64,000 nt of DNA from Venatoribacter cucullus (GTDB lineage Bacteria > Pseudomonadota > Gammaproteobacteria > Pseudomonadales > Oceanobacteraceae). Under the pieces are notes generated by a model, which made no database searches, was not told where the DNA came from, and saw only the letters and a list, made by a program, of their open reading frames with translations. This document shows, piece by piece, positions 1 through 64,000 of the stretch (within the stretch, counting starts at the first letter, position 1; each line of letters opens with the position of its first letter). The stretch spans positions 2,420,001 to 2,484,000 of the forward strand of contig NZ_CP046056.1 in assembly GCF_016132445.1 (NCBI RefSeq). Reading direction: 5' to 3'. Position numbers and translations under genes: made by a program.

Positions 1-677
1 AACACGACCGCCAACATGGCGACAAAAGGAACCTTGCCACGCAGGTCGAGACCTTTGAAGCTGTGATATTTAAAGTTACTGACCATCAGCAAACCCGCTG
101 CCGGCACTATCACCGCCATCAACCAGGCCACCTCTTCCCCTTTAACACCAGTTTCACTGAACACCCAGACGGTACCGGCCACAATAGCTGCCGCCGCCGG
201 ACTGGCCAGGCCGGTGAAGAAGTTCTTATCCGCAGTGTCGAGCTGGGTATTAAAGCGCGCCAGTCGCAAAGCTGCACCGGCCACATAAATAAAAGCAGCA
301 ACCCAGCCGACTTTACCTAAATCCTGCAATGCCCAGCTGAAGGCCACCAGCGCTGGTGCCACGCCAAAAGACACCATATCGGCGAGGCTGTCATACTCGG
401 CACCGAAATCACTCTGCGTATTAGTGAGACGAGCCACGCGGCCGTCCATACCATCCAGAATCATGGCTACAAAGATAGCAATAGAGGCATTAATAAAGTC
501 GCCGTTCATACTGGCCACTACGGCATAGAAGCCAGAGAACAAGGCGCCGGTGGTGAACAGGTTCGGTAACAGGTAGATACCTTTACGGCCAGGCCACTTA
601 GCTGGTTTACAGGGTTGTTCCGTTTCAGCGTCTGCCTGCTCGTCGTGCAGAGATTCGTTCTTATCGTTAAGACTCAT
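1..677 (-). CDS. pssA: CDP-diacylglycerol-serine O-phosphatidyltransferase (3' end beyond window)
   Basis: This membrane enzyme makes phosphatidylserine from CDP-diacylglycerol and L-serine, the first step towards phosphatidylethanolamine. Reading leftward from the ATG at 677 gives an open frame to the window edge with no stop. The product begins MSLNDKNESLHDEQ and has a charged cytoplasmic N-terminus followed by hydrophobic segments. The CDP-alcohol phosphatidyltransferase signature is complete: DGRVAR, eight residues, G, three residues, D, three residues, D, within residues of about 75-97 and ending YDSLADMVSFG. The C-terminus is missing only because the window stops. It lies next to ilvY/ilvC, and a pssA-ilvC association is familiar in pseudomonads. 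The PssA subclass (rather than PgsA) is favoured by the SLADMVSFGVAP segment. Confidence 0.9.
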   Translation of the reverse strand, partial: MSLNDKNESLHDEQADAETEQPCKPAKWPGRKGIYLLPNLFTTGALFSGFYAVVASMNGDFINASIAIFVAMILDGMDGRVARLTNTQSDFGAEYDSLADMVSFGVAPALVAFSWALQDLGKVGWVAAFIYVAGAALRLARFNTQLDTADKNFFTGLASPAAAAIVAGTVWVFSETGVKGEEVAWLMAVIVPAAGLLMVSNFKYHSFKGLDLRGKVPFVAMLAVV

Positions 678-733
678 GGGTAAAACTCGTTCGTACTGCG
701 TTAAACAAAGGCTGCATTATGAGCCATCGCCGG

Positions 734-1609
734 TCAAATAACAGCCGTCTTCCACAACGCCTGCAATAAAGGTTCATGCAAACGTTGCGTCGGCGCGCAC
801 AGGCCAATGGAAAACGGCTCCAGCTCAGGTTGTACATTCAATACCCGCACCCGGCCGGCCATTGGACTGTTGCGCAATACCAGTTCCGGCACCACTCCAG
901 CCCCAACCCCTAATGCCACCATGCTGACAATGGCTTCGTTGCCGGTGACCTGGGCATAGATATGCGGAGTAATGCCACGGCTTTCAAACCAGCGATTTAC
1001 CCGGGTACGGGCCAACCCGGTTTCCGACAGCACCATGGGTACCGCCGACCAGTCGATATCACTGCGGGTTAGCGCTGACACCGCCCCTGGTGCCCGCGGG
1101 GCAATGAACAATAAAGGTGACGCGGCAATGGCCTTAAAAGTGAGCTCCTGCGGTAACTGCTCAGGGCGGGCCGCAATCACCACATCCGCCTCACCGGACA
1201 GCGCCCGCGGAATAGACTCTGCGGCATCACCGGTGTGGATACGCAGATCCACCAGCGGATAGCGTTCACGGAAACGCGATAACAGATCGGCCAGAAAGCT
1301 GTAGCTGGCAGTTACCGAACAGTAGAGTGTCAGACGACCACTGAGGTCGCTCACTTCGGTACTCAGAGCTGTGCGCAACTCCTGCCAGCTTAATAAGGTT
1401 TGCTCAGCATGCTGACGGAAACGCTCACCGGCGGCGGTTAACTGCAACGGTGTGGTATCGCGGGTTAACAGTTGCGCACCGGCTTCTTCTTCCATACGCG
1501 CCAGCCGCCGGCTGAGCGTGGACGGACTCATGTGCAGTTGCACACTGGCTTTCCCCAAGTGCAGACAGCTGCAGAGGCTTAAAAACACCTGCAAGTCTTT
1601 GTAATCCAT
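734..1609 (-). CDS. ilvY: LysR-type activator of ilvC
   Basis: A 291-residue LysR regulator with an N-terminal winged helix (residues about 1-60, MSPSTLSRRLARMEE) and a C-terminal effector-binding domain. The sequence follows E. coli IlvY closely along its length, including CSVTASYS, TGDAAES, GNEAIVSMVALG and the terminal RLHEPLLQALWK. IlvY senses acetohydroxy acids, the substrates of IlvC, and activates ilvC while repressing itself. The gene is transcribed divergently from ilvC and shares a 134-bp intergenic region that holds two tandem palindromes. Both gene order and similarity support the call. Confidence 0.93.
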   Translation of the reverse strand: MDYKDLQVFLSLCSCLHLGKASVQLHMSPSTLSRRLARMEEEAGAQLLTRDTTPLQLTAAGERFRQHAEQTLLSWQELRTALSTEVSDLSGRLTLYCSVTASYSFLADLLSRFRERYPLVDLRIHTGDAAESIPRALSGEADVVIAARPEQLPQELTFKAIAASPLLFIAPRAPGAVSALTRSDIDWSAVPMVLSETGLARTRVNRWFESRGITPHIYAQVTGNEAIVSMVALGVGAGVVPELVLRNSPMAGRVRVLNVQPELEPFSIGLCAPTQRLHEPLLQALWKTAVI

Positions 1610-1635
1610 GGTCTTTCTTTAACCTCCGCCAGGGC

Positions 1636-1683
1636 GTTGCATTTATTGCAACAGGATGACGCAAAGATAGCATTTTACGCAAC
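1636..1683. promoter_or_regulatory. Tandem IlvY operators between ilvY and ilvC
   Basis: A perfect inverted repeat with arms GTTGCA and TGCAAC and a 5-bp spacer lies at 1636-1652. A related, weaker copy (TAGCATTTTACGCAAC) lies at about 1668-1683. Their centres are 31 bp apart, close to three helical turns, so both would face the same side of the DNA. Tandem TTGC...GCAA type operators are the known arrangement for IlvY. Assignment to IlvY is inferred from position and pattern. Confidence 0.7.
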
Positions 1684-1743
1684 AAGCTGGGTGGCTTAGT
1701 ATGGGCGCGGATTTTTATTAACCTCACTACCTGGGAGACAGAG

Positions 1744-3234
1744 ATGAGTGCTAACTATTTCAATACCCTGAACCTGCGTGAAAAGCTGGATCAGCTGGGC
1801 CGCTGCCGTTTTATGGACCGTTCTGAGTTCGAGTCCGGCTGTGATTTTCTGAAAGGCAAAAAAGTCGTCATCATCGGCTGTGGTGCTCAGGGTCTGAACC
1901 AGGGCCTGAACATGCGTGATTCTGGCCTGGATGTGTCTTACACCCTGCGCGCAGAAGCCATTGCGGAAAAGCGTCAGTCCTGGAAAAACGCCACTGACAA
2001 CGGTTTCACTGTTGGCACCTACGAAGAACTGATCCCGCAGGCTGACCTGCTGATCAACCTGACCCCGGACAAGCAGCACACTGCCGTTATCAACGCCGTG
2101 ATGCCGCTGATGAAGCAAGGCGCAGCCCTGGGCTACAGCCACGGTTTCAACATCGTGGAAGAAGGCATGCAGATCCGTTCTGACCTGACTGTAGTCATGG
2201 TGGCACCGAAGTGCCCGGGTTCTGAAGTGCGTGAAGAATACAAGCGTGGTTTCGGTGTACCGACCCTGATCGCTGTGCACCCGGAAAACGACCCGAACGG
2301 CGAAGGCTGGGACATCGCCAAAGCCTGGGCCGCTGGTACCGGTGGTCACCGTGCGGGCTGCCTGGAATCTTCTTTCGTAGCCGAAGTGAAGTCTGACCTG
2401 ATGGGCGAACAAACCATTCTGTGCGGCATGCTGCAGACTGGCGCCATCCTGGGCTTCGAGAAAATGGTTGAAGACGGTATCGACGAAGGTTACGCCGCCA
2501 AGCTGATCCAGTACGGCTGGGAAACTGTGACCGAAGCGCTGAAATACGGCGGCATCACCAACATGATGGATCGTCTGTCCAACCCGGCGAAAATCGTTGC
2601 CTTCGACATGGCCGAAGACCTGAAAGAACTGATGCGCCCGCTGTTCCGCAAGCATCAGGACGACATCATGAGCGGCGAATTCTCCCGCAACATGATGATC
2701 GACTGGGCCAATAACGATGCCAACCTGCTGAAATGGCGTGAAGAAACCGCAGAAACCGGCTTCGAAAAAGCCCCGGCGTCTGACGTTAAGATCGACGAGC
2801 AGGAATACTTCGACCACGGCATCCTGCTGGTTGCCATGATCAAAGCCGGCGTAGAACTGGCGTTTGAAACCATGGTTGAGAGCGGCATTGTTGAAGAGTC
2901 TGCTTACTACGAGTCTCTGCACGAAACTCCGCTGATCGCCAACACCATCGCCCGTCGCAAACTGTACGAAATGAACGTGGTGATCTCTGACACCGCTGAA
3001 TACGGTAACTACCTGTTCTCTCACGCTGCGGTACCGCTGCTGCGCGAGAAGTTCATGCCGCACATCAGCACCGACGTGATCGGTAAAGGCCTGAAAGTGA
3101 AGTCCACTTCTGTCGACAACAAGCGTCTGATCGAAGTGAACGAACTGATCCGCAACCACCCGGTAGAGTGGATCGGTCAGGAACTGCGTGGCTACATGAC
3201 CGACATGAAGCGCATTGTAGAAGCCTCTAACTAA
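1744..3234 (+). CDS. ilvC: Ketol-acid reductoisomerase, class II
   Basis: NADPH- and magnesium-dependent isomeroreductase of valine and isoleucine synthesis, converting acetolactate or acetohydroxybutyrate to dihydroxy acids in the cytoplasm. At 496 residues it is the long enterobacterial class II form, not the 330-residue class I form usual in pseudomonads. The Rossmann glycine motif is seen in [14 protein letters not shown] (residues about 40-52), and two C-terminal knotted domains follow. The ATG is preceded by GGGAGA. Codon use is strongly biased, as expected of a highly expressed gene, which also opens a spurious 518-codon antisense frame. It is followed by a clear terminator. Confidence 0.96.
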
Positions 3235-3254
3235 GAGACTGTCTGCAACCAAAG

Positions 3255-3280
3255 AACCCGGCTCCGGCCGGGTTTTTTAT
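3255..3280 (+). terminator. Rho-independent terminator of ilvC
   Basis: An 8-bp perfect stem AACCCGGC/GCCGGGTT with loop TCCG is followed by a run of T, 20 bp after the ilvC stop codon. Confidence 0.9.
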
Positions 3281-3362
3281 TGCCCGCCTGCCAACAAACA
3301 GCCGCGAAAAGTGACTGATTCATTACACGACTGTCATCTGGCGTTCACATTGCCGCCCGATA

Positions 3363-5168
3363 ATGCCCGCCTGTCTGATTTTTCCGGTTTTATTTATGGC
3401 ACCGCATCTGCTGCAACGCAGTCTGGACGATCTGATCAGCAAGGAAGCCATTCACACCGTTGTACAACCCATTGTCGATTTACGCCGGCAATGCGCGCTG
3501 GGTTATGAAGCACTCAGCCGGGGCGAACAGGGGCATCTGCTACAACGCCCGGACCTGATGTTTCAGGCTGCGCACCAGTTTGACCGCATTCCCGAACTGG
3601 AGCTGCTGTGTATCCGCAGTGCGGTAAAACACTTTGCTGCCGAACAGGCCGAAGGCCTGTTATTTCTGAATGTCTGCCCGCAAAGTCTGCTGAATTATGC
3701 CGAAGAAATCAGCAGCCTGACGCTGTTGCTGCAACAGCGTGGCCTGCAACCGGCCAATGTGGTGCTGGAAATATCCGAACGCTTTCCCATCGACAATACT
3801 GCGCAGTTTTTAACCCTGCTCGGCCACCTGAAAGAACTGGGTTACAGCATTGCCATCGATGATCTGGGCAGCGGCTATTCCGGCCTCAAACTCTGGTCAG
3901 AAATCCGTCCGCATTACGTCAAAATTGATCGCCATTTTATCGACCGCATTGATCAGGACCCGGTCAAGCAAGCCTTTGTCACCTCAGTGGTGCAGCTGTG
4001 TGAGCAACTGCAGTGCGAAGTGATTGCCGAAGGTATTGAAACCGTTGGTGAACTGAACCTGATCCGCAGTCTGGGTATTCATATTGGCCAGGGCTATCTG
4101 CTGGGTAAACCGCAAAGTCAGCCGGCATTTTTAACCCCGGAACGCACGCCGGCACCGCCGCCCAACAGTTATGGCAAAGGGCTTGAGCAACCCATTGGTA
4201 ATTTATGCCAGAACGTCCGCGCCATTGATGCCCAGCTGCCGATGCGCCAGGTGGATGAATTATTCCGCACCCGGCCAGAACTGATGTCGCTGCCGGTGCT
4301 GGCACAGCAACGCCCGGTCGGTTTACTGGAACGGCGACGGTTGCTGGAAGCCTTTGCCCTGCCCTATGGCCGTGCCTTATTTGAACGCAAAACCGCCAGC
4401 CATTTTATGCAGCAGAATCCGCTGATTGTGGATGCCAGCATGACGCTGGAAACGGTGAGTAAAATCATTACCGACGACACCGAGCACGAATTGCCACCGC
4501 AGATTATCGTTACCCACGCCGGCGAATATCAGGGCGTGGTGAACAGTAAAGATCTGCTTAAACACATCACCGACAGCCAGCTGCAGAAAGCCCGTTACGC
4601 CAACCCGCTGACTCTGCTGCCCGGTAACGTGCCAGTGGATGAACACATCGCCTCGTTATTGCGGGTGCAACAGAATTTCAGTCTGCTCTATGCCGACCTG
4701 AATTATTTCAAACCCTTTAACGACCACTATGGTTATCGTCAGGGCGATGCGGTGTTGCGCTGGCTGGGCAAGCTGCTGCAACAATTCAGCAGTCGCGACA
4801 CCTTTGTCGGCCATATCGGTGGTGATGATTTTGTGCTGATCAGCGAGGAACCGGATATTGCCCGCTTATGCGACGATATTCTGCAAGGCTTCGCCAGCGG
4901 CGTAACTGATTTTCTCAGTGCCGAAGACCGCCAGCGTGGCTATATTCCCGGTACCGACCGCGCCGGCAATGCCTGCCACTTGCCGTTACTGAGCCTCGCC
5001 ATTGGTGTCGTTCCCTCAACCCTGCTGCCCAACAACGATCCGCAAACCCTGGCGCAGCTGGCCGCTCAGGCCAAACACCTGGCCAAACAAAAAAATGACA
5101 GCGCCTGGCATCTGCTTGGTAACAGCCACCCGCCGCTAAGGCCTGCCCTGCGCGCCGTACAGCTCTGA
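3363..5168 (+). CDS. EAL-CBS-GGDEF cyclic-di-GMP protein
   Basis: A 601-residue signalling protein with no membrane segment. Residues about 25-255 form an EAL phosphodiesterase domain with the usual catalytic positions: EALSRG, NVCPQ, LEISER, AIDDLGSGYSGL, YVKIDR, IAEGIET and QGYLLGKP. Residues about 290-420 resemble a CBS-pair sensor (HFMQQNPLIVDASMTL, GVVNSKDLLKHI). Residues about 440-570 are GGDEF-like, but the signature reads GGDDF (about residue 485), so cyclase activity is uncertain. Net hydrolysis of c-di-GMP is the likelier role. The start is unsure: the ATG at 3363 lacks a good ribosome site, and an ATG at 3396 is an alternative. It stands alone between ilvC and dapC. Confidence 0.85.
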   Translation: MPACLIFPVLFMAPHLLQRSLDDLISKEAIHTVVQPIVDLRRQCALGYEALSRGEQGHLLQRPDLMFQAAHQFDRIPELELLCIRSAVKHFAAEQAEGLLFLNVCPQSLLNYAEEISSLTLLLQQRGLQPANVVLEISERFPIDNTAQFLTLLGHLKELGYSIAIDDLGSGYSGLKLWSEIRPHYVKIDRHFIDRIDQDPVKQAFVTSVVQLCEQLQCEVIAEGIETVGELNLIRSLGIHIGQGYLLGKPQSQPAFLTPERTPAPPPNSYGKGLEQPIGNLCQNVRAIDAQLPMRQVDELFRTRPELMSLPVLAQQRPVGLLERRRLLEAFALPYGRALFERKTASHFMQQNPLIVDASMTLETVSKIITDDTEHELPPQIIVTHAGEYQGVVNSKDLLKHITDSQLQKARYANPLTLLPGNVPVDEHIASLLRVQQNFSLLYADLNYFKPFNDHYGYRQGDAVLRWLGKLLQQFSSRDTFVGHIGGDDFVLISEEPDIARLCDDILQGFASGVTDFLSAEDRQRGYIPGTDRAGNACHLPLLSLAIGVVPSTLLPNNDPQTLAQLAAQAKHLAKQKNDSAWHLLGNSHPPLRPALRAVQL

Positions 5169-5191
5169 CAAGCATCCACGCCAAATGCCTG

Positions 5192-5197
5192 TATAAT
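5192..5197 (+). promoter_or_regulatory. Candidate -10 element upstream of dapC
   Basis: A perfect TATAAT lies 33 bp before the dapC start codon. No convincing -35 hexamer is seen at the usual spacing, so only the -10 is reported. Confidence 0.45.
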
Positions 5198-5230
5198 GGC
5201 CGCCGTTTTTAAGGCAACGCGGACACAGGC

Positions 5231-6424
5231 ATGAACCCCGATCTGAGCAAGCTGCAACCCTACCCGTTTGAGAAACTGGCCCAACTGAAGGCCGCGGTTA
5301 CCCCACCTGCCGGGCTGCCACACATCGCCCTGTCCATCGGTGAACCGCAGCATCCGTCGCCGGCCTTTGTGCAGCAAGCCATGATCGACAACATCAGCCG
5401 GCTGGAAAATTACCCCACCACCAAAGGCCTGCCGGAACTGAGCAGCACCATCGCCCACTGGCTGCAGCGCCGTTTTAACCTGCAAACCATCGACCCAGTG
5501 ACCCAGGTGATTCCGGTTAACGGCACCCGCGAAGCCATTTTTGCCTTTACTCAGGCCGCGGTTGATCGCAGCCAGCCCGATGCTCTGGTGGTGTCGCCCA
5601 ACCCCTTCTATCAGATTTACGAAGGCGCCGCGTATCTGGCCGGCGCCACGCCGTATTTTCTGCCCTGTCTGGCGGCCAATAATTTCCATCCCGACTATAA
5701 AGCCGTACCGGCCGACGTCTGGGAGCGCTGCCAGCTGCTGTTCCTCTGCTCGCCCGGCAACCCGACCGGTGCGGTGCTGAGTTTTGAACAATTCGCTGAG
5801 CTGATTGAGCTGGCCGATCGTCATAACTTTATTCTGGCCAGTGATGAGTGTTATTCAGAAATTTACGTCGATGGCAAAGAAGCACCCATGGGCCTGCTGG
5901 AAGCCTGCGCACGTCTGGGCCGCCACGATTATAAAAACTGCGTGGTGTTTCACTCGCTGTCCAAACGCTCCAACCTGCCGGGCCTGCGTTCCGGTTTTAT
6001 TGCCGGCGACGCCGCGCTGCTGAAACCCTTTTTGCTCTACCGCACCTACCACGGCTGTGCCATGCCGCTGCAAACCCAGCTGGCCTCCATCGCCGCCTGG
6101 AACGACGAGCAGCACGTAGTAGAAAACCGCGAGTTATACACACAAAAATTCCGTGCCGTGATCGATATTCTCAGCCCGGTGTTACCGGTGCAGCAAACCG
6201 ACGCCAGTTTTTATCTGTGGGTAGAAACGCCCATTAATGAAGAAACCTTTGCCCAGCAATTATTCGCCCAGCAAAACGTCACCGTGCTGCCCGGTTCGTA
6301 TTTATCCCGCACGGTAAATGACATTAATCCGGGTAAAAACCGCGTGCGCATGGCCTTAGTCGCCGGCGTGGATGAATGCATTGAAGCCGCGCAGCGTATC
6401 CGCGCCTTTGTTGAAAGCCTGTAA
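5231..6424 (+). CDS. dapC: Succinyldiaminopimelate transaminase
   Basis: PLP-dependent class I aminotransferase of 397 residues. It converts N-succinyl-2-amino-6-oxopimelate to N-succinyl-LL-diaminopimelate on the succinylase branch of lysine and peptidoglycan synthesis. The opening MNPDLSKLQPYPFEKL is typical of the DapC family. The PLP lysine is in HSLSKRSNLPG (Lys245), and SPGNPTGAV and the terminal arginine region are present. It is followed after 9 bp by the sufE-like gene, so the two are probably cotranscribed. dapD and dapE are not in the window. Confidence 0.92.
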   Translation: MNPDLSKLQPYPFEKLAQLKAAVTPPAGLPHIALSIGEPQHPSPAFVQQAMIDNISRLENYPTTKGLPELSSTIAHWLQRRFNLQTIDPVTQVIPVNGTREAIFAFTQAAVDRSQPDALVVSPNPFYQIYEGAAYLAGATPYFLPCLAANNFHPDYKAVPADVWERCQLLFLCSPGNPTGAVLSFEQFAELIELADRHNFILASDECYSEIYVDGKEAPMGLLEACARLGRHDYKNCVVFHSLSKRSNLPGLRSGFIAGDAALLKPFLLYRTYHGCAMPLQTQLASIAAWNDEQHVVENRELYTQKFRAVIDILSPVLPVQQTDASFYLWVETPINEETFAQQLFAQQNVTVLPGSYLSRTVNDINPGKNRVRMALVAGVDECIEAAQRIRAFVESL

Positions 6425-6433
6425 GGAGTAACC

Positions 6434-6868
6434 ATGACCCTCACTGAAAACCCCTTCGGCACCAGCATCAGCACCGAAGACATTCTCGATACCCTGGGCT
6501 TTTTTGACGACTGGGAAGAGCGCTACAAATACATCATCGATCTGGGTAAACAATTACCCGTTATGGCCGACAGCAAAAAAACCGAACAGTATCTGCTGCG
6601 CGGTTGTCAGAGCCAGGTGTGGATCGACAGCGAACTGAATAACGGCGTGCTGAATTTCGAAGCCGATTCCGATGCACACATTGTGCGCGGTTTGCTGGGC
6701 GTGGTACTGGCGGCGTACAACCACAAAACCCCGGCGGGTATTCTGGCCTTTGATATAGACGATTATTTTGCCCGCATCGATCTGGTCAAACATTTAAGCC
6801 CCACCCGCGGCAACGGTTTACGCGCCATGGTGCAACGCATTCAGGACACCGCGCGCAACGCCGGCTGA
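6434..6868 (+). CDS. SufE/CsdE family sulfur acceptor
   Basis: A 144-residue protein of the SufE fold, which takes persulfide sulfur from a cysteine desulfurase (SufS or CsdA) and passes it on for Fe-S cluster or other thio-cofactor assembly. The acceptor cysteine is Cys58 in LLRGCQSQVW. The flanking DDWEERYKYIIDLGK and the C-terminal LSPTRGNGL are characteristic. No desulfurase gene is adjacent; dapC is immediately upstream, and in related bacteria dap and csd genes often sit together. CsdE and SufE cannot be told apart from this sequence. Confidence 0.88.
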   Translation: MTLTENPFGTSISTEDILDTLGFFDDWEERYKYIIDLGKQLPVMADSKKTEQYLLRGCQSQVWIDSELNNGVLNFEADSDAHIVRGLLGVVLAAYNHKTPAGILAFDIDDYFARIDLVKHLSPTRGNGLRAMVQRIQDTARNAG

Positions 6869-6922
6869 GCCTGTTTGTGAATTCCGGTTAACATTTCCAC
6901 CGATTTGTTAACCGCAACCGCA

Positions 6923-6940
6923 TTGTCATAAATATGTAAC
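6923..6940 (+). promoter_or_regulatory. Pho box (PhoB site) upstream of the chemoreceptor gene
   Basis: TTGTCATAAATATGTAAC matches the 18-bp Pho box consensus (two CTGTCAT-type repeats with an AT-rich 4-bp spacer) at about 15 positions. It lies 57 bp before the start codon at 6997. A weak -10-like TACAAC follows at 6949, slightly closer than in classic pho promoters. Assignment is by pattern only. Confidence 0.6.
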
Positions 6941-6996
6941 ATTGCACCTACAACCTGTGCAGCGCCGGATGTCCCGGCTCTGACAGGAATTTTTAC

Positions 6997-8607
6997 ATGC
7001 GCATCCGCCACCGGCTGATCCTGATGGCCGCTTTACCCGCCGTACTCACCAGCCTGATTTTTTTCTATGTGTGGCAACAAATGCCGCAGGTGGTCGCCAA
7101 TGCCACCCGGCTGTTTGACGAACGCATGACCCCGGTGTGGTTACTCAGTGCCATCAGCCGTGCCACCGCCGATGGCGTGGTGGATGTGGCACACCAGAGC
7201 CGCGCCCAGATGCTGATGTGGCCGGACGCGCAGCAACGCCTGCAGCAAGCCCGCACACAGATTGAAGATTCCTGGCAGCAGTATCAGCGGCTGGCCACTT
7301 CCGCCAGCGAACAGGCCTTATTGCAGCAACACCCTGAGGCTTACCCACAACTGCAGACCGCCCTCGACCGCCTGCAGCAATTTATTGAGCAGCGCGAGTC
7401 GTACAGCATGGGCCGCTGGATTGATATGGATATGTACCCGCAGATCAGCCCCATGCTGCAACTGGTTGATCAGTTGATTGCGTTACAGACGGAACTGGCA
7501 GCGGCCGGCGCCGCCGAGGCCGAAGCGCAAACCCGGCAAACCATCCGCGCCATCGCCGCACTGGCCACGGTTCTGATTCTGGCCATGGCGGCGCTGGGCT
7601 GGCTGGGCTACCGGCGCATTCTGAACCCGCTGCGGAATATCCGTAACCGGGTGATTGAAGTGGAGACAACCCATGATCTTGGCTTGCGCATTGAACTGCA
7701 GAATCGGGATGAGCTGGGTGAGCTGGCACGGGCGTTTAATCAGATGATGGACAGCATCAGCAGCACCTTTCAGACCCTGCATCAGAATGGCCGCCAACTC
7801 AGTGAGGCGGCGGTAGAACTGCGTCAGCTGGCCGGCGACACCGGCAATCTGGCGCGCGAACAGCTGGGCAGCATGCACGAAACCAGTCAGCAGATGGAAC
7901 AGGTACACGCTGCCGCGCAGCAGGTGAACCGGGTTACCGATCAGGCCGCCAGCGCCACCCAGGATGTCGCCCAGCTGGTCAGCCACGGCGACCAGACCGT
8001 GCAGGCGGTGGTTAAGGCCATTGCCGACACCAGCGCCCGCACCGAGCAGTCGGCCGGGTTTGCCCGTGGCTTGCTGGAACATTCCGGCAATATCGGCACC
8101 GTGCTGGATGTGATCAGCAGCATTGCCGAACAGACCAACCTGCTGGCGCTGAACGCGGCAATTGAAGCGGCACGGGCCGGTGAACACGGCCGCGGCTTTG
8201 CGGTGGTGGCTGATGAAGTGCGCACATTGGCGCGCCGTACCGCCGATTCCACCCGGGAAATTGCGGCGTTGGTGGAGAATATTCAGCAAGGTGCCGACCA
8301 GACCGCCAGCAGCCTGAATGATGTCAGCAGCTTAACCGATTATATGGTGCAACAGGCGCAGGCCGCCGGGCAGGCGCTGGCCGATATCCGCCAGGCCGCC
8401 GAGGCGCTGCAGGAAACCGGCCATGCGGTGGCGTCACTCAGCCATGAGCAGTTGCAGATCAGTGCCGCCATTCAGCAGCGCACCCACAGCATGACGGCCC
8501 AGGCCAGCCAGACCGAAAGTCAGGCCAGTGCCACCGAAGCTCTGAGCCAGCAACTGGAACAGCTGGCGGTGCAGCAAAAAACCGCCCTCAGCCGCTTCGG
8601 CATTTAA
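6997..8607 (+). CDS. Methyl-accepting chemotaxis protein
   Basis: A 536-residue transmembrane chemoreceptor. Segment one (residues about 7-27) and segment two (about 183-205) bracket a helical periplasmic ligand-binding domain of roughly 155 residues. A HAMP linker (about 206-260) and a long signalling coiled coil follow. The kinase-control tip is seen near residue 375 ([19 protein letters not shown], then [12 protein letters not shown]). The ligand cannot be read from sequence. The Pho box upstream suggests induction by phosphate starvation and hence a possible role in phosphate taxis, as for P. aeruginosa CtpL. No other chemotaxis gene lies nearby. Confidence 0.93.
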
Positions 8608-8658
8608 CCGGGCTTTTTACCAGATACGCAGCGCAGCTTATAACGTCCGCAGTGCGGC

Positions 8659-9879
8659 TTATAAGGTGCGCAGTGCATCAATCGGATTCAGGCGCGCGGC
8701 GCGGCGGGCAGGAAAATAGCCGAACACCACGCCGACCAGCGCCGAAAACACAAAGGCAATTAAGGTGATGCCCGGGTCAAACACATAGGGCATGCCCATC
8801 CACAGCGACAGTCCGAACGACAACCCCACCGCCAGCAAGACGCCCAGCAAACCGCCCAGCGATGACAGCACCACCGCCTCGACCAGAAACTGCCACAACA
8901 CTTCGTGTTCCAGCGCACCAATGGCGAGGCGGATACCGATTTCCCGCGTCCGTTCCGTTACTGACACCAGCATAATATTCATAATACCGATACCGCCCAC
9001 CAGCAGGCTGACCCCCGCCACGGCGCCGAGCAGGCTGGTCATGGTGCGGGTGGTGCTGGTGAGAGTGTCGGCCAGCTCGGTGGTATCCATAATATTGAAG
9101 TTCAGGCTGCTGCTGGGGCCGATATTGCGGCGTAATTTCAGCAATTCGGTCAGGCGGTTTTTCACATGGGCGCTGTCCACCCCATCGTGCAGCGACACAT
9201 AAATCTGCTGCACATCGCGGCTGCCGGCAATGCGCTGGGCAAAGGTCGGGAACGGCAGCAGCACCACATCGTCCTGATCCTGACCGAAGCTGGTCTGGCC
9301 TTTGCCCTTGAACGTCCCCACCACCGTGCAGGTAAAACGGCCGATGCGGATGGTCTGGCCCAGCGGCTGGTCTTTTAACAGCTGGCGGATAATGGTCTGG
9401 CCGACAATACAAACCGCGCCGCCGACGGTTTCTTCTTCGGCGGTAAATTCCCGGCCACTGTCCAGCGCCCAGTTACCGGCCAGCAGAAATTCATTGGTGC
9501 TGCCGCGAATGGTCGAGCTCCAGTTATTGTTGCCCACCACCAGCGTGGCGCTGCTGTTGCTCATCGGTGCCAGGGCTTTAATACCGGCGATTTCATTACG
9601 TACCGCCTCGGCATCGGCCAGAGTAAAGGCCGGCGCACTCATGCGGTCACGACCGGGGCCAAAGCCCTGCCCACGGTTAATCATCAGCAGATTGCTGCCG
9701 AGGCTGGCGATCTGTTCCGTCACCTGCGCGGTGGCACCTTTGCCCAGCGTAACCATGGTAATCACCGCCGCCACGCCGATGATGATGCCCAGCGTGGTTA
9801 AAAACGAACGCAGAATATTGCGGCGGATTTCCTGCAGCGCCAGCTTGAAGGCGTTACCCAGCATCAGTCCGAACATCAC
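8659..9879 (-). CDS. MacB-like ABC transporter permease
   Basis: A 406-residue FtsX/MacB-type permease of the inner membrane. One N-terminal membrane segment (residues about 20-45, ending GVAAVITMVTLGKG) is followed by a large periplasmic domain and three C-terminal segments, with the conserved ERTREIGIRLAIGA loop between them. In E. coli MacB the ATPase and permease are one chain; here they are separate genes overlapping by 4 bp. It is the last gene of a four-gene operon (outer-membrane factor, adaptor, ATPase, permease) forming a tripartite exporter that powers efflux from the periplasm (mechanotransmission). Substrate unknown; macrolides, peptides and siderophores are known for relatives. 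Confidence 0.9.
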   Translation of the reverse strand: MMFGLMLGNAFKLALQEIRRNILRSFLTTLGIIIGVAAVITMVTLGKGATAQVTEQIASLGSNLLMINRGQGFGPGRDRMSAPAFTLADAEAVRNEIAGIKALAPMSNSSATLVVGNNNWSSTIRGSTNEFLLAGNWALDSGREFTAEEETVGGAVCIVGQTIIRQLLKDQPLGQTIRIGRFTCTVVGTFKGKGQTSFGQDQDDVVLLPFPTFAQRIAGSRDVQQIYVSLHDGVDSAHVKNRLTELLKLRRNIGPSSSLNFNIMDTTELADTLTSTTRTMTSLLGAVAGVSLLVGGIGIMNIMLVSVTERTREIGIRLAIGALEHEVLWQFLVEAVVLSSLGGLLGVLLAVGLSFGLSLWMGMPYVFDPGITLIAFVFSALVGVVFGYFPARRAARLNPIDALRTL

Positions 9880-10583
9880 AACGCTCCTGCAGCAGGTTGA
9901 TGCAACTGGTCGTAATCCACCCGGCCATCGACAAAGTGAATAATGCGGTTACCGAATTCGGCCATGTCCGGCTCGTGCGTCACCATCAGAATGGTCAGGT
10001 TCTGGTCGCGATTCAGGCCGGCCAGCAGCTGCATAATTTCGCGGCTGCGTTCGGTATCGAGGTTACCGGTGGGCTCGTCGGCCAGCAGAATGGCCGGCTG
10101 CGTCACCAGCGCGCGGGCAATGGCCACCCGCTGTTGCTGGCCGCCGGATAATTCTTCCGGGCCGTGCTTAGCCCAGGGCCCCAGGCCCACTTTATCCAGT
10201 GCTTCCATGGCCAACCGCTGGCGCTCTTTTCGGGCCAGACCACGGTACACCAGCGGCAGCTCGACGTTTTCCAGCGCCGTGGTGCGGGCCAGCAGGTTAA
10301 AACCCTGAAACACAAAACCAATATGCTGGCGGCGTAACAGCGCCCGCTGCTGACGGTTCAGCTGCGACACCGGCACCCCCTGAAAATAATATTCACCCCC
10401 ACTCAGCACATCGAGACAGCCGATAATGTTCATCACCGTCGATTTGCCCGAGCCACTGGGGCCCATCAGCGACACAAACTGGCCGGGCTGAATGGCAAAA
10501 TCCACACCTTTCAGAGCCTGAAAGGCCGCCGCACCCTGGCCGTAGGTTTTGGTAACGCCGCGAAATTCAATCAGGGCGGTCAT
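9876..10583 (-). CDS. MacB/LolD-type ABC transporter ATPase
   Basis: A 235-residue ATP-binding subunit. The Walker A motif GPSGSGKST (about residues 41-49), signature LSGGQQQR, Walker B ILLADEPTG and switch histidine VTHEP are all intact. It is coupled to the permease gene by an ATGA-type 4-bp overlap on one side and to the adaptor gene by another 4-bp overlap. Together these indicate one translationally coupled exporter complex. Confidence 0.92.
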   Translation of the reverse strand: MTALIEFRGVTKTYGQGAAAFQALKGVDFAIQPGQFVSLMGPSGSGKSTVMNIIGCLDVLSGGEYYFQGVPVSQLNRQQRALLRRQHIGFVFQGFNLLARTTALENVELPLVYRGLARKERQRLAMEALDKVGLGPWAKHGPEELSGGQQQRVAIARALVTQPAILLADEPTGNLDTERSREIMQLLAGLNRDQNLTILMVTHEPDMAEFGNRIIHFVDGRVDYDQLHQPAAGAL

Positions 10584-11890
10584 GAGCGCACCGGCACCGC
10601 ATCACTGATCACCAGATCACCTTCCTGCAGATCACCGCTGATAACCTGGGTGAAAGCGCCGTTGCTGATGCCGGTTTTAATTTCCACCGCCTGCGGCTGG
10701 TTATTACGCAACACCCAGATGGTGGCCGGACGACCGCGCAACTGCTCCTCGACCGAATTTTCTTCGCCGGCTTTTTTCTCGCCCCGGCCCATGCCCGGCA
10801 GACGCCGCGGCAGCAACGCCCCGACCATGCCTGAGCTGCCGTTAGCGGCGGTGTTGGCAGCGGCCGCCGGCCGGTAACGCAGTGCGGCGTTATCAATAAC
10901 GAGGGCATTGTCGGCGCTGGCAATGCGGATATCGGTGACGGCGGTCATGCCCGGTAGCAGTAATAAATCATCATTTTCCACACTCAGCACCGTCTGATAC
11001 GACACCACGGTGGAGGTGCTGGCTTCAGTAGTAGCAAGGCGGATCTGTTCGGTGCGGGCGGTAAAAGTACGGCCGCGATAGGCATCCACGGTAAAGGTGG
11101 CGGACTGCCCCACCTTCACCACACCGATGTCGGCTTCATCCACATCCACCAGCAATTCCATAGCTTTTAAATCCCGCGCCAACAGAAATAAGGTGGGCGC
11201 TGATAACGACGAGGCCACGGTCTGGCCTTTTTCCACCGAGCGGCTCAGCACCACGCCATCAATGGGCGACACCAGCGTGCTTTTGGCCAGATCGGATTCG
11301 GCAAATTCCAGATCGGCTTTGGCGGTATCCACACTGGCCAGCGCCTGTTCCACACTGGCTTCGGCCTTGGCCAGGGTAATGCGGGCGTTATCCAGGGTTT
11401 GTTGCGAGGGGAATTTGCCTGCGCTGCTGGCCCACACGTTCTGGTAATACTGATGATTCAGCTGCGCCTCTTCCAGATTGGCACGGGCGGTTTTTACCTG
11501 CGCCTGGGCCGAGCGCAGCGAACTTTTGCGCTGCAGCACGGTGGCGCCGATCTTACTGGTATCCAGCTGCGCCAGCTTCTGGCCTTCGCTGACGCGGTCG
11601 TTATAGTCGACAAACACCTCTTCGATAATGCCCGACAACTCCGAACTGAGTTCCACCTTGTCTTTCGGCGACACCTTGCCGGTGGCGGTAACGGTAACCG
11701 CCAGGTTCATGCGCTTGGCTGGCGCGGTTTTGTACATCATGCCGGTTTCTGGCTGGTACCCCAGCCACCACCACAGCCCGCCGGCGCCGGCCAGCAACAG
11801 CAGCGCGGCCAGCAGCCAGCGCAGTTTCGGATTAGCGGTTGCCTGCAGCAATCCCAGCTGCCGGGCTTGTTCCTGTTGTTCGTTATTCAC
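10580..11890 (-). CDS. MacA-like periplasmic adaptor (HlyD family)
   Basis: Membrane-fusion protein linking the inner-membrane ABC permease to the outer-membrane factor. A single N-terminal membrane anchor (LLAALLLLAGAGGLWWWLG) precedes a lipoyl/barrel domain (VTVTATGKVSPKDKVELSS), a long helical hairpin (SLRSAQAQVKTARANLEEA) and beta-barrel segments. I chose the GTG at 11890 because AGGTGA sits 5 bp before it and the start overlaps the upstream stop by 8 nt, as for a coupled gene. An ATG at 11908 would add six residues. A Gly/Ala-rich insertion near residues 335-375 is unusual and variable in this family. Confidence 0.9.
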   Translation of the reverse strand: MNNEQQEQARQLGLLQATANPKLRWLLAALLLLAGAGGLWWWLGYQPETGMMYKTAPAKRMNLAVTVTATGKVSPKDKVELSSELSGIIEEVFVDYNDRVSEGQKLAQLDTSKIGATVLQRKSSLRSAQAQVKTARANLEEAQLNHQYYQNVWASSAGKFPSQQTLDNARITLAKAEASVEQALASVDTAKADLEFAESDLAKSTLVSPIDGVVLSRSVEKGQTVASSLSAPTLFLLARDLKAMELLVDVDEADIGVVKVGQSATFTVDAYRGRTFTARTEQIRLATTEASTSTVVSYQTVLSVENDDLLLLPGMTAVTDIRIASADNALVIDNAALRYRPAAAANTAANGSSGMVGALLPRRLPGMGRGEKKAGEENSVEEQLRGRPATIWVLRNNQPQAVEIKTGISNGAFTQVISGDLQEGDLVISDAVPVRS

Positions 11891-13343
11891 GCGTATCACC
11901 TGCTGCATCAAAAGCCAGGGCCGGCAGCGTCAGGCCTTGCCAGCCGCCTCCCATACTGCGGTACAGCTGCACCCAGCTGCCCAGAATATTGCTGTGGTTA
12001 CCCAATAAAGCGCTGCGGGCGTTCAGCAGCGCGGTCTGGGCATCGAGTAATTCGGAAAAACTTAATAAGCCGGCCTCAAACTGCTGAGCAGACAGACTGG
12101 CGGACAGTTCCGCCGACGCCAGTGCCTGAGCAAAGGATTGCTGCTGGCGTTGGGTGCTGGCCAGCCTGGTCAGGGCGTTTTCCACTTCTTCCTGCGCCGT
12201 CAGCAGCTTGCTGCGATAGGCCAGCAGGCTTTGTTCCAGCTGCAATTGCTGCGTGCGTACCGCCTGTTTCAGTACCCCGCCATCGAACAACACCAGCGCC
12301 AGATTGGCGGCAATTCTGGCCACCACGGCATCAACATCGAAGACATCGCTGTAGGTTTCACCACTGGCGGACAAACTGCCGGACAAACCCAGCGATGGGT
12401 AACGCTGATGCCGCGCCAGCACCACCGCTTCGGTCTGCGCCCGCACCGCCTGCTCCTGCGCCTGCACATCGGGGCGCTGGCGCAGCACTTCGGCCGGAAT
12501 CGTTAACCCGGCCGGAGCGCTAAACGAGGGTAAGGATTGTGGCGTTTGCAGCGCCGCTGATAATTCACCCAACTCTCCGCCGGCCAGCGCCTGCAACTGC
12601 TGCAGCGCCTGCAGCTCGGCCTGTTCATAGGGTGGTAAGGAAGATTCGGTCTGGCGTAATAAGGTCAGCGCCTGCGCCTGTTGCAGCTCGGTGGTTAAAC
12701 CGGCCTGCCGTTGCCAGCGCGCCAAGTCATAACTTTGCTGACGCAAGCGGATGGATTCTGTGGTTAACCCCCGGTTCTGCTGCGCCAGCCGCAGGTCTAC
12801 ATAGGCCTGCACCACTTCGGCAATTAAGCTCACCTGGGCGGCGTGTAACTCCTGCAGCGACTTCTGCACATTGGCATCGGCCTGCTCGCGGGCGGCGCGG
12901 CGGCTGCCCCATAAATCAATTTCCCAGGAAGCATTCAGCCCGGCATTAGCACTGGTGCTGTCAGTGTTGTCGCTCTCACTGGCACTGATGCCGGTGCTGA
13001 GGTTGCCCTTGGGGCGAAAACCGGCGGTAGCAACACCGGCCTGCAGTAATGCCAGCCGGTAACTGATGCCACTGCTGGCCAGGCTCGGGTTATTCGCCAA
13101 TACCTGCTGTACCAGCTGATTCAGCAGCGGGTCTTGCCAGTGTTGCCACCAGGTGGCCAGGGACGAGGGGTCGGCAGCGTCAGCTGGGTCGAGGTTTACC
13201 CCTTGCGGGGTCTGGGTATGCCAATCCTGCACGGTGGTGGCGACCGCCAGATCAGGTTGCTCCGGGGCCGAGCTGCAGCCAGCCAATGTCAGCGGCAGCA
13301 GCAAAGCGGCGTGACGAACCAGAGTAGGAGAAATCAATTTCAT
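11883..13343 (-). CDS. Outer-membrane efflux lipoprotein, TolC/NodT family
   Basis: A 486-residue outer-membrane factor. The N-terminus has a lipoprotein signal with lipobox LAGC (Cys23). Two repeated outer-membrane-efflux domains follow, rich in long amphipathic helices (for example NASWEIDLWGSRRAAREQA and QVSLIAEVVQAYVDLRLAQ). It would form the trimeric exit duct for the MacAB-like system encoded downstream on the same strand. As first gene it is likely preceded by the operon promoter in 13344-13480; I see no clear hexamers there. Confidence 0.92.
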   Translation of the reverse strand: MKLISPTLVRHAALLLPLTLAGCSSAPEQPDLAVATTVQDWHTQTPQGVNLDPADAADPSSLATWWQHWQDPLLNQLVQQVLANNPSLASSGISYRLALLQAGVATAGFRPKGNLSTGISASESDNTDSTSANAGLNASWEIDLWGSRRAAREQADANVQKSLQELHAAQVSLIAEVVQAYVDLRLAQQNRGLTTESIRLRQQSYDLARWQRQAGLTTELQQAQALTLLRQTESSLPPYEQAELQALQQLQALAGGELGELSAALQTPQSLPSFSAPAGLTIPAEVLRQRPDVQAQEQAVRAQTEAVVLARHQRYPSLGLSGSLSASGETYSDVFDVDAVVARIAANLALVLFDGGVLKQAVRTQQLQLEQSLLAYRSKLLTAQEEVENALTRLASTQRQQQSFAQALASAELSASLSAQQFEAGLLSFSELLDAQTALLNARSALLGNHSNILGSWVQLYRSMGGGWQGLTLPALAFDAAGDTRE

Positions 13344-13475
13344 GCCGGTTATTCCAACAACAGTACCCTCAGGATACCGGGGTGCGTACTCTGTCAGAAA
13401 GTGCTTTGTGATAAAAGACCCAAATAGTAAGTATTTGCATTTGTATTGAATAATTTACCTTTTCCCCGCGCAGAT

Positions 13476-13506
13476 ACAAAAAACCCGCCGCAGCGGGTTT
13501 TTTGTT
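13476..13506 (-). terminator. Terminator of fba, probably bidirectional
   Basis: An 8-bp stem AAACCCGC/GCGGGTTT with loop CGCA is flanked by A-rich and T-rich runs on both sides. It lies 17 bp beyond the fba stop and upstream of the efflux operon, so the relevant direction is the minus strand. Confidence 0.85.
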
Positions 13507-13522
13507 GCATCACGAAAACCGC

Positions 13523-14587
13523 TCATCCGATTTTCGGATCCAGTTCGCCACGGGCGTAACGCTGGTACATGCCTTCCAGAGAGATCGGTTTGATCTTGGA
13601 AGCGTTACCGGCGGTGCCGAAGGCTTCGTAACGGGCGATACAGATATCACGCATGGCTTCGACGGTTTTGGCGAAGAATTTACGCGGATCGAACTCGCTC
13701 GGGTGTTCGGCCATCATGCGACGCATCGCACCAGTGGAGGCCAGACGCAGGTCGGTGTCGATGTTCACCTTGCGCACGCCGTACTTGATGCCTTCAACGA
13801 TTTCTTCCACCGGTACACCGTAGGTTTCTTTGATGTCGCCGCCGTACTGGTTGATGATCGCCAGCCATTCCTGCGGAACCGAAGAAGAACCGTGCATTAC
13901 CAGGTGGGTATCCGGAATGCGCTTGTGGATTTCTTTAATACGGTCGATGGCCAGAATGTCGCCTGTTGGCGGCTTGGTGAACTTGTACGCACCGTGGCTG
14001 GTACCGATGGCAATGGCCAGCGCGTCCACACCGGTTTTCTTCACGAAATCCGCAGCTTCTTCCGGATCGGTCAGCATCTGGCTGTGATCCAGCACGCCTT
14101 CGGCGCCGATGCCGTCTTCTTCACCGGCCATACCGGTTTCCAGAGAACCCAGACAGCCCAGCTCACCTTCTACCGATACACCACAGGCGTGCGCCATGTC
14201 GACGGTACGACGGGTTACGTCCACGTTGTACTCATAGGAAGTCGGGGTTTTACCGTCTTCACCCAGCGAACCGTCCATCATCACCGAGCTGAAACCCAAC
14301 TGGATAGAACGCTGACAGACGTCCGGAGACGTACCGTGATCCTGGTGCATACACACCGGAATGTGCGGGAATTCTTCAATGGCCGCCAGAATCAGGTGGC
14401 GCAGGAACGGCGCACCGGCGTACTTACGGGCACCGGCAGACGCCTGCACAATCACCGGCGAGTCGGTCTTGTCGGCGGCTTCCATGATGGCGCGCATCTG
14501 TTCCAGGTTGTTCACGTTGAAAGCTGGCACGCCGTAGCCGAATTCGGCGGCGTGATCCAGCATCTGACGCATGCTGATTAATGCCAT
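13523..14587 (-). CDS. fba: Fructose-bisphosphate aldolase, class II
   Basis: A zinc-dependent aldolase of 354 residues that interconverts fructose 1,6-bisphosphate with dihydroxyacetone phosphate and glyceraldehyde 3-phosphate. The Calvin-cycle type (class IIB) sequence is clear: [19 protein letters not shown] at the start, the metal-binding CMHQDHGTS, and GTSHGAYKF and VMHGSSSVP further on. It is the last gene of epd-pgk-fba. The length is normal for the family and the terminator follows at once. No odd residues are seen. Confidence 0.96.
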
Positions 14588-14605
14588 GTTGTTGCCTCTT
14601 TAGGT

Positions 14606-14640
14606 CTGCCAGACGCTGGACGCTAGACGCCAGACGCTGA
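14606..14640. repeat. Short degenerate direct repeats between pgk and fba
   Basis: The 112-bp gap between pgk and fba holds a run of closely related short units (AGACGCTGG, ACGCTAG, ACGCCAG, ACGCTGA) in tandem. The array is short and its role is unknown. Confidence 0.5.
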
Positions 14641-14649
14641 CTCTATTAA

Positions 14650-14679
14650 AAAATTCTGCGCGGGAAGCCGGGCTTCCCA
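14650..14679 (-). terminator. Weak terminator or attenuator after pgk
   Basis: A 7-bp perfect stem GGGAAGC/GCTTCCC with a 3-nt loop lies 22 bp beyond the pgk stop. On the minus strand a T run follows after a 6-nt gap. The gap makes it a weak candidate, perhaps tuning pgk against fba. Confidence 0.4.
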
Positions 14680-14699
14680 CACGCTGTTCAGCCGAACGC

Positions 14700-15896
14700 T
14701 TAACGGGCGCCCTGCGCGCGTTCTTCCAGTACTGCAACCGCCGGCAGCACTTTGCCTTCCACGAATTCGAGGAACGCACCGCCACCAGTGGAGATGTAAG
14801 AGATCTTATCGGCCACGCCGTATTTGTCGATGGCGGCCAGCGTATCACCACCACCGGCGATGGAGAATGCGGCGCTGTCCGCAATGGCATTCGACAGTTC
14901 TTTGGTACCGTTGCCGAAGCTGTCCACTTCAAACACGCCGACCGGGCCATTCCACAAAATGGTTTTGGACGCTTTCAGCATGTCAGCGAACTGGGCCGCG
15001 GTTTCCGGGCCGACGTCCAGAATCATGTCGTTGTCGCCCACGTCGGCCACTTTCTTCACCACCGGCGTGGCGGCATTAACGAAGGCCATAAAATCGTCGA
15101 TCGGGCCGGTGATTTCCGCCACCACTACGTCGGTTGGCAGTGGCACGTTCACTTTGGCGGCGATGGCTTTGGCGGTGTCGATCAGGTCGTGTTCACACAG
15201 GGATTTACCCACTTTAAAACCCGCGGCGGCCAGGAAGGTGTTGGCGATACCGCCACCCACAATCAGCTGGTCACAAATGGTCGACAGCGAGGTCAGCACG
15301 TCGAGTTTGGTGGACACTTTGGAACCGGCAACAATTGCCACCATCGGACGGGCAGGCTTATCCAGCGCTTTGCCCAGTGCGTCCAGCTCGGCTGCCAGCA
15401 GCGGGCCGGCACAGGCCACCGGGGCAAATTTGGCCACGCCGTGGGTGGAACCTTCAGCGCGGTGCGCGGTACCGAAGGCGTCCATCACGAACACGTCGCA
15501 CAGAGCAGCGTATTGCCTGGCCAGCTCATCGGCGTTTTTCTTTTCGCCCTTGTTAAAGCGCACGTTTTCAAACAGCACGATCTCACCGGCTTTTACATCC
15601 ACACCATTCAGGTAATCACTGACCAGCGGTACATCACGACCCAGCGCCGCGCTCAGGTAGTCGGCCACCGGACGCAGAGAATTTTCTGCCGAGAACTCGC
15701 CTTCGGTCGGACGGCCCAGATGCGAACACACCATCACGGCGGCGCCTTTTTCCAGCGCCAGCTTAATGGTGGGCAGGGAAGCCAGAATACGGGCATCGGA
15801 AGCGACGTTGCCGTTCTTAACCGGTACGTTCAGGTCTTCACGGATCAGCACACGTTTACCGTTCAGATCCAGATCCGTCATTTTGATTACAGACAT
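14700..15896 (-). CDS. pgk: Phosphoglycerate kinase
   Basis: A 398-residue glycolytic kinase that transfers phosphate between 1,3-bisphosphoglycerate and ADP. The N-terminal substrate domain shows [14 protein letters not shown] and [10 protein letters not shown], and the C-terminal nucleotide domain shows GPVGVFE and [12 protein letters not shown]. Length is normal for the bacterial enzyme. It is the middle gene of epd-pgk-fba, with 17 bp after epd, so cotranscription with epd is likely. Confidence 0.97.
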
Positions 15897-15913
15897 GATG
15901 TTTCCTCAGTCGA

Positions 15914-16972
15914 TCACTTCGGCGGCTGCACCACCGGGTTAACAGAATTCGGGCCGGACGGCAGGCTGCTCATGCAGCGCGCGGTATCCAGCATGCGGTT
16001 GGCAAAGCCCCATTCGTTGTCGAACCACACCAGCAGTTTCAGCAGGTGGCCAGCACTGACGCGCGTTTGCGTGGCATCGACAATGCCCGAGCGCGCGTCG
16101 TGATTAAAATCGATGGAGGCATGGGCCTCGCGGGTAATGCCCAGAATCCCGCGCAGGTTGCCGGCGGCGGCGGATTGTATCAGGTCATTCACCGCTTGTG
16201 AGGATGTGATTTGCTGCAACTGCAGGCTGATATCCAGCGCCGATACGTTCATGGTCGGCACCCGCACGTGCAGGCTTTCGATCTTGCCGGCCAGCTTGGG
16301 CATTAAGCGGGCGATACCAAGCGGCAGGCCGGTATCCACCGGAATAATGCTCTGGCCGGCGGCGCGGGTGCGGCGCAGATCAGAATGGTAAGCGTCGATC
16401 ACCGGCTGATCGTTCATGGCCGAGTGAATGGTGGTGGTGACGCCCGCTTCGATGCCAAAGGCGTTATCCAGCAGAGTCAGCAGCGGCAGCAGGCAATTAG
16501 TGGAACAGGAACCATTCGACACGATGCGCTGCTCCGCCGTCAGACTGTGCTGGTTCAGGCCATAAATAATGGTGTTATCCACCGCGCTGTCGGCCGGGTT
16601 GGAAATCAGCACACGACGGGCACCGGCGTGCAGATGCTGTTCGGCATCGTCGCGGCTGGTGACCTGACCGCTGCATTCCAGCACGATGTCCACATCCAGC
16701 GCCTGCCAGTCCAGCTCGCTCAGCTCGGCAATATGGCGCACACAAATACGGTCGCCATTCACCAGCAGATGCCGATCATCCGCCACGTCCACCGTGCCGG
16801 GAAAACGGCCGTGGGTGCTGTCATAGCGCAGCATATAACTGATGGTGTCGATGTCGGCCAGCTCATTAATGGCCACCACCTGCAAATCGTTGCGGTAACC
16901 ATGCTCGTACAGCGCACGCAGCACGCAGCGGCCGATGCGGCCAAAACCATTGATGGCAATGCGGGTGGTCAT
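15914..16972 (-). CDS. epd: Erythrose-4-phosphate dehydrogenase
   Basis: NAD-dependent dehydrogenase of the GAPDH superfamily (352 residues) that oxidises erythrose 4-phosphate to 4-phosphoerythronate for pyridoxal phosphate synthesis. The Rossmann start MTTRIAINGFGRIGRCVLR and the catalytic cysteine in NGSCSTNC are present. The stretches TTIHSAMNDQPVIDAYH and DNEWGFANRMLDTA match E. coli Epd better than GapA. I chose the ATG at 16972; the longer frame from a GTG at 16981 adds only three residues not expected in the family. Its place ahead of pgk and fba is the standard gammaproteobacterial order, but transketolase is elsewhere (37.4 kb). Confidence 0.92.
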   Translation of the reverse strand: MTTRIAINGFGRIGRCVLRALYEHGYRNDLQVVAINELADIDTISYMLRYDSTHGRFPGTVDVADDRHLLVNGDRICVRHIAELSELDWQALDVDIVLECSGQVTSRDDAEQHLHAGARRVLISNPADSAVDNTIIYGLNQHSLTAEQRIVSNGSCSTNCLLPLLTLLDNAFGIEAGVTTTIHSAMNDQPVIDAYHSDLRRTRAAGQSIIPVDTGLPLGIARLMPKLAGKIESLHVRVPTMNVSALDISLQLQQITSSQAVNDLIQSAAAGNLRGILGITREAHASIDFNHDARSGIVDATQTRVSAGHLLKLLVWFDNEWGFANRMLDTARCMSSLPSGPNSVNPVVQPPK

Positions 16973-17142
16973 GAACAGCACTCGGGCAGAAACAAGGGGC
17001 GTATTCTGGCGTATTCAGGGGCTGGCCGCAAAGGCCGGCGCCGTCAGGTTGCTGCGTCAACACTCTGTTCAGGCGTAACGGCTGGCACTTTGCTGCCATT
17101 GTGGCAGGCTGTAGCGGTTTTCCATTATCAGAACGGCCTCTT

Positions 17143-18147
17143 ATGTCTGCTGCAACCCTGCCATTATCACTGCTGGAACTGGCTTCGGTGCCCACCGGTT
17201 CCGACATCCGCCACACCTTGCTGGAGCTGCGCCGTTACGCCCAGGCTGCCGATCAACTCGGCCTCACGCGCCTGTGGCTGGCGGAGCATCACAATATGGA
17301 AGGCATTGCCAGCAGTGCCACCAGCGTCTTAATTGCCGATCTGGCCGCGCACACGGAACGTCTGCGCATCGGTTCCGGCGGCATTATGCTGCCCAACCAC
17401 CCGCCCTTGGTGGTGGCCGAACAGTTCGGCACCCTTGCAGCGTTGCATCCGGGCCGGATTGATTTAGGCCTCGGCCGTGCGCCCGGCACCGACCCCGTCA
17501 CCAGCCGCGCCCTGCACCGCGATGAACGCCGCGCCGAGCGTTTTCCACAAGAAGTGGCCGAACTGCAACGGCTGCTGGGCAATGGCGATGAGCCGGGTGT
17601 GCGCGCGTACCCCGGCCGCAACAGCGACATTCCCATCTGGATTCTCGGTTCCAGTTTATTCAGCGCCCAGCTGGCGGCGCAGCGTGGGCTGCCCTATGCC
17701 TTTGCCGGGCATTTTGCTCCGGCGTTAGCGGCCGAAGCATTGGCCCTGTACCGCCGCCAGTTCCAGCCTTCGGCAGCGCTGGCCGAGCCTTATGCCATTC
17801 TCTGTTTGCCGCTGATTCTGGCCGACACCGATGACGAAGCGCGCTATTTAGGCACCAGTTCACAACAGCGGATTTTGTCATTGCTGTACGGCAAGCCGCT
17901 GTATATTCCGCCGCCGGTGGACGATATGGATAAGATCTGGGATGCCCCCAGCCGTATGCAGGTGCAGAATTTTCTGGCGCTGTCGGTGGCGGGCAGCCCG
18001 CAAACCGTGGCCTTTAAACTGCAGCAACTGCGCCAGCGCTATGTCTGCGACGAGCTGATGTTTACCAACGATATTTACGACCGGGAAAAACGTCTGCGGG
18101 CGCTGGAACTGCTGCCGCAGGTGCAGGCATTAATGGCGGATAAATAA
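17143..18147 (+). CDS. LLM-class flavin-dependent oxidoreductase
   Basis: A 334-residue luciferase-like monooxygenase of the group that includes E. coli YhbW. It has the TIM-barrel core and typical motifs: [10 protein letters not shown] near the start, [39 protein letters not shown] and IWILGSS. Such proteins use reduced FMN or F420; the substrate here is unknown. The ATG at 17143 fits the family start, while a frame open from GTG 17101 adds 14 unrelated residues. It is a single-gene unit, ending at a bidirectional terminator. Confidence 0.88.
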
Positions 18148-18196
18148 CCAATTTAAAAACGCATAAACCCGTTTTAAACATTATTTAAAACGCATA

Positions 18197-18236
18197 AAAA
18201 AGCGGCGCTGCTGAATGGCAGGGCCGCTTTTTTTTA
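18197..18236. terminator. Bidirectional terminator
   Basis: Outer arms AAAGCGGC/GCCGCTTT with a smaller inner stem CTGC/GCAG, flanked by A-rich and T-rich runs. It sits between the convergent LLM oxidoreductase and putative outer-membrane protein genes. Confidence 0.85.
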
Positions 18237-18245
18237 CCGGGCGGA

Positions 18246-18953
18246 TCAGAAGCGGGCGTTCAGACGCATCTGGCCCGGCAGGGAAATAGTATCTTCCTGT
18301 CCCCAGGCATTGCCGCCGATCTGCAGCGGTACGATATCCAGCGTCAGACGGTCGTTGTATTCCCAACGCACACCAACAACAACCAGCGTGTCTTTGTTGT
18401 CTGCAGTGGTGGCAATTACTTCGATACCCGGCTGAAAGGTACCGTACTGGGTTTTGGCCATTTTCAGATGCGCTGACAAGCCCACGTCCAGGTAGTTGTC
18501 GTCATTATCGTCATCAATAATAAATTCCGGCGCAATGCTCAGCAGCAGGCTGTTCATGTCGGCGGTAAAGGCAGCACCGATCATAAAGTTGTTGTAGCTT
18601 TCGCCACCCACGGAATCTTCATCAAACACTGCCACGCCCGCGTACACCGCCAGACCGTGTTTCATTTCAGACAGACCCTGCAATGCAGGCAAACCCAGTT
18701 TGAAAATGGCTTCGCTGTTAACGCCTACTGTATCGACCTTGTTGCTGTTCAAAATCAGCTCACTGTTGCCCAGGCCCAGACGCACACCACCGCTGGAGTA
18801 GTCGCCACCAGTAGACAGATCCACCGAGGCCTCGCCCTGCGCGGCCACGCCTGCGCGCTCAACCATAAAGCCACGGGTTGGCTGCTGCGCAACCGCGGGT
18901 GCAGCAACCGCTGCTGCCAGAGTCATACCAGTCAGAATTTTTGCAATATTCAT
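18246..18953 (-). CDS. Putative outer-membrane beta-barrel protein
   Basis: A 235-residue protein that I cannot place in a named family. The N-terminus is a clear signal peptide (MNIAKILTGMTLAAAVAAPA, cleavage near AVA-QQ). The mature part shows alternating hydrophobic and polar stretches typical of beta strands, an acidic patch (IIDDDNDDNYLD, possibly a calcium-type loop), and ends in an aromatic residue (MRLNARF), the usual outer-membrane insertion signal. The ATG at 18953 has AGGAG upstream and defines the signal peptide; the same frame is open further upstream but overlaps the asparaginase gene. Function unknown. Confidence 0.75.
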   Translation of the reverse strand: MNIAKILTGMTLAAAVAAPAVAQQPTRGFMVERAGVAAQGEASVDLSTGGDYSSGGVRLGLGNSELILNSNKVDTVGVNSEAIFKLGLPALQGLSEMKHGLAVYAGVAVFDEDSVGGESYNNFMIGAAFTADMNSLLLSIAPEFIIDDDNDDNYLDVGLSAHLKMAKTQYGTFQPGIEVIATTADNKDTLVVVGVRWEYNDRLTLDIVPLQIGGNAWGQEDTISLPGQMRLNARF

Positions 18954-19069
18954 TGAGACACTCCTGTGAAAAGAGCCCTGATTGTAATGAGGCGAACGGG
19001 GAATAAAACAACCAGAACCGCCACAAGCACTCAAAAAACGGAACCGGCGCACAGAATCAGAAAAAAGTA

Positions 19070-20017
19070 TCAGACCAAAAAGCCGTTGGTCATTAAACGG
19101 GCCAGCAGCATTTCTAACGTCTGGTCGCCAGCCGCCACCACGCCACAGTCCGCCAGTGCATAAGCACCACCGTATGTAGTACGCACATCGCCGCGCGCGC
19201 ACTGGCTGCGGTTAATAATACGCACGCCACGCGCGCTGGCGTCTTTTAAAGCGCTTAGTAAGGTGGGATGTTGCGGCGCATTACCGCTGCCGAAGGTTTG
19301 CAGAATAACGGCGTCCCAGGGTTGCGCTAACCATTGTGCGATTAACTCAAAATCCATGCCCGGATGCAGGGTTAATACGGCAACTTTTTGCGCAACAATG
19401 CTTTTTAATTCTGGTTTGTCGCCATTTTTTACGTGCACTAATTCCGACAGTTTTAAATATTTATCCGTCCATTCCAGCAAAGGTTTGGCATTAGGGGCCG
19501 CAAAAGCAGCCAGGCCCTGGGCATCCACTTTGGTGGCGTATTCTGCTGGCAATAACTGCCGGTGAAACACAATCCCCACCTGAGCAATGCCACTGTGCGC
19601 AGCGGCGTACAACGCATTGCGGATATTCGCCGGCGCATCGGAACCGGCTTCGGCCAGTGGAATCTGCGCGCCGGTAAACAGCACCGGCTTGCCCAGCCCA
19701 GGCAATAAACACTGCACCGCCGCGGCGCTGTAAGCCATGGTGTCGGTGCCGTGCAGCACCACAAAACCATCGTAATCGTCGTAGTGCGCATGAATATCCG
19801 CCGCGATTGTTTGCCAATGCTGTGGCTGCATATCGGACGAATCGAGCAGTGGCGCATATTCATGCAGCACAAATTCTGGCATCTCCGGTTGCTGCAATTC
19901 CGGCAACTGGCGCAGCTGTTGTTCCAGCCAGCCGGCCAGCGGCTGATAACCACGCGGAGTGGGCTGCATCCCCAGGGTGCCGCCGGTGTAAATAACGAAA
20001 ATGCGCTTAGAGGTCAT
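19070..20017 (-). CDS. L-asparaginase, type I
   Basis: A 315-residue cytoplasmic amidohydrolase converting asparagine to aspartate and ammonia. The two catalytic threonine motifs are present: YTGGTLGM near the N-terminus and VLHGTDTMAYSA near residue 85. It lacks a signal peptide, so it resembles AnsA (type I) rather than the periplasmic type II enzyme. The ATG at 20017 gives MTSKRIFVIYTGG; upstream in-frame codons overlap the region before selO and are not needed. The selO gene is divergent, sharing a 124-bp gap. Confidence 0.9.
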   Translation of the reverse strand: MTSKRIFVIYTGGTLGMQPTPRGYQPLAGWLEQQLRQLPELQQPEMPEFVLHEYAPLLDSSDMQPQHWQTIAADIHAHYDDYDGFVVLHGTDTMAYSAAAVQCLLPGLGKPVLFTGAQIPLAEAGSDAPANIRNALYAAAHSGIAQVGIVFHRQLLPAEYATKVDAQGLAAFAAPNAKPLLEWTDKYLKLSELVHVKNGDKPELKSIVAQKVAVLTLHPGMDFELIAQWLAQPWDAVILQTFGSGNAPQHPTLLSALKDASARGVRIINRSQCARGDVRTTYGGAYALADCGVVAAGDQTLEMLLARLMTNGFLV

Positions 20018-20141
20018 GGCTAACAATCCGGGCCGGAAAACCGGCATCTTCGCATATTCCGCGCCGGCGACGAACCGCAGTGCTGGGCAAACCGCGGCCA
20101 GCGGAATATCCTACTGTTTTGCTCAGCTTTACGGATTGCTT

Positions 20142-21650
20142 ATGCCAGCCCTGTTAACGATTCCGTTCGACAACGCCTACGCCCGCCTGCCCGCACAGTG
20201 CTTCGCCCGCGTGCTGCCCACGCCGGTGGCCAACCCGGCGCTGATCCGTTTTAACCACGGCTTAGCCGCGGAACTCGGCATTGATGTTAACGGCAGCACC
20301 GAGGCGGAACTGGCGGCGGTATTTGCCGGTAATGACATTCCGGCAGGGGCCGATCCGCTGGCCATGGCCTACAGCGGCCATCAGTTCGGGCATTTAAATC
20401 CGCAGCTGGGCGATGGCCGCGCCATTTTATTGGGCGATGTGGTGGATATTCACGGTCAGCGCCGTGACATTCAGCTAAAAGGCAGCGGCCGCACGCCGTT
20501 TTCACGCAATGGCGATGGCCGCTCACCGCTGGGGCCGGTGCTGCGCGAATACATTCTGTGCGAAGCCATGCACGCACTGGGCGTACCCACCACCCGTGCC
20601 CTCGCAGCCGTAAACAGCGGCGAATGGGTATACCGTGAAGGGCGCGAACCCGGCGCGGTTTTTACCCGCGTCGCCGCCAGCCATATCCGCGTGGGCACCT
20701 TTCAGTATTTTGCCCTGCGCCGTGATCACGAGACACTGCAGCAACTGGCCGACCATGTTATCGAACGTCATTACCCGCATATTGATCTCAATAGTTCAGA
20801 TAAATACCGCCAGCTGTTTGCCGCCATCTGTAAAAATCAGGCGCAATTAATTGCGCAGTGGATGCAGCTGGGGGTTATTCACGGCGTAATGAATACCGAC
20901 AATATGACGGTCAGCGGTGAAACCATTGATTACGGTCCCTGCGCTTTTATGGATGCTTACCACCCCGACACGGTCTTCAGCTCCATCGACCGCCAGGGCC
21001 GTTACGCCTATGCCAATCAGCCGGCCATCGGCCAGTGGAATTTAGCGCGGCTGGCCGAAGCGTTATTGCCGTTAATTCATAGCGATGAAAAAACCGCGGT
21101 GGCTCAGGCTACGGAAATTCTGCAGGAATACCCGCGCTGGCAGCAGGACACCTGGCTGCAGCACATGGCGGAAAAACTCGGTTTCAGCAGCGTACAGGAA
21201 TCCGATCAGGCTTTGATTGAACAAGTATTACATCTGCTGGAACAAGGCCGGCTGGATTACAGCCTGTTTTTCCGCCGCTTAAGCCACTGCACGCAAGCCG
21301 GCGATAACCGTGGCCAGCTGCTGGCACTGCTGCAGTTACCCGAATGCCGCCCCACCGCCGCACTGGAACAGCAATTAAATGCCTGGCTGGATACATGGCA
21401 ACAACAGTTAACTCAACGCGGCGACAGCCACAGTGCCGCCCAACGGATGCAGGCGAAAAACCCGGCCGTGATTCCCCGTAATCACCGCGTTGCCGAAGCC
21501 ATTGCCGCCGCCGAAGGCGGTGATTATTCGGTGTTTGAACGCTTACTGGCCGCGCTGCAACAGCCCTATGAAGAACGGCCGGAATACGCCGGTTTTATGC
21601 AACCGCCGCAACCGGCCGAAAAAGTATTAAAAACCTTTTGTGGTACCTGA
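20142..21650 (+). CDS. selO: Protein adenylyltransferase SelO (YdiU)
   Basis: A 502-residue pseudokinase-fold enzyme that transfers AMP from ATP to protein hydroxyls and is linked to redox stress responses. Family hallmarks are visible: AYSGHQFGHLNPQLGDGRA, LKGSGRTPFSRNGDGR, GVPTTRALAAV, and the metal/active-site segment GVMNTDNMTVSGETIDYGP. The C-terminus ends TFCGT, with a cysteine close to the end where eukaryotic SelO carries selenocysteine. The ATG at 20142 (MPALLTIPFDNAYARLP) is chosen from the family pattern; 47 more codons are open upstream but overlap the asparaginase gene. Confidence 0.92.
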   Translation: MPALLTIPFDNAYARLPAQCFARVLPTPVANPALIRFNHGLAAELGIDVNGSTEAELAAVFAGNDIPAGADPLAMAYSGHQFGHLNPQLGDGRAILLGDVVDIHGQRRDIQLKGSGRTPFSRNGDGRSPLGPVLREYILCEAMHALGVPTTRALAAVNSGEWVYREGREPGAVFTRVAASHIRVGTFQYFALRRDHETLQQLADHVIERHYPHIDLNSSDKYRQLFAAICKNQAQLIAQWMQLGVIHGVMNTDNMTVSGETIDYGPCAFMDAYHPDTVFSSIDRQGRYAYANQPAIGQWNLARLAEALLPLIHSDEKTAVAQATEILQEYPRWQQDTWLQHMAEKLGFSSVQESDQALIEQVLHLLEQGRLDYSLFFRRLSHCTQAGDNRGQLLALLQLPECRPTAALEQQLNAWLDTWQQQLTQRGDSHSAAQRMQAKNPAVIPRNHRVAEAIAAAEGGDYSVFERLLAALQQPYEERPEYAGFMQPPQPAEKVLKTFCGT

Positions 21651-21654
21651 GCAC

Positions 21655-21753
21655 TTATTGCTTCTGCAATAAATACTCTGCCAGTGCCTGATACGCCGGC
21701 AGCGAGGTGGCGTCGTTAGCAGCATTGCCGGCCGCCGCTTTAATTCCCTGCCG
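21655..21753 (-). other. Open, protein-like stretch in frame after the manC stop
   Basis: Directly after the manC TAA, the same frame stays open for 32 sense codons before the next TAA. The translation ends SLPAYQALAEYLLQKQ and looks like a real protein C-terminus rather than noise. No start codon or ribosome site precedes it. It may be the remnant of a lost gene or a former C-terminal extension. It nearly fills the 103-bp gap between convergent selO and manC. Confidence 0.35.
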
Positions 21754-23196
21754 TTATTCACGGCCGTAAATATCCTGCAGGCGTTCAATATCGTCTTCGC
21801 CCAAATAATCACCTGACTGCACTTCAATCATTTCCAGCAGCGTATTACCGTGGTTGGCCAGCGCGTGAACATCGCCCAGCGCAATAAAGGTGGATTCATT
21901 GGCGTGCAGAATTTCCTGCGTTAATTCGCCATGCTGCTGGCGGATTACCGTTGCTTCACCGCGCACCACCACCCAGTGTTCGGCCCGTTGCTGATGGCGC
22001 TGCAACGATAACTGCCCGCCCGGTTTGACCTGCAGGCGTTTGATTTTATAGCCCTCACCGGGGTGCAGAATTTCGTAGCAACCCCAGGGGCGGAAGACTT
22101 TACGCGGGCTGACCGGCGGGCTGTCGGCAACCACCACACGCAGCTGATCCAGTGCATCGCGCTGCGCTATCAGCAAGGCATCGGCGGTATCCACCACCAC
22201 CAAATCCGTTACGCCCAGCAACGCAATATCGCGGCCGCTGTGATTGTGCAGATAACTGTTATGGCTGCGGTAAAAACGGCCATTTCCCTGCTGCGCATTA
22301 CCCTGCGCATCGGCCGGCGCCAGCGCCTGCACCGCCGTCCAGCTGCCGATATCACTCCAACCGCTGTCGGCTAATACGGCCGCCACCACGGCAGCCTCAC
22401 CACTGGCGGCCAGCGGTTCCAACAGCGCAATATCCACCGGCAGCGCCGCCACCCCCTGCAGCGCAGCGGCATTAGGGCGGATAAAATCGAGGTCTTGTTG
22501 TTGCCCGGCAATGGCCGCCGCTGAAGCCGTGGCCAGTTGCGGTTGCCACTGCTGCAGCGCCTGTAAAAAAGACTGCACCTGCCAGCACAGCATGCCGCTG
22601 TTCCAGAACCAGCAGGGTTGGGGGGCAGTGGTATTGGCCTGCAAATAATCCGCGGCGGTGGTGGCATCGGGCTTTTCATGAAAGGCACGTAATGGCCGCA
22701 CCGGCGCCTCACCGGCGCTGACCTGCAAATACCCAAAACCGGTCGCCGGCGTATGCGGCAAAATACCAAACACGGCGGCGGCACCCTGCTCCACCCAGGG
22801 CTGTAAGTGCTGTAGCGCCTGCTGCAACGGCGCAATGTTCTCTAGCAGATGATCGGCCGGCAGCACCAGCATCAGCACATTGTCATCACCACGGGCACGC
22901 AGAAACTGCGCCGCCAGCGCCAACGCCTGCGCGGTATTGCGGCTGTCGCGCTCCAGTAACAGGGTGGCGTGAATACCGGCCGCCCGGCATTGTTCCGCCG
23001 CCAGAAAACGCTGCTCTTCATGGCACACCAGCAACGGCTGGCACGGGCTGAGTTGCTGCGCCCGCTGTAACGTCTGTTGCAGCAGCGACCAGTGCGGATC
23101 CAGCAGGGGTAAATACTGCTTCGGGCAGTCCGGAGTCGACAGTGGCCACAGGCGGCTGCCCTGCCCTCCGGCCAGAATCACCGGCACCAGCTTCAT
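21754..23196 (-). CDS. manC: Mannose-1-phosphate guanylyltransferase / mannose-6-phosphate isomerase
   Basis: A bifunctional type II enzyme of 480 residues. The N-terminal nucleotidyltransferase domain opens KLVPVILAGGQGSRLWPLS and carries PKQYLPLLD; it makes GDP-mannose from mannose 1-phosphate and GTP. The C-terminal cupin domain (residues about 350-480; VFRPWGCYEILHPGEGYKIK, QRHQQRAEHWVVV) is the phosphomannose isomerase part. GDP-mannose feeds exopolysaccharide or O-antigen synthesis. The ATG at 23196 fits the family start. No polysaccharide genes flank it. It ends with the typical IERLQDIYGRE. Confidence 0.92.
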   Translation of the reverse strand: MKLVPVILAGGQGSRLWPLSTPDCPKQYLPLLDPHWSLLQQTLQRAQQLSPCQPLLVCHEEQRFLAAEQCRAAGIHATLLLERDSRNTAQALALAAQFLRARGDDNVLMLVLPADHLLENIAPLQQALQHLQPWVEQGAAAVFGILPHTPATGFGYLQVSAGEAPVRPLRAFHEKPDATTAADYLQANTTAPQPCWFWNSGMLCWQVQSFLQALQQWQPQLATASAAAIAGQQQDLDFIRPNAAALQGVAALPVDIALLEPLAASGEAAVVAAVLADSGWSDIGSWTAVQALAPADAQGNAQQGNGRFYRSHNSYLHNHSGRDIALLGVTDLVVVDTADALLIAQRDALDQLRVVVADSPPVSPRKVFRPWGCYEILHPGEGYKIKRLQVKPGGQLSLQRHQQRAEHWVVVRGEATVIRQQHGELTQEILHANESTFIALGDVHALANHGNTLLEMIEVQSGDYLGEDDIERLQDIYGRE

Positions 23197-23298
23197 AAAA
23201 ATATTCCCGTCAGATAACAATGTGTTGCCGTTGCAGCCGGTGTTCAGCGGTGTATCCTGCCCGGCATTCTGGGCAACCGCAGGCACCGGTGGGGCAGT

Positions 23299-23967
23299 AT
23301 GCAGATTCAGCCACGCTTACTCAATCTGGGTAAAAATCCGCACGGTCGTGATTTTGTCATCGGCGATATGCACGGTTGTGTCAGTGCGCTGCTGGCACAA
23401 TTACAGGCACTGGCCTTTAACCCGCGCGGCGACCGGGTGATTTGTGTGGGTGATCTGGTGAACCGTGGCCCGGAATCGGTACAGGCCTTAGCGCTGCTGA
23501 GTGAGCCCTGGTTTTTTGCCGTGATCGGCAACCATGAACAAGTGTTGGTCAGTGCGTTTCAGGAGGGCCAGCCCGAACACCATGCCTTAATGCTGCAGCA
23601 CGGCGGCGACTGGATTTTACAGCAGCCCCGCCAGCACTGGGATGGCTGGTTTACGCAAATTCGCCAGCTGCCACTGGCCATTCAGCTGGAAAATAACCAG
23701 GGTAAAACCATCGGTATTATTCATGCCGATTACCCGCTGGCCGACTGGGGCGATTTTCACCGCTTAACGGCAGACGATGCCGAGCGCGCGGTCTGGGCGC
23801 GCGAGCCGTTTCGCCAGCGCAGCCCGCACCGGGTGGCGGGGCTTGATTGGCTGATCGTTGGCCACAACGTTACCGAACAACCGCTACAACTGGGCAACCG
23901 CCTGTACATTGATTGTGGGGTTTATCTTGGTAACGACTACCAGATTATCGACATTAATCAGCTGTAG
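23299..23967 (+). CDS. PPP-family serine/threonine phosphatase (PrpA-like)
   Basis: A 222-residue metallophosphatase. All metal-binding motifs are in place: VIGDMHGC, VCVGDLVNRGPES (as ICVGDLVNRG), VIGNHEQV, IGIIHADYP and IVGHNVTEQP. This set is shared by the E. coli protein phosphatases PrpA/PrpB and lambda phosphatase, and the length agrees; ApaH is longer. It may dephosphorylate proteins or nucleotides; the partner is unknown. It is divergent from manC and its 3' end overlaps the pseudouridine synthase gene by 14 bp, end to end. Confidence 0.85.
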   Translation: MQIQPRLLNLGKNPHGRDFVIGDMHGCVSALLAQLQALAFNPRGDRVICVGDLVNRGPESVQALALLSEPWFFAVIGNHEQVLVSAFQEGQPEHHALMLQHGGDWILQQPRQHWDGWFTQIRQLPLAIQLENNQGKTIGIIHADYPLADWGDFHRLTADDAERAVWAREPFRQRSPHRVAGLDWLIVGHNVTEQPLQLGNRLYIDCGVYLGNDYQIIDINQL

Positions 23968-24928
23968 GCGCAGCGATTAAATAGGGCTGCCAGGCGGGCG
24001 GATATTCGGCATCGGTAACCGCCTGCTCATCCTTACCCAATTGCAGCTGCACAAAATACGCATGCAATAACTGGTGCGGCGCACCCAGCACCGCCAGATC
24101 GTCGGTGGTTAAATCCTGCTGCAGGCGTTTTAAATAAAAAGCACCGTCGTGGCTGTAAATTTTATCGCCAATAATCGGATAACCCAGGTGCGCCAGCTGC
24201 GCGCGAATCTGATGTTTACGCCCGCTGAACAACTCACATTCCAGCAGGCTGTACGAGCCAAAGCGTTTGAGTACACGAAACTGCGTGCGCGACCACTTGG
24301 GCGCATGCACGGCGTTATCATCCTGCTCGGTGGTCACCACCATCCGGCTGCGAATAAGGCTGTTTTGCTGCTCTGCCAGCCAGGTTTCGCACAGGTGTTC
24401 GTCCCAGACAGGATTACCCCACACCAGCGCGTGATAGACCTTACGCTGCAATAACCGGTCGAGGTGTTTTTTCCAGCGCTTATCGGCCCAGCCATTTTTT
24501 GCCAGCAACACAATGCCCGAGGTTTCCGCATCCAGCCGGTGCAATAAATGCGCGTCTTTATATTCCGTGTCGCGCCGCACCAGCGAAATTAACGTATTAA
24601 ATAAATTGCGCGTGGTGCGCGACACCGGCAGCCCGGCGGGTTTATGCACGGCCATTACATCATCGCGCTGCCATAAAATATGCCAGCCGGTATCCACCGC
24701 ATCTTCCTGATGCTCGGGCAAATACACACAGACCCGATCACCGGGCTGCAACGCCACATCCGCCGCCTTCACCACGCCATTTACCCGCACCGCACCCAGC
24801 GCCTGCGCCGCCAGCAACTCAGCGGCCGACCAATGGTGATACGCCTGCAACACCGACGCACGCAGGCCAATGGCCTGATACTCGGACCAGCACAGCTCAA
24901 AACCCTTATCTGGCGCCGTTTTCGTCAC
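23954..24928 (-). CDS. RluA-family pseudouridine synthase
   Basis: A 324-residue enzyme that isomerises uridine to pseudouridine in tRNA or rRNA. The catalytic aspartate is in LLHRLDAETSGIVLLAK, and the C-terminal LFSGRKHQIRAQLAHLG is typical. An S4-like N-terminal part (ELLAAQALGAVRVNG, LQPGDRVCVYLP) precedes the catalytic domain. I prefer the GTG at 24928, which has GAGGG 9 bp upstream; a longer frame from GTG 25009 adds 27 residues without family character. The exact RNA target cannot be told; RluA, RluC/D and TruC are close relatives. Confidence 0.85.
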   Translation of the reverse strand: MTKTAPDKGFELCWSEYQAIGLRASVLQAYHHWSAAELLAAQALGAVRVNGVVKAADVALQPGDRVCVYLPEHQEDAVDTGWHILWQRDDVMAVHKPAGLPVSRTTRNLFNTLISLVRRDTEYKDAHLLHRLDAETSGIVLLAKNGWADKRWKKHLDRLLQRKVYHALVWGNPVWDEHLCETWLAEQQNSLIRSRMVVTTEQDDNAVHAPKWSRTQFRVLKRFGSYSLLECELFSGRKHQIRAQLAHLGYPIIGDKIYSHDGAFYLKRLQQDLTTDDLAVLGAPHQLLHAYFVQLQLGKDEQAVTDAEYPPAWQPYLIAAPTAD

Positions 24929-25316
24929 CGCCCAACCCTCTGTTGTTATGGCGGCGATTAAACCACGAAAGGCCGCCGGGCCGCAGCGGTAGCCGGCTGA
25001 AGCAACCACTGGATAGGAACCTGAGTATTTTGAAAAATGGCCAGAATTGTGCGCGTTTACACGTCACCGTCAAAAGTCAGATGCGCGAATTGCCGCCAGC
25101 CGGTAAAAATCTGACCTGTAAAATCAATGGATTAAGAAATTTCTCAGAGTGATCGTGCGCAAAATGTAAAGACGACAGCAGAGTAATAGTGTGCGTGCGC
25201 GTTTAGAGCCTGATAGCGATATTATTAGCGGCACTTTTCGCAACGGTAACAGTCGGTTACACTCGGGACTTAAACAAGGACACAGGTGTGTAAGTGAGCA
25301 TGCCTACGAACAAACT
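24929..25316. other. Gene-free AT-richer stretch before the gene cassette
   Basis: About 390 bp with no convincing coding frame. It is clearly less GC-rich than its neighbours. I looked for an integron integrase gene and a classical attI region here and found neither. It presumably holds the promoter that drives the cassette gene, but no hexamer pair stands out. Confidence 0.5.
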
Positions 25317-25317
25317 G

Positions 25318-25706
25318 TTAGGTGAACAAAAGGACTAAACATGACCGCATACGTAATTCTTAGAATAACTGTTCACGATCCCGAGAAACTAAAAGCCTAT
25401 CAAAAAGTAGCCCCAACAATCATTGAACAGTATGAGGGGAAACTATTGGCGCGAGGCGGAGAGGTTGTCTCACTGGAAGGGTCTACCGATAATCGAAGAA
25501 CTGTCATAATCGAGTTTCCAACTATGGAAAAGGCGAAGTCCTTTTACCGGTCTCCGGAGTACACTGATGCAATACTGCTTCGCAAAGGTTCGGCGGAGTT
25601 CGAAGTAATGGTTGTGGAAGGTCTTGCCTAAGATGGCCAAATCACCTAACACAGCGCTCCACCCGACCAAAAACCGCTACGCGGTTTTCGTTGGGTGAGC
25701 TAGGCG
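25318..25706 (+). mobile_element. Solitary integron gene cassette
   Basis: The segment has the anatomy of a mobile gene cassette: a recombination core GTTAGGT at 25317-25323, one small gene 18 bp inside, and an attC site just after its stop codon. The R'' core in attC (ACCTAAC, 25644-25650) is the exact complement of the 5' core, as expected of a circularised cassette. After the cleavage G at 25706 the sequence reads TTACCA rather than TTRRRY, so the downstream junction is not a normal attI or attC core. This suggests insertion at a secondary site. Base composition is lower in GC than flanking genes. Confidence 0.75.
25341..25631 (+). CDS. DUF1330 family protein (cassette gene)
   Basis: A 96-residue protein with the ferredoxin-like dimeric alpha-beta fold of DUF1330. 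Family features include AYVILRITVHDPEKLKAYQ at the start, GKLLARGGEVVSLEG in the middle and AKSFYRSPEYTDAILLRKG. The family's biochemical role is not established. The gene has AGGA 8 bp before the ATG and fills the gene cassette at 25318-25706. Codon use is less GC-biased than in neighbouring chromosomal genes, consistent with transfer. Confidence 0.85.
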   Translation: MTAYVILRITVHDPEKLKAYQKVAPTIIEQYEGKLLARGGEVVSLEGSTDNRRTVIIEFPTMEKAKSFYRSPEYTDAILLRKGSAEFEVMVVEGLA

Positions 25707-25712
25707 TTACCA
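25643..25712 (+). other. attC recombination site
   Basis: About 65 bp of imperfect inverted repeat. R'' ACCTAAC lies at 25644. The inner arms GCGCTCCACCC and GGGTGAGC pair with one unpaired base, the extrahelical base typical of attC. A terminal hairpin AAAACCGC/GCGGTTTT forms the variable loop, and the G of the cleavage point is at 25706. The layout fits the folded bottom-strand substrate of integron integrases. Confidence 0.75.
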
Positions 25713-25727
25713 ACCAAGCATACCCCC

Positions 25728-26126
25728 ATGAAACACACCGGCAGCTGCCTCTGCGGAGGCATCCAATATGAAATCAATGGCGAGCTAACCGATGTTCTGA
25801 ATTGCCATTGCTCCATGTGCCGCAAGCTGCACGCTGCAGCGTTCAGAACCCGGGCCAGTGTGCGCCGTGCAGACTGGAAAACCATTAAGGGCGAAGCGCT
25901 GATTAAATTTTATGAATCATCACCGGGTGAGCATAAAGGTTTCTGTTCAAACTGTGGCTCCAGTATTTTTACTAAGTTTGATAACAACCCGGATGTCTAC
26001 GGCTTTCCGCTGGGTACACTGGATACCGATCCGGGTGTAAAAGCGGAACGTCATGTGTTTGTAGGAAGCAAAGCGCCCTGGTTCGATATTACCGATGACT
26101 TGCCGCAATATGACGGGTATAAATAA
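25728..26126 (+). CDS. GFA family (glutathione-dependent formaldehyde-activating-like) protein
   Basis: A 132-residue zinc-binding protein of the Gfa/CENP-V fold. Zinc-site cysteines are seen in GSCLCGGIQYE, LNCHCSMCRKLH and GFCSNCGSSIF. Members bind glutathione or related thiols; most have no proven activity. The start codon lies only 22 bp after the cassette recombination point, with no good ribosome site, so this gene could also be of cassette origin, but no attC follows it. A hairpin with arms CGCTGCC/GGCAGCG follows the stop at 26129-26154. Confidence 0.82.
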   Translation: MKHTGSCLCGGIQYEINGELTDVLNCHCSMCRKLHAAAFRTRASVRRADWKTIKGEALIKFYESSPGEHKGFCSNCGSSIFTKFDNNPDVYGFPLGTLDTDPGVKAERHVFVGSKAPWFDITDDLPQYDGYK

Positions 26127-26192
26127 CCCGTCGCTGCCACCATCAGGGGGCAGCGGCGCAGGGTACGCTACAAACAAGGATGAATCATCACG

Positions 26193-26465
26193 ATGGATAA
26201 GCACCATAATCAAAGCACATCAATCCAGGCAAGGCTGATCAGCCTGCTGGCCTCTCTTCCCTTCTCGGTTCTGACGGCCGTATTCATCTGGATGGGCATT
26301 AACAAAGAGCTTATGTACTGGGGCGGCTTTCTCAGCAGCAGCTACCTGCTTACCTGCATCATGTTGTTTGCCGTACTGGCCTTGTTGTTACCGAAACTGT
26401 TTCCATCAATTCTTGGGAGAATCTGGCGGGGCATTGTCAGCGTTGAACGTTGGTGGGGATGGTAG
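26193..26465 (+). CDS. Small membrane protein of unknown function
   Basis: A 90-residue hypothetical protein. After a polar start (MDKHHNQSTSIQA) it has two predicted membrane segments (about residues 15-36 and 45-70) and a short basic C-terminus (RIWRGIVSVERWWGW). I do not recognise a family. It stands 66 bp after the GFA gene on the same strand, within the accessory island. Confidence 0.55.
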   Translation: MDKHHNQSTSIQARLISLLASLPFSVLTAVFIWMGINKELMYWGGFLSSSYLLTCIMLFAVLALLLPKLFPSILGRIWRGIVSVERWWGW

Positions 26466-26515
26466 CCATAGGCCACCGTCACCCGTTCCGCTAAACTAGC
26501 CCCCAATTCATTCCC
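26464..26515. repeat. Diverged direct repeat, copy 1
   Basis: The start of this segment (AGCCATAGGCCAC) and its core TTCCGCTA followed by TAGC recur at 27510-27562. The two copies are roughly 52 bp, in the same orientation, and enclose the TIGR02450-like gene and the yefM-yoeB module. Confidence 0.55.
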
Positions 26516-26606
26516 CTTTGCTCAATTCTGCCGAAAACCCTGGCCTGGCCAGGTACATAATCCGGCATTGAGTAATTGCTAAACCTGCCAGTTTTACGGA
26601 GCCAGC

Positions 26607-26822
26607 ATGCATAAAATTAACCCCGCCAAGCTGCGTAACAGTAAATGGACCGCCGTAACACCGCTCAATCGCGAGAAGCATTTTTTGGTTACCGAGGTTG
26701 AGTACGACGAAGAAGGCGCGGTGTTGTCGTGCGTACTTGAAGCGATACTGTCGCGCAATGAATACCCGATTGACTGGCAGGAACTCAAAGACGCCGACAA
26801 ATGGCTGCAGGGCTGGAAGTAA
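26607..26822 (+). CDS. TIGR02450-like small protein
   Basis: A 71-residue protein. The pattern NPAKLRNSKWTAVTP, REKHFLVTEVEYDEEG and the ending ADKWLQGWK agrees with what I recall of the TIGR02450 family, a small conserved proteobacterial protein of unknown function. There is no signal or membrane segment. It stands alone between two diverged direct repeats, convergent with yoeB. Confidence 0.7.
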   Translation: MHKINPAKLRNSKWTAVTPLNREKHFLVTEVEYDEEGAVLSCVLEAILSRNEYPIDWQELKDADKWLQGWK

Positions 26823-26893
26823 GTTTACGGCTACTCAGTGACCCAGAGTTTATGCGTTACTGCATCCTATCTGTTCAGATTCAGCACGCCAGA

Positions 26894-27148
26894 TCAGTAA
26901 TGGTAACGAAGCTGTGCAATTAACAGCGCGTCATCCGTTACCTTGTAAACCATACGGTCTTCTTCATTGATTCTGCGTGACCAGTAACCGGTTAAATTAT
27001 GCTTAAGCGGCTCTGGTTTACCGATACCTTCAAAGGGGTTGCGCAGGGTCTCTTTAATCAGGCTATTAATGCGGTTAAGCGTTCTTTTATCTGTTTTTTG
27101 CCAATACAGATAATCTTCCCAGGCATGTTCCGAGAAAATCAGTTTCAT
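26894..27148 (-). CDS. yoeB: YoeB toxin (ribosome-dependent mRNA endonuclease)
   Basis: An 84-residue toxin of the RelE/YoeB fold that cleaves mRNA in the ribosomal A site. The sequence MKLIFSEHAWEDYLYWQ, FEGIGKPEPLKHNLTGYWSRRI and DRMVYKV matches YoeB, including the conserved Glu, Arg and C-terminal His-Tyr (RYHY) active-site residues. Its start overlaps the end of yefM by 4 bp, so the toxin is coupled to its antitoxin. Confidence 0.93.
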   Translation of the reverse strand: MKLIFSEHAWEDYLYWQKTDKRTLNRINSLIKETLRNPFEGIGKPEPLKHNLTGYWSRRINEEDRMVYKVTDDALLIAQLRYHY

Positions 27149-27396
27149 TCGCTCAGCTCGCGTTCTGTACCCTTACCGCTTTCCAGTTCAGCGACAGAGG
27201 CCAGCAAGCGACGGGCGTTTTTCGGCGCGCGCAGCAGATACGCCGTTTCCTGCAGAGCTTCGTAGTCTTCCAGCGACAGCATCACGACAGAAGGTGCCTT
27301 ATTGCGGGTAATAATCACTGGGCTGTGGTCATCGCATACCTGCTGCATCATCTGCGCTAAATTGCTGCGGGCGCTGGTGTAACTGATAGCGTCCAT
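27145..27396 (-). CDS. yefM: YefM antitoxin (Phd/YefM family)
   Basis: An 83-residue antitoxin and autorepressor. The N-terminal DNA-binding part shows MDAISYTSARSNLAQMMQQV and VIITRNKAPSVVMLSLEDY; the C-terminal part, which neutralises YoeB, is acidic and flexible. The ATG at 27396 has GAGAGGAG upstream; an in-frame extension to 27492 runs through the operator and is rejected. Located first in the operon, with a TGTACA-type operator upstream. Confidence 0.93.
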   Translation of the reverse strand: MDAISYTSARSNLAQMMQQVCDDHSPVIITRNKAPSVVMLSLEDYEALQETAYLLRAPKNARRLLASVAELESGKGTERELSE

Positions 27397-27418
27397 GGTT
27401 GTCTCCTCTCTGAAATTC

Positions 27419-27450
27419 TGTACAGGAAACTGTACATAGGCATAAGTACA
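27419..27450 (-). promoter_or_regulatory. YefM-YoeB operator
   Basis: Two exact TGTACA motifs at 27419-27424 and 27431-27436 have centres exactly 12 bp apart, the geometry I recall for the E. coli yefM-yoeB operator. A third, one-mismatch copy (AGTACA) follows at 27445-27450. The site begins 23 bp before the yefM start codon. Confidence 0.75.
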
Positions 27451-27509
27451 AAGACAAGCCCGCGATACAACTGACAGCTTCATTAACGCCAAGCCAGCCG
27501 ACGCAACAG

Positions 27510-27562
27510 CCAGCCATAGGCCACAGCCCGCAGTTCCGCTAGAATAGCGCCCCTATTGATAC
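27510..27562. repeat. Diverged direct repeat, copy 2
   Basis: Second copy of the repeat at 26464-26515, sharing AGCCATAGGCCAC and TTCCGCTA. This copy lies just ahead of the FAD-dehydrogenase gene and contains the -10-like TAGAAT, so the original function may be that gene's promoter and copy 1 a duplicate. Confidence 0.55.
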
Positions 27563-27605
27563 CCGCTTACTTACCTCTGCCGGAGACACCGGCCAGGACA
27601 CCATC

Positions 27606-29234
27606 ATGATCCGTATTACCGAACTCGCCCTGCCCCTCGACCATCCGCAGGAAGCCCTGCGCGCCGCCATTCTGGAACGGCTGGGCATTCAGGACGCCGA
27701 CCTGCTGAACTTCACCGTGTTCAAGCGCAGCTACGATGCGCGCAAGAAGAACAGCGAAATCAAATTTGTGTACATCATTGATGTGGAAGCGCGCCACGAA
27801 GACCAGCTGCTGCAGCGCTTTGCCAACGATACCCACATCCGCCCGGCGCCGGACACCAACTATTACCCGGTGGCGCAAGCGCCGGCGGGCTTAACCGAGC
27901 GCCCGGTGATTATCGGTTTTGGTCCCTGTGGTTTGTTTGCGGCGTTGTCGCTGGCGCAGATGGGTTTTAAGCCCATTGTGCTGGAGCGCGGCAAGGAAGT
28001 ACGCCAGCGCACCAAAGACACCTGGGCGCTGTGGCGTAAGAAAACCTTAACGCCGGAATCCAACGTGCAGTATGGCGAAGGCGGCGCCGGCCTGTTTTCT
28101 GACGGCAAGCTGTACAGCCAGATCAAAGACCCGAAGTTTTACGGCCGCAAGGTGATGGCGGAATTCGTACGCGCCGGTGCGCCGGAAGAAATCATGTACG
28201 TCAGCAAGCCGCACATCGGCACCTTCCGCTTAACCGGCGTGGTGGCCACCATGCGCGAAGAAATCAAACAGCTGGGCGGCGAAGTTCGCTTTGAAGCCAA
28301 AGTCACGGACATTCTGCGCGCCGATAACGGCCAGATTGAAGGCGTGGTGCTGGATAATGGCGAAGTGATTCACAGCCGCCATGTGGTGCTGGCGCTGGGC
28401 CACAGTGCCCGTGACACCTTCCGCATGCTGCATAAAAACGGCGTGTATATTGAAGCCAAACCTTTTGCCATCGGCTTCCGTATTGAACACCCGCAGTCGC
28501 TGATTGATAACGCCCGCCTGGGCAAATACGCCGGCCACCCGGAACTGGGCGCCGCCGATTATAAGCTGGTGTATCACGCCAAAAATGGCCGCGCGGTGTA
28601 TTCGTTCTGTATGTGTCCGGGCGGTACCGTGGTGGCCGCTACGTCCGAGCCGGGGCGAGTGGTTACTAACGGCATGAGCCAGTATTCGCGCAACGAACGC
28701 AACGCCAACGCCGGCATTGTGGTGGGCATTACTCCCGAGCAGGATTTCCCCGGCGGCCCGCTGGCGGGGGTGGAATTTCAGGAGCAACTGGAATCCAAAG
28801 CCTACGAACTGGGTGGCCGCGATTATTGCGCGCCGGGGCAACTGGTGGGCGATTTTATTCGTGGCACACCTTCGACCGAATTTGGCGAGGTCGAGCCTTC
28901 GTATAAACCGGGCGTAAAACTCGGTGACCTGCATCCGTCGTTGCCGCCCTATGTGATTGACGCCATCCGTGAAGCGCTGCCGGAATTCGGCAAACAAATC
29001 CGTGGCTTTGACCGGGATGATGCGGTGTTAACCGGTATTGAAACCCGCACCTCGTCGCCGGTGCGCATTAAGCGCGACCACGACAGCCTGCAAAGCATTA
29101 ACACCCCCGGCCTGTACCCGGCCGGTGAAGGTGCAGGCTATGCCGGCGGTATTTTATCCGCCGGCGTCGATGGCATTAAAATCGCCGAAGCGGTAGCGCT
29201 GGATATGCTGGCCCAACACGGGAAAAACGCATGA
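27606..29234 (+). CDS. FAD-dependent dehydrogenase
   Basis: A 542-residue NAD(P)/FAD oxidoreductase of the large uncharacterised family often annotated as FAD-dependent protein. An N-terminal alpha-beta domain (about residues 1-85) precedes the dinucleotide fold VIIGFGPCGLFAALSLAQMG. Further landmarks are GEGGAGLFSDGKLYSQIKD, LALGHSARDTF, and the C-terminal FAD segment GLYPAGEGAGYAGGILSAG. The substrate is unknown. Its stop overlaps the start of the next gene by 4 bp, so the two are coupled. Confidence 0.87.
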   Translation: MIRITELALPLDHPQEALRAAILERLGIQDADLLNFTVFKRSYDARKKNSEIKFVYIIDVEARHEDQLLQRFANDTHIRPAPDTNYYPVAQAPAGLTERPVIIGFGPCGLFAALSLAQMGFKPIVLERGKEVRQRTKDTWALWRKKTLTPESNVQYGEGGAGLFSDGKLYSQIKDPKFYGRKVMAEFVRAGAPEEIMYVSKPHIGTFRLTGVVATMREEIKQLGGEVRFEAKVTDILRADNGQIEGVVLDNGEVIHSRHVVLALGHSARDTFRMLHKNGVYIEAKPFAIGFRIEHPQSLIDNARLGKYAGHPELGAADYKLVYHAKNGRAVYSFCMCPGGTVVAATSEPGRVVTNGMSQYSRNERNANAGIVVGITPEQDFPGGPLAGVEFQEQLESKAYELGGRDYCAPGQLVGDFIRGTPSTEFGEVEPSYKPGVKLGDLHPSLPPYVIDAIREALPEFGKQIRGFDRDDAVLTGIETRTSSPVRIKRDHDSLQSINTPGLYPAGEGAGYAGGILSAGVDGIKIAEAVALDMLAQHGKNA

Positions 29235-29980
29235 AAGCGGATGATGTAAAAAAACTGCAGCAGAGAAAATACCGCGAACAGCTGGGGCATTATCTGGTTG
29301 AAGGCGAACATTTAATTCTGGAATTAATGAAAGCAGCGATTTTTCAGCCGCATCTGGCCAATGCGCAGTTATTTATTACCGAAAATTACGCCGACTGGGT
29401 GCATCAGCACAATAAACTGAAACTGCGTGTGACCATTATTGGTCACAAAGCCATGAGCCAGATTGCCGACACCCAAACGCCGCCGGGCATTATTGCCGCG
29501 GTGCCCTTTGCGCCGGTAAATGGCAAAGAGGCTGCCCACGCCGCCCACAGTGAGCGCGCTATTTACCTGCACGAAATTCAGGACCCGGGGAATTTAGGCA
29601 CTATTTTACGCACCCTCGGCTGGTTCGGCGGCTTCCGCTGTTTGCTCAGCCCCGGCAGTGTTGACCCCTATAACCCGAAAGTGGTGCGCGCCAGTATGGG
29701 AGCGATTTTTCACGTACCGTTCGAGCAGAATGTACCGCTGGATACGGTGCAGGAACGCTACCCGCGCATCGCCTGCCTGGACATGCAGGGCAAAGCGCTG
29801 CGCGAAAACAGCTTCCATAATTACGACTGCTATGTGTTCGGCAACGAAGCCCGTGGTGTACCGCGCGAACAGCTGGATGAGCTGAATGCCACCGCCTTTA
29901 CCATTACCGGTGGCGGCGCGATTGAGTCGCTGAATTTAGCGACTGCGGTGAATATCTGTATTTATGAATTGCGGCGCTGA
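29231..29980 (+). CDS. SpoU/TrmH-family RNA 2'-O-methyltransferase
   Basis: A 249-residue SPOUT methyltransferase using S-adenosylmethionine. An N-terminal RNA-binding part (YLVEGEHLILELMKA) precedes the knotted catalytic domain with its three motifs: LHEIQDPGNLGTILRT, VFGNEARGVP and IESLNLATAVNICIYE. Target RNA is not evident; TsnR/RlmB-type rRNA methylation is most likely. It overlaps the FAD-dehydrogenase gene by 4 bp. A small hairpin (TGGCAG/CTGCCA) lies just after the stop. Confidence 0.88.
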   Translation: MKADDVKKLQQRKYREQLGHYLVEGEHLILELMKAAIFQPHLANAQLFITENYADWVHQHNKLKLRVTIIGHKAMSQIADTQTPPGIIAAVPFAPVNGKEAAHAAHSERAIYLHEIQDPGNLGTILRTLGWFGGFRCLLSPGSVDPYNPKVVRASMGAIFHVPFEQNVPLDTVQERYPRIACLDMQGKALRENSFHNYDCYVFGNEARGVPREQLDELNATAFTITGGGAIESLNLATAVNICIYELRR

Positions 29981-30007
29981 CCTGGCAGCGCCTGCCAACC
30001 ACCAGCT

Positions 30008-30790
30008 TTACCCTTCCGACTGCGGCAACCTTGGCGCGTATTCGAAAACATCTGAATAGCAGTTTTGCTCTTTCAGGCCCCGGTTTTTGAGCTGATCCAT
30101 GGTGCCGTATACCATCACCGGCGAACCGCACAGATACATTTTCGTGTGCTCAAGGCTGGCAAAATCTTGCTGAATAACCTCATAAAGATAGCCTGAGCGG
30201 CCACCCCAGCCGGGTGACTCTGATTCCAATACAGGAATGAATGTTATTGTCTTGTATCGGCTTTCCAGGCGCTGAAAAAAATCAAGAAGATAAAAGTCAT
30301 TCAGGCTTCTGTTGGACCAATAGATGGTCACATCGGCGTCTGGCTTCCGGTTTACGATTTCTTCAATAATGCATTTTATCTTCGCAATGCCAGAGCCTGC
30401 AGCAACCAACACATGTGGCTGATCAAGCCGGGTTTGCAGATAGGCCTTGCCCAGCGGCATGGTTACCCTGGCGCTTTTCTTACTGTGCTGAAGAGAGGCC
30501 AGCGTCTTAATGATTTTTCCGGAAAACTCACTGTTTTTGTTAATAATCAGCTGCAGCCGTTGCGGGCTATCGGGTTTGCAGGCATTCGCAATCGTGTAAG
30601 AAAGCGATTGCATACCGGCTTCCTGTTCAGGGCTTAACTCAAGTTGAAGATGCTGACCGGCGTGGTAGCTCAGGCTGGCATCATCCGGTGCCAACAGATC
30701 AACTTGGTAGGTATTTTCGCTCAGCGGAGCGATGGCACTGACCTGGCAGGCGTACTGCTTAAGCGGGTAACCCATAACGTGATTATTCAT
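30008..30790 (-). CDS. NAD(P)H-flavin reductase-like (FNR superfamily)
   Basis: A 260-residue oxidoreductase. An N-terminal FAD/flavin-binding barrel (YHAGQHLQLEL, QSLSYTIANA) is followed by an NAD(P) domain (VLVAAGSGIAKIKCIIEE, YLCGSPVMVYGTMDQL). There is no ferredoxin domain, so it resembles Fre/LuxG reductases that supply free reduced flavin. It is divergent from the MetR-type regulator and the MesX-MesD methionine synthase genes. This suggests that it supplies electrons to that system, an inference from context only. Confidence 0.82.
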   Translation of the reverse strand: MNNHVMGYPLKQYACQVSAIAPLSENTYQVDLLAPDDASLSYHAGQHLQLELSPEQEAGMQSLSYTIANACKPDSPQRLQLIINKNSEFSGKIIKTLASLQHSKKSARVTMPLGKAYLQTRLDQPHVLVAAGSGIAKIKCIIEEIVNRKPDADVTIYWSNRSLNDFYLLDFFQRLESRYKTITFIPVLESESPGWGGRSGYLYEVIQQDFASLEHTKMYLCGSPVMVYGTMDQLKNRGLKEQNCYSDVFEYAPRLPQSEG

Positions 30791-30805
30791 TGCAAACCAG
30801 GAATC

Positions 30806-30832
30806 ATAAAAATACCGGCCATGGCCGGTATT
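30806..30832 (-). terminator. Perfect palindrome with T tract (terminator of a lost gene)
   Basis: A perfect 22-bp palindrome (half-site AATACCGGCCA) at 30811-30832 is followed on the minus strand by five T residues. It reads as a Rho-independent terminator of the gene remnant at 30836-30925. It also lies 20 bp upstream of the flavin reductase start, so an operator role is possible. Confidence 0.6.
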
Positions 30833-30835
30833 GGA

Positions 30836-30925
30836 TTAATTAAACCGTGCTTTAACACCGACCCAGCTGCTGCCATTGAAGCGTGGCAACTCATTGCTCA
30901 GCCTTTCTTGCCGGTCACTACTGAA
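30836..30925 (-). pseudogene. 3' remnant of an outer-membrane protein gene
   Basis: On the minus strand a frame reads FSSDRQERLSNELPRFNGS and then SSWVGVKARFN before a TAA. This looks like the last beta strand of an outer-membrane barrel protein, with an aromatic residue next to the end, and a terminator follows 4 bp later. No start codon, signal peptide or longer homologous frame precedes it, so only the tail of a former gene seems to survive. Similarity is judged by eye only. Confidence 0.4.
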
Positions 30926-30955
30926 CAGACACAGGCATCTTAAAAAACTTCTTAA

Positions 30956-30980
30956 GTGAACAAAAATGGTTTATTTTCAC
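30956..30980. promoter_or_regulatory. Candidate MetR-type operator, flavin reductase/metR gap
   Basis: A 25-bp imperfect palindrome with outer arms GTGAA and TTCAC and an AT-rich centre lies 20 bp before the LysR gene start. TGAA...TTCA half-sites resemble MetR boxes, though the spacing is wider than the classic five bases. Confidence 0.4.
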
Positions 30981-30999
30981 GCATCCATTACTTTGGCTC

Positions 31000-31917
31000 A
31001 TGCAAAATATGCTGGAACGCACTCACCTCAGGGTTATACAAGCGGTCGAACAACAAGGGTCGCTGACGGCGGCCGCGCAGGTGCTCTGCGTTACTCAATC
31101 CGCCTTAAGCCACACCATGCGCAAACTGGAAGACAATATCGGTACTGCGGTCTGGTTGCGGGAAGGCCGCAGTCTGCGGCTGACACAAGCGGGCAGATTT
31201 CTGCTGAATATTGCCAACCGCGTGCTGCCAGTGCTGGAACATGCGGAAGGCAAACTCAAACAGATTGCCTGTGGTGAACGCGGCACATTAAGAATTGGTA
31301 TGGAATGCCACCCCTGTTACCAATGGCTGCTGAAAGTGGTATCGCCATTTCTGGACGCCTGGCCCGATGTGGATGTGGATGTAAAACAGAAATTTCAGTT
31401 CGGTGGTGTTGGCGCGCTGCTGGATTACGAAATCGACCTGCTGGTAACACCCGACCCCTTCTATAAAAGCGGCCTGAACTTTCAGCCGGTTTTTGATTAC
31501 GAGCAGGTTCTGGTGGTCCCCCAACACCATCCGTTAACGGCTCTTGAATACGCCCGGGCAGAAGACCTGCGCGACCAGGTTTTACTGACCTATCCGGTGC
31601 CAACCGACCGGCTGGACATCTACACCCAGTTTCTCAACCCGGCCATGGTGGTGCCTAAGCAACACAAAACCAGCGAAACCACCGACATCATGCTGCAGAT
31701 GGTCGCCTGCGGCCGGGGGGTGGCGGCATTGCCGCGCTGGCTGGCAGAAGAATATTGCATCAGGCTGCCTTTGGCCGTGGTACGACTGGGCGAGCATGGC
31801 ATCGCCAAACAGATTTATCTGGGTACCCGTGAAAATGACGGCGATATCGAATATCTGCAGGCGTTTACTGAACTGGCGCGCGCTTACCAATACCCGACAG
31901 GAGCGACAAACCCATGA
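31000..31917 (+). CDS. metR: LysR-type regulator, MetR-like
   Basis: A 305-residue LysR regulator. The N-terminal helix-turn-helix (SLTAAAQVLCVTQSALSHTMRKLE) and the effector domain follow MetR: GMECHPCYQWLL, DLLVTPDP, FDYEQVLVVPQHHPL, LLTYPVPTDRLDIY and MVACGRGVAALPRW. MetR responds to homocysteine and activates methionine genes. Here it lies directly upstream of mesX and mesD, so it probably controls them and the divergent reductase gene. An internal ATG at 31009 is an equally good start. Confidence 0.85.
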   Translation: MQNMLERTHLRVIQAVEQQGSLTAAAQVLCVTQSALSHTMRKLEDNIGTAVWLREGRSLRLTQAGRFLLNIANRVLPVLEHAEGKLKQIACGERGTLRIGMECHPCYQWLLKVVSPFLDAWPDVDVDVKQKFQFGGVGALLDYEIDLLVTPDPFYKSGLNFQPVFDYEQVLVVPQHHPLTALEYARAEDLRDQVLLTYPVPTDRLDIYTQFLNPAMVVPKQHKTSETTDIMLQMVACGRGVAALPRWLAEEYCIRLPLAVVRLGEHGIAKQIYLGTRENDGDIEYLQAFTELARAYQYPTGATNP

Positions 31918-31934
31918 GAATAAGTAATGGCTCG

Positions 31935-31959
31935 ATGAGATAAAATCAATATTTCTCAT
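31935..31959. promoter_or_regulatory. Inverted repeat upstream of mesX
   Basis: Arms ATGAGA and TCTCAT separated by 13 AT-rich bases in the gap between metR and mesX. The size and symmetry suit a LysR-family operator. A second inverted repeat, CGTGCT/AGCACG, spans 31978-32007 and may form an RNA hairpin just ahead of mesX. Confidence 0.4.
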
Positions 31960-32020
31960 GCGTTAGGCCATGTATAACGTGCTCAGTTATCTTTTATGGT
32001 CAGCACGGAATACGAAAACA

Positions 32021-33013
32021 ATGAGTAACGGTTTTACCTACAGTATCAAGAGCATTCGTTTTGATGAGCACTACCAACCATCAGACAAGACGCGCTTAAC
32101 CACCAATTTTGCCAACCTGGCCCGTGGCGAACAGCGCCAGGCAAACCTGCGCAAAGCCCTCGACATGATTAACAACTGCTTCAATGGACTGGCGCATTGG
32201 GATAATCCGAATAAAGACCGCTATAGCGTCGAGCTGGATATTATTCATGTGGATATTGATGTCGCGGGTAATGGCGAGACCTTTCCCACCATTGAAATTC
32301 TGAAAACCTACATCATCGACCACAAAACCAATAAACGGATTGAAGGTACCGTAGGTAATAACTTCTCCTCTTATGTACGCGACTACGATTTCAGTGTCGT
32401 GCTGCGCAGCCATAACGAAGGCAAAAACGAATTTACCGTGCCCGCTGACTTTGGCGACTTACACGGCAATATGTTCAAAGACTTTGTGCAATCCAGTGTC
32501 TACAAAGCAAATTTCAACAAACTGCCGGTGATCTGCCTGAGCGTTTCAGACAACAAAATTTACCGCCGTACCAGCAACCAACACCCGGTTCTTGGCGTTG
32601 AATACCTGCCGAATGAATCGTCGCTGACAGAGCAGTATTTTCAAAAGATGGGCATGAAGGTGCGCTATTTTATGCCGCCATGCAGTGTCGCGCCGTTTGC
32701 GTTCTTTTTCTTTGGCGACCTGCTCAACGATTACAGCACCCTGGAGCTGATCAGCACGCTGAGCACCATGGAAACTTTCCAGAAGATTTACCGGCCGGAA
32801 ATTTACAACGCGCATTCCATTGCCGGTGAAATCTTCCAACCCAGCCTGAAGAATCAGGATTGCTCATTAACGCAGGTCGTCTATGACCGGGAAGAGCGTA
32901 ATCGTCTGGCCACCGAGCAAGGCAAATGGTGTGCTGAGTACTTTATTCAGCGCCACCAGCCAATACTGGAAGCATGGTCGGCCGCCTTCTCTGATCAACA
33001 AGCCGGGTACTGA
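32021..33013 (+). CDS. mesX: DUF1852 protein MesX, accessory to folate-independent methionine synthase
   Basis: A 330-residue DUF1852 protein starting MSNGFTYSIKSIRFDEHY and containing TTNFANLARGEQRQANLRKA. DUF1852 genes sit next to short MetE-like genes, and published genetic work that I recall (core-MetE families, Acinetobacter) named them MesX and showed that MesD needs MesX and oxygen to make methionine without methyl-folate. The source of the methyl group was unresolved. I chose the ATG at 32021; an open extension to 31970 crosses a hairpin. mesD follows after 5 bp. Confidence 0.88.
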   Translation: MSNGFTYSIKSIRFDEHYQPSDKTRLTTNFANLARGEQRQANLRKALDMINNCFNGLAHWDNPNKDRYSVELDIIHVDIDVAGNGETFPTIEILKTYIIDHKTNKRIEGTVGNNFSSYVRDYDFSVVLRSHNEGKNEFTVPADFGDLHGNMFKDFVQSSVYKANFNKLPVICLSVSDNKIYRRTSNQHPVLGVEYLPNESSLTEQYFQKMGMKVRYFMPPCSVAPFAFFFFGDLLNDYSTLELISTLSTMETFQKIYRPEIYNAHSIAGEIFQPSLKNQDCSLTQVVYDREERNRLATEQGKWCAEYFIQRHQPILEAWSAAFSDQQAGY

Positions 33014-33018
33014 TCATT

Positions 33019-34047
33019 ATGAAAAAACTATTCCCGACCTCCACCGCCGGCAGTCTGCCCAAGCCTTCGTGGCTGGCTGAGCCAGAAACATTATGGTCAC
33101 CCTGGAAGCTGGAAGGTGCTGAGCTGACCCTGGGCAAACAGGATGCCCTGCGCATTACGCTGAAAGAGCAGGAACATGCTGGCGTCGATATCGTCAGTGA
33201 CGGCGAACAGACCCGCCAGCACTTTGTGACAACCTTTATTGAAAACCTGAGTGGCGTTGATTTTGAAAATAAAAAAACGGTAAGAATCCGCAATCGCTAC
33301 GACGCCAGCGTACCGGGAATTGTCGGCCCGGTAAGCCGCCAGAAGCCGGTTTTTGTTGACGATGCAAAATTCCTGCGCGCCCAGACCAATCAGCCCATTA
33401 AATGGGCGCTGCCTGGCCCCATGACCATGGTTGACACCCTGTATGATGACTATTATCAGGATCGTAAAAAACTGGCCTTTGAATTTGCCAAAGCGCTTAA
33501 TCAGGAAGCCAAAGAACTGGAAGCAGCAGGCGTTAACATCATTCAGTTCGATGAACCCGCTTTTAACGTATTTCTTGATGATGTGAACGAATGGGGTATA
33601 GAGGCGCTGGAAATCGCCAAGGCCGGCTTAACCTGTGAAACCGCTGTCCACATCTGTTATGGCTACGGCATTAAAGCCAATACCGACTGGAAAAAGACAC
33701 TGGGTGAAGAATGGCGCCACTACGAAAAGACATTTCCTGCGATTCAGAAATCCAGCATTGATATTGTTTCGCTGGAGTGTCACAACGGCCGGGTTCCTTT
33801 AGAAGTTCTGTCCCTTCTTAAAGGTAAAAAGATCATGGTCGGTGCCATTGACGTGGCCACCGACACCATTGAAACACCCGAAGAAGTCGCCGCGACCATT
33901 CGTGAAGCGCTGAAATATGCCGATGCAGACAAGATTTATCCCTGCACCAACTGCGGCATGGCGCCACTGTCCCGCGACGTGGCAAGAGGGAAACTCCATG
34001 CACTGGCGGCCGGGGCAGAGATCGTCAGAAAAGAGCTTTCCGCCTGA
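33019..34047 (+). CDS. mesD: Core-MetE methionine synthase MesD
   Basis: A 342-residue protein equal to only the C-terminal catalytic half of cobalamin-independent methionine synthase MetE; the N-terminal folate-binding half is absent. Zinc ligands are recognisable in AVHICYGYG (His and Cys), SLECHNG (Glu) and CTNCGMAP (Cys), and the acid DEP of QFDEPAFN is kept. It should methylate homocysteine, but with a methyl donor other than polyglutamyl methyl-folate. Cotranscription with mesX is likely (5-bp gap). Confidence 0.9.
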   Translation: MKKLFPTSTAGSLPKPSWLAEPETLWSPWKLEGAELTLGKQDALRITLKEQEHAGVDIVSDGEQTRQHFVTTFIENLSGVDFENKKTVRIRNRYDASVPGIVGPVSRQKPVFVDDAKFLRAQTNQPIKWALPGPMTMVDTLYDDYYQDRKKLAFEFAKALNQEAKELEAAGVNIIQFDEPAFNVFLDDVNEWGIEALEIAKAGLTCETAVHICYGYGIKANTDWKKTLGEEWRHYEKTFPAIQKSSIDIVSLECHNGRVPLEVLSLLKGKKIMVGAIDVATDTIETPEEVAATIREALKYADADKIYPCTNCGMAPLSRDVARGKLHALAAGAEIVRKELSA

Positions 34048-34129
34048 TCCTTGCTGAAAATCCAATGGGGCGACACCGCCCCTGTTGGATTTATTCCGTT
34101 TACCCATCCTTCAATCAAGTCATCTGTTC

Positions 34130-34960
34130 ATGAACATTATCGAATTATTAATCGACCATTTACCGACGCTTCTGGCCCTGATCGCAACCGGTATTTTCGC
34201 CGGCATACTGGCGGGCCTGCTTGGGGTCGGTGGCGGCATCGTCATTGTGCCGGTGTTGTTTTTTATCTTTCAGGGTTTTGGCGTTTCACCGGAATCCGCA
34301 ATGATTGTCGCTACTGCCACCTCTCTGGCAACCATTGTACCGACATCGATCAGCTCAATACGCTCACACAGGAAAAAAGGTAACGTCGATGTTGATCTGT
34401 TAAAGCGCTGGAGTCTGTTTATTCTTATTGGCGTCCTGGCTGGAAGCTGGCTGGTAACCCGCGCTGACGGGACATGGCTTACCGTATTGTTCGGCGTCAT
34501 CGCCACTTTATCCGCATTAAACATGCTGCTTCGAACCGGAAAATCAGCATTATTTCCTGCCCTGCCGGGTAAAACCGGGCAAACCGTGATGGGCACCTCA
34601 ATTGGCTTTTTCAGTTCCATGGTCGGCATTGGCGGCGGTACGATTTCCGTGCCACTGCTTACCCTTTATAACTATCCGGCCCACAAAGCCGTTGGTACGG
34701 CCGCAGCCATCGGCCTGATTATTTCATTACCCGGTGCGCTGACCATGCTGCTGTTGGGCACCACGCCGGCTGATGCACCGGCGGGAACCTTTGGGTTAGT
34801 CAATCTGGCAGGCTTTTTATGTATTGTGCCGCTGACGGTTGTGTTTGCTCCGATCGGCGCATCGTTGGCGGCCAGGCTGGATGCCGGGAAACTTAAGAAA
34901 GTTTTTGCCGTTGTTTTGTTGATCACCGGCTTAAGGATGCTGATACAAGTCTTTATTTAA
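34130..34960 (+). CDS. TauE/SafE-family membrane transporter
   Basis: A 276-residue inner-membrane protein with about eight hydrophobic segments and the two characteristic repeats GILAGLLGVGGGIVIVPVL and SMVGIGGGTISVPLL. The family moves sulfite, sulfoacetate and other small sulfur-containing or organic anions. The gene lies 82 bp downstream of mesD, so it may belong to the same unit and move a sulfur by-product or substrate of MesXD; this is inference. The ATG at 34130 gives the expected N-terminus. Confidence 0.85.
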   Translation: MNIIELLIDHLPTLLALIATGIFAGILAGLLGVGGGIVIVPVLFFIFQGFGVSPESAMIVATATSLATIVPTSISSIRSHRKKGNVDVDLLKRWSLFILIGVLAGSWLVTRADGTWLTVLFGVIATLSALNMLLRTGKSALFPALPGKTGQTVMGTSIGFFSSMVGIGGGTISVPLLTLYNYPAHKAVGTAAAIGLIISLPGALTMLLLGTTPADAPAGTFGLVNLAGFLCIVPLTVVFAPIGASLAARLDAGKLKKVFAVVLLITGLRMLIQVFI

Positions 34961-35084
34961 TAAGCCGCTGAACAGGCCGCCATTGGCGGCCTGATGTGGG
35001 GCTTCGCCCCTGCGCCCCGGATGTAAGGAGAAGAATCTCCTTACCAACCTCTCTGGCCCGCGCTCCAGCTAATCCTCGTTTACC

Positions 35085-35168
35085 AAAGCCAATTAAGCAT
35101 ACGCGGCCAAGGGGCATCCATGCCCCTACCCGCTCGTTTGGAATCATCCAAACGATGCTATTGGCTTT
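35085..35168. repeat. Branched inverted-repeat module 1
   Basis: The outer stem pairs 35085-35100 (AAAGCCAAT-TA-AGCAT) with 35155-35168 (ATGCTATTGGCTTT), 14 pairs with a 2-nt bulge. Inside are two hairpins, 35110-35127 and 35135-35154, giving a three-way junction. Confidence 0.65.
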
Positions 35169-35227
35169 GCCAAACGTCGGGCTGGAACGAATGGGCCGAA
35201 AAAACATTAGCGGCTACGGTTTTATCC

Positions 35228-35367
35228 GCGCCTATAGCACGCTGAAATGAACCGTCATTGACAGGCCCGCCCGGATGGACCGGGCGAGGATCGTGGCGCA
35301 CGACGCGCCTTACGATCCGTGGCTGTCGGCAATGACGGTGAATGAGGGAATACGTGCTATACAGCGC
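35228..35367. repeat. Branched inverted-repeat module 2
   Basis: An outer stem pairs TATAGCACG (35233-35241) with CGTGCTATA (35353-35361) and extends through GCGC on the far side. A second stem pairs ACCGTCATTG (35251-35260) with CAATGACGGT (35330-35339). Two terminal hairpins lie inside, at 35268-35286 and 35288-35318. The plan is the same as module 1 with different sequence. Confidence 0.65.
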
Positions 35368-35500
35368 AAAGCTGGAGCGCGAGGATAAGTTCCTCGCAAT
35401 CGGGGCGCGGGGGCAGAGCCCCGCACAAGCTGCCACGCAGTGGCAGCCAACCAGCCCAACGGCTGGCGTACACAATGCAAGGCCAGCGCGCAGCGCTGGA

Positions 35501-35529
35501 TTCGCGGGCATGGCCCGCTCCCACAAAAG
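35501..35529. repeat. REP-like element
   Basis: A hairpin GCGGGC-ATG-GCCCGC preceded by TTC and followed by TCCCACAAAAGC. The pattern resembles the repetitive extragenic palindromes of Pseudomonas (GCGGGCAAGCCCGCTCCCACA type). Only one copy is noticed in the window. Confidence 0.6.
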
Positions 35530-35549
35530 CCCGGCAGGGCTGGCAAAAC

Positions 35550-36413
35550 TCAGGCGTTTTTAGCCCGGCGCTGGCCTTTCTTCGCCTGCAGCTGCACCGC
35601 CTTGGTAAAAATCCACTGGTAAGTGGAAGGCAGCATCCGCACCAGCAGGTCGAAGAACTTCGCATCCGGGCCAATTAACACCCGGCGGCTGTTTTTCCGC
35701 ACCCCAGTTAAAATCACCTTAGCGGCTTTATCCGGCGTGGTAATAAATAACTTTTCAAATTCGGCCGCCGCTTCGCTCTGGCTGTTGCCGGTAATGGCGG
35801 TCACGCTGGCGTCGGTACGCGCGGTGCGGGCGATGTTGGTTTTAATACCGCCCGGATGCACGCAGGTTGCGCTCACGCAGGAACCGGAAATTTCCAGATC
35901 CTGACGCAGCGATTCTGTTAAACCGCGCACGGCAAATTTGCTGGCGTTATACCCACTCATTAACGGCTGCGAGGCCAGGCCAAAAATACTGGAAATATTA
36001 ATAATATGGCCATCGCCGGAGCGCTGCAGGTGCGGCAAAAAGGCTTTGGCGCCGTACAGCACGCCGTTGAAATTAATGTCCATAATCCACTGATAATCTT
36101 CCAGGCTCAGCGATTCCACCGTACCGGACAACGCCACGCCGGCGTTATTAAAAATCAGGTTGACCTGGCCATGGTCAGCGACAATTTTATCGGCCCAGGC
36201 ATACACCCCGGCGCGGTCAGAAACGTCCAGAATTTCGGTGGTGACTTTCACCGGATACTGCGCCAGTAAGTCGCGGGTTTCTTCCAACCCTTTGGCATTT
36301 ACATCGGCAATGGCCAGATGACAGCCCTGCTGGGCTAAATTCAGTGCCAGCGCGCGGCCAATACCCGAACCTGCGCCGGTAACCGCCGCTACTTTATTGC
36401 TAAAGCTTTTCAT
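35550..36413 (-). CDS. Short-chain dehydrogenase/reductase
   Basis: A 287-residue classical SDR. The NAD(P) motif TGAGSGIGRA is at residues about 12-21, NNAG near 90, and the catalytic tyrosine and lysine in YNASK near 158, with serine in NISSIFG before it. The C-terminal 70 residues are basic and extend beyond the minimal fold (KGQRRAKNA). The ATG at 36413 starts MKSFSNKVAAVTGAG; upstream codons in frame are not conserved-looking. Substrate is unknown. Confidence 0.88.
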   Translation of the reverse strand: MKSFSNKVAAVTGAGSGIGRALALNLAQQGCHLAIADVNAKGLEETRDLLAQYPVKVTTEILDVSDRAGVYAWADKIVADHGQVNLIFNNAGVALSGTVESLSLEDYQWIMDINFNGVLYGAKAFLPHLQRSGDGHIINISSIFGLASQPLMSGYNASKFAVRGLTESLRQDLEISGSCVSATCVHPGGIKTNIARTARTDASVTAITGNSQSEAAAEFEKLFITTPDKAAKVILTGVRKNSRRVLIGPDAKFFDLLVRMLPSTYQWIFTKAVQLQAKKGQRRAKNA

Positions 36414-36590
36414 ATCAACCCCGTCTCCGCCTGAAATAGCGGTTTTATTATTGTGTGAACAGCGGCCGCGCCGCCCTTGACTGTTAAGGTATGCAGTCTG
36501 GCACGCCGGCCCGGCTTTGGCCGGGTTATGCACGGCCATTCTGGCGGTGAAATGCAGGCCCGCGGTGCCGGCTTTTCACCCGAAACAGAC

Positions 36591-37256
36591 TCACAGCTGC
36601 CGCACCAACAATAATTGCAGGGCGCTCTCGCTGTGCAACTGTAAGCTATCGGCTTTAATCAACAGCCCCCGCTGCAACTCGATGCGGTGCCCGGCCGAAC
36701 CGGCCTGGCCGTTACCGCTGACCACATAACACAACACCCGGCCCGGCACCCACAGCTGGCCACCCTGCGGCCAGTTCAGCACCTCAGCCTGAATTCCCGC
36801 CTCCGGGCCGCCGTACACAACGGTCAATCCGTCAGGCGTCGGTTGCACCACTTGATAGCGGGCACCACCTGATATTTCCGACGGTTTAAACCACAGCTGC
36901 AGCAACGGCTGTACTGCATCGGTGGGGTTTATTTCGTTGTGACTGAAGCCCTGGCCGCCGTCATATTGCACCTGTACGTTACCGGCATTCACCAGGGCTC
37001 CGGCGCCAATGGTGCCCTGATGCAACAGCTGGCCACGCGGAATCAGGCTGACAATATCCACCCCTTGATGATGGTGCAGGCCGGTGCTGCCACCGGGGCT
37101 GAACCAGGCATTGGCAAAATACACGCAGGGCCCAAAGCCATCGAAACATTCGTCCGGCACGGCATGGCGGAAAAAGCCCCGATCCTGCAGCAATACCCGC
37201 TCGCGGATACTGGCAAAACCACTGATGGCGACGGTGTTTTCATCCAGAATGTGCAT
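36591..37256 (-). CDS. Pirin-family bicupin protein
   Basis: A 221-residue two-cupin protein related to pirin and E. coli YhaK. The metal-site pattern is visible in STGLHHHQGVDIVSL and in the later Glu/His region (SHNEINP). The C-terminal cupin lacks an obvious metal site. Such proteins may act as quercetinases or redox sensors; no activity can be assigned. AGGAG precedes the ATG at 37256. It is divergent from transketolase. Confidence 0.8.
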   Translation of the reverse strand: MHILDENTVAISGFASIRERVLLQDRGFFRHAVPDECFDGFGPCVYFANAWFSPGGSTGLHHHQGVDIVSLIPRGQLLHQGTIGAGALVNAGNVQVQYDGGQGFSHNEINPTDAVQPLLQLWFKPSEISGGARYQVVQPTPDGLTVVYGGPEAGIQAEVLNWPQGGQLWVPGRVLCYVVSGNGQAGSAGHRIELQRGLLIKADSLQLHSESALQLLLVRQL

Positions 37257-37429
37257 AGCAATCTCCTGTATGGCCGTCAGCATAGCAGCCCACCGCGTAC
37301 AATTGTGCCCGCCCCGCCCCGCCGGCGTTGCTGAGGCCTGCGTTCTGGGCGACAATAGCGCCCCCTTTTGGTACTGCCGGCGCAGACCGGCAGACTCAAC
37401 CATCGCAACCGACATTCAGGAGTCGTTTC

Positions 37430-39418
37430 ATGACTACCCGTACCGAACTGGCCAACGCCATCCGCGCCCTGAGCATGGACGCCGTACAGAAAGCCAAATC
37501 CGGTCACCCCGGCGCCCCGATGGGCATGGCCGACATCGCCGAAGTTCTGTGGAACGACTACCTCAAGCACAACCCGACCAACCCGGAATGGGCCGACCGC
37601 GACCGTTTTATTCTGTCCAACGGCCACGGTTCGATGCTGATTTACTCGCTGCTGCACCTGAGCGGTTACGACCTGACCATCGACGATCTGAAAAACTTCC
37701 GTCAGTTGCACTCCAAAACTCCGGGTCACCCGGAATACGGTTACGCCCCGGGCATTGAAACCACCACCGGCCCGCTGGGTCAGGGTATTGCCAATGGCGT
37801 GGGCATGGCGCTGGCCGAGAAAGTGCTGGCCGCCCAGTTCAACCGCGACAAATTCAATGTGGTCGACCACTTCACCTACGTGTTCATGGGTGACGGCTGC
37901 ATGATGGAAGGTATTTCCCACGAAGCCTGCTCACTGGCCGGCACCCTGGGCTTAGGCAAACTGATTGCCTTCTACGATGACAACGGCATTTCCATCGACG
38001 GCGAAGTGGAAGGCTGGTTTACCGACGACACCGTGAAGCGTTTTGAGTCGTACGGCTGGCAGGTGATTCCGCGCGTGAACGGTCACGACCCGGAAGAAAT
38101 CAAACAAGCCATTGAAACTGCCCGCGCCAACACCGAACAGCCGACCCTGATCTGCTGCAAAACCATTATTGGTTTCGGCTCACCGAATAAAGAAGGCAAA
38201 GAAGATTGCCACGGCGCGCCGCTGGGCGATGACGAAATCGCCCTGACCCGTGAGCGTCTGGGCTGGAAACACGGCGCCTTCGAAATTCCGGACAATGTCT
38301 ACGCCGGTTGGAGTGCCAAAGAAAAAGGCACCGCTGCTGAGCAAAGCTGGAATGAAAAATTTGCTGCCTATGCAGCGGCTTACCCGGAACTGGCGGCGGA
38401 ATTCAAACGCCGCGTCAACGGCGAACTGCCGGCCGACTTTACCGCCAAAGCCCAGGCTTATATCGAAGAATGCCAGGCCAAAGGCGAAGTGGTTGCCTCG
38501 CGTAAAGCCTCGCAAAACACATTGAACGCCTTTGGCCCGCTGCTGCCGGAATTCCTCGGCGGTTCCGCCGACCTCGCCGGTTCTAACCTGACCCTGTGGA
38601 AAGGTTGTCAGGGCGTGAGCGAAACCGACGCTTCCGGTAACTACGTATTCTACGGCGTACGCGAATTTGCCATGAGCGCCATGATGAACGGCATCGCGCT
38701 GCACAAAGGCTTTATTCCTTACGGCGCCACCTTCCTGATGTTTATGGAATACGCCCGTAACGCCGTGCGTATGGCTTCCCTGATGAAGCAGCGTTCTATT
38801 TTCGTATACACCCACGACTCCATTGGTCTGGGCGAAGACGGCCCGACCCACCAGCCGGTGGAACAGGTGGCCAACCTGCGTAATACCCCGAATCTGGAAA
38901 CCTGGCGTCCGTGCGATACCGTGGAATCGGCTACTGCGTGGAAATCTGCCATCGAGCGTAAAGATGGCCCAAGCGCGCTGATTTTCTCGCGCCAGAATCT
39001 GCAGCATCAGCCGCGTTCGGCTGAACAGGTTGCCGCCATTGCCCGTGGCGGTTATGTGCTGAAAGATTGCGCTGGCACACCGGACGCCATCATCATCGCG
39101 ACCGGTTCGGAAGTGGAACTGGCGACTGCTGCGGCTGAACAGCTGGCCGGCAAAAACATCCGTGTGGTGTCAATGCCGTGCGCCGAAGTGTTCTGCAAAC
39201 AGGATGCGGCGTACATCGAATCCGTTCTGCCGGCATCTGTATCGGCCCGCGTGGCGGTGGAAGCGCTGCACAAAGATTACTGGTACAAGTTTGTTGGCTT
39301 AAACGGCAAGATCATCGGCATGGACACCTTCGGTGAATCCGCACCAGCGGCGCTGCTGTATAAAGAATTCGGCATTACCGTGGATGCGGTGGTCGAAGCA
39401 GTTAACAGCTTAGCCTGA
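37430..39418 (+). CDS. tkt: Transketolase
   Basis: A 662-residue thiamine-diphosphate enzyme of the pentose phosphate pathway. The N-terminal domain shows [12 protein letters not shown] and [13 protein letters not shown] plus the diphosphate-binding [13 protein letters not shown]; the middle domain shows FGVREFAM-like [14 protein letters not shown] and the C-terminal domain GSEVELA. Length matches TktA. The ATG at 37430 gives [18 protein letters not shown]; upstream codons are a random extension. In many relatives tkt heads the epd-pgk-fba cluster, but here it is 20 kb away. Confidence 0.97.
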
Positions 39419-39426
39419 TGCGCTGC

Positions 39427-39457
39427 GCTCCGGGGTTTTGCCCCGGAGCTTTCTTCC
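39427..39457 (+). terminator. Terminator of transketolase gene
   Basis: A 9-bp stem GCTCCGGGG/CCCCGGAGC with loop TTTTG is followed by a T-rich tail, 8 bp after the tkt stop. Confidence 0.85.
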
Positions 39458-39506
39458 TGTTTCAATCTCCTTCCTGCGTTTTTCTGCCCCTGCCCCGGTT
39501 ACCCCC

Positions 39507-41519
39507 ATGTTAAAAAAACACCAGCTCGAATTATTAAGCCCGGCCCGTGATGTCAGCATTGCCAAAGAGGCGATTCTGCACGGTGCTGATGCGGTGTATA
39601 TCGGTGGGCCGGGGTTTGGCGCGCGCCATAACGCCAGCAACTCGGTGGCCGACATTGCGCAGCTGGTGGAATTTGCGCATTTATTCCACGCCAAAGTCTT
39701 CGTGACGCTGAACACCATTCTGCACGACGATGAACTGGAACCGGCGCGGCGGTTAATTCACGAACTGTACGATGCCGGCGTCGATGCCTTAATTGTGCAG
39801 GATATGGGCGTACTGGAACTGGATATTCCGCCCATTGAGCTGCACGCGTCCACCCAGTGCGATATCCGCCGGCTGGAAAAAGCGCAGTTTTTATCCCGTG
39901 CCGGATTTTCACAAATCGTACTGGCACGCGAATTAAACCTGCAGGAAATCAAAGCCATTGCCGACAGCGTCAATGCGGCGGTGGAATTTTTTATTCACGG
40001 TGCGCTGTGCGTAGCGTTTTCCGGGCAGTGCAATATTTCCCACGCCCAGACCGGCCGCAGCGCCAACCGGGGTGACTGTTCACAAGCCTGCCGTCTGCCC
40101 TACACCTTAAAAGACGATGCCGGCCGCGTGGTGGCGTACGACAAGCACCTGCTGTCGATGAAAGACAACAACCAGAGCGCCAACCTGCGCGATCTGGTCG
40201 ATGCCGGCGTGCGTTCGTTCAAAATTGAAGGGCGCTATAAAGACGTCAGCTACGTCAAAAACATCACCGCGCATTACCGTCAGCTGCTGGACGACATCCT
40301 GACCGAACGCCCGGAACTGGCGCGCGCGTCCAGCGGCTATACCGAGCATTTCTTTGCGCCGAATCCGGATAAAACCTTTCATCGCGGCAGCACCGATTAT
40401 TTCGTTACCGATCGTAAAATCGATATCGGTGCGTTCGATTCACCCAAATTCGTTGGCCTGCCGGTGGGTGAATTAATCGGCGTTGGCAAACAGGAATTAA
40501 CCGTGCAAACCGACACGCCGTTAAGCAACGGCGATGGTCTGAACGTGCTGGTTAAACGTGATGTGGTCGGCTGGCGTGTGAACACTGTGCAGCTGCTGTG
40601 TGAGTTCGACTTACCACCTGAAGAGCATGAAGATGACAACGGCCAGCCGAAGCACGTCTGGCAATACCGGGTAACGCCAAACGAAATGCCACTGGAACTG
40701 AGCAAGCTGCGCCTGCCCACGGTGCTGAACCGCAACCTCGACCATAACTGGCAACAGGCGCTGCTGAAAACGTCGGCAGAACGCCGAGTGCTGGTGAACT
40801 GGGATATTCAGAGTACGCAGCAGGCCCTGAATGTTACGGTGACCAGCGAAGAAGGCATCCGTGTTTCTGCTACCTTAAATGGTCCGTTTGATCCGGCTAA
40901 CAACGCGGAAAAATCGCTGCAGCAATTGCAGGATACCTTCGCGCAGCTGGGTAATACCATTTATCACGCTGACCAGATTAATGTGGAAGGCGATGCCTGG
41001 TTTATTCCCGGCTCACAAGTAAAAGCGCTGCGCCGCGAGCTGATTGATGCCCTAACCACCGCACGGGTAAACGCTCACCCACGCGGTTTCCGCAAAGCCG
41101 TCAGCGAGCCTGCGCCGGTGTATCCGGATACGCAGTTGTCGTTCCTTGATAACGTCTACAACGAAAAAGCCCGCGCCTTTTATCAACGCTTTGGTGTGCA
41201 GCTGATTGAAGCGGCCTTTGAAGCGCACGAAGAAACCGGCGACGTACCGGTGATGATTACCAAACACTGCCTGCGCTTCTCGTTTAATTTGTGCCCTAAA
41301 CAGGCGAAAGGCGTGACTGGCGTCATCACCAAAGTAAAAGACATGCAGCTGGTGCACGGCGATGAAGTATTAACGCTGAAATTCGACTGCAAGCCGTGCG
41401 AAATGCACGTGGTGGGAAAAATCAAACCGCATATTTTTAACAGCGCCTTACCGGGCAGTCTGGCCAGCGGCGTGAGTATTTACGAGCCGGACAATCTGAT
41501 CGCCAGCAGCCGGGATTAA
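39507..41519 (+). CDS. rlhA: 23S rRNA C2501 hydroxylation factor (U32 peptidase family)
   Basis: A 670-residue U32-family protein that follows E. coli RlhA (YdcP, 653 residues) almost throughout: LELLSPARDVSIAKEAILHG, FGARHNASNS, LNTILHDDELEPA, IHGALCVAFSGQCNISHAQ and SANRGDCSQACRLPY. The conserved cysteines likely bind an Fe-S cluster. RlhA is required to make 5-hydroxycytidine in 23S rRNA with prephenate-derived oxygen chemistry. The ATG at 39507 fits the family start. The gene stands alone between the tkt terminator and the TRAP genes. Confidence 0.93.
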   Translation: MLKKHQLELLSPARDVSIAKEAILHGADAVYIGGPGFGARHNASNSVADIAQLVEFAHLFHAKVFVTLNTILHDDELEPARRLIHELYDAGVDALIVQDMGVLELDIPPIELHASTQCDIRRLEKAQFLSRAGFSQIVLARELNLQEIKAIADSVNAAVEFFIHGALCVAFSGQCNISHAQTGRSANRGDCSQACRLPYTLKDDAGRVVAYDKHLLSMKDNNQSANLRDLVDAGVRSFKIEGRYKDVSYVKNITAHYRQLLDDILTERPELARASSGYTEHFFAPNPDKTFHRGSTDYFVTDRKIDIGAFDSPKFVGLPVGELIGVGKQELTVQTDTPLSNGDGLNVLVKRDVVGWRVNTVQLLCEFDLPPEEHEDDNGQPKHVWQYRVTPNEMPLELSKLRLPTVLNRNLDHNWQQALLKTSAERRVLVNWDIQSTQQALNVTVTSEEGIRVSATLNGPFDPANNAEKSLQQLQDTFAQLGNTIYHADQINVEGDAWFIPGSQVKALRRELIDALTTARVNAHPRGFRKAVSEPAPVYPDTQLSFLDNVYNEKARAFYQRFGVQLIEAAFEAHEETGDVPVMITKHCLRFSFNLCPKQAKGVTGVITKVKDMQLVHGDEVLTLKFDCKPCEMHVVGKIKPHIFNSALPGSLASGVSIYEPDNLIASSRD

Positions 41520-41550
41520 CCGGCTGCTCGCAATACCTTTTAGTTGAGCA

Positions 41551-42837
41551 TCACACCAAACCATACCAGCCCGGAAACAGCATAATCGACACCAGCACCG
41601 TTACCTGCAGCAGGATAAAGGGCACCACGCCTTTATAAATATCCAGCGTGGTGACACCCGGCGGCGCGACCCCTTTCAGATAAAACAGCGAGAAGCCAAA
41701 GGGCGGTGTTAAGAAGCTGGTCTGCAGGTTCATGGCAATCAGAATGGCGAACCACAGCGGGGCAATGCCCAGCGCGTCAGCCACCGGTGCCAGAATCGGC
41801 ACGATGATAAAAGCGATTTCCACAAAGTCGATAAAGAAGCCAAGAATCAAAATGGCCACCATCGACAGAATCAGGAAACCGGTGGCACCGCCGGGCAGAT
41901 TGGTCAGAATTTCTTCCACAATGTAGTCGCCGCCGGTGTAGCTGAACGCCATCGAGAACGCCGTCGCACCCAGCAGAATGGCAAATACCATTGCCGTGAC
42001 CTTAACGGTTTCAAGGGACGAATCCATCACCATTTTCCAGCTGAACTGTCGGTACAACAGCGCCAGCAACAATGCTCCCATACCGCCCAGCGCGGAGGAT
42101 TCCGTAGGTGTGGCGACGCCCGCAAAAATAGACCCCAGCACCACCAGCACCAGTGTCAGCGGCGGCACAATAGCGAACATGGCTTTGCGGTAAAACTCGG
42201 CTTTATTCAGGGTTTCATCGCGGGGTAAGGCCGGCGCACTTTCCGGCTTCAGCCAGGTGTAAATAAAGATATAAATCAGGTAAGCACCGATCAGCACAAA
42301 CCCCGGCACCACCGCGGCTTTGAACAGATCGCCCACCGCAATGCCCAGCACATCACCGAGAATAATCAGAATAATAGAAGGCGGAATAATCTGCCCCAGC
42401 GTACCGGACGCGCAGATCGTACCGGTGGCCAGTTTTTTATCGTAATTGTATTTCAGCATGACCGGCAGCGAGATTAACCCCATCGCCACCACCGAGGCGC
42501 CAACCACGCCTGTGGAAGCGGCCAGCAAGGCACCGACCAGCACGGTCGAAATGGCCAGACCACCGCGTACCGGGCCGAATAACTGCCCCATGGATTCCAG
42601 CAGTTGCTCCGCCAGCCGGGTCTTCTGCAGCACAATGCCCATAAAAATAAACAGCGGTACCGCCATCATGGTGGTGTTTTCCATAATGCTCTGAATGCGG
42701 AATGGCATGAAGGCAAAAATTTCCAGACCTTCGGCAAACACGCCGAAAATCAGGGCAACGCCACCGAAGATATAGGCTACCGGGAACCCCACCAGCAGCA
42801 TCAGCAGCGCCACAAAAAACATAATAATACCGATCAT
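41551..42837 (-). CDS. dctM: TRAP transporter large permease (DctM)
   Basis: A 428-residue inner-membrane protein with about 12 hydrophobic segments. Typical DctM motifs include VPLFIFMGIVLQKTRLAEQL, GLISLPVMLKYNY, CASGTLGQIIPPSIILII and TSFLTPPFGFSLFYLKG. It is the main sodium-coupled translocation subunit of a TRAP transporter and works with DctQ and the periplasmic DctP. It is the last gene of the P-Q-M order. Confidence 0.95.
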   Translation of the reverse strand: MIGIIMFFVALLMLLVGFPVAYIFGGVALIFGVFAEGLEIFAFMPFRIQSIMENTTMMAVPLFIFMGIVLQKTRLAEQLLESMGQLFGPVRGGLAISTVLVGALLAASTGVVGASVVAMGLISLPVMLKYNYDKKLATGTICASGTLGQIIPPSIILIILGDVLGIAVGDLFKAAVVPGFVLIGAYLIYIFIYTWLKPESAPALPRDETLNKAEFYRKAMFAIVPPLTLVLVVLGSIFAGVATPTESSALGGMGALLLALLYRQFSWKMVMDSSLETVKVTAMVFAILLGATAFSMAFSYTGGDYIVEEILTNLPGGATGFLILSMVAILILGFFIDFVEIAFIIVPILAPVADALGIAPLWFAILIAMNLQTSFLTPPFGFSLFYLKGVAPPGVTTLDIYKGVVPFILLQVTVLVSIMLFPGWYGLV

Positions 42838-42852
42838 AAAAGCGCGCTCCCG

Positions 42853-43389
42853 TCAGTGCTGTGGCGGCACATAAACTTCATCCTGATGGTGGCCCCGCAG
42901 GATATTAATTGAATGCAGCAGCAAGCCAATGCCACTGATAAAGTTGAACACCATCGCAATGGTGATTACGGAGCGGATAACCCAGCGTTGTGGCAAGCCA
43001 CCCGGGTCGGGGGAGCCTTCACCAATCTGATAGGCTTCGTACGCAAAACCAATACCGTACCAGGCCACCAGCAGGGTGAACGGGAATAACAAAAACAGCG
43101 TACAGAGAATATCAATCCAGGCGCGGCGGTTACGGCTGAGACGGTCGTAAATAATATCCACCCGCACATGACTGCCAGCCCGTAAAGCGAACGGAATACC
43201 CAGCATAAACATGGCGGCAAACAGGTGCCATTCCAGTTCCTGCATGCCAATCGACACGCTGTTAAACAGATAGCGTGCGCTGACGTCGTAAAACACATTC
43301 AGCAGCATCAGCAAAAACAGAACGGCGGCAAACTTGCCCAGGCCATCCGATATCCGGTTGATGCCCTGTTCCAGGCTCAGCAAATTCAT
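42853..43389 (-). CDS. dctQ: TRAP transporter small permease (DctQ)
   Basis: A 178-residue membrane protein with four hydrophobic segments. The family signature is seen in ARYLFNSVSIGMQELEWHLF and GSHVRVDIIYDRLS. It assembles with DctM, whose gene starts 15 bp further on. An intercistronic hairpin separates it from dctP. Confidence 0.93.
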   Translation of the reverse strand: MNLLSLEQGINRISDGLGKFAAVLFLLMLLNVFYDVSARYLFNSVSIGMQELEWHLFAAMFMLGIPFALRAGSHVRVDIIYDRLSRNRRAWIDILCTLFLLFPFTLLVAWYGIGFAYEAYQIGEGSPDPGGLPQRWVIRSVITIAMVFNFISGIGLLLHSINILRGHHQDEVYVPPQH

Positions 43390-43413
43390 AATGAAGTCCG
43401 TCAGGATTAATAC

Positions 43414-43438
43414 AGCACCGGAGTATAGCTCCGGTGCT
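43414..43438 (-). other. Intercistronic hairpin between dctP and dctQ
   Basis: A 10-bp perfect stem AGCACCGGAG/CTCCGGTGCT with a 5-nt loop fills the 59-bp dctP-dctQ gap. On the transcript it lacks a proper T tract, so it more likely stabilises the dctP message or lowers read-through than fully terminates. Confidence 0.7.
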
Positions 43439-43448
43439 GCAAATGGCG

Positions 43449-44528
43449 TTATTCCGCCATGTTATTGAGGTAGGTACGATCAGCAATATCGGTCCACTGG
43501 CGCACTTGTTTCAGGTAGGCATCCTGAGAATCAACAATCTCTTTGGTCAGCGGGTTTTTCGCGGTCACTTCAGCCAGCAACTCGTCGTTGGCTTTACGCA
43601 GCGCGGCCATCACTTCCGGCGGGAAGGATTTTACCTGTACTGCCGGAAACTCGGTTTTCATCGCCACCCAGTTCTGGCCAGACAGATGATGCGACTCAAT
43701 GGTCATGTCATAAGCCGATACGCGCATCGCCGTCATCAGAATCTGCTGCAGGTCAGCCGGTAAACGCTCGAACTTACGCTTGTTGATCAGGAACTGCAGC
43801 TCGGTGGCCGGCTCCTGCCAGCCGCTGTAGTAGAACGGTGCAATTTTGTGGAAGCCCAGACGCAGGTCCATCGACGGGCCTACCCATTCCACCGCATCAA
43901 TCGCACCACGTTCCAGCGAGGTGTACATTTCACCCGGTGCAATGTTGGTGGGGCTGGCGCCGACTTTGGCAAAGATTTCACCGGCAAAGCCCGGAATACG
44001 GATTTTCAGGCCTTTCAGATCGTCCAGACTTTTGATTTCTTTGCGGAACCAACCGCCCATCTGCATACCGGTGTTACCGCCGGGTACCGAGATCAGGTTG
44101 TAGGGCTCGTACACTTTCTGCATCAGCTCCATACCGCCGCCGTAGTAGAACCAGCCGTATTGTTCGGTGGCGGTCATACCAAAGGGACGGGTGGTCAGGA
44201 ACTGGGTGTTTTCATCCTTGCCCTTCCAGTAATAGGAAGCGGAATGGCCCAGATCGTACTGACCAGCGCGCACCATATCGAACACGCCCATGGCGGATTT
44301 GTGCTTGTTGGCAGTATCGATTTCAATTTTAAGACGGCCGTTAGACAGTTTTTCGGCCAGCTCGGCCATGTTGCGGGCGGGTGCACTGAACACCCCAAAG
44401 TTGGTTGGCCAGGTTTCTGCCAGCTTCAGACGGTACACTTTTTTATCATCGGCTTGCGCCGGACCAATCAGCGCCACGGCACAGACAGCGGCCGCCACGA
44501 CTTTACGGGCAAAGGTCAGCTTGATCAT
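43449..44528 (-). CDS. dctP: TRAP transporter substrate-binding protein (DctP family)
   Basis: A 359-residue periplasmic binding protein. A signal peptide (cleavage near GPAQA-DD) is followed by the DctP fold with the conserved arginine region GLKIRIPGFAGEIFAKVGA and GAIDAVEWVGPSMDLRLGF. The last motif resembles the subgroup of TakP, which binds 2-oxo acids; mannitol- and aromatic-acid-type relatives are also known. A carboxylate is the likely ligand. First gene of dctPQM. Confidence 0.9.
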   Translation of the reverse strand: MIKLTFARKVVAAAVCAVALIGPAQADDKKVYRLKLAETWPTNFGVFSAPARNMAELAEKLSNGRLKIEIDTANKHKSAMGVFDMVRAGQYDLGHSASYYWKGKDENTQFLTTRPFGMTATEQYGWFYYGGGMELMQKVYEPYNLISVPGGNTGMQMGGWFRKEIKSLDDLKGLKIRIPGFAGEIFAKVGASPTNIAPGEMYTSLERGAIDAVEWVGPSMDLRLGFHKIAPFYYSGWQEPATELQFLINKRKFERLPADLQQILMTAMRVSAYDMTIESHHLSGQNWVAMKTEFPAVQVKSFPPEVMAALRKANDELLAEVTAKNPLTKEIVDSQDAYLKQVRQWTDIADRTYLNNMAE

Positions 44529-44645
44529 TGTTATTGTCCTTCTTGGTTGAAGAAACCGGCCAGCATTCGCTGCACCGGGCTATCCGCCAGAATGCATCAT
44601 TACCCTGGCCGCCGGCATTAGCCATTCGGACGATAACCGGAAAAG

Positions 44646-45035
44646 TCAGCGCTGGTCGAGCCCAAGTTCGGCGTGTGAATAGCGGGTGGTCAGAAAACGC
44701 CGCTGCGCGGCAGTCAGGCTGTGCAACACCCGCGCGTAAGAATGGTCAATCAGGCGCTGCAGTTCGGCCGGCGGTACGTCGCCACCCAGCAACACGGTAT
44801 TCCAGTGGGTTTTATTCATGTGCCAGCCGGGAATCACGCTTTGAAAGACATCGCGCAATTGTTGCGCCTGCAGCGGTTCGCATTTCAGGTTGACCCGCGC
44901 CTGGCCGTCTTTTTCGTACAGCAGCGCAAACATTTTGCCCTGCAGTTTGTACACATAAGCGTCGGGGCCGAAGGGAAAATCCTCCTGCGCCTCAGGTTTA
45001 CTCAGCAAATAAGCCCGCAGGGCAGCGAAGTCCAT
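44646..45035 (-). CDS. MmcQ/YjbR family protein
   Basis: A 129-residue protein of the YjbR (CyaY-like) fold. Landmarks are PEAQEDFPFGPDAYVYKL, KMFALL, VNLKCEP and GWHMNKTHWNTV. Family members are proposed DNA-binding proteins without a settled role. Its ATG directly abuts the alr stop codon (TGAATG), so it is translationally coupled to alanine racemase. Confidence 0.85.
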   Translation of the reverse strand: MDFAALRAYLLSKPEAQEDFPFGPDAYVYKLQGKMFALLYEKDGQARVNLKCEPLQAQQLRDVFQSVIPGWHMNKTHWNTVLLGGDVPPAELQRLIDHSYARVLHSLTAAQRRFLTTRYSHAELGLDQR

Positions 45036-46130
45036 TCAGCCTCCGGGCGTCTCGCTGGCCACCCGCTTGACCCGCGGCGTCAGCTGACAAAACAGTTCAT
45101 AACTGATGGTGCCGCACAGGGCAGCAATGCGGTCGACACTCAGGTGTTCGCCCCACAACTCCACCGGGCTGCCGATCTGCGCGGCCGGATGGTCGGTAAT
45201 ATCGACGGTAATCATATCCATCGCCACACGGCCGATCAGCGGGCATTCAACGCCGTCCACCAGCACCGGCGTACCAGAGGGCGCATGGCGCGGATAGCCA
45301 TCGCCATAACCAATGGCCACCACCCCAACGCGGGTATCACGCGCGGCCTGCCAGTCACCGCCATAGCCCACCCGCTCACCGGCCGGCACGCTGTGAGTAC
45401 TGATTAACTGCGACTGCAGGGTCATCACGGCTTTTAAACCCAGCTCGGCGGCGCTGCGGTAATTCAGCGGTGAACTGCCGTACAGCATAATGCCGGGGCG
45501 ACTGATGGCATCGGTAACCGGCTGCCCGGCCCAGATCTTTTCGGTGAATAAACCGGCACTGTTGCTGAAACTGGCCGGCACCGGCCAGGGCTGTGATGCC
45601 AGTAATTCCAGCTGTGCCGCCAGCGCCGGGCTTTGCCATTCATCGGCGCTGGAGAAATGCGACATCACCATCTGCAGCTGCAGGCCACTGTCCTGCTGAA
45701 TACGCTCAATAATGGCCGGCGCCTGCGCCGGACGGAACCCCAGCCGGTTCATACCGCTGTTGATTTTCAGCCACACCGCCACCGGCTGCGCCAGTTTGGC
45801 GGCGGCGCGGTCGGCCAGCTGCTGTTCGTGGTGCAGCGCCAGCTGCAGATTCAGCTCAGCAGCCTGCTGCCATTCCTGTGCATCATAAGCGCCCTGCAAC
45901 ACCAGCACCGGCCGCTGAATACCGGCCTCACGCAGGGTAACCGCCTCGTCCACACAGGCCACGGCAAAGCCATCGGCGCTGCCCAGCGCGCGGGCGCAAT
46001 TGACCAGACCATGGCCATAACCATTGGCTTTGATCACAGCGTAAGCTTTACCGTCGGCATGGGAACGGGCGATATCGTAGTTATGGCGCAGATGCGACCA
46101 ATTGAGCAAAGCGCGGGTGGGACGTGTCAT
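45036..46130 (-). CDS. alr: Alanine racemase
   Basis: A 364-residue PLP enzyme making D-alanine for peptidoglycan. The PLP lysine is Lys34 in YAVIKANGYGHG, and the second catalytic base, a tyrosine, is in RVGYGGDW. Other landmarks are KINSGMNRLGF, SNSAGLF, RPGIMLYG and IGRVAMDMITVDI. The ATG at 46130 is preferred over an upstream frame extension of 14 residues, which is hydrophobic but family-unlike. Downstream it is coupled to the yjbR-like gene. Confidence 0.94.
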   Translation of the reverse strand: MTRPTRALLNWSHLRHNYDIARSHADGKAYAVIKANGYGHGLVNCARALGSADGFAVACVDEAVTLREAGIQRPVLVLQGAYDAQEWQQAAELNLQLALHHEQQLADRAAAKLAQPVAVWLKINSGMNRLGFRPAQAPAIIERIQQDSGLQLQMVMSHFSSADEWQSPALAAQLELLASQPWPVPASFSNSAGLFTEKIWAGQPVTDAISRPGIMLYGSSPLNYRSAAELGLKAVMTLQSQLISTHSVPAGERVGYGGDWQAARDTRVGVVAIGYGDGYPRHAPSGTPVLVDGVECPLIGRVAMDMITVDITDHPAAQIGSPVELWGEHLSVDRIAALCGTISYELFCQLTPRVKRVASETPGG

Positions 46131-46249
46131 GAGCGTGGGAACAGCCGGCAAAAAGAGTACAATAGCGCGCACCGGTAACGATCACCAGAGCGGCTGCGGG
46201 GTTGGCATTATGTCAGGCCCGCCGCGCAAACTCATTACGGAAATACCTC

Positions 46250-47431
46250 ATGCCCAGCCACCCGCTGTTCAGCGATAAAACCATTGCCCTGTCGGCCACT
46301 CTGGCCGCCACCATCGGGCTGGAAGAAGCCGTGCTGTTAACGGTGCTGAACGATGCTGCCAGCCTGCAAAGCCAGGCCTGGGCGCGGCTGGGCAAACAGG
46401 CGCTGCGCCAGCAGCTGCCGTTCTGGGACGATGTTACCATCCGCCGTATTCTGCAAAACCTGCTCGATAAGGGCCTGTTAACCTTAAGCGGGCCGATGTT
46501 TCCCGATGCCGAAGGCCTGATGTTCAGCTTTACCCCACCGGCCGGCCAGCCCCAGGCCAGCGCCCCGGCACCGCAGCCGCGTCCGGCGGTTGCAGAACCC
46601 CGGCCCCGCCCGGCCACGGCAACGCCGATGAACCCGCCGGCAGCACCGCCGGCCAACCTGAAACAACCACTGCCGGAACGCTGGCGCCCCAACACCGAAA
46701 CCCTGCAGCGGCTGGAACAGCACGGCATTCCGGCCAGTTTCAGCTGGAGCCAGCTGGATGCCTTTTTATTGCAGGGCCACGAGCAGGGCGCCAATCGCAA
46801 CGACTGGAACGTGCGCTTTTTCCGCCATGTAAAAAGCCAGTGGGTGTTTGCCCGCAATGATGCCGCGCGTCAGCAACAACGCCTGCAGGGTACGTTCAAC
46901 CCGCAACAGGAAGATGCCCTGCCCATCCGCCACGACTGGCAACCGCACGAAGATGCCCTGCAGATTCTGCAGCGCGCCGGCATTGACCCGCAGTTTATTG
47001 CCGATGCCGTGCCCGAGTTTGTACTCTACTGGGTGGAACGCGGCGATGTGAGCAAAACCTGGAACAGCAAATTTATTCAGCACGTGCGGCAGCAATGGGC
47101 CCGGTTCAGCGCCTCGGCCGAACATTCATCGCTGCCCACCCGCATTACCGATAACTGGCAACCATCGCCGGACTGTTTCGATATTCTGGCCATGGCCCAC
47201 ATTGACCGGCAGTTCGCCGAACAGCGGGTGCCGGAATTTGTGCTGTACTGGCGCGATTCCAACCAGGTGCACAACAGCTGGAACAGCCGCTTTCTGCAAT
47301 ATGTAAAACAACAATGGGGCAAACGTCTGGCCCAGCCGTCAGGAGACACCAATGGACAGCAAGCAACTGCTCAACCGGGTTACACAACAGCTGCAGCAAG
47401 CGTCCAGCGCCTTAAAGACACCAACTGGTGA
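46250..47431 (+). CDS. DnaT-like primosomal protein with three DnaT domains
   Basis: A 393-residue replication protein. Residues about 1-90 look like a winged-helix domain (IGLEEAVLLTVLND, IRRILQNLLDKGLLTL). A proline-rich linker (about 100-150) leads to three copies of the DnaT C-terminal ssDNA-binding domain, near 160-215, 235-290 and 305-365. Copies two and three both show FVLYW followed by WNSKF or WNSRF and a terminal QQW; the first is more diverged (WNVRFFRHVKSQW). E. coli DnaT has one such domain. The last 80 nt overlap the next gene in another frame. A role in loading DnaB during initiation or restart is inferred. Confidence 0.8.
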   Translation: MPSHPLFSDKTIALSATLAATIGLEEAVLLTVLNDAASLQSQAWARLGKQALRQQLPFWDDVTIRRILQNLLDKGLLTLSGPMFPDAEGLMFSFTPPAGQPQASAPAPQPRPAVAEPRPRPATATPMNPPAAPPANLKQPLPERWRPNTETLQRLEQHGIPASFSWSQLDAFLLQGHEQGANRNDWNVRFFRHVKSQWVFARNDAARQQQRLQGTFNPQQEDALPIRHDWQPHEDALQILQRAGIDPQFIADAVPEFVLYWVERGDVSKTWNSKFIQHVRQQWARFSASAEHSSLPTRITDNWQPSPDCFDILAMAHIDRQFAEQRVPEFVLYWRDSNQVHNSWNSRFLQYVKQQWGKRLAQPSGDTNGQQATAQPGYTTAAASVQRLKDTNW

Positions 47432-48011
47432 GGCGGTAAAAGAAGCCACCATTGAACAGAAAGAAGCCATTAACCAGATCTTCGAGCTGTTCCGCTTCAA
47501 CTATCACAACCAGTTTCTGAAGGCTTTTCCCGACCATGACACCATGGTGATGGCCAAGCGCCTGTGGGCGCGGTTGCTGTGCGATTACAGTGGCGCCGTC
47601 ATCATGCGCGCCGCCGAGCGGGCAGTAAAAGAAAGCAGCTGGCTGCCCAATGTGCACGAAGTGCTGGCGCGCTGCGATGTCGCCGATACCTTTGGTCTGC
47701 CCTCCGCGCACGCCGCCTATATGGAAGCCTGCCGCGCGCCGTCGCCGAAAAAAGACTTCGCCTGGAGCCACCCGGCGGTGTATTTCGCCGGCCGCGCCAC
47801 CGACTGGTTTTTCCTTGCCAATACGCCCGAACAACAGGCGTTTCCGGTGTTTCAGCGCAATTATGAGATTCTGCTGCAACGCCTGCAGAACGGCGAAAAC
47901 CTGGAACTGGATATCGCCCCGGCGTTACCGGAAACCGTGGCCGTCAGCCTGCCCCGCGACGAACAGCGCCAGCGCCTGCAAGCCTTGAAGCAGCTGATCG
48001 AACGCCATTAA
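47352..48011 (+). CDS. Phage lambda P-like helicase loader
   Basis: A 219-residue protein resembling replication protein P of lambdoid phages (QIFELFRFNYHNQFLKAFPD, AKRLWARLLCDYSGAVIMRAAERAVKESSWLPNVHEVLARC). Lambda P loads the DnaB helicase. An AGGAG lies just before the ATG, so the 80-nt overlap with the DnaT-like gene is real. No phage structural gene is near, and the neighbours are housekeeping genes, so it looks like a resident chromosomal loader. A DnaC- or DciA-type alternative is not seen in the window. Confidence 0.75.
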   Translation: MDSKQLLNRVTQQLQQASSALKTPTGEAVKEATIEQKEAINQIFELFRFNYHNQFLKAFPDHDTMVMAKRLWARLLCDYSGAVIMRAAERAVKESSWLPNVHEVLARCDVADTFGLPSAHAAYMEACRAPSPKKDFAWSHPAVYFAGRATDWFFLANTPEQQAFPVFQRNYEILLQRLQNGENLELDIAPALPETVAVSLPRDEQRQRLQALKQLIERH

Positions 48012-48062
48012 TCATCCACAGGGCGTTTCGGGAACCCAATAACCCGCCACGCCGCCTGCCCC

Positions 48063-48079
48063 TGCGACACAGTGTCGCA
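48063..48079. promoter_or_regulatory. 17-bp perfect palindrome upstream of the copper receptor gene
   Basis: TGCGACAC-A-GTGTCGCA is perfectly symmetric and lies 65 bp before the start codon, a position suited to an operator. I do not recognise the regulator. No T tract follows, so it is not a terminator. Confidence 0.55.
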
Positions 48080-48144
48080 TCCCCGCTGTCCTTGTCCTTT
48101 GTTAACCTGCGCACCGTTTTCAAAGATCACCACAAGGAAGCTTT

Positions 48145-50166
48145 ATGCTCGCGTCGCGTCTGCATCCGTTAGCCCTGAGTATTGCCCTGGCCAGCAGCCT
48201 GCCGGTTCTGGCCGACAGCCAACTGGACCCGGTGGTGGTGACAGCCCCGGCCATGAATGAAGTGTTAACTGTGGTCACCGACCCGAAAGCCCCGCGCCAG
48301 CCGGTACCCGCCCACGATGGTGCCGACCTGCTTAAAAGCATCCCGGGCTTTGCCGTAATCCGCAAAGGCGGCACCGATGGCGACCCGTTATTCCGTGGTA
48401 TGGCGGCCTCGCGCCTGAGCATTCTGCTGGATGGTGAAACCATCCTCGGCGGTTGCGGCAACCGCATGGACCCGCCCACGGCCTATGTGTTCCCGGAAGA
48501 ATACGACAGCGTCACCATCCTGAAAGGCCCGCAAAGTGTGAAACACGCCAGCGGCAGCAGCGCCGGCACGGTGATGTTTGAACGCGCCAAACCCGATTTC
48601 AGCACCAACCCCCTGCAGGGTTATGTCAGCCTGCTGGGCGGCAGCTTTGGCCGTAATGATCAGGTGGCGCAGATTCTGGCCGGCGGCGACCAGGGCTATA
48701 TCCGCCTCAACGGCACCCGCAGCGATGCCGATAATTACGACGATGGCGACGGCAACGAAGTGCATTCTGCCTACACCCGCTGGAGCACCAGCGCGCAGCT
48801 GGGCTGGACGCCGGATGCAGACACCACCGTTGAACTGAGCGCGGCGAAAAGCGACGGCGAAGCCGCTTACGGCGACCGCGGCATGGACGGCACCGCCTTT
48901 GACCGCACCAATATTGGCTTAAGTTACGAACAGAACAACCTGTCGCCGTTAGTGGCGCAGGTAAAAGCGCGCATTTATCACAACTACGTCGATCATGTGA
49001 TGGATAACTACAGTCTGCGCGATGTCCTGCCAACGGCAACTAAAATGGTCTCCAACCCGGACCGCGAAACTCAGGGCGCTACCGCCAGCACCGAACTGAA
49101 CCTGTCTGACCGCCTGACCCTGGAACTGGGCGCGGAGCATCAGCGTAACGAGCACAGCCTGCGCAAAGCCATGAGCATGGTGGCCGGCGATGCCGCAGCT
49201 GACCCGGATTATCAGAGCCAGACCCGCATCGATGATATGCGTTTCACCAGCAACGCCCTGTTTGCCGAAGCCACTCAGCAACTGGATGGCGGTAACAGTC
49301 TGCACGCCGGCCTGCGCGTTACCCGTGACGAAGCCGAAGACTTACGCAGCGGAAAAACCACCAGCAGCACAGAAGATAACCAGTGGCTGACCAGCGCCTT
49401 TGCCCGTTATGAGCAGCAGCTGAACAGCAATACCCGCAGCTATATTGGCCTGGGTTATACCGAACGGGCGGCGGATTACTGGGAACGTACCCGCAACCCG
49501 GAGGCCACCTCCAGCATGATGACCGGCAGCGCCAGCACCTTTGCGCTGAACCCGGAACAAACCACCCAGCTGGATATCGGCCTGGTGTACAGCAGCACGG
49601 ATATCAAAGCCTCGGTGTCGGCGTTTTACGCCCACCACAACGATTACATTCTGATTGAAAAACTCAGCGCGGTTGCCAGCGATGCGCGCAATATCCGCGC
49701 CACTACATTGGGCACCGAAGCCGACCTGAGCTGGCGTTTCGCCCCCAACTGGACCAGCACCAGCACCCTGGCCTGGGTGTACGGTGACAACGACAATGAA
49801 GACCGCGCCCTGGGCCAGATGCCGGCGCCGGAACTGCGTTTAGGTCTGAATTATGCACAAGGAAAATGGACGGCCGGTGGCCTGTGGCGCGGTGTGGCGC
49901 AGCAGTCCCGCGTCGCGGTTAATCAGGGCAATATTGTGGGGCAGGATATCGACGAAACCAGCGCCTACGCCGTGTTCTCATTGCACGCCGGTTATCAGGC
50001 GATGGAAAACCTGCTGGTCACCGCCGGTATTGATAACCTGTTCGACCGTACTTACGCCGAACATATATCCCGCAATGGCGCGACGGTGCCGGGCTACGAT
50101 GTAACCACCGACCGCATTAACGAACCGGGCCGGAATCTGTGGCTGAAGGCGCAATATAATTTTTGA
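48145..50166 (+). CDS. TonB-dependent copper receptor (OprC/NosA-like)
   Basis: A 673-residue outer-membrane receptor. A signal peptide (to about SLPVLA-DS) is followed by a TonB-box-like DPVVVTAP, a plug domain (LLKSIPGFAVIRKGGTDGDP, LDGETILGGCGNRMDPP, ILKGPQSVKHASG) and a 22-strand barrel ending WLKAQYNF. The plug segment with GGTDGDP and NRMDPPTAY is typical of OprC-like copper receptors, and acidic, histidine and methionine residues are plentiful. AAGGAAG precedes the ATG. It is a single gene behind a palindrome. Confidence 0.87.
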   Translation: MLASRLHPLALSIALASSLPVLADSQLDPVVVTAPAMNEVLTVVTDPKAPRQPVPAHDGADLLKSIPGFAVIRKGGTDGDPLFRGMAASRLSILLDGETILGGCGNRMDPPTAYVFPEEYDSVTILKGPQSVKHASGSSAGTVMFERAKPDFSTNPLQGYVSLLGGSFGRNDQVAQILAGGDQGYIRLNGTRSDADNYDDGDGNEVHSAYTRWSTSAQLGWTPDADTTVELSAAKSDGEAAYGDRGMDGTAFDRTNIGLSYEQNNLSPLVAQVKARIYHNYVDHVMDNYSLRDVLPTATKMVSNPDRETQGATASTELNLSDRLTLELGAEHQRNEHSLRKAMSMVAGDAAADPDYQSQTRIDDMRFTSNALFAEATQQLDGGNSLHAGLRVTRDEAEDLRSGKTTSSTEDNQWLTSAFARYEQQLNSNTRSYIGLGYTERAADYWERTRNPEATSSMMTGSASTFALNPEQTTQLDIGLVYSSTDIKASVSAFYAHHNDYILIEKLSAVASDARNIRATTLGTEADLSWRFAPNWTSTSTLAWVYGDNDNEDRALGQMPAPELRLGLNYAQGKWTAGGLWRGVAQQSRVAVNQGNIVGQDIDETSAYAVFSLHAGYQAMENLLVTAGIDNLFDRTYAEHISRNGATVPGYDVTTDRINEPGRNLWLKAQYNF

Positions 50167-50201
50167 AATAACGCACTCTAACAAGCTGATCATGCGGCTA
50201 T

Positions 50202-50295
50202 TTTGAGGAACTGTTAGCAGACCGTATGCCGCAGGGAAGCGGCATTCGAGCGTCCACGGAAGGATTCACAGCGAGTCTGCTAACAGTCCCTCAAA
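50202..50295. repeat. 94-bp element with 21-bp terminal inverted repeats
   Basis: The ends pair over 21 bp with one mismatch: TTTGAGGAACTGTTAGCAGAC at the left (21 nt, 50202-50222) and its near-complement at 50275-50295. Inside is a hairpin ATGCCGC/GCGGCAT (50226-50245). It lies between the TonB receptor and the convergent acetyltransferase gene. It has no coding capacity and resembles a dispersed palindromic or MITE-like unit; copies elsewhere cannot be checked here. Confidence 0.65.
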
Positions 50296-50328
50296 CGTAG
50301 ACGCAGAACCTGAATAGTCGATCAACTT

Positions 50329-50859
50329 TCAGCGACGATCCGTCGCCAGAAAACTCCACAATTCCAGATCAACACTGCGGCCTTCAAATTCCAGTTGCGC
50401 CGGCAGGCACCCCTCGCGCTGAAAGCCCAAAGCCTGTAAGCGCTGCTGCTGTAACTCATGGCCCGCTTCCAGCCGCATTTCGATGCGGTGCAAACCCAGT
50501 TCGGTAAAGGCGTAATTCAACACCGCCGGCACGATCTGCTGCAGGTCGGCCAGGCTGACGCTGGCCGGGAATTCCCACTGTAAGCGGGCGCAGCGCTGCA
50601 GCCAGTTAATATTCTGAATACCGATGCGGCCGATTAACTCACCGGCATTATTTTCCACCAGCCAGAATGCCGCTTCGCGGGTTTCAAAGCGCATCGCCAC
50701 GCGGCGCAGTTCATCCAGAGCCTGTGCCGCTACGGTTAACGGCAGGCGCGGAATATGCGCGGCAACTTCGGCATCGTTCAGCAGCACAAAGAGTGCCTCA
50801 TTATCCTGTTCGGTCACCGGTAAACGTAAGGAAAAACCGCCCGCAGTAAAATTCCACAT
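50329..50859 (-). CDS. GNAT-family acetyltransferase (RimJ/RimL-like)
   Basis: A 176-residue N-acetyltransferase using acetyl-CoA. The family pattern is seen in AAFWLVENNAGELIGRIGIQNI, RCARLQWEFPA and the later FTELGLHRIEMRLEAGHE. Acetylation of ribosomal proteins or other amines is typical; the target is unknown. It overlaps the stop of the preceding GNAT gene by one base (TGATG-like junction), so the two form an operon. Confidence 0.82.
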   Translation of the reverse strand: MWNFTAGGFSLRLPVTEQDNEALFVLLNDAEVAAHIPRLPLTVAAQALDELRRVAMRFETREAAFWLVENNAGELIGRIGIQNINWLQRCARLQWEFPASVSLADLQQIVPAVLNYAFTELGLHRIEMRLEAGHELQQQRLQALGFQREGCLPAQLEFEGRSVDLELWSFLATDRR

Positions 50860-51470
50860 CAGGCATTACCTCCGTTACCACTGAATGATTTGTCCAGGTT
50901 CTGACCCGGGTTATCCTGCTCCCCCAGACGCCCGGCTTTGGGTTTTTCTTCGGCGCGCAGTAAATGGTATTGCTGCACATCGGCAAAGCCGTCGTTACCG
51001 ACGCGCCAGCCATCACGCAACGTGGCGCACAGGCTGAAACCCATGCTTGCCAGCATGCTGGTAATGGCCGGGTTCTGACCCTGAATCCACTGATAACCGA
51101 AATTGCGCAGGTGATATTTCTGCGCCAGAAAATCCATGCACACCTGCAAGGCGGCCTGCCGCTGTTCAATGTTCAGCGCCGGTAAACCATCGACGCGCAT
51201 CATCACGCGCAGTTGTGACGGCTGCCAGTCAAACGCGCTGACCATACCAACCACCGCGCCGTCGACTTCCAGCAACCACATCATGCCGCGCTGGGTGGCG
51301 GCCATCTGCACGCTGTAATCGACCAGCCGGCTCATTGCTTCGCTGTTATCGGGAATGCTCTGGCCGGGTAATTCCGGCTGCTGATACAACGCCAGCAGGG
51401 CGTCGGCATCGTCATAGTCCAGCGGCCGCACACGGCCACCGTTAAACGCTAACTCAGGGGTAAATTTCAT
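50859..51470 (-). CDS. GNAT-like acetyltransferase
   Basis: A 203-residue protein with GNAT features: NGGRVRPLDYDDADALLAL at the start, MMWLLEVDGAVVGMVSAFDW, and RQAALQVCMDFLAQKYHLRNFGYQ. The last 30 residues (KPKAGRLGEQDNPGQ) are polar and probably disordered. It lies immediately upstream of a second GNAT gene and downstream of dnaB. Similarity to Gcn5 proteins is weaker than for its neighbour. Confidence 0.72.
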   Translation of the reverse strand: MKFTPELAFNGGRVRPLDYDDADALLALYQQPELPGQSIPDNSEAMSRLVDYSVQMAATQRGMMWLLEVDGAVVGMVSAFDWQPSQLRVMMRVDGLPALNIEQRQAALQVCMDFLAQKYHLRNFGYQWIQGQNPAITSMLASMGFSLCATLRDGWRVGNDGFADVQQYHLLRAEEKPKAGRLGEQDNPGQNLDKSFSGNGGNA

Positions 51471-51523
51471 ACTATTTCCTGCTCACAGCAACCGCACCGG
51501 CGATCCGCCGGGCGGTTCAGACA

Positions 51524-52912
51524 TCAGTATTCGTCGTCGCCGCCTTCATAGCCGCGCGCCAGATTTTCAAACCGGGTGTATTTACCGATAAACGCCAGCC
51601 GGTCAATACCGATGGGGCCGTTACGGTGTTTACCGGTAATAATTTCCGCCACGCCTTTATCGGGGGAGTCTTCGTTATACACTTCGTCGCGGTAAATAAA
51701 CTGAATAATATCGGCGTCCTGCTCGATGGCACCGGATTCCCGCAGGTCAGACATCACCGGGCGTTTATTCGGCCGTTGCTCCAGCGAGCGGTTGAGCTGC
51801 GACAGGGCAATCATCGGACAATTAAATTCTTTGGCGATGGCTTTCAGGGTACGGGAAATTTCCGAAATTTCCTGGGTACGGCCTTCGCTTTTGCCGGATA
51901 CCCGCATTAATTGCAGGTAGTCGACCATGATCATGGCCAGATCATTATTATTTTCACGATACACCTTACGCGCCCGGGCGCGCATTTCCTGCGGCGTTAA
52001 GGCCGGCGTATCGTCAATGTACAGCGGCAGGTCTTTTAATAAATTTACCGCGGCGGATAATTTCGGCCAGTCTTCATCAATTAATTTGCCGGAACGGATA
52101 CGGGTCTGGTCGATCTTGCCAATCGACGACAGCATACGCATCACGATGGATTCCGACGGCATTTCCATACTGAACACCAGGCACGGGCGTTTGGTCGCCA
52201 GCAGCGCATTTTCCACCAGATTCATGGAATAAGTGGTTTTACCCATGGAGGGACGCGCCGCCACAATCACCAGGTCGGCTTTTTGCAGGCCCGAGGTGCG
52301 GGCGTCAATTTCGGTAAAGCCGGTGGTTAAACCCGTTAAGCCATCGGGTTGCTCAAACATCCGCTCAAGGGTTTCGAGGGTGTTTTTCAGAATCGGCCCT
52401 ACCGCCTGCGGGCCGCCGTCTTTGCGGCTGCCTTCAGCGATCAGGGCAATGGCTTTTTCAGCATCGGAAATCAGCGTCAGCGAGCTTTCGCCTTCAGTTT
52501 CGTAGGCGCGCTGCATAATGTCGGTGGCGGCTTCAATCAGGCGCCGCTGCTGCGACCGTTCGCGCACGATTTCGGCGTACGCCGCGCAGTTATCAATGGA
52601 CGGAGTCATGTCCACCAGCCGGCTTAAATATCCAGGCCCGCCGGCTTTTTCCAGTTGCGCGCGTTCTTCCAGCTCTTCGGAAACGGTCACCACATCGATG
52701 GGCTGTTCCTGCGCCACCAGATGCTGAATGGCACGGAAAATCAGCCGGTGATCATGGCGGTAAAAATCATTGTCCTGCAGGGTTTCGGCCACCGTTTCCC
52801 AGGCGCGTTCGTCCAGCATCAGCGAACCCAGTACCGACTGTTCGGCTTCCACCGAATGCGGTGGCGTACGCTGACTGGCGGTCTGTTGATCGGAGTTGTA
52901 ATCGTCGCTCAT
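51524..52912 (-). CDS. dnaB: Replicative DNA helicase DnaB
   Basis: A 462-residue hexameric helicase that unwinds DNA 5' to 3' at the fork. The N-terminal domain (PHSVEAEQSVLGSLMLDERAW) and the RecA-like motor with Walker A ARPSMGKTT, Walker B MIMVDYLQLM and the C-terminal ALSQLNRSLEQRPNKRP are intact. Length is normal and no intein is present. It lies downstream of rplI beyond a terminator, and about 3.5 kb from the DnaT-like/P-like loader genes. Confidence 0.97.
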   Translation of the reverse strand: MSDDYNSDQQTASQRTPPHSVEAEQSVLGSLMLDERAWETVAETLQDNDFYRHDHRLIFRAIQHLVAQEQPIDVVTVSEELEERAQLEKAGGPGYLSRLVDMTPSIDNCAAYAEIVRERSQQRRLIEAATDIMQRAYETEGESSLTLISDAEKAIALIAEGSRKDGGPQAVGPILKNTLETLERMFEQPDGLTGLTTGFTEIDARTSGLQKADLVIVAARPSMGKTTYSMNLVENALLATKRPCLVFSMEMPSESIVMRMLSSIGKIDQTRIRSGKLIDEDWPKLSAAVNLLKDLPLYIDDTPALTPQEMRARARKVYRENNNDLAMIMVDYLQLMRVSGKSEGRTQEISEISRTLKAIAKEFNCPMIALSQLNRSLEQRPNKRPVMSDLRESGAIEQDADIIQFIYRDEVYNEDSPDKGVAEIITGKHRNGPIGIDRLAFIGKYTRFENLARGYEGGDDEY

Positions 52913-52946
52913 GCTGTTATTCCAGACGTTTTCAGAAACGGAACCA

Positions 52947-52985
52947 ATAAAAAAGGCACTATCAGCGGGTGGCTAATAGTGCCTT
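52947..52985 (-). terminator. Terminator after rplI
   Basis: A 10-bp stem AAGGCACTAT/ATAGTGCCTT with a 13-nt loop and a T run on the minus strand separates rplI from dnaB. Confidence 0.85.
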
Positions 52986-53032
52986 ATTCTGCCAGTGGCT
53001 GCCAGTCGGCGGCCACCCCGCAGCAACCGTTA

Positions 53033-53479
53033 TTACTCGGCTACAACGTGCAGTTTCAGTACAGCGTTCACTTCCGGGTGCAGGTGAATAGCGATATCGA
53101 ATTCACCCAGCGCGCGGATCGGGCCTTCCGGCAGACGTACTTCAGCTTTGGTCACTTCAACACCAGCCTGGCTTACCAGGTCAGCGATGTCGCGGTTGCC
53201 CAGAGAACCGAACAGTTTGCCTTCGTCACCGGCTTTAACGGCAACAGACACTTCGATTTCTTCGATCTTGGCAGCGCGGGCCTGAGCGTCGGCCAGCTTG
53301 GCAGCAGACTGAGCTTCCAGTTCGGCACGACGGGTTTCGAACTGTTCTACGTTGATTTTGGTAGCCGGTACAGCTTTGCCCTGCGGGAACAGGAAGTTAC
53401 GCGCATAGCCCGGACGTACATTAACGGTATCGCCCAGTGCACCCAGGTTGGCTACTTTTTCTAACAGAATGATTTTCAT
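53033..53479 (-). CDS. rplI: Ribosomal protein bL9
   Basis: A 148-residue large-subunit protein. The N-terminal rRNA-binding domain [19 protein letters not shown], with [15 protein letters not shown], is followed by the long helix ([20 protein letters not shown]) and the C-terminal domain ([16 protein letters not shown]). It ends the rpsF-rpsR-DUF2232-rplI set, a standard gammaproteobacterial order. Confidence 0.97.
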
Positions 53480-53506
53480 AATAAATTCCTCATTACAGGG
53501 TCACGG

Positions 53507-54364
53507 TTACTCACCGGCCGTGTCTTTTAGTCGCGCGCGGAGGTTTAAACCACTGTCCAGCAGCGCTACGAAAATTAGTAATGTGTACATGTAAGGTCCG
53601 AACAGGAACAGTGCCAGATAAACCGACAAAATCCACGCCGAACTGGCGTTTGTGGTGGTCACAACACCATGGAACAGCGCCATCCCAGCCAGCATCAGCG
53701 GCACCGTAAAAACGGGCATGAGTCCGGCCAGTTCCGGTGACAGTTGCCCCGCCAGCAGCATCATTGCCACCGCCGGTACACTGTAAGCCAGAGGCAAGCG
53801 CAGCTGTTTAAACTCGGTGCCGAAGCCGCCGGGGTTATACAGTTCACTTTGCCAGTAGCGTCCCAGTAACAGACACAACATAAAAACCAGCGTATGCAGA
53901 GCGGCCAGCACTCCACTGATCATCGGGGCAACCAAGGGCTGAATCTGCGCCAGTAATTCTGGCTGCGCGCTCAGCGCTTCGGCAATCATCTGCTCACTGC
54001 TTTGTATGACCTGAGGCAGAACCTCAGACAACCACAACGGCAACAGAAAATACGCCACTATCCCGGGGATCACCGCCAGCATCACCACCTGATCAAGGCG
54101 GATCGTCTGACGCAACATTACCGCTAGGGCGCTGGTGCCCACAGCAATAATCAGTGGCGTGGGGTCGCCCATGGCGAACCAGGCAATTGCCGGAAGCAAT
54201 GCCCATAACACCACGGAACTTCCTTCACGCCAGCCCTGACGCAAAATCACCAGTGCCAACAATGCTGCTCCGATCCAGAACAGCAACGGCAAGGCTAAAC
54301 ACAAACCCGCCGCGACAGTTGCCTGCCAGCGGCCGGACATGGCCCATTGCGCCAGTGCTTTCAT
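53507..54364 (-). CDS. DUF2232 multi-spanning membrane protein
   Basis: A 285-residue inner-membrane protein with about seven or eight hydrophobic segments. DUF2232 proteins (YybS-like) commonly sit between rpsR and rplI, as here, and their role is unknown. The C-terminal part GPYMYTLLIFVALLDSGLNLR is typical. No soluble domain is visible. Confidence 0.8.
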   Translation of the reverse strand: MKALAQWAMSGRWQATVAAGLCLALPLLFWIGAALLALVILRQGWREGSSVVLWALLPAIAWFAMGDPTPLIIAVGTSALAVMLRQTIRLDQVVMLAVIPGIVAYFLLPLWLSEVLPQVIQSSEQMIAEALSAQPELLAQIQPLVAPMISGVLAALHTLVFMLCLLLGRYWQSELYNPGGFGTEFKQLRLPLAYSVPAVAMMLLAGQLSPELAGLMPVFTVPLMLAGMALFHGVVTTTNASSAWILSVYLALFLFGPYMYTLLIFVALLDSGLNLRARLKDTAGE

Positions 54365-54416
54365 ACTTTACTACCTGATGCAGAACCGGGCGTTATTGAG
54401 GCAGGTCCGGCGAGGC

Positions 54417-54474
54417 AAAAGCTTTCGAGTAAGCGGAGTGTATAAACATACATGAGCATTACGAGAAAGCTTTT
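54417..54474 (-). other. Inverted repeat between rpsR and the DUF2232 gene
   Basis: AAAAGCTTTCGAGTAA (54417-54432) pairs with TTACGAGAAAGCTTTT (54459-54474) at 14 of 16 positions, with a 26-nt loop. The 147-bp gap is long for this operon, so the structure may modulate expression of the downstream genes or process the transcript. Confidence 0.5.
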
Positions 54475-54511
54475 AACAAGGCCGGGACAACGCAAATAGC
54501 CCGGAACCCAC

Positions 54512-54742
54512 TCAGTTGTCGTGCTGATCAGTGTACGGCAGCAGAGCAATATAGCGCGCACGCTTGATTGCAGTAGACAGCTGACGCTGATACTTCGCAC
54601 GGGTACCAGTGATACGGCTCGGAACGATCTTGCCGGTTTCAGTGATGTAACCTTTCAGAGTGTCCAGATCTTTGTAGTCGATCTCTTTAACGTTCTCTGC
54701 AGTGAAACGGCAGAACTTACGACGACGGAAAAAACGTGCCAT
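54512..54742 (-). CDS. rpsR: Ribosomal protein bS18
   Basis: A 76-residue small-subunit protein: [18 protein letters not shown], then [19 protein letters not shown] and ending in [14 protein letters not shown]. It binds with S6 on the 30S platform. It follows rpsF after 13 bp. Confidence 0.97.
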
Positions 54743-54755
54743 GACTTAAATCCCC

Positions 54756-55181
54756 TTACTCAGCGTTTTCTTCAGAATCGGTTTCGTCGGCATCATCGGC
54801 CTCGTCAGTTGCTTCTTCAGTTTCAGCAACAACGCGGGTATCACGACGACGGTCTTCACGGCCTTCAGCGGCTTTGATCGGAGAGATATCAGTAACAGCT
54901 TCTTCACGACGGATCACCATGTTACGCAGAATGGCATCGTTGTAACGGAAGTTGGTGGTCAGTTCGTCCAGAGCAGCCTGCGAACATTCTGCGTTCATCA
55001 GAATGTAGTGGGCTTTGTGTACATCGTTGATCGGGTAAGCCAGGTGACGGCGGCCCCAGTCTTCGAAACGGTGGATTTTACCGCCGTCGGCTTCGATAGC
55101 ATTGGTGTAACGCTCAACCATTGCCGGTACTTGTTCGCTTTGATCTGGGTGAACCAGAAAAACGATTTCATAGTGACGCAT
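54756..55181 (-). CDS. rpsF: Ribosomal protein bS6
   Basis: A 141-residue small-subunit protein starting [19 protein letters not shown] with [19 protein letters not shown]. The C-terminal 40 residues form an acidic tail ([16 protein letters not shown]), reminiscent of E. coli S6, which receives extra glutamates through RimK. The ATG at 55181 is chosen from the family start; the frame is open 27 codons upstream through the leader. First gene of the operon. Confidence 0.96.
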
Positions 55182-55204
55182 TGTCAGCTCCTTGTGGGTT
55201 ATCA

Positions 55205-55228
55205 GCCTTCCGGCCCATCCGGTAAGGC
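55205..55228 (-). promoter_or_regulatory. Candidate S6:S18 leader hairpin
   Basis: In the rpsF leader the minus strand folds as GCCTT-A-CCGG, loop ATGGG, CCGG-AAGGC: nine pairs with one bulged A, 24 nt before the start codon. The S6:S18 complex is known to bind a leader stem in many bacteria. I could not align it to the published consensus here, so it is a candidate by position. Confidence 0.4.
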
Positions 55229-55292
55229 AAGGAGTCCGTTTTTCACTGGTTGCACAAGGCAACCAGCCAACCTACGGATAAAAGGACCGCGG

Positions 55293-55298
55293 ATTCTA
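55293..55298 (-). promoter_or_regulatory. Candidate -10 element of the rpsF operon
   Basis: TAGAAT on the minus strand, 112 bp before rpsF, is one base from consensus. No good -35 at 17-bp spacing was seen. Confidence 0.35.
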
Positions 55299-55328
55299 GC
55301 AGAACGGCAACACCGGCGCCAGACTCCT

Positions 55329-55769
55329 TCAGGCCTTATGTTTTATCGGTCCAACCAGCCAGTGTGCCAGCCGGTTACCCAGCAATAACGCCGCCACAAA
55401 CTGCAGCACATCGCTGTTGAGGGTAAAAATATTCACCAGCGCCGGACCCGGGCATAAGCCCACCAGCCCCCAGCCCACGCCAAACAGTATGGCGCCACTG
55501 AGCAGGCGGGCATCAATGCGGGTGAGGGTCGGCTCGTGGAATACCGATGCACAAACCGGGGCGCTGCGCTTACGCCCCAGCCAGAACGCCAGCGCAAAGA
55601 CCGTCACAGCTGAGCCCATTACGGCGATCAGGGCCGGTTCCCAGGCACCAAACACATCCAGAAACGCCCGCACCTTGGCCGGGTTATTCATGCCCGACAC
55701 CAGCAATCCCAGTCCAAAAATCAGACCACTGGCCAATGCCACCAGCGGTGCTAAACGCTGCCGGTTCAT
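55329..55769 (-). CDS. YeeE/YedE (DUF395) half-transporter, second subunit
   Basis: A 146-residue membrane protein with about four hydrophobic segments. The family signature is ASGLIFGLGLLVSGMNNPAKV plus the cysteine-containing LFGVGWGLVGLCPGPALV. YeeE/YedE proteins are linked to uptake of thiosulfate or other sulfur compounds through conserved cysteines. The ATG at 55769 overlaps the upstream partner by 4 bp; together the two equal one full-length transporter. Confidence 0.85.
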   Translation of the reverse strand: MNRQRLAPLVALASGLIFGLGLLVSGMNNPAKVRAFLDVFGAWEPALIAVMGSAVTVFALAFWLGRKRSAPVCASVFHEPTLTRIDARLLSGAILFGVGWGLVGLCPGPALVNIFTLNSDVLQFVAALLLGNRLAHWLVGPIKHKA

Positions 55770-56188
55770 ACCTGCACCCCCAGCTGATTCATCATGGCCA
55801 CCGTAACAACGCCAGCCACCATAAAGGTGACGGTGGCAACGGTTGAGCGCACCGACAACCGGCCCATGCCGCACACGCCGTGGCCACTGGTGCAGCCATT
55901 ACCAATATAGGTACCAAAGCCCACCAGCAAACCCGCTGCCGCCAGCAGGCCTTTATGATCGGTGATCACCACCGGTGCTTCGCCACCCAGCAGCCGGAAC
56001 AGTGGGTAAGCCAGCAGCAACCCGGCCAGAAACCACAGCGCCCAGCGCCGCTGCGGCTGCCAGCTCTGAAACACACTGGATAACACCCCGGTCATGCCGC
56101 TGATGCGGCCAATACCCAACCATAACAGAGCAGCGGCCAGGCCAATGAGCGTGCCGCCAGCTAGTTCGTACATCATAAGGATACCCAT
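55766..56188 (-). CDS. YeeE/YedE (DUF395) half-transporter, first subunit
   Basis: A 140-residue membrane protein with about four hydrophobic segments. The key motif is [17 protein letters not shown] with two cysteines, typical of the sulfur-handling YeeE/YedE fold. The start is not certain: the ATG at 56188 gives [12 protein letters not shown], and an internal ATG at 56176 gives the more family-like [12 protein letters not shown]. It is translationally coupled to the second subunit. Confidence 0.85.
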
Positions 56189-56319
56189 GCAAAACAGTCA
56201 GGCATTCTACCCTGCCGGACGGTAACCATGAAGGCAGATGTATTTTCCACAAGCCGGCCTGTATCCAGCCGCCAACGGAGGACTATACTTTGCCCTATTC
56301 ACACAGCCCCGGAGTTCAC

Positions 56320-57684
56320 ATGTCTGTTTTAGCCGCCGGCCGGCAGGGCACCCCCCTGCTTATTCTTGAATCTGCTCTTTACAACGCCTGGCTGGAACAG
56401 CAGCCAGCCAGCACCCGCAACTGGCTGCAAGCCTGTGGCTTCAGCGGTAAGGGCCTGCAATTGCTGCCGGCGGCCGATGGTCAGCTGCAGCAGGGGCTGT
56501 TTGTTTGTGACTCCCTGGATGATGAGTTTGCCTGTGGCGACTTGCCGGCGGCGCTGCCGGCCGGTGATTACTGGCTGGAAAATATTGATGACCCGGCACA
56601 GATGAAACGCATCGCCTTTGCCTGGGGGGTTGGCTGTTATCGTTTTGACCGGTACCGCAGCAACGATAAGCCGTTACCCTGCCTGTATATCAGCGATGGG
56701 GATGCCCTGCGCGAAGCGCAGCATCTGGTGATTGCCACCCGCTGGGTACGCGACCTGGTGAATACCCCGGCCGCCGATATGATGCCCGAGCATCTGGCAG
56801 CCGCCGCAGAAACCATTGCCGCGGAATTTGGCGCACATTTGCGCCAGGTGATCGGTGACGATCTGCTGACTCACAACTTCCCAATGATTCATGCGGTTGG
56901 CCGGGCCAGCGCTTCAGCGCCCCGCCTGATTGATTTCAGCTGGGGCGATCCCAGCCTGCCGAAAATCACCCTGGTCGGCAAAGGCGTCTGTTTTGACAGC
57001 GGCGGTCTGGATATCAAACCCGCCGACGCCATGCGCACCATGAAAAAAGACATGGGCGGTGCCGCTCATGTGCTGGGCCTGGCCTATCTGATTATGGCGG
57101 AGCGTTTACCGGTGCGCTTACGGGTACTGATTCCAGCAGTGGAAAACGCCATCAGTGGCAACAGCTTCCGCCCTGGCGATGTACTGAAAACCCGCAAAGG
57201 TTCAACCGTGGAAATTGACAACACCGATGCCGAAGGCCGGCTGGTGCTGTGCGATGCCTTAACCGAAGCGGTGGGCGAACAACCGGAGCTGGTGATTGAT
57301 TTTGCGACCTTAACCGGCGCCTGCCGCGTGGCCCTGGGCACTGAATTACCCGGTTTCTTTACCAACCAGTGGCAACTGGCGTCAGACCTGATGCAGACCG
57401 GCCAGAGTGTGTCAGACCCGGTCTGGCACCTGCCGCTGCACGAACCTTACCGTGACAGTCTGAAAAGCGACATTGCCGATCTGGTGAATTCGGTACCCGG
57501 CCCGTTTGGCGGTGCCATTACCGCCGCGCTGTATCTGGAGCACTTTGTCGACAACGTACCCTGGGTACATTTCGATGTAATGGCCTGGAACCGGCGCAAG
57601 TTACCTGGCCGGCCGTTAGGTGGGGAAGCCATGGGAATACGGGCGGTATTTGCGTATTTGCAGAACCGTTACCAGAACGTCTGA
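56320..57684 (+). CDS. Leucyl aminopeptidase family M17 peptidase
   Basis: A 454-residue di-metal aminopeptidase. The catalytic C-terminal half has LVGKGVCFDSGGLDIKP, MKKDMGGAAHVLG and the signature NTDAEGRLVL, with all metal ligands and the catalytic lysine and arginine in place. The N-terminal half is shorter and more diverged than in PepA, as in the PepB-like branch. GGAG precedes the ATG at 56320. It is likely used in peptide turnover. A hairpin follows the stop. Confidence 0.9.
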   Translation: MSVLAAGRQGTPLLILESALYNAWLEQQPASTRNWLQACGFSGKGLQLLPAADGQLQQGLFVCDSLDDEFACGDLPAALPAGDYWLENIDDPAQMKRIAFAWGVGCYRFDRYRSNDKPLPCLYISDGDALREAQHLVIATRWVRDLVNTPAADMMPEHLAAAAETIAAEFGAHLRQVIGDDLLTHNFPMIHAVGRASASAPRLIDFSWGDPSLPKITLVGKGVCFDSGGLDIKPADAMRTMKKDMGGAAHVLGLAYLIMAERLPVRLRVLIPAVENAISGNSFRPGDVLKTRKGSTVEIDNTDAEGRLVLCDALTEAVGEQPELVIDFATLTGACRVALGTELPGFFTNQWQLASDLMQTGQSVSDPVWHLPLHEPYRDSLKSDIADLVNSVPGPFGGAITAALYLEHFVDNVPWVHFDVMAWNRRKLPGRPLGGEAMGIRAVFAYLQNRYQNV

Positions 57685-57692
57685 GGGAATCC

Positions 57693-57717
57693 GCGGCAGC
57701 CACCGGCTGCCGCTTCT
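57693..57717. terminator. Hairpin between convergent aminopeptidase and carbonic anhydrase genes
   Basis: An 8-bp stem GCGGCAGC/GCTGCCGC with loop CACCG lies in the 38-bp gap between the two convergent genes. The T tract is weak, so termination may be partial. Confidence 0.5.
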
Positions 57718-57722
57718 GGCGG

Positions 57723-58382
57723 TTACAGCGCGGCAATAACGCTGGCGTAATGCTCAGAAAAATCGCTGAAGTGGTCATCATTATGGCCACAGCAACGGAT
57801 GGTGCCGGACTTGATGTCATACACCCAGCCATGAATCTGCACTTTGTGTGTGGCCAGTTTGGCCGCTACCACCGGGTGCGTACGCAGATGCTGCACCTGC
57901 TGCAGTACGTTTTCTTCAATCGCTTCGTTCAGATGCTGATGCGGCAGGCACTGATCAAACGGAATGTTGTTACGCTCACGCACAATCTCCATGGCCGAAC
58001 GGCAGTGACTGAGCCACTCGGTTACGTGCGGCAGGGCCTTCAGCTTGCTTAAGTCCAGCGCGCCTTTAATGGCACCACAATCGGTATGGCCACAGACGAT
58101 AATGTGCTTCACCCCCAGCACGGCGACGGCGTATTCAATGGAGGCGGTCATACCGCCAGTTTCGTTACTGTGGGGGGGAATAATATTGCCGGCATTGCGG
58201 CAGATAAACAGATCACCGGGATTGGAACCGGTGAGCATATTCGGGTCAATGCGCGAATCGGAGCAGGTAATAAATAATACATCCGGGTTTTGTCCCTGAT
58301 CCGCCAGACTGGCAAACAGATCTTTGCGCTCCGGATAAATATTGCGCTTAAAATTCAGCACACCACGAATAATCTGTTCCAC
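57723..58382 (-). CDS. can: Beta-class carbonic anhydrase
   Basis: A 219-residue zinc enzyme interconverting carbon dioxide and bicarbonate. The zinc ligands are in ITCSDSRID (Cys40 with Asp42) and in CGHTDCGAIKG (His and Cys). The sequence FICRNAGNIIPP and the C-terminal VHGWVYDIKSG agree with E. coli Can. It supplies bicarbonate, and lies next to the bicarbonate-using pyruvate carboxylase genes, a sensible though unproven link. Confidence 0.92.
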   Translation of the reverse strand: MEQIIRGVLNFKRNIYPERKDLFASLADQGQNPDVLFITCSDSRIDPNMLTGSNPGDLFICRNAGNIIPPHSNETGGMTASIEYAVAVLGVKHIIVCGHTDCGAIKGALDLSKLKALPHVTEWLSHCRSAMEIVRERNNIPFDQCLPHQHLNEAIEENVLQQVQHLRTHPVVAAKLATHKVQIHGWVYDIKSGTIRCCGHNDDHFSDFSEHYASVIAAL

Positions 58383-58505
58383 GCCTCACCTCCAATCAAC
58401 AAGGCTACAAGAATAAGGAGTTCTGCTGTGGAACAGAACCCGTTTTTTGCTTTCCTGCTGTGCCGGACGGGCAAGAATCCGCCCGCCACACGCAGCGGTT
58501 CACCA

Positions 58506-60296
58506 TCAGACGATTTCGATCAGCACTTCTCCCGGTGTGACCCGGTCGCCTTTCGATACATGCACGGCTGTTACAGTGCCGGCAATATTGGCGTGCACTT
58601 CGGTTTCCATTTTCATGGCTTCGGCCACCAGCACCGCCTGCCCGGCATTAACGGTGTCACCCACCGCCACCAGCACCTCGACAATATTGCCCGGCATGGC
58701 AATGCTGACATGGCCGGGTTCACTGGCCTGCCGCCGCGCTTGTTTACCGGACGCCACATAATCGTTCAGCGGCTCAAAGGTAATTTCTTCCGGCACGCCA
58801 TCCAGCGACAAGTAAAGTTTGCGTTTACCGGAGGCGGCATCACCAGCGCCGGTAATCGCCACTTCATAGGTTTCGCCATGCACATCAATACGGAATTCGG
58901 TGGCCACCCCGATGCGGTCTTTTTTCTGTTCCGGCGGCTCCAGCGATTCCGGCTGCAAGGTGCCGGCGGCCCGCTGCTGCAGGAAATCGCGGCCCAGATC
59001 GGGGAACATGGCGTAAGTGAGCACATCTTCTTCGCTCTGCGCCAGTGTGCCGATGTCGGCGCGCAATTTTTCCAGCTCCGGCGCCAGCAAATCGGCTGGC
59101 CGACCCTCAATCACGATTTCACTGCCAATGGCCTTTTTCTGCAACGACGCATTAACCGGCGCCGGTGCGGCACCATAGCCGCCCTGCAGATAGCGTTTTA
59201 CTTCGTTGGTAATGGTTTTATAGCGTTCGCCGGCCAGTACGTTATACACCGCCTGAGTGCCGACAATCTGTGACGTGGGCGTTACCAGCGGAGGATACCC
59301 CAGGTCGGCACGCACCCGTGGAATTTCGGCAAATACCGCACGGATTTTATCCAGCGCGTTCTGTTCTTTCAGCTGATTGGCCAGGTTCGACATCATGCCG
59401 CCCGGTACCTGATTGATCTGCACCGACACATCTTCGCGGGTGAATTCACTTTCAAACTGGTGATATTTTTTCCGCACCTCGCGGAAGTAATCAGCAATTT
59501 CGCCCAGTAATTCCAGATCCAGTCCGGTATCAAATCCGGTACCTTTCAGCGCCGCTACCTGCGATTCCGTGGCCGGATGGCTGGTACCCGAAGCAAAGGC
59601 GGAAATGGCGGTATCAATACGATCGGCACCGGCTTCAATTGCCTTCAGCTGACACAGCGGCGCCAGGCCGGCGGTGGAGTGACTGTGCACCACCACCGGT
59701 ACGTTTAATTCTGCCTTTAACGCCTTCACCAGATCGTAGGTGGCGTACGGGGTGAGCAGGCCCGCCATATCTTTAATAGCGATGGAGTCTGCGCCCATGT
59801 CTTTCATCACGTGCGCCTGTTTTACAAAGGCTTCCGGCGTATGCACCGGCGAGGTGGTGTAACAGATGGTGCCCTGTGCGTGTTTGCCGGCTTTTTTTAC
59901 CGCTTTCATAGCGGTTTCCAGATTACGCACATCGTTCAATGCATCAAAAATACGGAATACATCAATGCCGTTATCGGCGGCTTTTTCCACAAAAGCTTCC
60001 ACCACATCGTCGGCGTAATGACGATAGCCGAGCAGGTTCTGGCCCCGCAGCAACATCTGCAAACGGGTATTGGGCAGCGCTTGTTTCAGTTGGCGCAGAC
60101 GCTGCCAGGGGTCTTCTTTCAGAAACCGCACACAGGCATCAAAGGTGGCGCCGCCCCAGACTTCCAGCGACCAATAGCCGACCTGATCCAGCTTACTGCA
60201 GATCGGCAACATATCTTCCGTACGCAGGCGGGTGGCAATCAGCGACTGGTGGGCATCACGCAGTACAACATCGGTAATTTCGATTTTTTTAGCCAT
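58506..60296 (-). CDS. pycB: Pyruvate carboxylase subunit B (OadA-like, biotinylated)
   Basis: A 596-residue carboxyltransferase subunit. The N-terminal TIM barrel (VVLRDAHQSLIATRLRTEDM, RIFDALNDVRNLE, IKDMAGLLTPY, VHSHSTAGL) carries the metal-site residues, and the C-terminus ends in a biotinyl domain with the biotin lysine in AEAMKMETEVHANIAG. With PycA it carboxylates pyruvate to oxaloacetate. An oxaloacetate decarboxylase is the other possibility, but no beta or gamma subunit gene is near and a biotin carboxylase gene is 11 bp upstream. Confidence 0.92.
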   Translation of the reverse strand: MAKKIEITDVVLRDAHQSLIATRLRTEDMLPICSKLDQVGYWSLEVWGGATFDACVRFLKEDPWQRLRQLKQALPNTRLQMLLRGQNLLGYRHYADDVVEAFVEKAADNGIDVFRIFDALNDVRNLETAMKAVKKAGKHAQGTICYTTSPVHTPEAFVKQAHVMKDMGADSIAIKDMAGLLTPYATYDLVKALKAELNVPVVVHSHSTAGLAPLCQLKAIEAGADRIDTAISAFASGTSHPATESQVAALKGTGFDTGLDLELLGEIADYFREVRKKYHQFESEFTREDVSVQINQVPGGMMSNLANQLKEQNALDKIRAVFAEIPRVRADLGYPPLVTPTSQIVGTQAVYNVLAGERYKTITNEVKRYLQGGYGAAPAPVNASLQKKAIGSEIVIEGRPADLLAPELEKLRADIGTLAQSEEDVLTYAMFPDLGRDFLQQRAAGTLQPESLEPPEQKKDRIGVATEFRIDVHGETYEVAITGAGDAASGKRKLYLSLDGVPEEITFEPLNDYVASGKQARRQASEPGHVSIAMPGNIVEVLVAVGDTVNAGQAVLVAEAMKMETEVHANIAGTVTAVHVSKGDRVTPGEVLIEIV

Positions 60297-60307
60297 GATT
60301 TTTCCTC

Positions 60308-61723
60308 TTACCAGCCGGCATGGGCAGCAATAGCAGCCGCCACGGCCAGGGCAATTTCACTGGGGTGCTTTTTATCGGAGTACTGCAATAATTCCGGATG
60401 CTCCGGCACAAAGCCGGTATGGAAATGACCGCGATTAAAATCCGGATGCTGCAGAATCTGCTGGTAATAACTGGCGGTGGTTTTAATGCCGTGCAGACGC
60501 ATATCGGCCAGTGCCCGTTGCCCGCGGGCAATGACTTCGTCCCAGGTTAAGGCCCACACCACCAGTTTCAGACACATAGAGTCGTAATACGGCGGAATTT
60601 CATAGCCGGTATAAATGGCGGTATCGACGCGCACCCCGGGGCCACCGGGTGCGTAATAGTGAGTAATACGGCCAAAGCTGGGCAGAAAATCATTTTTCGG
60701 ATCTTCGGCATTAATGCGGAATTGCAGCGCAAATCCCCGGTACTGAATATCTTCCTGGCGGTAACTGAGCGGTAAGCCGGCGGCGATGCGTAATTGTTCA
60801 CGCACGATATCCACCCCGGTAATCTGTTCGGTAATGGTGTGTTCGACCTGCACGCGGGTATTCATTTCCATGAAATACACTTCATTGCCCGACAGCAGAA
60901 ATTCCACCGTACCGGCATTTTCATAGCCGACGGCGGCCGCCGCCTTTACCGCTAAGCCGCCAATATAATTACGCTGTTCCGGCGTTAATTGCGGGCTGGG
61001 GGCAATTTCAATTAACTTCTGATTGCGCCGCTGAATGGAGCAATCGCGCTCGAATAAATGCACCACATGGCCGTGCGAGTCGGCCAGAATCTGCACTTCA
61101 ATATGGCGCGGATTAACGATGCACTTTTCCAGAAACACATCGGCCGAGCCAAAGGCTTTGGTGGCTTCGGAAATCACCCGCGGGTACTGCATTTTCAGCT
61201 CATCCGCCGAATCACAGCGGCGAATACCGCGACCGCCGCCACCGGACGTGGCTTTCAGCATCACCGGATAACCAATACTGGCGGCCAGCTGCAGCGCTTC
61301 TTCCAGATCCGCCAGGTTACCCTCCGAGCCCGGAGTCACCGGCACGCCGGCGGCGCGCATGGCATCGCGGGCCTGGGTTTTATCGCCCATTTTATGAATT
61401 ACATCAGAACGCGGCCCTACGAAGATAATCCCGTGTTCTTCACACAGGCGGGCAAATTGCGCATTTTCAGATAAAAAACCATAGCCGGGATGAATGGCAT
61501 CACAGCCGGTTTCCAGCGCCAGATTCACCAGCCGCTGCGGGTCCAGATATCCGGCCAACGGATTCTCGCCCAGTGAGTACGCCTCATCGGCACGCTTAAC
61601 GTGCAAGGCATAGCGGTCGGGCTCGGTATAAATCGCCACCGAGCGGATGCCCATTTCCGCACAGGCCCGCACGATGCGCACCGCAATTTCACCGCGGTTG
61701 GCGATGAGTAGTTTCTTCAGCAT
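60308..61723 (-). CDS. pycA: Pyruvate carboxylase subunit A (biotin carboxylase)
   Basis: A 471-residue ATP-grasp biotin carboxylase that carboxylates the biotin on PycB using bicarbonate and ATP. It opens MLKKLLIANRGEIAVRIVRAC and shows GYGFLSENAQFARLCEEHGI, the glycine-rich KATSGGGGRGIR, and EMNTRVQVEHTITEQITGVD. AccC is the close paralogue, but adjacency to pycB and the divergent LysR gene mirrors the pyc locus of pseudomonads. Confidence 0.92.
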   Translation of the reverse strand: MLKKLLIANRGEIAVRIVRACAEMGIRSVAIYTEPDRYALHVKRADEAYSLGENPLAGYLDPQRLVNLALETGCDAIHPGYGFLSENAQFARLCEEHGIIFVGPRSDVIHKMGDKTQARDAMRAAGVPVTPGSEGNLADLEEALQLAASIGYPVMLKATSGGGGRGIRRCDSADELKMQYPRVISEATKAFGSADVFLEKCIVNPRHIEVQILADSHGHVVHLFERDCSIQRRNQKLIEIAPSPQLTPEQRNYIGGLAVKAAAAVGYENAGTVEFLLSGNEVYFMEMNTRVQVEHTITEQITGVDIVREQLRIAAGLPLSYRQEDIQYRGFALQFRINAEDPKNDFLPSFGRITHYYAPGGPGVRVDTAIYTGYEIPPYYDSMCLKLVVWALTWDEVIARGQRALADMRLHGIKTTASYYQQILQHPDFNRGHFHTGFVPEHPELLQYSDKKHPSEIALAVAAAIAAHAGW

Positions 61724-61819
61724 ACAGACTCCTTGGCCAGTGACCGGGTTGTCTTCTGGTTGAAAATCAGACTACAGATAGGCATTGAAAACTAAAAATT
61801 GAAATTTTTTGCTTTCTGC

Positions 61820-61842
61820 ATAAGGTATCACTTATAGATACC
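61820..61842. promoter_or_regulatory. Candidate PycR operator
   Basis: In the divergent pycA/pycR gap, two overlapping inverted repeats are seen: ATAAG-N6-CTTAT (61820-61835) and GGTATC-N7-GATACC (61824-61842). Overlapping palindromes next to the regulator's own start suit LysR-type autoregulation. Confidence 0.5.
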
Positions 61843-61856
61843 CACCCGGACTGCCC

Positions 61857-62810
61857 ATGCCACTCAGCATCCAACGCCTCGCCACCCGCCTGACCTTCCG
61901 CCAACTGCAGGTATTTCTGGCGGTGTATGAACAACAGGGCTACAGCAAAGCCGGTGATTTGCTGGGCCTGACCCAGCCGGCGGTCAGCAGCCAGATGCGT
62001 CAGCTGGAGGACGCACTGGGGCAACCCTTATTTGAATACGTCGGCCGCAAGCTCTATTGCACCCCGGCCGGTGAAACACTGGCACTCAGCGTCAGCCGGA
62101 TTTTTGATGAAATGCGCCGCCTGCAAACCGACCTCGCCGCGCTGGATGGCAAAGTGGCCGGTGAATTGCGGATTGTGGCGGTGAATACCGCCCAATATGT
62201 GGTGCCTTATTTATTGCGGGCGTTTCTGGATTTGCATCCCGATGTGCAGGTGACGGTACGGGTGGTGAATCGCGCCAACGCCATTCAGCGCCTGAACGAT
62301 AACAGTGATGACCTGGTGATTATGGGCATGGTGCCGGTGGACAAACCGCTGGCCTCACTGCCGTTCCTGGATAATGAACTGGTGGCCGTGGTACCGGCCG
62401 GGCATCCTTTGCTGCAGCTTCAACAACCTGCCCTGCCGGATTTTCTGCAGGCCGGCTTACTAACACGGGAACCCGGTTCCGGCAGCCGCCTGGCCCTGGA
62501 ACTGCATTGCCAGCAACAACGCCTGGACCTGAAAGCGATTATGCAGCTGGGCTCGAATGATGCGGTAAAACACGCGGTACTGGCCGGGCTGGGCGTGGCG
62601 GTATTACCGAAACTCAGCATTCTGCCGGAACTGCAGCTGGGCAGCTTACAGACGCTGGCTTTACCCGGCTTCCCGCTGCGCCGCAGCTGGTGCGTGGTGT
62701 ACCCGCAAGGCAAACATCCCACACCCGCCATGCGCGCGTTTCTGGATTATGTGCAGCAGAACATCCGCCAGTTTGAGCAAATGTTCAGCCTCCCGCCGGT
62801 GACGGAATAA
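61857..62810 (+). CDS. pycR: LysR-type regulator of pyruvate carboxylase genes
   Basis: A 317-residue LysR regulator with a clear helix-turn-helix (QQGYSKAGDLLGLTQPAVSSQMRQLED) and a CbbR-like effector domain (RIVAVNTAQYVVPYLLRAF, REPGSGSRLALE, GLGVAVLPKLS). It is divergent from pycA, the arrangement known for PycR of Pseudomonas aeruginosa. The effector is unknown. Confidence 0.82.
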   Translation: MPLSIQRLATRLTFRQLQVFLAVYEQQGYSKAGDLLGLTQPAVSSQMRQLEDALGQPLFEYVGRKLYCTPAGETLALSVSRIFDEMRRLQTDLAALDGKVAGELRIVAVNTAQYVVPYLLRAFLDLHPDVQVTVRVVNRANAIQRLNDNSDDLVIMGMVPVDKPLASLPFLDNELVAVVPAGHPLLQLQQPALPDFLQAGLLTREPGSGSRLALELHCQQQRLDLKAIMQLGSNDAVKHAVLAGLGVAVLPKLSILPELQLGSLQTLALPGFPLRRSWCVVYPQGKHPTPAMRAFLDYVQQNIRQFEQMFSLPPVTE

Positions 62811-62862
62811 ATACCTGGCCGGGATACCAGGAACGGGAAAAAGAAAGGCATCAGCACAGAAA

Positions 62863-62908
62863 AAAAATGAAAAAAGCCGGCCCGGGGACGTCATCACCAC
62901 CGGGCCGG
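62863..62908 (-). terminator. Terminator of ahpF
   Basis: A 9-bp stem CCGGCCCGG/CCGGGCCGG followed on the minus strand by two T-rich runs, about 60 bp past the ahpF stop. A second perfect hairpin, TGATCCGCC/GGCGGATCA (62958-62980), covers the ahpF stop codon itself. Confidence 0.85.
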
Positions 62909-62966
62909 AAAGTTCCCAACTTATCGAGAGTCATCGAGGGTGCTGTTGGAAAGGGGATGATCCGCC

Positions 62967-64000
62967 TCAGCGGCGGATCAGGTAGTCGAAGGCACCGAGT
63001 GCAGCGGTAGCGCCCGAGCCCATGGAAATAATGATCTGCTTGTACGGTGTGTTGGTCACATCACCGGCGGCAAATACACCCGGCATGGACGTTGCGCCGT
63101 GCGCATCAATCACAATTTCACCACGGTCGGTTAATGCCAGCGTATCGCGCAGGAATTCGCTGTTCGGCACCAGACCGATCTGCACGAAAATACCGGCCAG
63201 TTCGATCACATGGGTTTCATCGGTGCGACGGTCTTTGTATTTAATGCCCACCACGCGCTCGCCATCGCCCAGTACTTCGGTGGTCATGGCCATTTTGATG
63301 ATATTCACGTTCTGCAGCGATTCGGCTTTTTTCACCAGAACGACATCGGCGCGCAGCGTGTCGGAAAATTCCAGCACGGTGACATGCTCAACAATGCCCG
63401 CCAGGTCGATCGCGGCTTCGATACCGGAATTACCGCCACCGATTACCGCGACTTTTTTACCTTTAAACAGCGGACCATCGCAGTGCGGGCAGAAACATAC
63501 GCCTTTGGCTTTGTATTCCTGCTCGCCCGGTACGTTCATTTCGCGCCAGCGCGCACCGGTTGCCAGAATCACAGATTTACTCGCCAATACCGCACCATTG
63601 GCCAATTCCACTTCGGTTAAACCGGCGTCGGTTTTGCGCAATGCCACGGCCTTCTGCGCTTTCATCACATCCACGTCGTATTCTTTAACGTGTTCTTCTA
63701 AATGTGCGACCAGCTTCGGGCCTTCGGTGTATTTCACCGAAATAAAGTTTTCAATGCCGACGGTATCGGACACCTGGCCACCGAAACGCTCGGCGACAAT
63801 ACCGGTGCGGATGCCTTTACGCGCTGCGTAAATCGCCGCTGACGCACCCGCCGGGCCACCGCCCACCACCAGCACATCAAACGGATCTTTACCGGCCAGC
63901 GCGGCGGCCGCTTTGGCATCGGCGTCGTCATCGACTTTATTAAGAATTTCCGCCAGCGTCATTTTGCCGTTGGCAAAGGGCTCGCCGTTCAGGAATACCG
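62967..64000 (-). CDS. ahpF: Alkyl hydroperoxide reductase subunit F (5' end beyond window)
   Basis: The flavoprotein that passes electrons from NADH to the peroxiredoxin AhpC. The frame is open to the window edge, and codons before the internal ATG at 63962 read [13 protein letters not shown], matching AhpF, so that ATG is not the real start. Visible parts are the FAD motif [21 protein letters not shown], the redox pair in [11 protein letters not shown], the NAD motif [19 protein letters not shown] and the C-terminal [15 protein letters not shown]. The N-terminal thioredoxin-like domains lie outside the window. Confidence 0.95.

Follow-up and report, generated by a model that had tools for sequence, protein, structure and literature searches.

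Two overlapping genes on the forward strand of the Venatoribacter cucullus chromosome encode a DnaT-like protein (ORF1) and a protein resembling P, the helicase loader of phage lambda (ORF2). They lie within a window of 64,000 nucleotides (the whole stretch of DNA that was analyzed), and all coordinates refer to its numbering (Table 1). The ATG of ORF1 at 46250 agrees with the conserved start in an alignment of relatives, and the AGGAG that probably serves as the ribosome-binding site of the loader gene ends 6 nt upstream of the loader ATG. No promoter-like site was found near the pair.

Table 1. Features of the ORF1/ORF2 locus (window coordinates)
Feature	Position	Strand	Details and evidence
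ORF1, DnaT-like partner (DopC-like)	46250..47431	+	393 aa; ATG 46250, stop 47429-47431; PF17948, AlphaFold
Winged-helix domain, ORF1 residues ~15-95	46292..46534	+	AlphaFold, VIA
Proline-rich linker, ORF1 residues ~96-138	46535..46663	+	Low pLDDT; proline count
DnaT domain D1 of ORF1	46664..46849	+	PF17948, 3.7e-12
DnaT domain D2 of ORF1	46922..47119	+	PF17948, 2.4e-27
DnaT domain D3 of ORF1	47141..47335	+	PF17948, 3.1e-26
AGGAG within ORF1, probable ribosome-binding site for the loader gene	47341..47345	+	Sequence; score 5 in a simple scan
ORF1/ORF2 overlap, 80 nt, dual-coded	47352..47431	+	End of ORF1 and first ~26 codons of ORF2
DxxW tail of ORF1, D390-T-N-W393, proposed loader-docking peptide	47417..47428	+	Conserved [DN]xxW
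ORF2, lambda-P-like helicase loader (DopE-like)	47352..48011	+	219 aa; PF06992, phrog_109, predicted fold
dnaB, presumed client helicase	51524..52912	-	PF03796, 1.3e-102; PF00772, 8.8e-36

A first-pass annotation, made from the sequence alone, had noted that the two genes overlap by 80 nt in different frames, that dnaB lies 3.5 kb away, and that phage genes are absent. The overlap and the distance were confirmed, and the third statement holds for the nine neighbors scanned against Pfam, none of which is phage-like: seven belong to ordinary chromosomal families (TRAP solute-binding protein, YjbR, alr, TonB receptor, GNAT, dnaB, and rplI) and two have no Pfam match. Nearness to dnaB was dropped as general evidence, since dnaB is near the pair in only 24 of the 80 named loci that we kept from 394 candidates (20 of 66 when only loci with 7 kb or more of right flank are counted).

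We take ORF1 and ORF2 to be DopC and DopE. Work by Brezellec and colleagues from 2017 reportedly traced DopC/DopE to lambda O and P and placed the pair in bacteria without DciA and DnaC/I. DopE is said to be expected to bring the helicase, and the two proteins reportedly make up a helicase matchmaker of a third type, which arose by domestication of lambda genes. The idea of a domesticated phage loader, which the first-pass annotation had raised for this locus, is thus prior art, and the results below support it.

Domain composition and predicted folds

ORF1 contains three matches to the Pfam DnaT profile PF17948 (213 bits, where the cut-off is 25; E = 3.1e-64), and no further DnaT domain was found in the genome at E = 0.001. 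Ahead of these domains, residues ~15 to 95 are modeled by AlphaFold as a winged helix with high confidence (block means mostly 89 to 96), and the linker that follows has 17 prolines in residues 95 to 144. The winged helix, the proline-rich linker, and the three DnaT domains that the first-pass annotation had read from the sequence are thus all present; its contrast of three domains with one needs correcting, since three is the usual state in the clade. In structural comparison with VIA, the winged helix resembles the plasmid Rep initiators 4pql, 4pt7, and 5kbj at Z scores of 7.2 to 7.9, which are only middling, and region 220 to 285 of the model matches DnaT (4ou6_B) with a Z of 8.0 and an rmsd of 2.6 over 65 residues. 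The model as a whole has a pTM of 0.37, the arrangement of its domains relative to one another is uncertain, and the tail is of low confidence. Searched whole with Foldseek, it gave no match under E = 0.13.

Sequence searches of ORF1 beyond the DnaT profile found DnaT weakly in the PDB (E = 0.011 to 0.034), and the profile phrog_6493, "DnaD-like helicase loader," matched at 0.0029. An NCBIfam search gave no match. The Pfam domain Phage replication protein O N-terminal was absent from ORF1 among Pfam matches up to E = 10, as was any AAA+ family of the DnaC/DnaI type from both ORF1 and ORF2; neither protein matched the DciA profile PF05258 in Pfam. The fold lists for ORF1 contain no structure of lambda O, which is uninformative either way.

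We compared the three domains at the single-stranded DNA (ssDNA)-contacting residues of E. coli DnaT that are given in PMC4132743. D2 has F, Y, W, and K at the places of F124, Y127, W128, and K143, and D3 has F, Y, W, and R. D1 has Q and G where E. coli DnaT has Y127 and W128, so that the aromatic pair is missing; D1 in this family would be expected to bind ssDNA poorly by itself. Neither D2 nor D3 retains K133, F135, or R146, and I150 and G151 were not aligned.

The first-pass comparison of the second protein with phage P was upheld by profiles and by predicted fold. By hmmscan, ORF2 matches PF06992 (lambda P) with E = 1.5e-8 and 35.1 bits (cut-off 26), although a six-frame profile search of the whole genome with PF06992 gave no match at E ≤ 0.001; the P-like loader profile phrog_109 matches at 2.3e-18. 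The ORF2 model comes closest to lambda P in its DnaB-bound state (9oa1_Z), with a Foldseek E of 1.9e-5 and a VIA Z of 10.0 (rmsd 9.7 for 202 aligned residues), and to the SPP1 loader G39P (1no1; Z = 9.6 over 67 residues, rmsd 1.8), and the next unrelated row in the VIA list, at Z = 5.2, stands below both loaders. A PDB sequence search with ORF2 was weak (a designed protein at 0.03, the SPP1 replisome organizer at 0.13, and one more at 0.86). ORF2 is, on profile and fold prediction, a putative helicase loader of the lambda P type.

Distribution, overlap, and history of the pair

The genome of V. cucullus (2.83 Mb, single contig, 99.6% complete) gave no match to DciA (PF05258) and none to DnaC with the E. 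coli protein as the query; that same query found weak matches in 6 of 55 relatives. PriA is present. PriC was not detected in this genome, and the best match to PriB, at 23 bits far under the cut-off of 72, is most likely another OB-fold protein. Among relatives the pair does not occur sporadically: a P-like gene occurs in 46 of the 55 and in 33 of the 34 genomes of the same genus and family, V. cucullus included. No P-like match was obtained from one genome of the same genus (G007, 93% complete). Thalassolituus, Oceanobacter, and their kin are the closest named relatives, with loader identity of up to 77%, and the named relatives also include Cellvibrio, Gilvimarinus, Microbulbifer, and Zhongshania.

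Among 244 genomes drawn from the order, the P-like profile was found in 151, with extra copies in some, and DciA in 76 (71 over the curated cut-off). The two are almost mutually exclusive. They occur together in four genomes, where the P matches are weak (E = 3e-23 to 9e-7), and the exclusion has a Fisher value of 2.6e-37, a statistic that ignores kinship. Because 21 of the 244 genomes have neither a P-like gene nor a DciA match, the survey misses some loaders. DnaT domains were detected in 148 genomes, every one of which also has a P-like gene; none of the 244 has a DnaT domain alone. Three domains per genome is the commonest state (89 of the 148), followed by one (39), four (11), two (7), and six (2). 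In the named loci, the upstream ORF carries three DnaT domains in 76 of 80 and four in 2; of the remaining two, one is a shorter ORF with two DnaT domains and no winged helix, and the other lies at a contig edge. Across the class, DnaT domains were found in 8 of 274 genomes, V. cucullus included. Four of five further class loci have an overlapping P-like ORF and the C-terminal tail described below (L173, L174, L175, and L177), and the fifth (L176) has neither.

The overlap of the two genes is constant in phase. Leaving out loci without a DnaT ORF beside the P match, as well as eight repeats of the same places, we found the ORF1 and ORF2 frames in one phase in 136 of 137 pairs, or 115 of 116 distinct pairs, the exception being L153. 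Loader starts in the relatives were picked by a crude ribosome-binding-site rule, which affects the overlap lengths and leaves the phase untouched. With starts so chosen, the overlap measures 60 to 140 nt in 98 of the 116 distinct pairs (median, 89), and a ribosome-binding site of at least four letters precedes 40 of the 98 starts inside the overlap. In 113 of 116, the loader frame reads open through at least the last 77 nt of its partner. In the named loci, the D and W of the tail never vary in the DopC frame of the overlap, and the loader frame has a mildly conserved LLNxVTQQL stretch upstream of the tail and is otherwise only mildly conserved, apart from residues forced by the tail codons. 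Against the ~90 nt of the chromosomal pairs, O and P overlap by 4 nt in lambda and by 1 nt in phage PAJU2, and E. coli dnaT and dnaC are separated by a 2-nt gap.

Domain trees, which rest on few columns, place D3 in one group (96) and D2 in one group (82), which makes the triplication old; when viral domains are added, D2 and D3 again form separate groups (95 each), with viral domains inside. Single-DnaT proteins are of two kinds, one with a winged helix (group B) and one mostly without (within group A). The single domains of group A nest, with weak support and on few columns, with D1 of the triple proteins, and we rejected an independent origin for the group A singles without a winged helix, since domain loss fits better.

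A careful loader tree, from which lambda P and phage P12026 P were left out as very long branches, supports the triple group at 88/83, group B at 99/98, and the group A singles at 100/100. One domestication or two are both compatible with these sequences. Domestication may have happened repeatedly, with different phages giving rise to group B (single DnaT) and group A (triple DnaT), a scenario that we consider possible and lean somewhat against. The careful tree places two viral sequences with group A while excluding group B (98/91), which itself stands apart, and a quick tree placed Halomonas phage QHHSV-1 with group B (88). The careful tree does not keep that placement, a topology uniting all 35 chromosomal rows in a single clade is not rejected (p-AU = 0.366), and groups A and B have the tail and the overlap phase in common.

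The C-terminal DxxW tail and its phage counterparts

All 116 distinct DnaT-like partners end with [DN]xxW within their last 20 residues. Among other six-frame ORFs of at least 250 aa from the same loci, DnaT and P ORFs excluded, such an end occurs in 18 of 829 distinct sequences. Lambda O ends similarly (LTNTDWIYGVDL, with W293 of 299 residues), as does the O-like protein of PAJU2 (NDTSWAVGLEQDLF).

We sought the motif in phage proteins encoded beside P-like genes. INPHARED holds 28 records with a P-like match, of which 12 were opened, in addition to lambda. PAJU2, Tr60, and FBPa42 share the O C-terminus and were counted once; the fused FBPa19 protein was not counted, no upstream partner was identified in PfAn1, and the contigs L134 and L135 lie outside the tail count. 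In the resulting 14 proteins, the motif is C-terminal in 6 (lambda, PAJU2, SC_8, VW-6S, Cruim01, and L133), internal in 1 (QHHSV-1, 110 residues before the end of the ORF), and missing from the C-terminus in 7 (ARM81mr, P12026, EBPR1 gp48, L132, L136, L183, and L184). L183 and L184 have a DnaT domain and a weak P match and no DxxW tail, and so count against the generality of the tail. EBPR1 gp48 has a DSYW 25 residues before its end.

Two phages have an arrangement like that of the chromosomal pairs. In QHHSV-1, an open frame that the annotation lacks encodes the stretch NDLSWADGM and a DnaT domain matched weakly (E = 0.0005). This frame overlaps P in the same phase, with its W codon ~90 nt after the P start. 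It differs from the chromosomal pairs in belonging to a phage, in having one DnaT domain, and in running 110 residues past the motif. In the phage contig L133, a tail-bearing O-like ORF overlaps the P-like ORF by up to 80 nt. Because these frames overlap, the arrangement of the chromosomal genes may itself have come from phages.

A scan of viral contigs with the DnaT-like alignment gave seven loci and one with the loader alignment gave five; the ORF1 protein alone found no match in it. Five of the seven contigs encode a stand-alone protein with two DnaT domains and a DRSWA tail, with a D1-like domain followed by a D2-like one in L179 to L182 and a D2-like domain followed by a D3-like one in L178. 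Within the 5.5 to 7.6 kb examined per contig, none of the five has a convincing P-like ORF, the best candidate in L179 being a 69-aa match with E = 0.025. If the tail calls the loader of the host, phages carrying DnaT domains and the tail without a loader of their own would be expected. The DNA transposition protein phrog_296 is encoded in L179 and L181, the latter of which also has a late transcriptional activator, as Mu-like phages do; phrog_846 is common to L182 and L181, and L180 has, by eye, genes in common with L182 or L181. L178, which has a helicase gene, is not placed with this kind. Mu depends on host PriA, DnaT, and DnaC for the start of its replication. A two-DnaT phage protein found no record in INPHARED and one in a plasmid search. 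INPHARED searched with the whole ORF1 protein gave four records with one DnaT domain each; the one that we examined, phage Suso, encodes a DnaT-domain protein with no P-like neighbor and no DxxW end and is neutral for the reading of the tail.

Genetic work on lambda bears on the same region. According to PMC6022878, the amber mutant Oam29, with 294 of 299 residues, is inactive; the residues that it loses (295 to 299) come after the motif, which is itself intact. The same text describes a C-terminal tag on O as tolerated, expression of the N-terminal part of P as blocking O complementation, and an earlier suggestion that the C-terminal region of O binds P and the N-terminal region of P binds O (PMC6022878).

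We propose that the DxxW tail docks the P-type loader. More broadly, [DN]-x-x-W may be a docking signal for P-type loaders that passed from lambda-type O initiators to chromosomal DopC, and phages of those hosts, some of them transposable, may copy the tail together with two host-like DnaT domains, without a loader, and so divert the DopE-DnaB of the host to their own DNA. We put this fuller reading forward tentatively, regarding the case for it as almost evenly balanced. In the literature searched, which was a limited collection, we found no published account of the DxxW tail. Likewise not found there were the constant overlap phase, the survey of domain architectures, and the connection that the tail makes between lambda O, DopC, and the phage mimics.

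Proposed role and its alternatives

The genomic pattern suggests that the pair serves the chromosomal replisome. We consider it probable that ORF1 and ORF2 are the chromosomal helicase loader of V. cucullus, replacing DciA and consisting of a P-like DnaB loader and an adaptor with a tail. ORF2 would bind DnaB and open its ring as lambda P does. ORF1 would be the adaptor: its winged helix would provide a contact with duplex DNA or with an initiator, its DnaT domains would hold ssDNA in the manner of a covalently linked DnaT filament of fixed length, and its C-terminal tail, which may have been inherited from O-type initiators of phages, would call the loader to the site. The pair may act in this way at oriC, at restarted forks, or at both. 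A shared stretch of ~90 nt encodes both the tail and the N-terminal helix of the loader, and each side of the presumed contact would then be dual-coded. In E. coli, the C-terminal domains of DnaT form a filament that wraps ssDNA, with four domains seen, and how DnaT calls DnaB-DnaC is described as unknown (PMC13377028); each domain takes two bases (PMC4132743). Three DnaT domains in one chain may accordingly be a preformed filament of fixed length, with the tail as its recruiter.

The pair resembles DopC/DopE in being a stable chromosomal pair, the P-like gene and the DnaT domain coinciding in 148 of the 244 genomes of the order. It shares with E. coli DnaT-DnaC the DnaT ssDNA-binding domain and the adjacency of adaptor and loader genes, but the loader here is P-like rather than AAA+, and the adaptor has a winged helix and three DnaT domains, whereas E. 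coli DnaT is without the DxxW tail. With lambda O-P it has in common the P-type loader fold and the C-terminal DxxW of O; it differs in being chromosomal and in having DnaT domains in place of the lambda O architecture. Two published accounts touch on these relationships: DopE appears next to DciA among the loader families named in a 2026 paper (PMC13326638), and PMC5109545 names the Cellvibrionales as lacking both DciA and DnaC/I and argues for a phage origin of dnaC.

A narrower role for ORF1 has to be weighed against this one. ORF1 might act only in PriA-dependent restart, like E. coli DnaT, with DnaA bringing the P-like loader to oriC directly and the genes being linked because both feed DnaB loading. 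DnaT domains mark a restart protein in E. coli (PMC13377028), and the genome of V. cucullus has PriA with PriB and PriC not detected; yet the tail is common to lambda O, which acts at an origin, and wherever DnaT domains occur in the order a P-like gene accompanies them (148 of 148). We think restriction to restart unlikely. Much less probable still is that the tail is conserved as a by-product of dual coding, the bases being kept for the N-terminus of the loader. It does lie inside the overlap in most chromosomal pairs, and its TGG codon forces a glycine in the other frame, but lambda O has the tail with an O/P overlap of only 4 nt, the five two-DnaT phage proteins keep it without a convincing adjoining P-like ORF, and in the named loci it is the DopC frame in which D and W are invariant, the loader frame being mildly conserved beyond the forced residues. 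That the pair is a prophage remnant without a role in the host we disfavor as barely credible: P-like genes are phage genes elsewhere and some genomes have extra copies, but no phage gene was seen among the nine neighbors, the P-like gene occurs in 33 of the 34 genomes of the same genus and family, and it is almost exclusive with DciA.

A single-chain triple DnaT would be well suited as a fixed-length model of the DnaT filament, and the lambda question of how O recruits P is touched too, a similar peptide standing at the end of lambda O. Helicase loading is essential, and a large gammaproteobacterial group, many of its members marine, shows neither of the well-studied bacterial loaders. For the third loader type, the tail offers a concrete and cheap test: one tryptophan should decide whether adaptor and loader meet.

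Phage and viral arrangements

In Halomonas phage QHHSV-1, the open frame that couples a weak DnaT domain to the motif NDLSWADGM overlaps the P gene and continues for 110 more residues after the motif. The frame itself is without annotation in the phage record, which instead places a hypothetical gene on the opposite strand at this position. The fused O-P frame of Pseudomonas phage FBPa19 lacks the O tail, and O and P are two genes in close relatives. On two viral contigs (L183 and L184), a weak P-like open reading frame is overlapped by a single-DnaT protein without the DxxW tail.

Features with coordinates
Feature	Position	Source
Loader match, one in-frame TGA	G025:C1:944142-944792	
Loader match, one in-frame TGA	G033:C5:87619-88269	
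Single fused O+P ORF	L163 1381-2409	Pseudomonas phage FBPa19
DnaT-like domain protein, on plasmid	NZ_CP048881.1 2120-2305	Spartinivicinus ruber
Open frame, weak DnaT domain + NDLSWADGM	L159 1534-2925	Halomonas phage QHHSV-1, KX879752

Occurrence outside the order

Three small class-level genomes (0.9-1.5 Mb; loci L173, L174, and L176) encode two or three DnaT domains, and two of these three loci, as fetched, contain a P-like open reading frame. A complete triple-DnaT and loader pair in a record titled Verrucomicrobiaceae bacterium MAG (L083) clusters with gammaproteobacterial pairs; this contig is perhaps misbinned.

In-frame TGA codons, mixed sets, and multiple P-like matches

The two genomes whose loader matches each hold one in-frame TGA (table) belong to the same genus. 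One order genome, G257, combines DciA with one DnaT domain and a weak P-like match, the latter two possibly a prophage pair. Five large genomes of family f35 (G158, G067, G103, G182, and G131) carry 3 to 10 P-like matches and at most six DnaT domains, multiple copies that perhaps represent several prophages.
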